The position numbers were made by a program, and so were the translations under genes. A stretch of DNA of 34,208 nt from the NCBI GenBank assembly GCA_945873955.1, contig CAMCFA010000026.1, positions 1 to 34,208 of the forward strand. The letters run 5' to 3'. This stretch comes from an uncultured Clostridia bacterium. Its GTDB lineage: Bacteria > Bacillota > Clostridia > Oscillospirales > Ruminococcaceae. Positions within the stretch are counted from its first letter, which is position 1, and every line of letters starts with the position of its first letter. This document shows, piece by piece, positions 1-34,208 of the stretch. The notes beneath the pieces were generated by a model. That model was not told where the DNA came from, did no database searches, and saw nothing but the letters and a program-made list of their open reading frames with translations.

Positions 1-41
1 GGAAGCCAAAAGGAAGCGAAAAGCAATTTTGCTGCGCAAAG
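1..41 (-). repeat. Partial copy of dispersed hairpin repeat (left edge)
   Basis: Read on the minus strand, bases 35 down to 1 match 33898-33932 on the plus strand at 33 of 35 positions, including the first arm of the 12-bp hairpin found there. The window ends in the hairpin loop, so only the leading part of this copy is visible. Like the right-hand copy, it lies just downstream of a gene (the aminotransferase) and points in that gene's direction of transcription. It is probably one member of a genome-wide repeat family (inference). Confidence 0.7.
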
Positions 42-80
42 AGGAAAAGAGAATCTGCCCTATAAATTACAATTTACCAA

Positions 81-134
81 ATAAAAAACACACGACCTGA
101 GAAGTCCTAAAACCTCTCAGGTCGATTTTTTATT
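81..134 (-). terminator. Bidirectional intrinsic terminator of the met operon
   Basis: A 10-bp perfect stem (93-102 with 115-124) has a 12-nt loop. It is flanked by a run of six A on the left (83-88, U-run for the minus strand) and a T-run on the right (126-131, U-run for the plus strand). It starts 5 nt after the aminotransferase stop codon, so it closes the minus-strand operon and could also stop plus-strand transcription. Confidence 0.8.
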
Positions 135-1296
135 CTTTCGGCAGCTTTTTCCGTATATCCGCCAGCCGCTCCAATGCCGCGTTGAGGGTTACGTCCTGCT
201 TGGCGAAGTGCAGCCGGATATAGCGGTTTTCCGGCTCGCGGAAGAAACTGGATCCCGGCACTGCGCCCACTCCGACGTACTGCGCCAGCGCTTCGCACAG
301 CTTCACGTCGCTGGTGTAGCCGAACTCTGAAACGTCCACCATGACGTAGTAAGCTCCCTGCGGCACATTGTGCTGAATACCTATGCGGTCAAGCCCGTCG
401 AGGAACAGACCGCGCATATGGGTGTACTTCTCCTGAAGCCATCGATAATAGTCGTCGCCGAATTTAAGCCCTACCACCGCCGCCTCTTGAAGCGGCGCGG
501 CAGCGCCTACTGTCAGAAAGTCGTGTACTTTCTTCACGCGGTCGGTGATCTCAGGCGGGGCAATGACGTACCCCAGCCGCCACCCGGTTATAGAGTAAGT
601 CTTTGACAGAGAGCTGCAGCAGATCGTGCGGCTTCTCATTCCCGGCAGGGTCGAAAAGTAAACGTGCTTGTCCGGCTCGTAGACGATATGCTCGTACACC
701 TCGTCGGTAACAACGTAGACGTCGTATTTCTCCGCGAGATCGGCGATTATTTGAAGTTCTTCTCTGGTGAACACCTTACCGCAGGGATTCGACGGATTGC
801 AGAGTATCAGAGCCTTCGGGCGCTGCCGGAACGCGTCCTCCAGCACCTCCGGGTCGAAATTGTATTCCGGCGGAACAAGCGGCACATATATCGGCTGAGC
901 GCCGGAAAGGATCGCGTCTGCGCCGTAATTCTCATAAAACGGCGAGAAAACTATCACCTTGTCACCGGGGTCGGTGACAGAGAGCATAGCCGCCATCATT
1001 GCCTCGGTGCTGCCACAGGTCACGGTGATCTCGCTGTTTGGATCGATATCGTAGCCCATGAAGCGCTTCTGCTTTGCCGCCACTGCGTCGCGAAAATTCT
1101 GTGCGCCCCATGTTGTGGCGTACTGGTGGAAGTCCTCCTTCGTGACCTCCGCCAGCCGGTCAAGTATCTCCTGCGGCGGCTGGAAGTCCGGGAAGCCCTG
1201 TGAGAGATTCACAGCGCCGAATTTGTTGGATATTCTTGTCATGCGGCGTATCACCGAGTCGGTGAAGCCCGCTGTTCTGGCTGAAAGATTTGTCAT
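130..1296 (-). CDS. PLP-dependent class I/II aminotransferase (KAT/YbdL-like)
   Basis: A fold-type I aminotransferase of 388 residues that transfers an amino group between an amino acid and a 2-keto acid in the cytoplasm. Visible motifs are NLSQGFPDF near the N-terminus, NPSNPCGKVF near residue 167, TDEVYEH with the PLP-ring Asp198, SLSKTYSITGWRLGY with Schiff-base Lys232, and carboxylate-binding Arg361. The SQGFPDF signature groups it with kynurenine/glutamine transaminases and the methionine aminotransferase YbdL. I chose the ATG at 1296 because GAGG lies 6 nt upstream of it; a GTG at 1308 overlapping the previous stop codon gives four more residues but has no SD. It is the last gene of the metNIQ unit, 8 nt after the dehydrogenase, so a role in making methionine from its keto acid is plausible. 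The family is sure; the substrate is inferred. Confidence 0.9.
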   Translation of the reverse strand: MTNLSARTAGFTDSVIRRMTRISNKFGAVNLSQGFPDFQPPQEILDRLAEVTKEDFHQYATTWGAQNFRDAVAAKQKRFMGYDIDPNSEITVTCGSTEAMMAAMLSVTDPGDKVIVFSPFYENYGADAILSGAQPIYVPLVPPEYNFDPEVLEDAFRQRPKALILCNPSNPCGKVFTREELQIIADLAEKYDVYVVTDEVYEHIVYEPDKHVYFSTLPGMRSRTICCSSLSKTYSITGWRLGYVIAPPEITDRVKKVHDFLTVGAAAPLQEAAVVGLKFGDDYYRWLQEKYTHMRGLFLDGLDRIGIQHNVPQGAYYVMVDVSEFGYTSDVKLCEALAQYVGVGAVPGSSFFREPENRYIRLHFAKQDVTLNAALERLADIRKKLPKE

Positions 1297-1304
1297 GTCG
1301 TTCC

Positions 1305-2669
1305 TCACTCAAGATAGGATATATGGTCGTTGAGTATATGTTTATCGTCCATTGCGGACTTTATTGCGCGCATTACTGCAAGATTGTCCGGGCTTACCGA
1401 GCTGAGGTAATAGGGTCGCTTAGCAACGCCGATACCATGCTCACCGGAGGTCAGTCCACCCAGCGAGTAAGCGTAGTTGTACACCTCTGTCATGTTCTGG
1501 CGGAGGTCATGCTCCCACTGCTGATCGTCCCGGTTTCCGCGCACCATGCAGAGATGAACGTTGCCGTCACCGGCATGTCCGAAAGCGACCATCTGCATTC
1601 CGGACTTTTCCTCTACTTCGTGGACGCGGCGGATAAAGTCCGCGGTCTTGTCGATAGGCACTACCAGATCCACCGGCTCCTGCTCGCTGACTGCCTCCAC
1701 AGCTTTCACAAGGCAGCCGCGGACTTTCCAGATGTTTGCTGCGGTTTCGGGGTCGTCCAGCGTGATGAAATCAAGAGCGCCTGCCTTTACAGCCGCTTCG
1801 CGCAGCAGCTCTGCATTGCCGGACACTTCGCTTTCACGCCCGTCCAGCGTGACGATAATGTACGCTCCCGCTTCGGGGCAGGGGAATTTCAGCCCGGTGA
1901 AGTCCTCCCCCAGCGAAATAACGCTGCGCTCCGCGAACTCTATCGCGGTAGGATTGACGTTCGCACGGATAATGCTCAGAACAGCGGAGATACCAGTGTT
2001 GAGGTCTGGGAAGGGAATGACCGCCGAAAGCGATCTTTCCGGCTTTGGTATGAGCTTCAGAATACATTTCGTAATTACCGCCAGAGTACCCTCCGAGCCG
2101 ATTATAAGGTTCTTCAGCGAAAGCCCGCTGGCGTCCTTGACGTTCTTGCTTCCGACAGTGATAACTTTCCCGTCCGCCAGAACTAACTCCAGCCCACGGA
2201 CGTAATCACGGGTGACGCCGTACTTCACGGCTCTCATGCCGCCGGCGTTGGTGGAGATGTTCCCGCCGATAGTCGATGCCTTTTCGCCGGGGTCGGGCGG
2301 GTAGAACAGCCCCCGCTCCTCCACCAGCCGCTGGAAGTCCTGCAAAAAGACACCCGGTTCAATAACTGCGGTGAGGGTGTTTTCGTCTATTTCGAGAACG
2401 TGGTTCATAAGCGACAGGTCAAGAATGATACCGTTCCCGTGAGGGACTGTCGAGCCGACAAGGTTTGTTCCCGCGCCCCGGGGAGTTACGGGAATGCCGT
2501 TTTCATGGGCGAATCTCATCACCCCGCTGACCTCCTCGGTGGAAACCGGGAACACCAGCGCCGCCGCAGTGCCTTTAAGTCTGCCAAGCGTGTCGGAGAG
2601 GTACTTGTCCTCAATGCCGTCCAGCTTTACCCGTGACGGGTCTGAAATTATGTTATAAAGCTCTTGCAT
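1305..2669 (-). CDS. FAD-linked 2-hydroxyacid dehydrogenase (GlcD/D-LDH family)
   Basis: A flavoprotein of 454 residues that oxidises a D-2-hydroxy acid such as D-lactate, glycolate or an analogue to the 2-keto acid. The N-terminal FAD_binding_4 domain (about 30-215) shows PRGAGTNLVGS and the long GGNISTNAGG / KYGVTRDYV flavin-binding loops. The C-terminal FAD-oxidase domain shows GHAGDGNVH (metal and substrate histidines) and GGLTSGEHGIG. Relatives usually end in a short IL-N-PGK tail; here the end is HILNDHISYLE, so the PGK element is missing. No etfAB or iron-sulfur partner gene is adjacent, unlike clostridial electron-bifurcating lactate dehydrogenases. It lies between metQ and an aminotransferase, 68 nt after metQ, with an AAAGGA-type SD. 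The family is secure; the substrate is unknown and the neighbours suggest a methionine-related hydroxy acid. Confidence 0.9.
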   Translation of the reverse strand: MQELYNIISDPSRVKLDGIEDKYLSDTLGRLKGTAAALVFPVSTEEVSGVMRFAHENGIPVTPRGAGTNLVGSTVPHGNGIILDLSLMNHVLEIDENTLTAVIEPGVFLQDFQRLVEERGLFYPPDPGEKASTIGGNISTNAGGMRAVKYGVTRDYVRGLELVLADGKVITVGSKNVKDASGLSLKNLIIGSEGTLAVITKCILKLIPKPERSLSAVIPFPDLNTGISAVLSIIRANVNPTAIEFAERSVISLGEDFTGLKFPCPEAGAYIIVTLDGRESEVSGNAELLREAAVKAGALDFITLDDPETAANIWKVRGCLVKAVEAVSEQEPVDLVVPIDKTADFIRRVHEVEEKSGMQMVAFGHAGDGNVHLCMVRGNRDDQQWEHDLRQNMTEVYNYAYSLGGLTSGEHGIGVAKRPYYLSSVSPDNLAVMRAIKSAMDDKHILNDHISYLE

Positions 2670-2695
2670 AAAGCGGATTTCCTTTCAGATATAGT

Positions 2696-2725
2696 CAGTA
2701 CCGCACATTTTACTGCGCGGCACTG
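2696..2725 (-). other. Intercistronic hairpin between metQ and the dehydrogenase gene
   Basis: In minus-strand RNA an 11-bp stem forms between 2725-2715 and 2706-2696, with two positions pairing as G-U. Those two positions would be A-C mismatches in plus-strand RNA, which argues that the minus transcript is the selected one. There is no U-run, so a full terminator is unlikely; it may instead protect the metNIQ mRNA 3' end or set differential expression. Confidence 0.5.
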
Positions 2726-2737
2726 ATGTGACGTTGA

Positions 2738-3706
2738 TTATTCAAGCGTCCAAGCCGGAACAAAGAAGCCCTTGAACAGGTCGTTGTAGATGTCGATAGT
2801 GTCCTGCGTCTGGTATGCTTCAACGATACGCTTGTAAACAGGGTTGTCCTTGTCCTCGGTTCTTACCGCGATAAGGCAATAGTAGCTGTTGTCGGAGTAT
2901 TCGCTTTCCTTGTAGATAGCGTCCTCGGCGGTAAGTCCGCTGTCAAGAGCGTAGTTGCCGTTGATGACCGCAAGGTCAACGTCCTGAATAACGGAATAAA
3001 CAAGGTTTGCGTCCACCTCGACGAACTCAACCGGGACAACGTATTCTGTGATGTCTGCGACTTCGGGGGAAGCGCCTGCGTTCTCGTCTATCTTGAAGAA
3101 ACCGGCGCTTTCCAGCAGGCGGAGCGCTCTGCCCTCGTTGGTGACATCGTTGGGAACTGCAATCTTCAGAGTATCTGTGGAAGCCAGAGCGTCCTCAACG
3201 GTAAGCCCCTTAGAGGTGTAGATGTTCATTGCAACAATATAGGTATCACCGATAGCCGTGAGGTCATAGCCGTTTGTGGAAACGTCGTTGTTGAAGTAAG
3301 CGTGGTGCTGGAACGCGTTCATCTCGATCTCACCGCTGTTCAGCGCGTTGTTCGGGATATTGAAGCTGGTGAACTGCTGGTACTCAATGTTGATACCCTC
3401 TGGAGCCAGCTTTTCCTTGATAGGATTCCAGATCTCCTCGTAGATGTTGCCGGTAAGACCGATTCTTACGGTCACGGGGTTTTCGGGGGAGTAAGCCGCT
3501 TCTTCACCGGCTGTGGTGCTTTCGGCATTATCAGAGCTGTCAGCGGGCGGCGTGCTTTCCGCCGCGGAACTTTCCGGCGCGGAGGAGCTGTTGTCAGTGC
3601 TTCCTGCTTCGGAAGAGGAAGAGGTGCTAGAGCCGCTGCAAGCGGTGAGTGAAAGCGCAGCCAGAACTGCGGTAAGGGAAAGCGCAAATTTATTTCTGAT
3701 AGACAT
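2738..3706 (-). CDS. metQ: Methionine ABC transporter substrate-binding lipoprotein
   Basis: An NlpA/MetQ-family extracellular lipoprotein of 322 residues that captures methionine (or a close relative) and delivers it to MetNI. The N-terminus is a lipoprotein signal peptide with lipobox LTAC and acylated Cys23. A low-complexity Ser/Glu/Ala-rich tether follows to about residue 70, unusually long, and would span the thick wall. The binding domain starts near TVRIGLTGN and carries family features such as NAFQHHAYF and KIAVPNDVTNEGRALRLLE. The SD AAGGAG lies 9 nt before the ATG. metI lies 29 nt upstream in the same unit. Ligand specificity within this family varies (L- or D-methionine, dipeptides), so the exact substrate is inferred. 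Confidence 0.92.
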   Translation of the reverse strand: MSIRNKFALSLTAVLAALSLTACSGSSTSSSSEAGSTDNSSSAPESSAAESTPPADSSDNAESTTAGEEAAYSPENPVTVRIGLTGNIYEEIWNPIKEKLAPEGINIEYQQFTSFNIPNNALNSGEIEMNAFQHHAYFNNDVSTNGYDLTAIGDTYIVAMNIYTSKGLTVEDALASTDTLKIAVPNDVTNEGRALRLLESAGFFKIDENAGASPEVADITEYVVPVEFVEVDANLVYSVIQDVDLAVINGNYALDSGLTAEDAIYKESEYSDNSYYCLIAVRTEDKDNPVYKRIVEAYQTQDTIDIYNDLFKGFFVPAWTLE

Positions 3707-3735
3707 GGTCGTAATCTCCTTATTATGTAATTATT

Positions 3736-4416
3736 TTATCTCTCGCTCTTTTTAGCGATGATGTTTCCTATGATCTGAATGATCTGTACGATGATCACCA
3801 GCACCACCACTGCGGCGCATATTATGTCGTAGCAGTTGCGCTGAACTCCCTGAACGTAGGCGAAGTTGCCCAGTCCGCCTGCGCCGACGGCGCCAGCCAT
3901 TGCGGTGAGTCCAACGAGGTTGATGAGGGTGATTGTGATACCGCGGGAAAGCGCGGGAACGCTCTCTTTAAGGTACACCCGGAAGATTATGCCGGGCTTT
4001 GAGCAGCCCATTGACTGCGCCGCTTCGATAAGACCGGGGTCTACTCCTGCAAGAGCTGCCTCTGCCTGCCGTGAAAAGAACGGAACAGTGCCGACGATCA
4101 GCGGGAAGATAGACCCGACAACGCCGATAGACGTTCCGCAGATGATCCTTGTAAGCGGGATAAGCAGGAACAGCAGAATGATGAACGGCACGGAGCGCAG
4201 CAGGTTGATTATGACGTCAAGAACGCGGTAAACCGCGGTGTTCTCCATAAGCCCGCCCTTGCGGGTGACTGTCAGCAGAATGCCCAGCGCCATTCCCAGC
4301 ACCAGAATGAACAGTGCGGAAATTCCGGTCATTTCAAGGGTCTCCAGCGTTGCCTCCCATAAAGCCGGGAGCTTTTTCAGCACGTTCGGAATGATGTTTT
4401 GTAAGAATTCAGGCAC
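3736..4416 (-). CDS. metI: Methionine ABC transporter permease MetI
   Basis: An integral membrane permease of 226 residues with about five hydrophobic helices; it forms the transport path of the MetNIQ importer. The EAA loop that docks on the ATPase is visible as EAAQSMGCSKPG in the middle of the protein, and the TLINLVGLTAMAGAVGAGGLG stretch near the end is typical of MetI. Translation starts at a GTG (4416), supported by a strong SD (GGAGGTGAT) inside the end of metN, only 1 nt beyond the metN stop. This close coupling indicates matched synthesis of the two subunits. Confidence 0.93.
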   Translation of the reverse strand: MPEFLQNIIPNVLKKLPALWEATLETLEMTGISALFILVLGMALGILLTVTRKGGLMENTAVYRVLDVIINLLRSVPFIILLFLLIPLTRIICGTSIGVVGSIFPLIVGTVPFFSRQAEAALAGVDPGLIEAAQSMGCSKPGIIFRVYLKESVPALSRGITITLINLVGLTAMAGAVGAGGLGNFAYVQGVQRNCYDIICAAVVVLVIIVQIIQIIGNIIAKKSER

Positions 4417-4417
4417 T

Positions 4418-5443
4418 CTAGATCACCTCCACTCCTACGTTTATGCTCCGGAGGTATTCAACAGCCGCGTCAATGTCGGCTTCATTGCCGTCGGCGATTA
4501 CTACAAGTCCGCCGATAGGGTGATCGCCGATTATCTCAATGCTTCCGAAAACGATATTGAGGTCAATGCTGAATCTGCGGGAAATGCTTGATACCAGCGC
4601 TTCGCAGGCGCTTTTTTCAAGATATCTGAACCGCAGTATCCTCTGTCCGGGATTTAGCTGAACTACGGGAGATTCCTCCTCGATAAGGTCGTTTATCCCG
4701 CTAAGACAGGAGGTGGTATCGACAAAGGAACGCGTTACCGGCTGCTGCGGGTTCGCGAATATCCCGAACACGTCGCCAAGCTCCACGATCTTTCCGTTTT
4801 CCATTACAGCGGTGCGAGTGCATATCGACTTCACTACGTTCATCTGGTGGGTGATAAGCACTATCGTAAGCCCCAGCTTTGCGTTAAGGGATCTCAGCAG
4901 CTTCAGTATGGACTCGGTGGTCTGCGGGTCAAGCGCAGAGGTTGCTTCGTCGCAAAGCAGTATCTCCGGGTCGCTGGCGAGCGCCCTAGCGATTGCGGCG
5001 CGCTGCTTCTGACCGCCGGACAGCTCCGACGGGTAAGCTCCGGCTTTATCAGCTATCCCGACAAGCTCAAGCAGATTCATTGCCTTTTCTTTGAGCTGCT
5101 GCCTTGAAAGCCCGCTGTACCGTATCGGAAATATGACGTTCTGCAAAACCGTGCGTGAGGCGAACAGGTTGAAGTGCTGGAATATCATTCCTATCTTCTT
5201 TCTCTGCCGCCGCAGCTCTGCGCCGTGCAGGGAGGTGATATCCCTGCCGCCTATCAGCACCTTGCCGCTGTCCGGGCGCTCAAGCAGGTTGATACAACGC
5301 ACCAGCGTGGATTTCCCCGCGCCGGAGAAGCCGATTATCCCGAAGATCTCGCCCTTTTCTATTTCAAGGCTCACGTCATCGGCGGCGTTGAATTTCTTCC
5401 CGGCGTTGACGTAGGTCTTGGTGATATGTTCAAGACGTATCAT
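4418..5443 (-). CDS. metN: Methionine ABC transporter ATP-binding protein MetN
   Basis: The ATPase of the methionine importer, 341 residues. The nucleotide-binding domain shows Walker A GFSGAGKS (about 38-45), Q-loop Gln89, signature LSGGQKQR (about 141-148), Walker B ILLCDEATSALDP (about 161-173) and switch His199. Residues from about 265 form the C-terminal NIL/ACT-like domain, which in characterised MetN proteins binds methionine and shuts transport off when the cell is replete (established for the E. coli protein). It is the first gene of a five-gene unit. SD GAGGTGAG is at 5447-5454, directly preceded by a leader hairpin. Confidence 0.95.
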   Translation of the reverse strand: MIRLEHITKTYVNAGKKFNAADDVSLEIEKGEIFGIIGFSGAGKSTLVRCINLLERPDSGKVLIGGRDITSLHGAELRRQRKKIGMIFQHFNLFASRTVLQNVIFPIRYSGLSRQQLKEKAMNLLELVGIADKAGAYPSELSGGQKQRAAIARALASDPEILLCDEATSALDPQTTESILKLLRSLNAKLGLTIVLITHQMNVVKSICTRTAVMENGKIVELGDVFGIFANPQQPVTRSFVDTTSCLSGINDLIEEESPVVQLNPGQRILRFRYLEKSACEALVSSISRRFSIDLNIVFGSIEIIGDHPIGGLVVIADGNEADIDAAVEYLRSINVGVEVI

Positions 5444-5458
5444 GTTCTCACCTCGGTA

Positions 5459-5510
5459 GAATGTGATTTGCTGTGTTCAGTGAGTTCGGCGTGTTCAGCG
5501 GGTCACATTC
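5459..5510 (-). promoter_or_regulatory. Leader hairpin between small ORF and metN SD
   Basis: Perfect 8-nt inverted repeats lie at 5459-5466 and 5503-5510, followed inward by a 3-by-3 internal loop and a further GCTG/CAGC pairing. On the minus transcript the first arm contains the last codons and the TGA stop of the small leader reading frame. The second arm ends 4 nt before the metN SD (5447-5454). A ribosome at the end of the small frame would melt the hairpin, so translation-dependent control of metN is plausible (inference). Confidence 0.45.
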
Positions 5511-5559
5511 GCCCGAACCGGAAGTTTCTGCGGAGCAGTCTAGTAAATATTGCGTTCAT
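5503..5559 (-). CDS. Possible 18-residue leader peptide upstream of metN
   Basis: A minus-strand frame starts at ATG 5559 and encodes MNAIFTRLLRRNFRFGRM, ending at TGA 5503. It lies wholly within the metN leader, about 50 nt after the predicted transcription start. The SD is weak (AAGGGAA about 11 nt upstream). Three features make it more than a random frame: its position between promoter and metN, the way its stop codon forms the first arm of the following hairpin, and its basic composition with Met at both ends. No homologue is known to me and translation is unproven. Confidence 0.3.
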   Translation of the reverse strand: MNAIFTRLLRRNFRFGRM

Positions 5560-5613
5560 TGTATCCGTTCTTCCCTTCGTTTGCCTATATATTTGGTAGG
5601 CTTTATGTGCATT

Positions 5614-5642
5614 ATTATACCAGCAAATTCCGACTTTGTCAA
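5614..5642 (-). promoter_or_regulatory. Sigma-A promoter of metNIQ unit
   Basis: On the minus strand, TTGACA (5642-5637) and TATAAT (5619-5614) are separated by exactly 17 nt: a perfect consensus for the vegetative sigma factor. The expected start is near 5607, giving a leader of about 160 nt before metN. No SAM-box or T-box core is recognisable in that leader. Confidence 0.85.
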
Positions 5643-5724
5643 TAGGTATTTTATAATTCATATAAAATTTATAGGTTATGCCCTCTGGCACAAAAAAACG
5701 TAAAAAGAATTAGGCATTATGCAC

Positions 5725-5753
5725 AAAAAATCCGCACAGGTGATCTGTACGGA
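5725..5753 (-). terminator. Intrinsic terminator of the SGNH hydrolase gene
   Basis: In minus-strand RNA a 9-bp stem (one G-U pair) forms between 5753-5745 and 5739-5731, with a 5-nt loop, directly followed by six U (5730-5725). It lies 21 nt after the hydrolase stop codon and upstream of the metN promoter, isolating the two units. Confidence 0.85.
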
Positions 5754-5773
5754 CATTTTCTATGGGTAGTAAA

Positions 5774-6895
5774 TTATTTAAGTATCTCCTCCGGCACAAT
5801 ATCAGCCATTTTTTTGTAGCCTGCCTTGCTGGGGTGGAGGTGGTCGCCGCTGTCGAATTCCGGCAGCATTCTGGTGGGGCGCTGGGGGTCTGCAAGCGCC
5901 TTATCAAAGTCAATGCAGCCGTCGATAAGGTCGGTGGAGCGTATCCAGTTGTTGAACTCCCCGCGCACCTTTTCCCGGAAGGGCGCGTAGGTACGCCAGC
6001 CCTCGATCGGCAGCAGAGTGCCGACATAGACCTTATAGCCGTACTTGCGGGATTCGGTGATGTAGTATTTCATGAAGCTGATAAGCTCCGCTGATGTCGG
6101 CATGTCGCTCATAGGGCGGAATGGGTTTACCTCGGTGCCAACCGGGTGGATTATGTCGTTTATTCCATGCTGTATTATAACGGTGTCAGCTCCGGCGGTG
6201 GGGACTTCGTGGGAGAAGCGTTTCTTTCCCATTAGCCCGTAGGACTCGTAGGTGATACACTCGTACTCGCGCAGCATTCTTGTGCCGCTTGCCGCCCGGC
6301 GTATTACAGCAGTGTGGAGCTTGTCCTCGCGGTTGCAGCGCAGGGTGAGGTATTCCGGCCAGTCCTGCGCGGTGATAGAGTCGCCGTAGCATACGATAGT
6401 GCGGTTTTCCTCGGAGGTCAGCACCGACAGGTTGCTGAGAAAATATATGTTGTTGATAGACCGCATTATTTCCTTGGGAATAAATTCCGTTTCGGTCATG
6501 TCGCCCACGGCGTAGTAGCCCTCGGTGAGCGGCCCGCTGGTGTACACAGCCGAACGAAGCTGCGTAAAATCACTGAACCAGAAGCTGACGGTGATAAGGC
6601 TCTGGGGCTGTATCTCGCAGGCTAGCTCATCGGACACTATTTTTCCGCCGGCGGAAATGCGCGCCTCCCGCTTGCCGCCGAAGGTCACGGGGTAGAACTT
6701 GCCGTCAACGAATGCAGTTACCTTATTAAATACCACCTGCTCCGTCCCACAATAGTTGTCAAATGTGAGCCGCATTGCTCTCCCGCCGAACTGTGAGTAG
6801 ACAGGGTAGCGGAACGTCAGATTTCTGTTGTAGCTTTCGGGGCGGTTCTCTGCGATTGATATAGCGTTGCCCCAGACGCTTGCCCAATGGTCCAT
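5774..6895 (-). CDS. SGNH/GDSL-family esterase or deacetylase
   Basis: A 373-residue cytoplasmic protein with no signal peptide. The N-terminal 150 residues are beta-rich and resemble the carbohydrate-binding or jelly-roll front domain found before many SGNH hydrolases. The catalytic domain then begins: block I CYGDSITAQDW with nucleophile Ser173, block II Gly near 203, block III HGIND with oxyanion Asn246, and block V SGDHLHPSKAGY with Asp351 and His354. All catalytic blocks are intact, so an esterase or carbohydrate deacetylase activity is expected. SD GAGGA lies about 6 nt before the ATG. It is monocistronic, with its own promoter and terminator. The natural substrate (acetylated glycan or lipid) cannot be read from the sequence. 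Confidence 0.85.
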   Translation of the reverse strand: MDHWASVWGNAISIAENRPESYNRNLTFRYPVYSQFGGRAMRLTFDNYCGTEQVVFNKVTAFVDGKFYPVTFGGKREARISAGGKIVSDELACEIQPQSLITVSFWFSDFTQLRSAVYTSGPLTEGYYAVGDMTETEFIPKEIMRSINNIYFLSNLSVLTSEENRTIVCYGDSITAQDWPEYLTLRCNREDKLHTAVIRRAASGTRMLREYECITYESYGLMGKKRFSHEVPTAGADTVIIQHGINDIIHPVGTEVNPFRPMSDMPTSAELISFMKYYITESRKYGYKVYVGTLLPIEGWRTYAPFREKVRGEFNNWIRSTDLIDGCIDFDKALADPQRPTRMLPEFDSGDHLHPSKAGYKKMADIVPEEILK

Positions 6896-6931
6896 GTTGT
6901 TTCCTCTTTCTGTTCTGAAAATCCGTTACTT

Positions 6932-6960
6932 ATTATATAACTAACTTGCCTAAAAGTCAA
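6932..6960 (-). promoter_or_regulatory. Sigma-A promoter of the SGNH hydrolase gene
   Basis: On the minus strand TTGACT (6960-6955) and TATAAT (6937-6932) are spaced by 17 nt. The hexamer TTAGGC occurs twice in direct orientation, just upstream of the -35 and again in the spacer, which could be an operator for an unknown regulator. Confidence 0.75.
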
Positions 6961-6981
6961 GCCTAACTTATATAGATGTTT

Positions 6982-7018
6982 ACAAAAAAGAAAGAGCGGA
7001 GCGGCTCACAAGCCTCTC
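6982..7018 (-). terminator. Probable terminator after the alpha/beta hydrolase gene
   Basis: In minus-strand RNA 7018-7011 pairs with 7006-6999 (seven pairs and one mismatch, 4-nt loop), overlapping the stop codon. A U-rich stretch corresponding to 6993-6982 follows after 5 nt. The stem is imperfect and the U-run is displaced, so the call is tentative. Confidence 0.4.
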
Positions 7019-8442
7019 ACTTTCAGCTTGTTCACCAGCTGCACATAGAATTCCCGCACGTCGAAGCCGGGGATATCCTCACGATTGAGGTCGATAACGT
7101 CCGCGTGGGTGATACCGCGTTTGCCGGAGGGGTGCAGCACCGTGAAGCTCTCGCCCCACGGTGCGGAGGTCAGAGCCACAAGCCCGTCGTTGTCGCCGTC
7201 GTACTTACGAACCAGCGGGTAGGAGAGATTCAGCGGGAAGCGCCCGCTCTTTGAGCATTTAGCGTGGGAGCCGACGCTCTGGTACAATATTCCGGGCATG
7301 TCGGGGGTCTCCTTGTTGAATTCCTCGCAGCGGCTGTTGGTGAGGTCTTTCACCGCCGCGATAAAGTCCGGTTCGGGGTCGCCCAGCCGCCGGAATGCAG
7401 AGTTGTATATGCTCTCAACGGTCTTTACGAAGCTGTCCGGAGCGTTGTTCAGCAGATACTCCGCGAAAAGGCAGCCGTGGTGCGGGGTGTTTATCGTGGT
7501 GAGGGAGGCGACATACTTATCTGCCCCCAGCCGGGAAATGGCGTAGCGAGCGTCAAGACCGCCCTTTGAGTGGGCAATGATGTTCACCTTGCCGCAGCCG
7601 GTTTTCTGCACCAGCGTTTCAATGCGCTCCGCAAGCTCACGGGCGCTGACCTCAACAGAGGCTGCGGACTGCTGTTCGCCGTAGAATACCTCAGCGCCGT
7701 TGGCTTCCAGCTCCGCTGGGACTCTGCCCCAGTAGTTGATGAGTCTGCTGTCCCGGAAGAACACGCCGTGTACCAGCAGGATAGGGTATTTAGTGCGGCA
7801 GAGCTGGTCGTCCCGGCGGCTGCGGTTCAGCAGGGCTTTTTCGATCTCAAAGTCACATTCCCGGCGTACTTTCCGGTAGATCAAGAACAGCACCACAAGA
7901 TTCGCCGGTGTGATCATGCCCATTGCAATGCCCCACGCGCGGTATTTTATACCCAGACTTACAGATGTGCAGTACACCCGGATTATCCCGTTCCAGAAAA
8001 TCACCAGCTCGGCAAGATACAGCGTTATCTCTGTTGCAATTGCCGTCTGGGAGGGTATAGCCCCCGCGAGCGCTCCCCAAAGGACGAACCCGCCGATAAC
8101 AAGGCAGATTATCCCGGTGATGAAGAACGCAAGTATCTGCTCCGCGCCGTCACCCAGCATACGCAGCCGGAAGGTGGGGTATTTCTTGAGCGAAGGGTAG
8201 AAGCTGAAAATCACGATATATATGACGTACAGCGTTGTAAAAAGAATCTCCAGCCACAGCGGAGTACCGGTGAGCCAGAACAGCAGTGGGCTTGCGATCC
8301 CGGCGATTATCAGCAGGTAATGCGCGAGCCTGACCGCCATGTCGGAGTGCTTCCCCAGCTTTCTGCGAACTGTATCAGCAGCGAACGCCGCGAAGCGCTC
8401 CACGTTCTGCACGAATGCGATCAATCCGGCAAGAAATCTCAT
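7006..8442 (-). CDS. Membrane-anchored alpha/beta hydrolase (lipase-like)
   Basis: A 478-residue protein. Residues about 40-190 hold roughly five hydrophobic helices, so the front half is a polytopic membrane domain. The C-terminal half, from about residue 218, is an alpha/beta hydrolase of the triacylglycerol-lipase type: oxyanion motif LVHGVFFRD near 223, nucleophile elbow IIAHSKGGLD with Ser292, likely acid Asp416 or Asp419 in YDGDNDGLV, and His446 in GITHADV. The charge pattern suggests that the hydrolase domain faces the cytoplasm, but this is uncertain. Its ATG overlaps the stop of the HD-domain gene by 4 nt (ATGA), with SD GAGGTGA. The fusion of a multi-helix membrane part to a lipase fold is uncommon; the substrate, probably a lipid or ester, is unknown. 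Confidence 0.8.
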   Translation of the reverse strand: MRFLAGLIAFVQNVERFAAFAADTVRRKLGKHSDMAVRLAHYLLIIAGIASPLLFWLTGTPLWLEILFTTLYVIYIVIFSFYPSLKKYPTFRLRMLGDGAEQILAFFITGIICLVIGGFVLWGALAGAIPSQTAIATEITLYLAELVIFWNGIIRVYCTSVSLGIKYRAWGIAMGMITPANLVVLFLIYRKVRRECDFEIEKALLNRSRRDDQLCRTKYPILLVHGVFFRDSRLINYWGRVPAELEANGAEVFYGEQQSAASVEVSARELAERIETLVQKTGCGKVNIIAHSKGGLDARYAISRLGADKYVASLTTINTPHHGCLFAEYLLNNAPDSFVKTVESIYNSAFRRLGDPEPDFIAAVKDLTNSRCEEFNKETPDMPGILYQSVGSHAKCSKSGRFPLNLSYPLVRKYDGDNDGLVALTSAPWGESFTVLHPSGKRGITHADVIDLNREDIPGFDVREFYVQLVNKLKVRGL

Positions 8443-8939
8443 TCCTTCACCTCGGTGAGCGCCCAGACGGTGCGCAGCAGAGCCTTTCCGCTTTCGGTGA
8501 CGAACACCCTGCGGTACGCGGAAATGACCGCTTCGCGGGACGCGCCGTCCTCGTAGAGATTCACAATGAAATCTGCTTCGATCAGTATCTGAAGATCTCT
8601 GCCGGAAATGTTGTCGTAGGTGTGGTGGTGAGCTATCATGTAGCAGATCCTCTCAACGTCCTGCGGCGGGAAATCCAGCGCGTAAAGTATCTTCTCTGCT
8701 TCTGCCGGACCTAATTTTTCTTGCAGCTTGCCGCCGCATTCGCCGTACTGCGCTTCCGCGGGCTTAATGCCGATATCATGCACCAGCGCGGCGCATTCCA
8801 GCAGGAACTGCTCGTGCTCCGGCAGCCCCTCCTGAAGCCCGATATAACGCGCAAAGGAATGAACCTTAATGAAATGCTGGATCCTTTTCGGGTCGCCGCC
8901 GAAATATTCTGTCATTTTCTGAGTCAGTTTCTGTATCAT
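8439..8939 (-). CDS. HD-domain phosphohydrolase
   Basis: A small protein (166 residues) of the HD superfamily, metal-dependent phosphohydrolases acting on nucleotides or related phosphate esters. Metal ligands are visible as His27 (KVHSFAR), His54-Asp55 (VHDIG), the His104-106 triplet (AHHHTY) and Asp122 (EADFIVN), so the site is intact. It resembles stand-alone HD proteins often annotated as predicted hydrolases, not a RelA/SpoT enzyme. It is the middle gene of a three-gene unit: 5 nt after the acetyltransferase and overlapping the downstream hydrolase by 4 nt, with SD GAGGG inside the end of the previous gene. The substrate is unknown. Confidence 0.82.
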   Translation of the reverse strand: MIQKLTQKMTEYFGGDPKRIQHFIKVHSFARYIGLQEGLPEHEQFLLECAALVHDIGIKPAEAQYGECGGKLQEKLGPAEAEKILYALDFPPQDVERICYMIAHHHTYDNISGRDLQILIEADFIVNLYEDGASREAVISAYRRVFVTESGKALLRTVWALTEVKE

Positions 8940-8944
8940 GTTGT

Positions 8945-9454
8945 TTATACCCTCATTTCATAGCCGAATTCAATAAGCCCCTGCGGGCAGAGGTCGGGGA
9001 TAAGCTCAATATGCTTCCCCTCTCCCCGCGTAAAGCCGCATTTTATGTAGAACTGCTCCGCAGGGGTGTTGATGTCCACCACGAACAGCCGCAGATATTC
9101 GCAGCCGCTCTGCCGGGCAATTTCCCGCGAGTGTTCTATGCACTCCCTGCCGATACCGCCGTGCTGGTAAGCCGGTGAAACTCCCAGCTTCATCAGCGTC
9201 ATGGCGGGAGCGTGCGGGCTTTGCCATTTCACGTCGCCGCTGTCCGGGAGCTGCTCCAGCGCAAATGCTGCGGCGATAACGTCGCCGTCGCACAGCAGCC
9301 ACAGCCGCTCTGCTTCTATGTCGCCGGGAAAGGCTTCATAAGGATAGAAGTCGTTCCACAGGTATACGCCGTTTGCTTTCATGCTTTCAACTATATCCTT
9401 ATAGACCCTCCGAAGCTGCGGGAGGTCATTTTGCTGCGCCTTGCGTAAAGTCAA
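8945..9454 (-). CDS. GNAT-family N-acetyltransferase
   Basis: A single-domain GNAT acetyltransferase of about 169 residues that uses acetyl-CoA to acylate an amine. Motif A, the CoA pyrophosphate loop, is LGVSPAYQHGGIGRECIEH; motif B is DINTPAEQFYIKCGF. I place the start at TTG 9454 because AAGGAG (9468-9463) is 8 nt upstream. The GTG at 9463 overlaps that SD and would sit only about 8 nt after the predicted transcription start. Starting at TTG also gives the usual GNAT opening MTLRKA. It is the first gene of the unit with the HD protein and the membrane hydrolase. The acceptor substrate is unknown. Confidence 0.85.
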   Translation of the reverse strand: MTLRKAQQNDLPQLRRVYKDIVESMKANGVYLWNDFYPYEAFPGDIEAERLWLLCDGDVIAAAFALEQLPDSGDVKWQSPHAPAMTLMKLGVSPAYQHGGIGRECIEHSREIARQSGCEYLRLFVVDINTPAEQFYIKCGFTRGEGKHIELIPDLCPQGLIEFGYEMRV

Positions 9455-9477
9455 ACCAATCACTCCTTACGATAGAT

Positions 9478-9506
9478 ATTGTACCACATATCGCTGAATA
9501 ATTCAA
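9478..9506 (-). promoter_or_regulatory. Sigma-A promoter of the GNAT-HD-hydrolase unit
   Basis: On the minus strand TTGAAT (9506-9501) and TACAAT (9483-9478) are spaced by 17 nt. The predicted start near 9471 leaves a very short leader, which supports the TTG start codon at 9454. Confidence 0.7.
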
Positions 9507-9524
9507 CCACATCAGGATAAAATA
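9495..9524 (+). promoter_or_regulatory. Candidate sigma-G-type promoter of the germination operon
   Basis: On the plus strand TGAATA (9495-9500) is followed 17 nt later by TAAAATA (9518-9524), similar to forespore sigma-G -35 and -10 elements. It abuts the divergent sigma-A -35. A germinant receptor operon is normally sigma-G dependent, but the -10 match is only partial. Confidence 0.35.
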
Positions 9525-9569
9525 TCCCTATATATGCGGGTTTATCCCGAACGGAAGGAGAATGGCACA

Positions 9570-11090
9570 ATGACTGACGAACAGCGGACTGCGAACTGCT
9601 CTGAGAAAGTCCACACAGCTATCCCGCCGGAGCAGACGCTGGACAGATCGCTGGATAAGAATCTGTCACGGGTGAAAGCGATCACCGGCGGTTCAAGCGA
9701 CGTTATAATCAAGCCGGCGACCCTCTGCGGCTGTAAGATAGCGGTTATCACCTGCGAGGGAATGGCTAGCACAGACACTCTGGCGCAGCTTGTGTATGAA
9801 AAACTGGGCGATTTAGGGAACTCTGAGCTTCTGCCGCCGGAGAAGGTAATGGACAGGCTGTTCAGCGACTACCTCATCGCGGCGGAGCAGCTTGAAATAC
9901 GGAATATCGGCGACCTCGTGCTGAAAATGCAGAGCGGCTTCGCGATAATACTGGTGGACGGCTGCGACCTCGGTATCGCGGTGGGAATACAGGGCTATGC
10001 CGCCCGCGGAGTGGATGAGCCCTCCGGGGAACTTAACGTCCGGGGCAGCAGAGAGGGCTTCGTTGAGGTAATACGCAAGAACATGGCGCTTATCCGCCGG
10101 AGGATAAAGTCCCCCACGCTGGTGTTTGAGATGTCGGTGATCGGGGAACGCAGCAACACGGATATCTGCCTGTGCTATCTCAGCGACAAGGTTTCCCCGA
10201 AGCTGCTGGAGGACGTAAAAAAACGCCTGAAAAGCATAAAGCTGAACACTATCCTTGATAGCGGGTATATCCAGCCGTTCCTTGAGGGCAGCGGCGGGTG
10301 GTTCTTCTCGGAGTGCGGCACCTGTGAGCGCCCGGACACCTTTGCGGCGAAGCTGTATGAGGGCAGGGTGGGGATTCTGGTGGACGGAACTCCCTTTGCA
10401 CTGACCGTGCCGTACCTCTTTATTGAGAACTTACAGACCCTCGACGACTACACCCAGAAGCCGTTTTACGCGGTTTTCATCAGAACGGTGCGGCTTGCCG
10501 CGTATTTCATCACGCTGTTCCTGCCGGGAGCGTATGTTGCGGTTGCGTCCTATAATCCGGAGCTTCTGCCCTCGGCGCTGATACTGAACCTCGCCGCCGC
10601 AGAGCAGACAGCGCCGTTTTCACTCATGGCGGAATGTCTGCTGATACACTTCATGTACGAAATTCTGCGGGAAGCAGGGATAAGGCTGCCGCGTCCTATC
10701 GGTCACGCGATAGGCGTTGTGGGCGGTATCGTTATCGGCGATATCACCGTAAACGCCGGGCTGGTGGGAGCGCCTATGGTGCTTATCGTGGCGCTGAGCG
10801 GTCTTTGCAGCTTCGTTGTTCCGGCGCTGTACGAAAGGACTGTGCTGCTGCGGTTCATTTATATCCTCGCCGGGGGAATATTCGGGCTGTTCGGGCTGCT
10901 GCTTTCCGCTGGGGTCATTATCATAAAAATGTGTTCGCTTAACACCTACGGCGTGCCGTATATGGCGCCTGTTTCGCCGTTCTCGCCAAGAAGCTCCAGA
11001 GATATGCTGGTGAGAGCCGGCTGGCGCAGGCTGCAAAAGGGCGATGTGACGGTGCAGGGTCTTAACGGAAGCGATATCCGCACGGAGTGA
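9570..11090 (+). CDS. GerA-type spore germinant receptor, subunit A
   Basis: The A subunit (506 residues) of an inner-spore-membrane germinant receptor of the GerA/SpoVAF family. A soluble N-terminal half carries the family segment EPSGELNVRGSREGFVE near residue 150. A membrane half follows from about residue 300 with LPRPIGHAIGVVGGIVIGD. The C-terminal cytoplasmic tail retains SPFSPRSSRDMLVRAGWRR. The start is ATG 9570, which has AAGGAG 9 nt upstream; an in-frame start at 9534 lacks an SD. B and C subunit genes follow directly. The assembled receptor senses nutrients and triggers cation and dipicolinate release during germination (established for the family). The ligand cannot be predicted. 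Confidence 0.92.
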   Translation: MTDEQRTANCSEKVHTAIPPEQTLDRSLDKNLSRVKAITGGSSDVIIKPATLCGCKIAVITCEGMASTDTLAQLVYEKLGDLGNSELLPPEKVMDRLFSDYLIAAEQLEIRNIGDLVLKMQSGFAIILVDGCDLGIAVGIQGYAARGVDEPSGELNVRGSREGFVEVIRKNMALIRRRIKSPTLVFEMSVIGERSNTDICLCYLSDKVSPKLLEDVKKRLKSIKLNTILDSGYIQPFLEGSGGWFFSECGTCERPDTFAAKLYEGRVGILVDGTPFALTVPYLFIENLQTLDDYTQKPFYAVFIRTVRLAAYFITLFLPGAYVAVASYNPELLPSALILNLAAAEQTAPFSLMAECLLIHFMYEILREAGIRLPRPIGHAIGVVGGIVIGDITVNAGLVGAPMVLIVALSGLCSFVVPALYERTVLLRFIYILAGGIFGLFGLLLSAGVIIIKMCSLNTYGVPYMAPVSPFSPRSSRDMLVRAGWRRLQKGDVTVQGLNGSDIRTE

Positions 11091-11099
11091 GGAGGGGCT

Positions 11100-12041
11100 A
11101 TGCAGGTCGATCAACACAAGATCAGCGCAGGTCAGTTGTTCTGCATACTGCTGCTGATACGCATTTCGGCGGAGCTGGTGTATCCCTCCACAACAGGGTT
11201 CGGAGGAACCGGGCTTGCCGCGGCTGTCACAGCGGAGGTGATACGGTTTCTTATCGCGCTCCCGGTGCTGGTCTATTCCTTTAAAGGAACATCGTTCTAC
11301 GCGGCGATATGGCGGAAGCACCGCTTTTGGGGCTGGGCGTCTGCGGTGGGAGCGGCGCTGATTCTGGCAGGATTCACGGTGCGCACGCTTATTTATACGG
11401 CGGAATTCGTGCAGCGCAATATGCTGAACCAGATGTCCGCGCTCCTTATTGCGCTGCTGCTGGCGGGATTCGGCGCGTATGCGGCGTTCAGGGGCTGCGA
11501 GGCTATGGCTAGGGCGGGAGTGCTGTTCTTAGTCGCGGCGGGAGTGATCACACTGCTGGTGGTGATCGCGGATATACCCGGCATGACCCGTATCCGTGAG
11601 CTTCCCGAATGGAGCGTCGGGCTGTTCGTGGAGAATGTGACAGAACGCTGCTGGCGGGGCGGGGAATACCTCGTTTTCGCGGCGCTTCTGCCCTACGTCC
11701 GAACTGAAGGGGACAAAGTTAAAAATAAGGCAAAGACCCGTTCGGGGGCTGTCGGGCTGTTGTTCGCGGCGGCTTCAGCAGTGATCGCGGTGCTGCTGTG
11801 CGTATTTTTCGGGGCAGTGCTGGGTGAGTATTCCGGCATGACGGAATACCCGATCGCGGCGGCTGCTTCGCTGTCGGACATCATGCTTTTCAAGCGGCTG
11901 GACGGCATTGTGTGCGCAGTCTGGGCGCTGGGAGCGGCTTTCCGTATCGGCGTGATGATCTTCGCTGGCTTCTCGGTGATCGGTGAGCTTGTGAAATGCG
12001 CCCTCGCGGGGAGGCGTGCGAAAGGAGCTGACGGAGCATGA
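11100..12041 (+). CDS. GerA-type germinant receptor, subunit B (compact)
   Basis: A polytopic membrane protein of 313 residues of the GerB/amino-acid-permease (APC-like) family, the presumed ligand-binding subunit of the receptor. It begins with the characteristic KISAGQLFCILLL opening and has eight to nine clear hydrophobic helices. Family members are usually around 360 residues with ten helices, so this one is short. The SD GGAGG lies directly after the TGA of subunit A, and the ATG is 9 nt downstream. It overlaps subunit C by 4 nt (ATGA). Its position between A and C genes makes the assignment secure despite a diverged sequence. Confidence 0.85.
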   Translation: MQVDQHKISAGQLFCILLLIRISAELVYPSTTGFGGTGLAAAVTAEVIRFLIALPVLVYSFKGTSFYAAIWRKHRFWGWASAVGAALILAGFTVRTLIYTAEFVQRNMLNQMSALLIALLLAGFGAYAAFRGCEAMARAGVLFLVAAGVITLLVVIADIPGMTRIRELPEWSVGLFVENVTERCWRGGEYLVFAALLPYVRTEGDKVKNKAKTRSGAVGLLFAAASAVIAVLLCVFFGAVLGEYSGMTEYPIAAAASLSDIMLFKRLDGIVCAVWALGAAFRIGVMIFAGFSVIGELVKCALAGRRAKGADGA

Positions 12042-12958
12042 AGAAACTTATCCTGCCCGCTGTGATCGCGGGAATGCTGCTGCTTTCCGGCTGCCAGTCC
12101 ACGGAGCTTGGCAAGCGGGCGATAATCCAAGCCGCGGCGGTGGATCACAGGAACGGGGAATACACCGTCAGCGCGCTGATGTTCAGCTCCGGCGGGAGCA
12201 GTCAGGACGGTATCGACGCCTCCGGGGAGAACGTTATTAAGGTCAGCGGCAGCGGCAGAACCTTTGCCGAGGCGGTGGAGGACATCTCCCTCACCGACGG
12301 CAAGGAGATCTATATGAGCGAAAACAAGCTGCTGATAATCGGCGGCGGCTTTGAGGACGCGGATTTCACGCCGGTGCTGGAAACTCTGGCGCGGGACATG
12401 CGGTGCAGTCTGAATATGCTGGTGTGCTTTTCCGACGACCCGGAGCTTCTCACGGATCTGCACTTCACAGAGGGGATAACCTCCGCGGAAAAGCCGGTCA
12501 GCATGATTGAGAACTCCTACCGGGCGGGGGCTTCACCAAAGACCTGCCTGCTTGACCTGCTGAATGACACCGCCGCGGAACGCAGCACGCTTCTGCCCAT
12601 GTTTGAAAAGACCGTCAACGGCTTCGGAATGACCTCTGATGAGGAGGGCGCAACGGCGGCAATCACCGGGTCGAGGTTCTACTACTGCGGCAGACTGTAC
12701 GAGTATCTTGACAGCGACCAGACCGTCGGGGAAATGCTGCTCACCGGGCTTTCGGACAAGGCGCAGCTTAACTTCCGCTACGGCGGCACTGAACAGAGCT
12801 GCGAAGCCTACTCAATCCGGGTGAAGCAGCTTGAAAACGGCGATATCCGGCTGTCTGCTAGGTTCCGCCGGCGAAACGGCGAGTCCCTGCCGGAGGAACT
12901 GAAGAACTCGGCATTTGCAGAACTGGAAAGAATGATCAGAGCGGCGTCGGAAATATAA
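12038..12958 (+). CDS. GerA-type germinant receptor, subunit C lipoprotein (short)
   Basis: A GerC-family lipoprotein, 306 residues, anchored to the outer face of the inner spore membrane. The signal peptide ends in lipobox LLSGC with acylated Cys19. The N-terminal domain has the family pattern LGKRAIIQAAAVDH and SGSGRTFAEAVEDISLTDGKEIYMSENKLL split over residues 24-105. GerC proteins are generally 370-400 residues with three domains; this one ends early, so part of the third domain is missing or reduced. It starts inside the end of subunit B (ATGA overlap), indicating coupled translation. Confidence 0.85.
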   Translation: MKKLILPAVIAGMLLLSGCQSTELGKRAIIQAAAVDHRNGEYTVSALMFSSGGSSQDGIDASGENVIKVSGSGRTFAEAVEDISLTDGKEIYMSENKLLIIGGGFEDADFTPVLETLARDMRCSLNMLVCFSDDPELLTDLHFTEGITSAEKPVSMIENSYRAGASPKTCLLDLLNDTAAERSTLLPMFEKTVNGFGMTSDEEGATAAITGSRFYYCGRLYEYLDSDQTVGEMLLTGLSDKAQLNFRYGGTEQSCEAYSIRVKQLENGDIRLSARFRRRNGESLPEELKNSAFAELERMIRAASEI

Positions 12959-12965
12959 CGGCAAA

Positions 12966-12988
12966 GGCGGACTTGTGCAAAGTCCGCC
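12966..12988 (+). terminator. Hairpin ending the germination operon
   Basis: A perfect 9-bp GC-rich stem (12966-12974 with 12980-12988) and 5-nt loop begin 8 nt after the subunit C stop codon. No U-run follows on either strand. It is either an atypical terminator or an mRNA 3'-end protecting structure. Confidence 0.4.
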
Positions 12989-12993
12989 ATGTG

Positions 12994-13060
12994 CTGTAAA
13001 TGCGGCTGTTATGCCATTTACAGAGGTTAGTTGTAATTTTCAACAAAACAACGTTGAAAA
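12994..13060 (+). other. Two further perfect inverted repeats before the hrcA promoter
   Basis: The first pairs 12994-13002 with 13015-13023 (9 bp, 12-nt loop). The second pairs 13037-13044 with 13053-13060 (8 bp, AT-rich). Together with the preceding stem they form three hairpins in a row within 95 nt, all upstream of the hrcA promoter. They may insulate the stress operon from germination-operon read-through. Confidence 0.4.
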
Positions 13061-13097
13061 AATAATCGTGATTTGTAAATTTTTTTTCTGAAAACAC

Positions 13098-13126
13098 TTG
13101 ACTTTTTCCCGAAAACATGTTAAATT
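13098..13126 (+). promoter_or_regulatory. Sigma-A promoter of hrcA-grpE-dnaK-dnaJ
   Basis: TTGACT (13098-13103) and TAAATT (13121-13126) are spaced by 17 nt. The expected start near 13133 falls inside the CIRCE operator, the usual geometry for HrcA repression. Confidence 0.75.
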
Positions 13127-13130
13127 ATAT

Positions 13131-13157
13131 TTAGCACTCAGAGAGATAGAGTGCTAA
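13131..13157 (+). promoter_or_regulatory. CIRCE operator (HrcA binding site)
   Basis: A perfect CIRCE element: TTAGCACTC, 9 nt, GAGTGCTAA. HrcA binds this inverted repeat and represses class I heat-shock operons; it lies between the promoter and hrcA itself, giving autoregulation. Confidence 0.98.
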
Positions 13158-13178
13158 AGATTCAGGAAGGTGGTCAGA

Positions 13179-14252
13179 ATGGATACCAGAGCGATGAAAA
13201 TACTTGCGGCGATAGTCGATGAGTACATCAGGACCGGCGAACCGGTAGGCTCAAAGGTGCTTGCTGAAAGAGCGGACATCTCGGTTTCCTCTGCCACGAT
13301 CAGAAACACCATGGCGGCGCTGGAGCAGGAGGGTTATCTCGATCACCCGCACACCTCCGCCGGGAGAGTTCCTACCTATAAGGGATACCGTTACTACATC
13401 GACAATCTGATGAACCCCGTTCCGCTGGACGCGGAGGACATGGAGCAGATCGACGGGCTGCTGGAGCAGACCCTGGAGGACAGCACATGCTCACCGGAGG
13501 AAGCGATAATCCAGAACGCTTCCACAGCGCTGGCGGAGATCACCAAGTGCGCGACGTTTTCAACGAACCATGTGTCGCAGTTCTCCGTGATCACAAAGGT
13601 GGACGTTATCCCCACCGGGCGGCGCATGTACGTTCTGCTGATGATCACCAGCAGCGGCGCGATAAAGAACCGTATCTGCCGCATGGAGTTCGATCTCACG
13701 AACGAGCAGATGGAGTTCTTCAACAGCTTTGTCAGCAAGAATCTTCAAGGCGTGAACCTTGCGGAGCTGACTGATGAGTATATCAACAAGCTCATCGAGG
13801 CGCTGGGGGCGTACATGATAACCTTGTCGCCGCTTCTCACCGCGGTCTGCGAGCTTTCAAACGACCTCATGCAGGACAATGTAGAGGTACAGGGACAGAC
13901 AAACCTGCTGGAATGTCAGGAGTTCCCGGTAATGGACGTTATGAAGTTCCTCGAAAATAAAAACGAGCTTTCGGCGCTGCTGGACAGCACGTTTTCGGGG
14001 ATAAACATAAAATTCGGCGGGGAGGACAGCACAGACACCTTCGCCATCAGCAATTCTACCTTCGTCAGCGGAACGTACTACAAGAACGGAAAGCCGGCGG
14101 GAACGCTGGGGGTCATAGGTCCGATGAGGCTGGACTACCGCAGGATAATCCCTTATATCGAATATTTCAGCGACAAAATAACAAGGCTGCTGTCTGAGCA
14201 ATCCGATCAGCCGCCTCAGATAGAAAGCGAGGTCAAGGACAATGGAGAATAG
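13179..14252 (+). CDS. hrcA: Heat-inducible transcription repressor HrcA
   Basis: The repressor of class I heat-shock genes, 357 residues. The N-terminal winged helix carries the family motif VSSATIRNTMAALEQEGYL followed by HTSAGRVPT, and the GAF-like dimerisation domain fills the rest. The start is ATG 13179, with AGGAAGG 8 nt upstream; a GTG at 13170 overlaps that SD. The gene is first in its operon, directly behind a CIRCE operator. Its activity in relatives depends on GroEL, which is not in this window. It overlaps grpE by 11 nt. Confidence 0.97.
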   Translation: MDTRAMKILAAIVDEYIRTGEPVGSKVLAERADISVSSATIRNTMAALEQEGYLDHPHTSAGRVPTYKGYRYYIDNLMNPVPLDAEDMEQIDGLLEQTLEDSTCSPEEAIIQNASTALAEITKCATFSTNHVSQFSVITKVDVIPTGRRMYVLLMITSSGAIKNRICRMEFDLTNEQMEFFNSFVSKNLQGVNLAELTDEYINKLIEALGAYMITLSPLLTAVCELSNDLMQDNVEVQGQTNLLECQEFPVMDVMKFLENKNELSALLDSTFSGINIKFGGEDSTDTFAISNSTFVSGTYYKNGKPAGTLGVIGPMRLDYRRIIPYIEYFSDKITRLLSEQSDQPPQIESEVKDNGE

Positions 14253-14826
14253 CGATAGCTTAGATCAGGAGCAGAGCGTTCAGACCGAAGCTCCCGCGGA
14301 AGAAGCGGCTGACAAGGCTGCGGACGCAGGAGCGGCAGAGAACGCACAGCCGGAAGCTCCCGCTGCCGAAGCAGCCGAGGAACAGCCGGACGCTGACGAA
14401 AAGCTCGCGGCGGAGCTGGCACAGGTAAAGGATCAGCTTCTTCGCACAATGGCTGAATACGACAACCACAGAAAGCGCACAGCGAAAGAAAAGCTGGAGC
14501 TTCGCGCGGATATCATATCCAACGTGGTAGCGGACTTCCTGCCAGTTATGGATAATCTCGAAAGAGCGTTGGCGGCGGAATGTACCGACGGCAACTACAA
14601 GCAGGGCGTTCAGATGATCTACGACAGCTTTATGGCGACCCTCACAAAGCTGGGAGTCACCGAGATCGAAAGCGACGGCGCAGATTTCGACCCGCAGCTT
14701 CATCAGGCTGTACAGCGGGTGGACGAAGAAGGCGTCGAGAGCGGAAAGGTCGCAAAGACCTTTGCGAAGGGCTATAAGATCAACGACAAGGTTATCCGCT
14801 TTGCGATGGTCGCAGTAGCCAACTAA
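14242..14826 (+). CDS. grpE: Nucleotide exchange factor GrpE
   Basis: The co-chaperone that releases ADP from DnaK, 194 residues. The first 55 residues are an acidic Ala/Glu/Pro-rich disordered tail. A long coiled-coil helix (about 55-95) and the C-terminal beta domain follow, with the family marks MAEYDNHRKR, PVMDNLERAL and FDPQLHQAV. The start lies within the last codons of hrcA (AAGGA just upstream), so the two are translationally coupled. Confidence 0.97.
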   Translation: MENSDSLDQEQSVQTEAPAEEAADKAADAGAAENAQPEAPAAEAAEEQPDADEKLAAELAQVKDQLLRTMAEYDNHRKRTAKEKLELRADIISNVVADFLPVMDNLERALAAECTDGNYKQGVQMIYDSFMATLTKLGVTEIESDGADFDPQLHQAVQRVDEEGVESGKVAKTFAKGYKINDKVIRFAMVAVAN

Positions 14827-14906
14827 TTTAAGCAAACCCAGCACAGCAAACATCATCACAAGCTAAGTGCATATAATATGCAGACAAGAGAATGGAGGAA
14901 TTCATT

Positions 14907-16712
14907 ATGGGAAAGATCATAGGTATTGACTTAGGTACTACAAATTCATGCGTATCTGTTATTGAGGGCGGCGAGCCGGTGGTTATCACCAACTCCGAGG
15001 GTTCAAGAACCACTCCGTCCGTCGTAGCGTTCACTAAGGACGGCGAGCGTCTGGTAGGTCAGCTTGCAAAGAATCAGGCTGTCACCAACCCCGAAAAGAC
15101 CGTTATTTCTATCAAGCGCCACATGGGCAGCGATTACAAGGTAGATATTGACGGCAAGAAGTACACTCCGCAGGAGATCTCCGCGATGATACTTCAGAAG
15201 CTGAAGCACGACGCTGAAGCATACCTCGGCGAGACTGTTTCCGACGCTGTTATCACGGTTCCGGCATACTTCACCGACAGCCAGCGTCAGGCTACTAAGG
15301 ACGCAGGCCAGATCGCAGGTCTCAAGGTACACAGAATAATCAACGAGCCGACGGCGGCTGCGCTTGCTTACGGCATTGATAAGGAAGAGGAGCAGAAGAT
15401 CGTTGTTTACGACCTCGGCGGCGGTACTTTTGATGTATCTGTTATCGAGATCGGCGACGGTGTACAGGAAGTTCTTGCGACAGCTGGTAACAACCACCTC
15501 GGCGGCGACGACTTCGACCAAAGGATCATTGACTTCCTCAAGGCTGAGTTCAAGAAGTCCGACGGTATCGACCTCAGCAGCGACAAGTTCGCAATGCAGA
15601 GATTAAAGGACGAGGCAGAAAAGGCAAAGATCGCGCTGTCCAACTCCACCACTGTAAATGTAAACATTCCGTATATCACCGCTGACGCAACAGGTCCTAA
15701 GCACCTTAACGTAACTCTGTCCAGAGCAAAGTTCAACGAGCTTACCGCAGATCTGGTTGAGTCCACCATGGGTCCGCTGAAGCAGGCGATCTCCGATTCC
15801 GGTCTGGATAAGAGCGAGATCGACAAGATCCTTCTGGTAGGCGGTTCTACAAGAATCCCCGCTGTACAGGACGCTGTAAAGAGCTTCCTCGGCAAGGAGC
15901 CGTTCAAGGGTATCAACCCGGACGAGTGCGTAGCTATCGGCGCGTCCATTCAGGGCGGTGTTCTGAACAAGGAAGTCACTGGCCTGCTGCTGCTTGATGT
16001 AGCGCCTCTGTCCCTCGGTATCGAGACTGCAGGCGGCGTATGCACCAGAATGATCGAGAGAAACACCACCATTCCTACCAAGAAGAGCCAGATCTTCTCC
16101 ACCTACTCCGACAACCAGCCCAGCGTTGATATCAACGTACTCCAGGGCGAGCGTGAGTTCGCGAAGGACAACAAGTCGATCGGCACATTCCGTCTGGACG
16201 GTATCGCTCCCGCTCCGAGAGGTATCCCGCAGATCGAGGTTACTTTCGATATCGACGCAAACGGTATCGTAAACGTATCCGCAAAGGATCTCGGCACCGG
16301 CAAGGAGCAGCACATCTCTATCACCGCCTCCACCAACATGAGCAAGGAGGATATCGAGAAGGCTGTCAAGGAAGCTGAGCAGTTCGCAGCGGAGGACAAG
16401 AAGCGCAAGGAGGACGTTGATGCACGCAACGAGGCAGACCAGATGGTTTACCAGATCGAAAAGTCAATGACCGACTTCGGCGACAAGGTCACCGAGGACG
16501 ACAAGGCTAAGGTTCAGCCGAAGCTGGACGCTCTCAAGGAAGCGCTGAAGGGCACCGATATCGAAGCTATCAAGACTGCTAAGGACGAGCTCCAGAAGGA
16601 ATTCTACGAGGTAGCAGGCAAGATCTATCAGGCGCAGGGCGCTGCTGCCGGCGCAGAGGGCGCAGCTCCGCAGGATAACGGTCCGGTTGACGGCGAAGTT
16701 ATCGACGAATAA
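14907..16712 (+). CDS. dnaK: Molecular chaperone DnaK (Hsp70)
   Basis: An Hsp70 chaperone of 601 residues. The ATPase domain shows [12 protein letters not shown] (phosphate loop 1), [11 protein letters not shown] and [11 protein letters not shown]; the interdomain linker [16 protein letters not shown] and the substrate-binding domain follow. It is short at the lid end, finishing in a Gly/Ala-rich tail and DGEVIDE, normal for Gram-positive DnaK. The start is ATG 14907 with GGAGG 8 nt upstream; an earlier in-frame ATG at 14892 has no SD. It lies 80 nt after grpE. That gap contains a small 6-bp palindromic hairpin (14868-14882), perhaps an mRNA processing or stability site. Confidence 0.98.
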
Positions 16713-16724
16713 TTTTCTAAAGGT

Positions 16725-16766
16725 ACACAACGCCCTGTGGAGATCCCTCAAGGCGTTGTGTTTCTC
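16725..16766 (+). terminator. Partial terminator or attenuating hairpin between dnaK and dnaJ
   Basis: A perfect 10-bp stem (16725-16734 with 16752-16761) with a 17-nt loop is followed by only three or four U. The weak U-run suggests leaky termination, lowering dnaJ output relative to dnaK, as expected from their cellular ratio. Confidence 0.55.
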
Positions 16767-16789
16767 ATACACAGAAGGATTGATCACAT

Positions 16790-17974
16790 ATGGAGAAAAG
16801 AGATTATTACGAGGTTCTTGGACTGCAAAAGGGCGCGTCAGAGGCTGAGATAAAGAAAGCCTACCGCCAGATGGCGAAGAAGTACCACCCCGACCTTAAT
16901 CCCGATAATCCCGAAGCAGAAGCAAAGTTCAAGGAAGTAAACGAGGCTAACGACGTGCTTTCCGACCCGGAGAAGAAAGCAAGATACGACCAGTTCGGCT
17001 TCGCGGGGGTAGACCCCAGCTACGGCGCTGGAGCAGGCTCCGGCGGCAGCGGCGGTTTCGGCGGGTTCGGAGGGTTCTCCGGTGGATTTTCCGGCGGGGT
17101 AGACCTCGGCGACATTTTCGATAATATTTTCGGCGGCGGATTCACGTCCGGCGGTTCAAGGTCGAATCCCAACGCTCCCCGTAGAGGCTCGGATATCGTC
17201 GTTTCGCTCAGTATCAGTTTCATGGAGGCTTGCAAGGGTATCACCCACGATATTGAGATAAACCGCGTTGAAGTCTGTGACGAATGCGGCGGCAGCGGCG
17301 CAAAGAAAGGAACCTCTGCCAAGACCTGTCCGGACTGCCACGGCGCCGGCAAGGTGAACGTCCGCCAGCAGACCATGTTCGGCATGATGCAGACCACCAA
17401 GACATGTACCAAGTGCGGCGGCAAGGGCAAGGTAATTGACACTCCCTGTCCCACCTGCGGCGGCAGCGGAGTTTCCCAAAAAAAGGCGACTATATCCGTC
17501 AATATCCCGGCGGGTATCAACGACGGTCAGACTATCAGACTTGCCGGAAAGGGCAATGCCGGCACGAACGGCGGCAGCCGCGGCGACCTGAAGGTGCGCA
17601 TTTCTGTACGGCAGGATAAGGTGTTCGAGCGGGACGGCGACAATATCCTCGTTGAAGTACCGCTGACCTACACGCAGGCGGCGCTAGGCGCGGAGATAGA
17701 CATTCCGACCATAGACGGCAGCATGAAGTACACTATCCCCGCCGGCACTCAGCCCGGAAAGGTATTCACTATCCGCGGCAAGGGCGTACAGCACTGCCAG
17801 AGGAACGGCAGGGGCGACGAGCTGGTAACGGTTTCTATCGAAGTGCCCACCAACCTCAACAAGAAGCAGAAGGACGCTCTGCAAGCCTTCGAGGACACCC
17901 TTGAGGACAACAATTATTCCAGACGGACGAACTTCTTTGAAAAGATCAAGGATCTGTTCAGCGGAAAGCAGTAG
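16790..17974 (+). CDS. dnaJ: Co-chaperone DnaJ (Hsp40, type I)
   Basis: The J-protein partner of DnaK, 394 residues. The J domain (1-70) contains the essential HPD (33-35). A Gly/Phe-rich linker spans about 75-120. The zinc-finger domain has all four CxxCxGxG repeats starting near residues 163, 180, 206 and 220, and the C-terminal substrate-binding domains follow. It is a complete type I protein. It lies 77 nt after dnaK beyond an attenuating hairpin, with SD AAGGA about 10 nt upstream, and is closed by a strong terminator. Confidence 0.98.
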
Positions 17975-17993
17975 GAGTCCTGCATGATATTTC

Positions 17994-18033
17994 ATACCCT
18001 GAGAAGCATTAGGTTTCTCAGGGTATTTCTTTT
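17994..18033 (+). terminator. Intrinsic terminator of the dnaJ operon
   Basis: A perfect 12-bp stem (17994-18005 with 18015-18026), 9-nt loop, followed by TTCTTTT. It lies 19 nt after the dnaJ stop codon. The rest of the gap to 18110 is AT-rich, with only a short inverted repeat, CCGGAA/TTCCGG, near 18068-18089. Confidence 0.9.
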
Positions 18034-18110
18034 GGGGCTTGTTTTCTTTGGTTTTCTCCCGCTTTCTCCGGAATTCTCCGTTATTCCGGCAAAAATGTGC
18101 ATTTTACCCC

Positions 18111-18139
18111 TTGAAAATATATCGGATTTGTGATAAAAT
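18111..18139 (+). promoter_or_regulatory. Sigma-A promoter of the ddl-argS unit
   Basis: TTGAAA (18111-18116) and TAAAAT (18134-18139) are spaced by 17 nt. TGTGA just before the -10 resembles an extended -10. The expected start near 18147 gives a leader of about 160 nt ahead of ddl. Confidence 0.75.
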
Positions 18140-18167
18140 ATAATCTGAGTTATTATGCAGAGGGAAA

Positions 18168-18246
18168 CGCTGATCAAATCAAATTCGCCACGTTCAAACG
18201 CGGGAACTCACGCGGCAGAATTTGATACGCTTCGCTATGATCAGCG
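18168..18246 (+). other. Structured leader RNA of ddl (candidate cis-regulatory RNA or mobile palindrome)
   Basis: The outer stem pairs 18168-18176 with 18238-18246 (9 bp, perfect). A second stem pairs 18178-18186 with 18218-18226 (9 bp, perfect) and continues as GCC/GGC past one bulged A. An inner GTTC/GAAC pairing is at 18192-18195 with 18204-18207, and a small CGCTTCGC hairpin sits on the 3' side. Two long perfect nested stems in about 80 nt are unlikely by chance. Either a regulatory RNA domain or a small palindromic mobile element would explain it. Confidence 0.6.
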
Positions 18247-18274
18247 TGTCCGTAGAATAACGTTATAGAAAGGA

Positions 18275-18300
18275 CGCACCCGCAGCGGTGCGCAGGGTGG
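18275..18300 (+). promoter_or_regulatory. Alternative pairings around the ddl ribosome-binding site
   Basis: The SD of ddl is AGGGTGG (18294-18300), 6 nt before the ATG. CGCACC (18275-18280) can pair with GGTGCG (18287-18292), leaving the SD free. Alternatively CACCC (18277-18281) can pair with GGGTG (18295-18299), hiding it. The two pairings share bases and exclude each other, a layout typical of translational switches. Confidence 0.45.
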
Positions 18301-18306
18301 AAATAT

Positions 18307-19383
18307 ATGGCTAAGCTAAAGATCGCGGTCCTGTTCGGGGGAGCTTCGAGCGAACATGACGTTTCACTTGTGTCGGCGTATTCAGTGCTGACGAATATCC
18401 CCAAGGATAAATACGACGTGATGTGCATAGGCATCACCAAAAAGGGACACTGGCTGTATTATCCCGGCGAGTACGAGGACATCAAGACCGGGGAGTGGGA
18501 GAACAATCCCGACAACTGCACAGCGGTCATCAGCCCGGACACTGTGAACAAGGGCGTTATCATCATGGGCGCGGACGACAAGTGCTATATCCGCCGGGTG
18601 GACGCGGTGTTCCCGGTGCTACACGGAATGTTCGGCGAGGACGGCACGGTGCAGGGACTGTGCGCTCTGGCGGGGATACCCTGCGTAGGCTGCGACATGA
18701 CCAGCAGCGCCTCCTGCATGGATAAGGCGATAACCCACACTATCCTTGAAGCGGCGGGAATACGCACGGCGCCGTACTGCTATGTTACGAGGACTTCCCT
18801 CCACGACATCGACAAGGCGTGCGAAAATATCGAGGAGAAGCTGGGCGGATATCCGATGTTCGTCAAGCCCGCCTGCGCAGGTTCTTCTGTGGGAGTTTCT
18901 CGCGCCTCAGACCGGGAGGCTCTTAAAAATGGTATGCGTATAGCCTTTGCCCACGGCGAAAAGGTCGTGATCGAGACCGAGATCGTCGGCAAGGAGGTAG
19001 AGTGCGCTGTGCTGGGCAACGGCGAGGAGCTTATCGCGTCGATACCCGGACAGATCACCCCGGCGGAGGAATTCTATGACTACGACGCGAAATACAAGCT
19101 GGGTACTTCCGTGCTGGATATCCCGGCGAAGATCTCCCCGGAGATGACGGAGCAGCTCCGCGAAACCGCGAAAAAGGCGTACATAGCAATGGGGTGCAGC
19201 GGCTTTTCGAGGGTAGATTTCTTCGTTACCGAGGACGGTCTTGTGCTTAATGAGATCAACACTATCCCCGGTTTTACGCCGATAAGCATGTACCCCAAGC
19301 TGATGAACAACATGGGAATAGAATACGGCGAGCTGCTTGACAGACTTATCGAGCTTGCTGTCGAGAGGAATTCAGAAAACTGA
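18307..19383 (+). CDS. ddl: D-alanine--D-alanine ligase
   Basis: An ATP-grasp ligase (358 residues) that joins two D-alanines for the peptidoglycan stem peptide. Motifs are EHDVS (16-20), HGMFGEDGT (106-114), the phosphate loop GSSVGVS (192-198), the omega-loop YDYDAKY (257-263) and the metal-binding NEINTIPGFT (315-324). The Tyr in the omega-loop fits a D-Ala second substrate and differs from D-Lac ligases such as VanA; no vanH or vanX neighbour is present. It heads a unit with DUF1934, argS, yfhO-like and NUDIX genes, behind a long structured leader. Confidence 0.95.
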   Translation: MAKLKIAVLFGGASSEHDVSLVSAYSVLTNIPKDKYDVMCIGITKKGHWLYYPGEYEDIKTGEWENNPDNCTAVISPDTVNKGVIIMGADDKCYIRRVDAVFPVLHGMFGEDGTVQGLCALAGIPCVGCDMTSSASCMDKAITHTILEAAGIRTAPYCYVTRTSLHDIDKACENIEEKLGGYPMFVKPACAGSSVGVSRASDREALKNGMRIAFAHGEKVVIETEIVGKEVECAVLGNGEELIASIPGQITPAEEFYDYDAKYKLGTSVLDIPAKISPEMTEQLRETAKKAYIAMGCSGFSRVDFFVTEDGLVLNEINTIPGFTPISMYPKLMNNMGIEYGELLDRLIELAVERNSEN

Positions 19384-19397
19384 TCCGGGAGAAAAAT

Positions 19398-19832
19398 ATG
19401 GGAAACAATGCAAACATAAGAATGACGGTGAAACAGACGGCGGACGGCGAGACCGACAGCTCCGAGCTGTTCACAAAGGGCGAGTTCCGGGAGCACGGCG
19501 GCAGCTTCTTCATTGACTATGACGAGAGCGAAGCCACCGGGTACGAGGGCAGCCACGTCCAGCTAAGAATAGGTCAGCAGGACGAAACGATCACCATGAC
19601 CCGCACGGGCAAGGCGTTTTCCAGCTTGATATTTGAGAACGGGAAGCGTCATTTCTGCCATTATGGCACGGAATACGGCGATTGTATGATAGGAATATCC
19701 ACCACTGAAATGCGAAACGGCATAACCAGCGTCGGCGGAGAGGTCTATGTACGCTATACGATAGACGTAAATTCCGGGCTTATGCTCACCAACGAAATAA
19801 CGATAAACGTAAAGCCGCACGACGGCAACTGA
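19398..19832 (+). CDS. DUF1934 (YwiB-like) beta-barrel protein
   Basis: A 144-residue protein of the DUF1934/YwiB family, predicted to form a calycin-like beta barrel. Family traits are alternating beta strands, the central FENGKRHFCHYGTEYGD stretch and the late VYVRYTIDVNSG strand. It sits directly before argS, the same neighbourhood as ywiB in Bacillus. It lies 14 nt after ddl with SD GGGAG. Its function is not established; linkage to argS suggests a housekeeping role. Confidence 0.8.
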   Translation: MGNNANIRMTVKQTADGETDSSELFTKGEFREHGGSFFIDYDESEATGYEGSHVQLRIGQQDETITMTRTGKAFSSLIFENGKRHFCHYGTEYGDCMIGISTTEMRNGITSVGGEVYVRYTIDVNSGLMLTNEITINVKPHDGN

Positions 19833-19857
19833 TCAAGACAACAAGGAGAACAACGGA

Positions 19858-21657
19858 ATGTATAACGCAGTAGAACAGGCAAAATCAGAGGTAAAGGAAA
19901 TAATCATGGGCGCGCTGGGCAGACTTACGGCGCAGGGTAAGATCCCCGCAGAGCCGCTGCCGCCCTTTCAGGTCACTATCCCCGCGGACAACAGCCACGG
20001 CGATTTCTCAGCGAACACGGCGCTGGTTTCGGCTAAGGCGCTGAAAAGCAATCCCCGCGCCATTGCGCAGATGATCGCGGAAGCCGCGATACTGGACGGC
20101 ACCAGCTTCAGCAAAATCGAGGTGGCAGGACCCGGCTTCCTTAATTTCTTCATCGGCGAAAGCTGGTTTGAGGACGTTGTGACCAACGCTGCGTCCCTTG
20201 GGGAGGATTACGGCAAGACCGACCTCGGCAAGGGCAAGCGGGTGCTGGTGGAGTTCGTTTCTGCGAACCCGACAGGACCCATGCATATCGGCAACGCAAG
20301 GGGCGGCGCTATCGGCGACAGCCTTTCTTCACTGCTTCAGGAGGCGGGCTATGAGGTAAGCCGCGAGTTTTACATCAACGACGCGGGAAATCAGGTGGCG
20401 AAGTTCGGAAAGTCCCTTGACCTGCGGTATATGCAGCTCTGCTCCGACAAGGGGCAGCAGGTGATCGCGGAGTGCGGCAGCGACATGGAGAAACTCACCA
20501 AGGTTATCTATGACGCAACCCCCGCACCGGACGCGGACGGAAACTTCACTGACGAACAGCAGAACGACCCGTTCTTCATGCCGAACGACGTATATCTCGG
20601 CATGGACATTATCGAACATGCGAAGAATTACTACGACCTGCACGGCGGGAAGTCCCTGTCCGAAAAGCCGGAGCAGGAGCGCCGTGACGCGCTGGTAGAA
20701 TACGCACTGCCGCTGAACGAGAAGCGCCTTGAGGAAGACCTGCTGAAGTACAGGATAAAGTACGATAACTGGTTCAAGGAGAGCAGCCTGCACAACAGCG
20801 GCGCGGTTGCTGATGTTATTGAGAAGCTGAAAGCGGGCGGTCACACCTACGAAAAGGACGGCGCGCTGTGGCTGAAGGCTACCGATTTCGGCGGCGATCA
20901 GGACTTTGTTCTGGTACGCTCCAACGGTTTCCCGACTTATATCGTGCCGGATATCGCTTATCATTACGACAAGCTGATCACCCGCGGCTACGACAAGGCG
21001 ATAAACGTACTCGGCGCAGACCACCACGGCTATGTTCAGCGCATGAGGATAGCGCTTTCCGCCCTCGGTATCGACGACAAGCGTCTTGACGTCGTTATTA
21101 TGCAAATGGTAATGCTTATCCGTGACGGCAAGCCCTGCAAGCTAAGCAAGCGTTCCGGCAAGGCGATAACACTAACCACTCTGCTTGACGAAGTCCCGAT
21201 AGACGCAGCAAGATTCGTATTTAACCAGCGCAACGCCGACACTCACCTTGAGTTCGACCTTGACCTTGCGGTGGAGGAATCCAGCAAGAACCCGGTGTTC
21301 TACGTTCAGTACGCACATGCGCGTATCTGCCGCATTATTGAGAAGCAGGCGGAGGAGGGCGTGAAGTACTCCGGCGGCAGGATATCCTTCAGCGACCCGG
21401 CGGAGCTTGCTCTTATCCGCAAAATTGCGGAAATGCCGGAAATGATAAACCAAGCGGCGAAGGAATACGACCCCTCCGCGCTGACAAGATATTCCTACGA
21501 GCTGGCGCAGAGCTTCCACAAGTTCTACGATAGCTGCCCGATAAAGGACGCGGACGAGCCGGTGAAGCTGTCCCGTCTGGCGCTGTGCGAAGCGGCGAGA
21601 ACTGCTCTGCGCAACGTGCTTACTCTTTTAAAGGTTGAAGCCCCCGAAAGAATGTGA
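19858..21657 (+). CDS. argS: Arginyl-tRNA synthetase
   Basis: A class I aminoacyl-tRNA synthetase of 599 residues that charges tRNA-Arg. The N-terminal Add-1 domain (1-about 110) recognises the tRNA elbow. The Rossmann catalytic core has ANPTGPMHIGN with the HIGH variant HIGN (143-146) and the KMSKS-type KLSKRSG (about 428-434). The C-terminal DALR anticodon-binding domain includes TRYSYELAQSFHKFYD. SD AAGGAG lies 9 nt upstream of the ATG. It is somewhat longer than the usual 550-570 residues, apparently through an expanded region around residues 205-300. Confidence 0.97.
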   Translation: MYNAVEQAKSEVKEIIMGALGRLTAQGKIPAEPLPPFQVTIPADNSHGDFSANTALVSAKALKSNPRAIAQMIAEAAILDGTSFSKIEVAGPGFLNFFIGESWFEDVVTNAASLGEDYGKTDLGKGKRVLVEFVSANPTGPMHIGNARGGAIGDSLSSLLQEAGYEVSREFYINDAGNQVAKFGKSLDLRYMQLCSDKGQQVIAECGSDMEKLTKVIYDATPAPDADGNFTDEQQNDPFFMPNDVYLGMDIIEHAKNYYDLHGGKSLSEKPEQERRDALVEYALPLNEKRLEEDLLKYRIKYDNWFKESSLHNSGAVADVIEKLKAGGHTYEKDGALWLKATDFGGDQDFVLVRSNGFPTYIVPDIAYHYDKLITRGYDKAINVLGADHHGYVQRMRIALSALGIDDKRLDVVIMQMVMLIRDGKPCKLSKRSGKAITLTTLLDEVPIDAARFVFNQRNADTHLEFDLDLAVEESSKNPVFYVQYAHARICRIIEKQAEEGVKYSGGRISFSDPAELALIRKIAEMPEMINQAAKEYDPSALTRYSYELAQSFHKFYDSCPIKDADEPVKLSRLALCEAARTALRNVLTLLKVEAPERM

Positions 21658-21669
21658 TCGGCGCTTATC

Positions 21670-24345
21670 ATGTTTGAACAGGAAAAGAAGTATTATATCC
21701 GGGCGTTCGTGTACGCCCTTGCAATGGCGGTGGTGCTGCTTCTTCCGTTCGTGATACTGGACGGGGGATATTTCGTGTACTACGGCGACTATAACGCGCA
21801 GCAGATACCGTTCTACAAGACCTGCATAAGGGCGGTGCAGAGCGGAAATTTCGGCTGGAACTGGCAGACAGATCTCGGCGCGAACTTCGTCGGCTCATAC
21901 AGCTTTTACACGCTGGGAAGCCCGTTCTTCTGGTTCGCGGCGCTGTTCCCGGTGGAGATATCTCAGTATCTTATGGCGCCGCTGCTGGCGCTGAAGATAG
22001 CCTGCTCGTCATTCTTTGCTTTTGTTTATATCCGGAGATTTGTTACAAAGCCGCAGAACGCTCTTATCGGCGGGCTTCTGTACGCGTTCTCCGGGTACTC
22101 AATGTACAACATTTTCTTCAATCATTTCCACGAGGCGATAGTGTTCTTCCCGCTGCTGCTTATCGGGCTGGAGGAAGCTGTGGTGAACAAGCGCCGCGGC
22201 GCCCTGGCGCTTGCGGTGGCGATAAACGCGTTCGTGAACTACTTCTTCTTTATCGGGGAATGTGTGTTTCTTTTGCTGTATTTCGTAGCTAGAATCATCG
22301 GCGACAAGCGGTTCAGAATAGGTCTGCGGGACTTTTTCTGCCTTGCGTTCGAGTCGGTGTGCGGCGTGCTTATCGCCGGGGCGCTTTTCGTGCCGTCAAT
22401 TTTTCAAGTGCTGGACGTTCCGCGTTCTACCACAATGCTTAACGGCTGGGATTTCCTGTTCTACAACAAGGTGCAGCGGTACGGGCTTATTCTGGAGGGA
22501 ATGTTCTTCCCCGGAGAAGTCCCGGCGAGAACCGCAATGTTCGAGGGCGCAGACGCAAAGTGGAGCAGCGTTGCGCTATATCTCCCGCTGTTCTCCCTGT
22601 CCGGAGTTATCGCGCTTGTAAAGGGCGCAGGCACGGAGGCTTCCCGGCGAATGCGCTGGGTGAGGATACTTCTCCCGGCGTGCTTTGTAATTGCAATGGT
22701 GCCGGGGCTTAATTCCTCCTTTGTGCTGTTCAATTACAGCTTCTACACACGGTGGTTCTACATGCCGGAGCTTCTCTGCGCGCTTGCCACTGTCTATGTG
22801 CTGGAGCATGAGGAGTTCGACCTGAAATTCGGTGCGAAATTCTGTGCTGTGGCGGTGGCGGTAATGTCGCTGCTGGTGCTGCTTTTCCCGACAAAGCTGG
22901 AGCAGGATGACAAGGACAGCACGGAAACAGTCCTTTTGCCGCACCTTGCTAACGGAATGTCACTGACGGTGTCCATAAATATCGCAGTGTGCGTTGGCAT
23001 GCTGATCGCGCTGTTTTTGATTCTGCGTCAACGGAAGAAGCTGACCGCTGCGGCGTTCAATAAAAGAGTCACGTCGTTGACTGTGGTATGCTGCATGGCG
23101 CTGGGCTACTACTATGTCGGATACGGCAGGGTATTAGGTCCGTATATCGGTTCATATAACAAGAATGTCTCCGCGCAGATACACATTGACGACCCGGAGT
23201 TCTACCGCATGGAGGAACTCAGCAGCATGAACAATATCAACATGCTGTGGGACATGAGCTCCCTAAAGAGCTTCACCAGCATTCTGCCCAGCTCCACTTT
23301 TGAGCTGTACGACCTGCTTGACATTGAGCGCACTGTGAACTCTGCGCCGGATACTGATAGATACGCGCTTCGTTCGCTGACCCACGTAAAGTATCTGGTG
23401 ATCCCCCCAGACTGCAACGAGGAGAAAAGGAAAAACTCGCTTGATGATCTGCGTAATTTTCAGTATCTTGAATCGCAGGACGGCTACGACATCTATGAAA
23501 ATACCGCGGTACTGCCTATGGGCTTCGCCTACGACGGCTACCTGCTTCAAAAGGACGCAGCGGGAAAACGCGCGGACAATCTGATGATAGGCAGCGTTAT
23601 ATTGACGGAGGAACAGGCGGAGAAGTACGGCGATATCCTCACCGAGAACGAGGACGAGGGTCTTACCGGCGACGAGCTGTATCAGCAGTTCCTGTCCGAT
23701 GTTGAGGATAGGAAAAACCTAGCCGCAAAGCAGTTCAGTGTGAACAGCAGCGGCTTCACGGCAATCACGGATTACGACCGGGAGCGCTTCGTGGTGTTCA
23801 GTGTCCCCTACGACAACGGCTGGAGCGGAAGCGTTTCAGTGCAGGGCGGGGAGTACCAGCCGCTGGAGCTTGAAAAGGTGAACGGCGGATTTATCGGCAT
23901 GAAGCTCCCGGCGGGGGTTTGCGAGTTGAAATTCACCTACAAGACCCCCGGCGGCACTCTGGGAGTAATTTGCACCGTCGTTGGTATCGTCCTTTTCGGC
24001 GGATATATTCTGCTGTGCTATGTTATTCTGTGGCGCAGACCGCGGAGATACGCGCACCTGTACGCGGTAGATCAGGTGGAGGGCGTCAAGGCGCACAGCT
24101 CCTATATCGACCAACTCTCAAAGCAGATCTACGAGTCCCCGGAAAAGGGCGCAGTGCAGAGCAGAAACGAGGACGAGGAACTGTCATTCCCGGACATTGA
24201 GGAGAGCTTCATGGACAGGGAACGATACGACTTCAAGAGCCGCACACCCAAGCCCCGGACTTCTCACATCACCGAGGAGGACGAGGCGTACAACGTCCTT
24301 AAAGAGCTTGACGAGCAGCGTCAGAACAAGGACGAGATAGAGTAA
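21670..24345 (+). CDS. YfhO-family polytopic membrane protein (GT-C-like)
   Basis: A very large membrane protein (891 residues) of the YfhO family. The front half holds about 11-12 hydrophobic helices; the conserved early loop YYGDYNAQQIPFY with Asp40 matches the catalytic-Asp position of GT-C glycosyltransferases. An extracytoplasmic domain spans about 500-755, a final helix lies near 760-785, and a charged cytoplasmic tail of about 100 residues follows, rich in Glu/Asp/Lys. In other Firmicutes YfhO-type proteins glycosylate lipoteichoic acid or related polymers. The start is 12 nt after argS, with no clear SD, so translation may be coupled to argS. The donor and acceptor are unknown. Confidence 0.85.
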   Translation: MFEQEKKYYIRAFVYALAMAVVLLLPFVILDGGYFVYYGDYNAQQIPFYKTCIRAVQSGNFGWNWQTDLGANFVGSYSFYTLGSPFFWFAALFPVEISQYLMAPLLALKIACSSFFAFVYIRRFVTKPQNALIGGLLYAFSGYSMYNIFFNHFHEAIVFFPLLLIGLEEAVVNKRRGALALAVAINAFVNYFFFIGECVFLLLYFVARIIGDKRFRIGLRDFFCLAFESVCGVLIAGALFVPSIFQVLDVPRSTTMLNGWDFLFYNKVQRYGLILEGMFFPGEVPARTAMFEGADAKWSSVALYLPLFSLSGVIALVKGAGTEASRRMRWVRILLPACFVIAMVPGLNSSFVLFNYSFYTRWFYMPELLCALATVYVLEHEEFDLKFGAKFCAVAVAVMSLLVLLFPTKLEQDDKDSTETVLLPHLANGMSLTVSINIAVCVGMLIALFLILRQRKKLTAAAFNKRVTSLTVVCCMALGYYYVGYGRVLGPYIGSYNKNVSAQIHIDDPEFYRMEELSSMNNINMLWDMSSLKSFTSILPSSTFELYDLLDIERTVNSAPDTDRYALRSLTHVKYLVIPPDCNEEKRKNSLDDLRNFQYLESQDGYDIYENTAVLPMGFAYDGYLLQKDAAGKRADNLMIGSVILTEEQAEKYGDILTENEDEGLTGDELYQQFLSDVEDRKNLAAKQFSVNSSGFTAITDYDRERFVVFSVPYDNGWSGSVSVQGGEYQPLELEKVNGGFIGMKLPAGVCELKFTYKTPGGTLGVICTVVGIVLFGGYILLCYVILWRRPRRYAHLYAVDQVEGVKAHSSYIDQLSKQIYESPEKGAVQSRNEDEELSFPDIEESFMDRERYDFKSRTPKPRTSHITEEDEAYNVLKELDEQRQNKDEIE

Positions 24346-24356
24346 GGAGTAGCGCT

Positions 24357-24902
24357 ATGGCACATTTAGAGGAAAAAACAGTATCCAGCGAGCAGAAATT
24401 CGACGGCAGGATAGTAAAGCTGTTCGTTGACAAGGCGGAGCTGGAGGACGGCAGGATCGTCACCCGTGAGGTCATCAAGCACCCCGGCGGCGTGTGTGTG
24501 CTTCCGCTCACCGAGAAGAACGAGGTGATGTTCGTGAAGCAGTTCCGCTATCCTCACCAGACGGTGCTGCTGGAGATCCCGGCGGGCAAGCTGGAATACG
24601 GCGAGAACCACCATGAGTGCGGTCTGCGTGAACTGAAAGAGGAAACCGGCTGCACCTGCGACGAGTACACCTATCTGGGCAGCCTTATACCAACTCCTGC
24701 ATACTGCGGCGAGGTGATACACATGTACCTTGCGCGGGGACTTCACTCCGGCAGCCAGAAGCTGGACGAGGGCGAGTTCCTTGAGATAGAAAAAATACCG
24801 CTTGACGAAGCGGTGGCAATGGTAATGCGCAATGAGATACAGGACAGCAAGACCCAGATAGCGCTTCTCAAAACGAAGCTGCTGCTGGAAAAGGGTCTGT
24901 GA
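24357..24902 (+). CDS. NUDIX hydrolase (ADP-ribose pyrophosphatase type)
   Basis: A NUDIX enzyme of 181 residues that cleaves nucleoside diphosphate derivatives, most likely ADP-ribose. The complete Nudix box G-x5-E-x7-RELKEETGC is visible around residues 77-99, preceded by the NudF-like VLLEIPAGKLE. The family's downstream Pro marker is in LIPTPAYCGE. SD AAGGAG lies 7 nt before the ATG and overlaps the stop region of the yfhO-like gene. It is the last gene of the ddl unit and converges on spoVG with only 25 nt between stop codons. Confidence 0.9.
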   Translation: MAHLEEKTVSSEQKFDGRIVKLFVDKAELEDGRIVTREVIKHPGGVCVLPLTEKNEVMFVKQFRYPHQTVLLEIPAGKLEYGENHHECGLRELKEETGCTCDEYTYLGSLIPTPAYCGEVIHMYLARGLHSGSQKLDEGEFLEIEKIPLDEAVAMVMRNEIQDSKTQIALLKTKLLLEKGL

Positions 24903-24908
24903 TTATGT

Positions 24909-24918
24909 AGCCGCGGCT
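24909..24918. other. Palindrome between convergent NUDIX and spoVG genes
   Basis: AGCCGCGGCT is a perfect 10-bp palindrome in the 25-nt gap between the two convergent stop codons. No U-run accompanies it on either strand, so no intrinsic terminator is visible here and overlapping transcripts are likely. Confidence 0.4.
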
Positions 24919-24927
24919 GGGCGGCGT

Positions 24928-25185
24928 TCACTGGACGTACTGCCTGTACGCTTCGAGGATCTGTTCCTCGATCTTCTCACGGACGTTGGCGGATATCGGG
25001 TGGATTATGTCACGGAATACCCCGGACTCCTCCCGGCGGCTGGGCATGGCGACGAACATTCGTTCATCTCCTTGAACCAGCTTGATGTCGTGTATTGCGA
25101 TCGCGTTGTCGATAGTGATAGACACCACCGCGCGCAGTCTGCCCTCCTGCATGGTTTTTCTGATTTTGATGTCGCTGATTTCCAT
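24928..25185 (-). CDS. spoVG: SpoVG regulatory protein
   Basis: An 85-residue SpoVG, a small nucleic-acid-binding regulator that in Bacillus affects asymmetric septation and in other Firmicutes controls wall and virulence genes. The opening MEISDIKIRK, the core LRAVVSITIDNAIAIHDIKL and the motif MPSRR followed by DIIHPI are diagnostic. The start is ATG 25185, fixed by SD GGAGG 5 nt upstream; a longer in-frame extension to 25686 would run antisense through murC and is not real. It lies alone on the minus strand between two plus-strand units and is divergent from murC. Confidence 0.95.
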   Translation of the reverse strand: MEISDIKIRKTMQEGRLRAVVSITIDNAIAIHDIKLVQGDERMFVAMPSRREESGVFRDIIHPISANVREKIEEQILEAYRQYVQ

Positions 25186-25299
25186 AGTTACCTCCGAAGC
25201 TGTAAATGTAGGGTTCACGCTGGTAGTGTGGGAATTTTTGCGGGAAATATACATAGAATAAATCAGACAAAAATTTAACTGGAAAGAAAGGTCTTTACT

Positions 25300-27815
<2,516 letters not shown>

Positions 27816-27842
27816 ACTGGATAAACTGGAAAGGACGAGGTT

Positions 27843-28106
27843 ATGAAGCTGATAAGCATAGGCTTCGGCAATTCGGTGAACGCCGACAGGATAGTTGCGG
27901 TGGTAAGCCCCGAAGCCGCCCCGGTAAAGCGAATAGTTCAGCTTGCCAAGGACAGCGGCACGGCGATAGACGCCACCTGCGGACGGCGCACCCGCTCCGT
28001 GATAATCTGCGACAGCGGGCATGTTGTGATGTCGGCGCAGACCCCGGAAACAATTTCCGGCAAGACCGGCGATAATCTGCCGGAGCAGGACGAGCAAATG
28101 ATTTGA
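27843..28106 (+). CDS. remA: RemA-like DNA-binding regulator (DUF370)
   Basis: A small protein (87 residues) of the RemA/DUF370 family. In Bacillus RemA assembles into oligomeric rings on DNA and activates biofilm matrix and osmoprotection genes. The family line is plain: [21 protein letters not shown], split by SPEAAPVKR, then [20 protein letters not shown] and MSAQTPETI. It is followed 15 nt later by gmk, the conserved order. The C-terminal tail after residue 72 is acidic and longer than in many homologues. The regulatory targets in this organism are unknown. Confidence 0.92.
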
Positions 28107-28121
28107 CAGGAGATATTTGAT

Positions 28122-28727
28122 ATGAGCAAGGGATTACTTTTTGTGGTATCCGCTCCCGCTGGCTGCGGCAAGGATACCATTCTGGAGCAGTTGTTCAAGG
28201 TCACGGAAAATGTCGGATATTCGGTATCCGCCACCTCCCGCGCGCCGAGAGAGGGCGAGGTGAACGGCGTACACTATCACTTCATGAGCCGTGAGCAGTT
28301 CGAGCAGATGATAAAGGACGAAGCGGTGCTGGAATACACGGAGTACTGCGGCAATTACTACGGCACGCCCCGCAAGGCTGTGGAGGACATGCTGAACGAC
28401 GGCAAGGACGTTATCCTCAAGATAGAGGTTGAGGGCGCAATGAACATCAAGCGCCTGTTCCCGGAGTGCTGCCTTGTGTTCATTCTGCCGCCCTCCATGC
28501 AGGAGCTGGAGCGCAGGCTCCGCAAGCGCGGCACCGAAACCGAGGAGAAGATAATCGAGCGCACCGCGCAGGCGCGTGAGGAACTGAAATTCGCTGAGAA
28601 TTACGATTATCTCATCGTGAACGGCGAGCTTTCTAAGGCTGTGGACGACCTCAAAGCGGTCATCACCGCCGAGAAGCTCCGCAAGAGCCGCTGCATAAGC
28701 AAGCTGGCTGAACTCCGCACGGAATGA
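28122..28727 (+). CDS. gmk: Guanylate kinase
   Basis: Phosphorylates GMP to GDP in nucleotide synthesis and (p)ppGpp balance; 201 residues, the usual size. The P-loop SAPAGCGKDT (10-19) replaces the common SGPSGVGKGT but keeps GxxGxGK. The GMP-binding segment TSRAPREGEVNGVHYHF and the lid region RKRGTETEEKIIERTAQA are typical. SD AGGAG is present. Its end overlaps the start of priA by 4 nt (ATGA). The rpoZ and coaBC genes that normally separate gmk and priA are absent. Confidence 0.96.
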   Translation: MSKGLLFVVSAPAGCGKDTILEQLFKVTENVGYSVSATSRAPREGEVNGVHYHFMSREQFEQMIKDEAVLEYTEYCGNYYGTPRKAVEDMLNDGKDVILKIEVEGAMNIKRLFPECCLVFILPPSMQELERRLRKRGTETEEKIIERTAQAREELKFAENYDYLIVNGELSKAVDDLKAVITAEKLRKSRCISKLAELRTE

Positions 28728-31138
28728 TAGAAGCGGTTCAGGCGGCGGTGGAGGGAACTGCGTACAGCTTTGACGCACTGTTTACATATCTCCTGCCGGA
28801 AGCCCTCTGCGGTAAGATATCCGCAGGAATGAGGGTGGTAGTCCCGTTTGGACGCGGCAACAAGAGCCGCGTTGCGCTGGTATTTGCGGTCGAGCCTGCC
28901 CCCGCGGACAGATCCAAGCTGAAATACGTCAGCTCCGCCGTGGACAGCGAGCCGGTCATTTCCACGGAAATGCTGCACCTGTGCAAATGGCTGAGGGACA
29001 ACACCTTCTGCACATATTTCGACGCGTTCCGGGCGATACTTCCTCCGGGTCTTAGCTACACGCTCCAGACCCGATACGAGCCGGTGAACGGCTTCAACGG
29101 GGAACTAACACTCACCGAGCGCGACCTGTTTGACAGGATATCCGCGCTGCGGGAGCGGTACTCGCCCCAGACAGGGGACAAGCCGCTGCTGAAGTCCCTC
29201 ACCGATAAGGGCGCAGTCCGGGAGTCCGAGCTGCTGAAGCGCCGGGTCGGCGACGAAACCACCCTCATGGTGAAGCTGACCGAACAGGCGGCAGGCGGCG
29301 AGCTGCCGATGCTCACCCCGAAGCAGCGTCAGGTGCTGGATTTCCTTTCGGAGAATTCGGCGGCGTCGGTGCATGAGGTGTGCTACGCGCTGAATATCAC
29401 CTCCGCGGTGGTGAAGCGCCTTGTGGAAAAGGGCTTGCTGGAAGAATACGAATATCAGGTGTTCCGTCTGGAAAAGGGCGAGGAGCGCACCGAAAGCCCG
29501 GAGAGCATAGTTTTCTCCCCGAAGCAGCAGCAGGTCTACGACGGGCTGCTGAAGCTGATGAACGAGGACGAGCCGAAGTGCGCGCTGCTCCGTGGGATAA
29601 CCGGCAGCGGCAAGACCTCGGTGTTTATCCGGCTGATAAACGAGGCTGTTCAGCAGGGAAAGTCCGCGATAATGCTTGTGCCGGAGATATCCCTCACCCC
29701 GCAGATGGTGGGGAAGTTCCGGCGGCTGTTCGGGGACGAGGTCGCGATACTCCACAGCAGTCTGTCGCTGGGTGAGCGTGCGGACGAATACACCCGCATA
29801 AAGACCGGGCGTGCGCATATCGTAATAGGGACGAGGAGCGCGGTTTTCGCCCCGGTGCAGAAGCTGGGGATAATCGTGATCGACGAGGAGGGCGAGGGGA
29901 CATACAAGTCCGAGAGCGCCCCGCGTTACCACGCACGGGACGTCGCGAAGCAGCGCTGCTTCCACCACGGAGCGTTCCTGCTGCTTGCCTCAGCAACTCC
30001 GTCGCTGGAAAGCTACTACTTCGCCAAGACCGGGCGGTATTCGCTGTTCGAGCTTGACGAGCGATACAACAACGCAGTCCTGCCGGACGTATATATCGTA
30101 GACATGCGCATTGAGGCGCAGAACGGCAATCACTCCGCGTTCAGCATGCCGCTGGTGGAGGAGATACGCACAAATTTAGAGCGTGGGGAGCAGTCTATAC
30201 TGCTGCTTAACCGCCGGGGCTATCACACCAGCGTTCGGTGTGCGAGCTGCGGCAAGGCTGCGGAGTGTCCCAACTGCGCGCTGCCGCTGACCTATCACAA
30301 GGCAAACGGCGCGGTGATGTGCCACTACTGCGGCTACACAAGAGCGCTTTCGTCGGTTTGTCCCTCCTGCGGCAGCAGGTTCATCATGATGAAGGGCACC
30401 GGCACGCAGCGCATTGAGGACGAGATTTCAACGCTGTTCCCAACGGCGCGGGTGCTTCGCATGGACGCCGACACCACCGCCGCAAAGAACGCATTCGAGA
30501 GCAAATTCAAGGCGTTCGCCGACGGAGAGTATGACATTATTGTCGGCACGCAGATGATAGCAAAGGGGCTGGATTTCCCGAACGTGACCCTTGTCGGAGT
30601 TCTAAAAACCGACAACAGCCTTTACGCCGGGGATTTTCGCGCCTATGAGCGCACATTCTCGCTGATCACCCAAGTGGTCGGCAGGGGAGGGCGCGGCGGC
30701 AAGCGGGGCAGGGCGCTTATACAGACCTTCACCCCGGAGCATTATGTGCTGAACCTTGCCGCCAACCAGAACTACCCGGACTTCTACAAGGAGGAGATAG
30801 AGCTGCGGGAGGCTATGCTGTACCCGCCGTTCTGCGATATCGTGGTGGTGGGATTCACGGCGCTTGACGACCGGGAATGCAGCACTGCCGCGCTGAAATT
30901 CTCCTCTATGCTGGAGCGGCGGCACTCCGCCGACTGCCCGGATATCCCGCTTAGGATACTCGGCCCGGCGCGGAATGTAGTCAGCAAGGTGAACGGGCGC
31001 TTCCGCTGGCGGCTGATACTGAAATGCGTGAATTCCAGCAAGCTGAGGCGGCTGGTGGAGCTTACATTAAAGGAAGCCGGGGCAGACAAGGCGTTCGGGA
31101 ATGTGACGTTTTTCGCCGACATGAACGGGGACCCGTGA
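28724..31138 (+). CDS. priA: Primosomal replication-restart helicase PriA
   Basis: A 3'-5' superfamily 2 helicase that reloads the replisome at stalled forks; 804 residues. The N-terminal DNA-binding domain spans 1-about 110. The helicase core has Walker A GITGSGKTS (about 291-299), motif II VIDEEGEGTYKSE (387-390 is DEEG where most PriA proteins have DEEH), and the ARDVA element. The zinc domain has eight cysteines (about 506, 509, 515, 518, 533, 536, 546, 549), all present. VVGRGGRGGKRG stands for the usual VAGRAGRG. The protein looks functional apart from the unusual motif II residue. Confidence 0.96.
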   Translation: MIEAVQAAVEGTAYSFDALFTYLLPEALCGKISAGMRVVVPFGRGNKSRVALVFAVEPAPADRSKLKYVSSAVDSEPVISTEMLHLCKWLRDNTFCTYFDAFRAILPPGLSYTLQTRYEPVNGFNGELTLTERDLFDRISALRERYSPQTGDKPLLKSLTDKGAVRESELLKRRVGDETTLMVKLTEQAAGGELPMLTPKQRQVLDFLSENSAASVHEVCYALNITSAVVKRLVEKGLLEEYEYQVFRLEKGEERTESPESIVFSPKQQQVYDGLLKLMNEDEPKCALLRGITGSGKTSVFIRLINEAVQQGKSAIMLVPEISLTPQMVGKFRRLFGDEVAILHSSLSLGERADEYTRIKTGRAHIVIGTRSAVFAPVQKLGIIVIDEEGEGTYKSESAPRYHARDVAKQRCFHHGAFLLLASATPSLESYYFAKTGRYSLFELDERYNNAVLPDVYIVDMRIEAQNGNHSAFSMPLVEEIRTNLERGEQSILLLNRRGYHTSVRCASCGKAAECPNCALPLTYHKANGAVMCHYCGYTRALSSVCPSCGSRFIMMKGTGTQRIEDEISTLFPTARVLRMDADTTAAKNAFESKFKAFADGEYDIIVGTQMIAKGLDFPNVTLVGVLKTDNSLYAGDFRAYERTFSLITQVVGRGGRGGKRGRALIQTFTPEHYVLNLAANQNYPDFYKEEIELREAMLYPPFCDIVVVGFTALDDRECSTAALKFSSMLERRHSADCPDIPLRILGPARNVVSKVNGRFRWRLILKCVNSSKLRRLVELTLKEAGADKAFGNVTFFADMNGDP

Positions 31139-31169
31139 TATATAGCAGAACACAGAAAGGATAATTGAC

Positions 31170-31634
31170 ATGGCATTAAGGCAGATAGTTAAATTCGGCG
31201 ACGATATCCTCAGAAAGAAAAGCAGACCCGTGACGAATTTCGACGAGCGGCTGTGGCAGCTTCTGGACGACATGAAGGAAACTATGGCGTCACAGCAAGG
31301 AGCCGGGCTTGCGGCGGTGCAGGTGGGCGTACTGCGCAGGGTCGTGGTTGTTGACGTCCGTGACAAGCACGGCGTTATAGAGCTGGTAAACCCGGAGATA
31401 ATCTCGGAGGAGGGTACTCAGTGCGGCGGCGAGGGCTGCTTATCCGCACCGAATGTGTGGGAGAACGTAGAGCGCCCCAACGTTGTCACGGTGAAGGCTC
31501 AGGACAGATACGGCAAGGAGTTCACGATCACCGGCAGTGCGCTGCTGGCGAGGGCGTTCTGTCATGAAGTGGATCATCTGGACGGGATATTGTTCACCGA
31601 CCATGTGAAGAACGATACTCCGGCGGAAAAGTGA
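31170..31634 (+). CDS. def: Peptide deformylase (first of a tandem pair)
   Basis: Removes the N-terminal formyl group from new proteins; 154 residues. Motif 1 GAGLAAVQ (Gln51) carries Val where the consensus has Pro, motif 2 EGCLS gives metal ligand Cys90, and motif 3 HEVDH gives His132, Glu133 and His136, so the active site is complete. Around motif 1, MASQQGAG departs from the usual MYE-GVG loop. SD AAAGGA lies 8 nt upstream. It is followed without a gap by a second def. Family identity is certain; which paralogue is the main enzyme is unclear. Confidence 0.95.
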   Translation: MALRQIVKFGDDILRKKSRPVTNFDERLWQLLDDMKETMASQQGAGLAAVQVGVLRRVVVVDVRDKHGVIELVNPEIISEEGTQCGGEGCLSAPNVWENVERPNVVTVKAQDRYGKEFTITGSALLARAFCHEVDHLDGILFTDHVKNDTPAEK

Positions 31635-31642
31635 GGCATACT

Positions 31643-32110
31643 ATGGCAGTTTTGGAAATTCTGGAGTTCGGAAACGACGTGCTCCGGCAGAAAAGCGAGG
31701 AAGTCACTGAGTTCAACGAGGAGCTGTGGCAGCTTCTGGACGATATGGCGGAAACCATGTACGAGGCGGGGGGAGTAGGTCTTGCCGCGCCGCAGGTGGG
31801 CGTTCTGAAACGCATTGTCGTGATAGACGTTGACGACGACCACGGGCTGCTGGAGCTGATTAATCCTGTTATCACAGCGATAAAGGGAAAGCAGCACGAA
31901 CTGGAGGGCTGCCTGTCCTGTCCCGGCAGAAACGGCTATGTGGAGCGCCCCGCAAAGGTGCGGATAAAGGCGCAGAACCGATACGGCAAGTGGAAGACCT
32001 ATGTCGGGACGGAGCTTCTGGCGAGAGCCTTCTGCCATGAGACCGACCACTTGAACGGCATACTGTTCGCCGACAAGGTTGATCAGTGGGAAGAACCGGA
32101 CAAGAAGTGA
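31643..32110 (+). CDS. def: Peptide deformylase (second of a tandem pair)
   Basis: A 155-residue deformylase with orthodox motifs GVGLAAPQ (Gln51), EGCLS (Cys90) and HETDH (His132, Glu133, His136). The two copies have the same length and register, so they arose by tandem duplication, but they differ at many positions. EGCLSCPG brings a second Cys close to the ligand Cys. The start is ATG 31643: GAGG sits 6 nt upstream and overlaps the TGA of the first copy. An in-frame GTG at 31631 has no SD. It is next to fmt, the usual partner. Confidence 0.95.
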   Translation: MAVLEILEFGNDVLRQKSEEVTEFNEELWQLLDDMAETMYEAGGVGLAAPQVGVLKRIVVIDVDDDHGLLELINPVITAIKGKQHELEGCLSCPGRNGYVERPAKVRIKAQNRYGKWKTYVGTELLARAFCHETDHLNGILFADKVDQWEEPDKK

Positions 32111-32140
32111 GCCAGACCCAGCCGAAAGGAATGTGATATT

Positions 32141-33073
32141 ATGAAGATAGTTTTTATGGGGACTCCGGTATTTTCGCTGTCCTGCCTTGAAGCGCTGATC
32201 GCCGCAGGTCATGAGGTCGCGGCGGTATTCACCCAGCCGGACAAGCCGAAGAACCGAGGCAAGCAGATACAGATGACCCCTGTTAAAGAATGTGCGCTGA
32301 AGCACGATATCCCGGTGTATCAGCCCCTAAGTCTGCGCAAGGGCGAGGACGCTGAGCAGTCAATGGCGGTGCTGCGGGACATTTCGCCGGAGTGTATCGT
32401 AGTGGTTGCATACGGGCAGTTACTACCTAAGGAGGTACTGGAGCTGCCGAAGTACGGCTGCGTGAACGTCCACGCGTCGCTGCTGCCGATGTACCGCGGC
32501 GCTGCGCCGATACAGCGGTGTATCCAGTTCGGCGAGAAAAAGACCGGAGTTACCACCATGTACATGGCGGAGGGTCTTGACACCGGCGACATGATACTAA
32601 AGGACGAGCTGGATATCCCGGAGGACATGACCGGCTCAGAGCTTCACGATAAGCTGGCGGAGATGGGCGGCAGGCTGATAGTCCGCACGCTGGACGAGAT
32701 TGCAGCAGGCACTGCTCCCAGAATACCCCAGCAGGGGGACACCTGCTATGCCGCCAGAATAATGAAGGAGGAGCTGCTGCTGGACTTCACAAAGCCCGCA
32801 GTGCAGGTTCGCGACTTCATAAGAGCAATGTCGGCGTCGCCATGCGCCTACACAATGCTGGACGGAAAGCGGCTCAAGGTCTACGGCGCACGTCTTGCGG
32901 AGGGCAGCTTCACCGAGCAACCCGGCGAGATCGCCGACCCGGACAGCTTCACTGTTGTCTGCGGCGAGGGTGCGGTGAGCTTCACCGAGATCCAGCCGGA
33001 GGGCGGCAAGCGCATGGACGTGCAGGCTTACCTAAGAGGAAAAAAGCCGGCGAAGGGTACTGTTCTGGGGTAA
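32141..33073 (+). CDS. fmt: Methionyl-tRNA formyltransferase
   Basis: Formylates Met-tRNA for initiation using 10-formyl-THF; 310 residues. Catalytic Asn109, His111 (NVHASLLPMYRGAAP) and Asp147 (GLDTGDM) line up with the E. coli residues 106, 108 and 144. The N-terminal Rossmann part starts MKIVFMGTP, and the C-terminal OB-like tRNA-binding domain starts near residue 205. SD AAAGGA is 10 nt before the ATG, 30 nt after def. It works in sequence with the deformylases encoded just upstream. Confidence 0.97.
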   Translation: MKIVFMGTPVFSLSCLEALIAAGHEVAAVFTQPDKPKNRGKQIQMTPVKECALKHDIPVYQPLSLRKGEDAEQSMAVLRDISPECIVVVAYGQLLPKEVLELPKYGCVNVHASLLPMYRGAAPIQRCIQFGEKKTGVTTMYMAEGLDTGDMILKDELDIPEDMTGSELHDKLAEMGGRLIVRTLDEIAAGTAPRIPQQGDTCYAARIMKEELLLDFTKPAVQVRDFIRAMSASPCAYTMLDGKRLKVYGARLAEGSFTEQPGEIADPDSFTVVCGEGAVSFTEIQPEGGKRMDVQAYLRGKKPAKGTVLG

Positions 33074-33132
33074 TTCCCGCAGGGCGGCGCATAATAACCG
33101 TAATTCATTCAGCTTATTGCAGGAGGTAAATT

Positions 33133-33864
33133 ATGGTACAGAGTTTAGTTTTAGCGGCGGGCAGCGCTCAAAAGGCGGATCTGTTCAGCATTAATTATAT
33201 GACGGCGTATTTCCTGTGCATTGCGGCGTTCATTTTTGCGGCGATATGTTCTGTCAAGGTAAAGACCACGTTCAACAAGTATAACCGCGTCAGAAGCCTT
33301 GGAGCAGTCACCGCAGCGGAGGCGGCGCGCCGTATACTGGACAGCAACGGCTTGTACAATGTACAGATAGCGCGTATTTCCGGCAGCCTTACCGACAATT
33401 ACAACCCCCGCACGAATGTCGTTTCCCTGTCGGACAGCGTGTACGACAGCACGTCGCTGGCGGCGATAGGCGTTGCGGCGCATGAGTGCGGTCACGCGGT
33501 CCAGCACGCGAAGGGGTATATCCCGATCAAGATACGTTCGGCGGTGTTCCCGCTGGCGCAGTTTGGTTCGTCGTTTTACTTCATAATTTTTCTGTTGGGA
33601 ATATTGTTCAGCTTTGAACCGCTGGTGGACGCGGGTATAATTCTGTTTGCGTTCGTGGTAGTATTCCAGCTTGTGACTCTGCCTGTTGAATTCAACGCCA
33701 GCCGCCGTGCAATGCAGACTATTGAGGCTCAAGGGCTTTTGCAGCGGGACGAGCTTTACGGCGCGAGGAGAACTCTCACCGCTGCGGCAATGACTTATGT
33801 CGCGAGCCTTACGGTGTCGTTTACGCAGCTTTTGAGACTGTTGTCGTACAGGAACAGAAGATAA
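33133..33864 (+). CDS. Membrane zinc metallopeptidase (YugP family)
   Basis: An integral membrane peptidase of 243 residues in the YugP/neutral zinc metallopeptidase type 2 family. It has an N-terminal helix (about 20-42), the zinc motif AAHECGHAVQ with His117, Glu118 and His121, two helices at about 140-185, and a short final hydrophobic stretch. SD AGGAGG lies 7 nt before the ATG. Its place between fmt and the probable rsmB matches the order seen in many Clostridia. Its substrate is unknown; a role in membrane protein quality control is only a guess. Confidence 0.9.
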   Translation: MVQSLVLAAGSAQKADLFSINYMTAYFLCIAAFIFAAICSVKVKTTFNKYNRVRSLGAVTAAEAARRILDSNGLYNVQIARISGSLTDNYNPRTNVVSLSDSVYDSTSLAAIGVAAHECGHAVQHAKGYIPIKIRSAVFPLAQFGSSFYFIIFLLGILFSFEPLVDAGIILFAFVVVFQLVTLPVEFNASRRAMQTIEAQGLLQRDELYGARRTLTAAAMTYVASLTVSFTQLLRLLSYRNRR

Positions 33865-33897
33865 TTTTTAATTTGTCGGGTGTCTTTTTCTTTATGA

Positions 33898-34104
33898 GCA
33901 GCAAAATTGTTTTTCGCTTCCTTTTGGCATCCAAAAGGAAGCGGGGTGTGGGGCAGAGCCCCACACTCGGCGCGAATGCGCCGCTACTCGCGCGATAGCG
34001 CGCAACTTGGCGCGAAGCGCCATAAACGCGTTCAAAAGCGCTAAAGGGGTTCGGGGGAAAACAAGAGTTTTCCCCCGGTCAATGACTGCGGAGCAGTCAT
34101 TGAC
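33898..34104 (+). repeat. Array of seven short-loop perfect hairpins (dispersed repeat)
   Basis: The stems, in order with lengths and loops, are: 33916-33942 (12 bp, CAT), 33946-33966 (9 bp, AGA), 33968-33983 (6 bp, GAAT), 33989-34002 (5 bp, GATA), 34008-34022 (6 bp, GAA), 34052-34077 (11 bp, AAGA) and 34078-34104 (12 bp, GGA). Six of the seven stems close on a C-G pair; the first closes on G-C. The lead-in 33898-33932 recurs inverted at the left window edge. It fills the gap between the Zn peptidase and the next gene; no real gene is visible in it and no U-run follows a stem. Confidence 0.85.
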
Positions 34105-34153
34105 ATACTCCCCTCTAAAAATCAATATATATCACAAAAAGGAGCGAGAAAGT

Positions 34154-34208
34154 ATGCCCTCCCCCCGCCTTACAGTAGTAAAAATGCTGCTGAAAATGGA
34201 CAGCAGCG
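34154..34208 (+). CDS. rsmB: Start of probable 16S rRNA m5C methyltransferase RsmB (truncated by window end)
   Basis: The frame opens at ATG 34154 with SD AAGGAG 9 nt upstream and runs to the window end, encoding MPSPRLTVVKMLLKMDSS. The pattern PR-xxx-K-xLLK-(D/E) resembles the NusB-like opening of RsmB/Sun. In Firmicutes the gene after fmt or the Zn peptidase is usually rsmB, which supports the call. Only 18 codons are visible, so the identity rests mainly on context. Confidence 0.5.
   Translation, partial: MPSPRLTVVKMLLKMDSS

Follow-up and report, generated by a model that had tools for sequence, protein, structure and literature searches.

A hairpin array beside a zinc peptidase gene as the probable body of a non-autonomous transposable element in Clostridia

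The array of short hairpins found between a putative zinc metallopeptidase gene and rsmB in the window (the entire stretch of 34,208 nucleotides that was analysed) is very probably the body of a MITE, a non-autonomous transposon that here measures about 270 bp and has an interior built of modular hairpins. This reading follows from many dispersed copies, terminal inverted repeats, TA at most of the element ends, empty orthologous loci, near-identical copies at unrelated loci, pairing that is kept and cassettes that vary.

The array and the element that holds it

All seven back-to-back perfect hairpins described in the initial annotation were recovered at 33915-34104, each with a stem free of mismatches (Table 1). 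As stated there, the closing pair is C-G in six of the seven (the exception, H1, closes on G-C), while the longest stem has 13 bp and not 12. The array also lacks a U-run, as had been claimed: the two sites that a terminator scan of 33800-34208 yielded are minus-strand sites lying past the array on its downstream side. An imperfect stretch, ACGCGTTCAAAAGCGCTAAAGGGG, absent from that earlier list, separates H5 from H7, and GCGCTAAAGGG within it is among the best-conserved parts in the between-species comparison. The RNA fold computed for 33880-34130 reaches -128.9 kcal/mol versus -76.5 ± 4.75 for 200 dinucleotide shuffles (z -11.0; none of the 200 as good). Rfam gave no match in the window at gathering cut-offs, and at a permissive threshold the best match of the element had E 0.011 and 23.7 bits as against a 45-bit cut-off.

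Table 1. Coordinates of the element, its parts and the adjoining genes in the window
Feature	Position	Strand	Remarks
Whole element	33862..34129	+	Transposase-less, TA ends, ~268 bp; limits from comparison with intact copies
Decayed 5' terminal inverted repeat TAATTTTTAATTTGTCGGG	33862..33880	+	2 mismatches to consensus TAAATTGTAATTTGT; holds the TAA stop of the zinc peptidase
H1	33915-33943	+	13 bp stem, loop CAT, closes on G-C
H2	33946-33966	+	9 bp stem, loop AGA
H3	33968-33983	+	6 bp stem, loop GAAT
H4	33989-34002	+	5 bp stem, loop GATA
H5	34008-34022	+	6 bp stem, loop GAA
H3+H4+H5 cassettes	33968..34022	+	Other copies: one to three cassettes, order differing
Conserved core AAAGCGCTAAAGGGG	34035..34049	+	
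H7	34052-34077	+	11 bp stem, loop AAGA; outer pairs covary
H8	34078-34104	+	12 bp stem, loop GGA; compensatory variants among other copies
Decayed 3' terminal inverted repeat CTCCCCTCTAAAAATCAATATA	34108..34129	+	Intact copies read CTCCCCTATAAATTACAATTTA
Putative neutral zinc metallopeptidase gene, upstream	33133..33864	+	PF04298, profile 2-216 of 218
Start of downstream gene, taken as rsmB	34154..34208	+	From locus order and reading of the G021 homologue; gene cut by contig end
Second, truncated copy of the element, left end of the window	1..76	-	Terminal repeat 62-76, on into part of H1

A 251-base query returned 73 matching rows in the window's own genome, partly due to palindromes matching themselves, and all 39 further stretches that were fetched from this genome and read match the element. 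The location of 25 of these 39 copies at contig ends is expected of a repeat that breaks short-read assemblies (the left end of the window's own contig is a truncated copy), and the copy number is uncertain, since a single copy may be split over two contigs. Common to the copies is an outer inverted repeat, TAAATTGTAATTTGT on the left and its complement on the right. At up to 2 mismatches it has 68 forward and 62 reverse matches in the genome (130), versus 3 + 3 (6) for the reversed control. Paired terminal repeats enclose 9 array copies of 254-275 bp each, and they also bound four elements of 370 bp that have a different body. Judging by these comparisons, the array forms the interior of a larger element at about 33862-34129, whose terminal inverted repeats (consensus TAAATTGTAATTTGT) are decayed; the limits given in the initial annotation were too narrow, as the repeated unit includes these ends. 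The element shares with MITEs its short length (254-275 bp), the absence of a transposase gene and the terminal inverted repeats, present on the 9 array copies and on the four 370-bp elements.

The same ends were seen on other bodies. A second non-coding family of 370 bp, with an unrelated body and several copies at unrelated loci, is represented by L066-L069 and L080 (G000 contigs C40, C45, C48, C33 and C102). Shorter elements with these ends (L044, L045 and L070) measure 148 bp, with H1 and little else of the array, and ~85 bp, being nearly one large palindrome. A variant terminal repeat, TAAATCGGAATTTGG, has 9 matches at up to 1 mismatch, in 5 of 7 genomes.

Pairing kept while stems change

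What is conserved in the hairpins is structure rather than sequence. A scan of the window and 27 of the 39 own-genome stretches counted 1 internal mismatch among the 1165 pairs of 128 hairpins, and in 78 elements of relatives it counted 13 among the 3094 pairs of 283 hairpins. These figures understate mismatches, because a stem is recognised only if its pairing resumes beyond the mismatch, and a hairpin that overlaps a longer one is discarded. The same scan missed three mismatched H8 forms that were found in the H8 alignment. This alignment comprised 11 distinct own-genome forms, leaving out bulged ones (e.g. L013, L025, L030 and L032) and the unrelated H8 of L042. Paired cells make up 98.5% of it, a value that falls to at most 51.5% when the pairing is slid by 1-3 columns, and both sides have changed in 4 of the 12 pairs. 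Doubly changed cells number 15 versus 5.7 in shuffles and covariation is 0.321 versus 0.144 (0 of 500 shuffles as high for either), although the count of pairs with a double change and the number of further pair types are no higher than in shuffles (298 and 474 of 500 as high, respectively); as the copies are related, the shuffles are no formal test. For H7 (2 of 113 cores skipped), 33 distinct strings were compared: Watson-Crick pairing is seen in 32 of them at outer pair 10, in 31 at pair 11 and in 23 at pair 12, the shuffled means being 22.7, 15.1 and 9.1 and the shuffled maxima 30, 22 and 17, respectively. Pairs 13 and 14 do not surpass the shuffles. Compensatory changes, which the initial annotation had proposed to seek, are therefore present in H8 and in the outer pairs of H7. 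The middle cassettes, in turn, vary between copies in number and order (Table 1).

One could ask whether such near-perfect palindromes are a product of selection at all. They might arise by a mutational process, such as template switching or hairpin inversion between arms, and travel as neutral cargo, a reading compatible with mobility. The rarity of internal mismatches (a single one in the 1165 own-genome pairs, apart from the three H8 forms missed by the scan) agrees with this, as does the occurrence on one H8 stem of two loops, GGA (4 rows) and TCC (2 rows), which a flipped hairpin would give. On the other hand, GCGCTAAAGGG and the AAGA loop are conserved between species even though they have nothing to gain from arm correction, and we regard the mutational origin as possible though doubtful.

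Insertion sites and neighbouring genes

Two array copies (L016 and L018) are 99% identical and lie in unrelated loci. In the window, the genes preceding the zinc peptidase on the same strand match PriA, peptide deformylase and methionyl-tRNA formyltransferase domains. The fmt/Zn-peptidase/rsmB locus has the same gene order in two relatives, G021 and G012, and holds no array there: the gap between the aligned peptidase and rsmB blocks is 55 and 28 bases, respectively, versus ~280 and 296 in the window. In a third relative, G004 (L204), the blocks are 153 bases apart, and the stop-codon position taken by the window element is occupied by a different insert of ~150 bp that has a palindrome of its own.

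The joined flanks of 15 elements were searched against 43 genomes of the genus, and junction-spanning matches were obtained for at least 3 of the 15 joined sites, those of L014, L010 and the 370-bp element L069. The L014 empty site is matched in G004 (87% identity) and G021 (74%), that of L010 in G021 (77%) and G004 (70%), and that of L069 in G012 (77%), with weaker matches in G012, G054 and G057 among the matches listed. The cleanest is the L014 site in G004; the L014 site in G021 is short by ~28 bases, and the L010 site carries ~20 extra bases in G021 and ~50 in G004. TA is found at most element ends and also at element-free sites, which is consistent with TA duplication, if not proof of it to the base, given that divergence from the relatives is 13-34% in the matches that span a junction, several of which show extra or missing bases there.

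Of 16 elements examined (32 ends), 7 have an open frame of at least 60 codons whose stop is precisely the TAA in the terminal repeat, and at 5 further ends a frame of this length enters in some other way. The window copy is inserted at the TA inside the peptidase stop codon. The peptidase homologues in G021, G012 and G004 end at the same codon, so that the stop in the window is the natural end of the gene. Because the sequence after the TA starts with A, a TAA or TAG stop that is entered at its TA is rebuilt as TAA and the protein stays unchanged, which would explain the place of the element in a series of housekeeping genes. Insertion into stop codons would thus be a way for a TA-targeting element to enter such a series without protein change. 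As to the mechanism, a transposase acting in trans would recognise the AT-rich terminal repeats and paste the element at TA.

The suggestion of a mobile palindromic array made in the initial annotation is supported by these data, since the array is multicopy, is missing from the same loci in relatives and shows compensatory changes; an array unique in its genome and free of such changes had been named there as a refuting outcome, and the result was the opposite. Mobility stood, whereas the terminal inverted repeats and the insertion at TA had been overlooked.

The orientation of copies was counted on plain longest-ORF gene calls, leaving out copies within 1,200 bases of a locus end (46 copies of relatives kept) and taking the ORF calls around 6 of these 46 copies as frames of the array itself. 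The upstream gene is co-directional in 8 of 13 own copies and 23 of 46 copies of relatives, and divergent genes flank 9 of 59. The orientation to neighbouring genes is about random, and since there is also no terminator-like site in the array, the main role of a directional terminator was set aside.

The same counts bear on the proposal of an RNA element, namely a 3' stabiliser, attenuator or processing site selected for its effect on the expression of its neighbours, which would again be compatible with mobility. The strong RNA fold, the conserved core and loop and the place of the window copy within a co-directional gene series speak for it. The stem mismatches add a further argument: in 201 distinct hairpins, read on the strand as written, G-T occurs 13 times, A-C 5 times and other mismatches 8 times, and the ratio of G-T to A-C becomes 12 to 1 once 1 and 4 cases, respectively, are set aside by eye and not blind (loop-shifting or pairing across two hairpins). 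This tilt would fit selection as RNA, the counts being small, related and partly hand-judged, but the own-genome H8 mismatches lean the opposite way (C-A 2, T-G 1 of 11 forms). The orientation of the upstream gene (8 to 5 and 23 to 23), the copies between divergent genes, the want of a terminator-like site and the two relatives that have the same gene order and no element at the locus also argue against such a role, which makes it improbable. With orientation about random, the mRNA stabiliser, transcription roadblock and RNA scaffold named in the initial annotation are no more than candidate roles.

For the transposon reading, we suppose that the hairpins would be retained because nucleic-acid structure matters to the element itself, and not as a service to neighbouring genes. 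The structure could act as hairpins extruded from DNA or formed by its single strand, or else as stems in read-through RNA that resist nucleases. Overall, structure-dependent mobility or persistence is more likely than service to adjacent genes as the benefit of the hairpins.

Mobilising enzymes, known repeat systems and distribution

No autonomous transposon with matching ends was found in the own genome via either of two transposase families, DDE_3 and DDE_Tnp_1. The IS630-type family (DDE_3) had no match there, while the same search was positive in 3 of 14 control genomes, and a mobiliser of this type was rejected. The IS4/IS5-type family (DDE_Tnp_1) had 5 matches. With up to 3 mismatches allowed, the terminal repeat was absent from all five loci as fetched; at 4 mismatches, three of the loci gave five repeat matches, which were unconvincing, and two of the genes run off a contig end. 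Recurrent ORFs in or beside arrays, in the best 40 of the ranking, proved to be frames of the array itself.

The initial annotation had termed the array REP-like, and a REP/BIME/REPIN-type array would depend for its movement on a REP-associated tyrosine (Y1) transposase, with single-strand hairpins as the substrate. Indeed, the array is palindromic, dispersed and mostly intergenic, inverted array pairs occur in G012 and other genomes, and the window's genome has a Y1_Tnp gene (L194, G000:C58; IS200-type) that a stop codon interrupts and that has neither array nor terminal repeat close to it. Against this, Y1_Tnp matches are sparse, in 9 of the 43 genus genomes and in only 2 of the 8 with at least 20 exact core matches (G000, with the broken gene, and G056), and the 10 Y1 loci that were fetched, from 16 match rows, all lack the array core and the terminal repeat. 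The copies of the window species bear terminal repeats instead, and TA ends. The term REP-like, taken strictly, is therefore not supported, and we consider a Y1-driven array very unlikely.

Among known systems, the mitochondrial double-hairpin and GC-cluster elements are mobile short palindromic units, organellar and with one or two hairpins; they share mobility and palindromy with the present element. According to PMC3049150, BOX of Streptococcus pneumoniae is dispersed, with terminal inverted repeats and a modular plan of a variable count of internal cassettes predicted to fold. Our element resembles it in all these respects, in a comparison that covered the modular plan. In contrast to BOX, with its boxA/B/C modules, each cassette here is a short perfect hairpin with a stem of its own, a conserved core is present, and no IS with matching ends was found. 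RUP (S. pneumoniae) and Correia/NEMIS (Neisseria) are described in PMC2229807 as small mobile elements with inverted-repeat ends, terminal TA and base-paired bodies (RUP ~107 bp, with a matching IS630; Correia 107 or 155 bp). The window element has ends of this kind and a base-paired body, but it consists of an array of separate hairpins, in a genome that has no IS630-type (DDE_3) transposase. Like the high-copy REP/BIME/REPIN palindromes, which at times form inverted pairs and have stem subfamilies with complementary changes (PMC3733652), it has many palindromic copies, some inverted pairs and complementary stem changes; unlike them, it has no linked Y1 transposase, a unit of 254-275 bp and terminal inverted repeats with TA. 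In our best reading, drawn from analogy, the element may work like BOX or RUP of the pneumococcus, and membership of either family is not claimed. No paper on this element was found among those listed from the open-access literature searched, as judged by titles and the starts of abstracts, and the main text of a 2024 MITE review (PMC10969869) has no word starting with 'clostridi'.

Related hairpin arrays are present in about half of the sampled species of the genus. The core pattern (GCGCTAAAGGG plus the CAAGAG-loop hairpin), searched exactly and thus missing diverged copies, was present in 21 of the 43 genus genomes and in 3 of 394 genomes sampled from the order, these being the three of this genus sampled (0 of 391 in other genera). 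It was found in none of 39 genomes from other genera of the same family and had no match in viral contigs. A looser DNA search of 41 genomes gave 17 positives, none outside the genus. The named carriers are uncultured Clostridia and Oscillospiraceae assemblies, several titled with gut or animal names. One contig, G021:C68 (L048), has a flank 100% identical to the window species, a copy elsewhere in G021 being 85% identical, and is probably misbinned; G021 is still counted among the 21.

The outer parts differ between species. The window species has TAAATTGTAATTT terminal repeats. G012 (CAMELR) has compound elements of ~650 bp, in which two arrays of opposite orientation lie together between related terminal repeats of the AAACTATAATTTA type (clear at both ends in 2 of the 4 read); its terminal repeat TAAACTATAATTTA has 75 matches versus 27 for a control, with no transposase-sized pair noticed among them. 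In JAGASH (G045) the similarity among four copies is confined to the array (about -131 to +83 relative to the core), and no terminal repeat is visible, which implies that the array can exist, and may move, outside this shell. With low confidence, we suggest a wider reading in which the array would be a structure-coded selfish module, consisting of the core (GCGCTAAAGGG plus the CAAGAG-loop hairpin) and interchangeable perfect hairpins, read by a factor that recognises shape and not stem sequence, carried by different transposon shells across the genus and, in the window species, inserted without harm at stop codons.

This element, in which no coding capacity was found, provides a natural example of base pairing that persists inside a genome and from one genome to another although the stems have been exchanged for other sequences. 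It may serve as a tractable model for asking whether bacterial palindromic repeats are selected as DNA shape or as RNA, or are products of arm-to-arm correction.

Two further observations concern the surroundings of arrays and repeats. A gene between terminal-repeat-like ends, TAAATTGTAATTT and AAATTCCGATTTA, in L078:332-790 was ruled out as a transposase, since it matches the WapI-like immunity protein family; its position is possibly a coincidence, or the gene may have been captured. In L086, L089 and L140 (CANQKW), arrays lie amid further short repeats such as ACAGTGCACAGTGAATAGTGAACAGTAAG.
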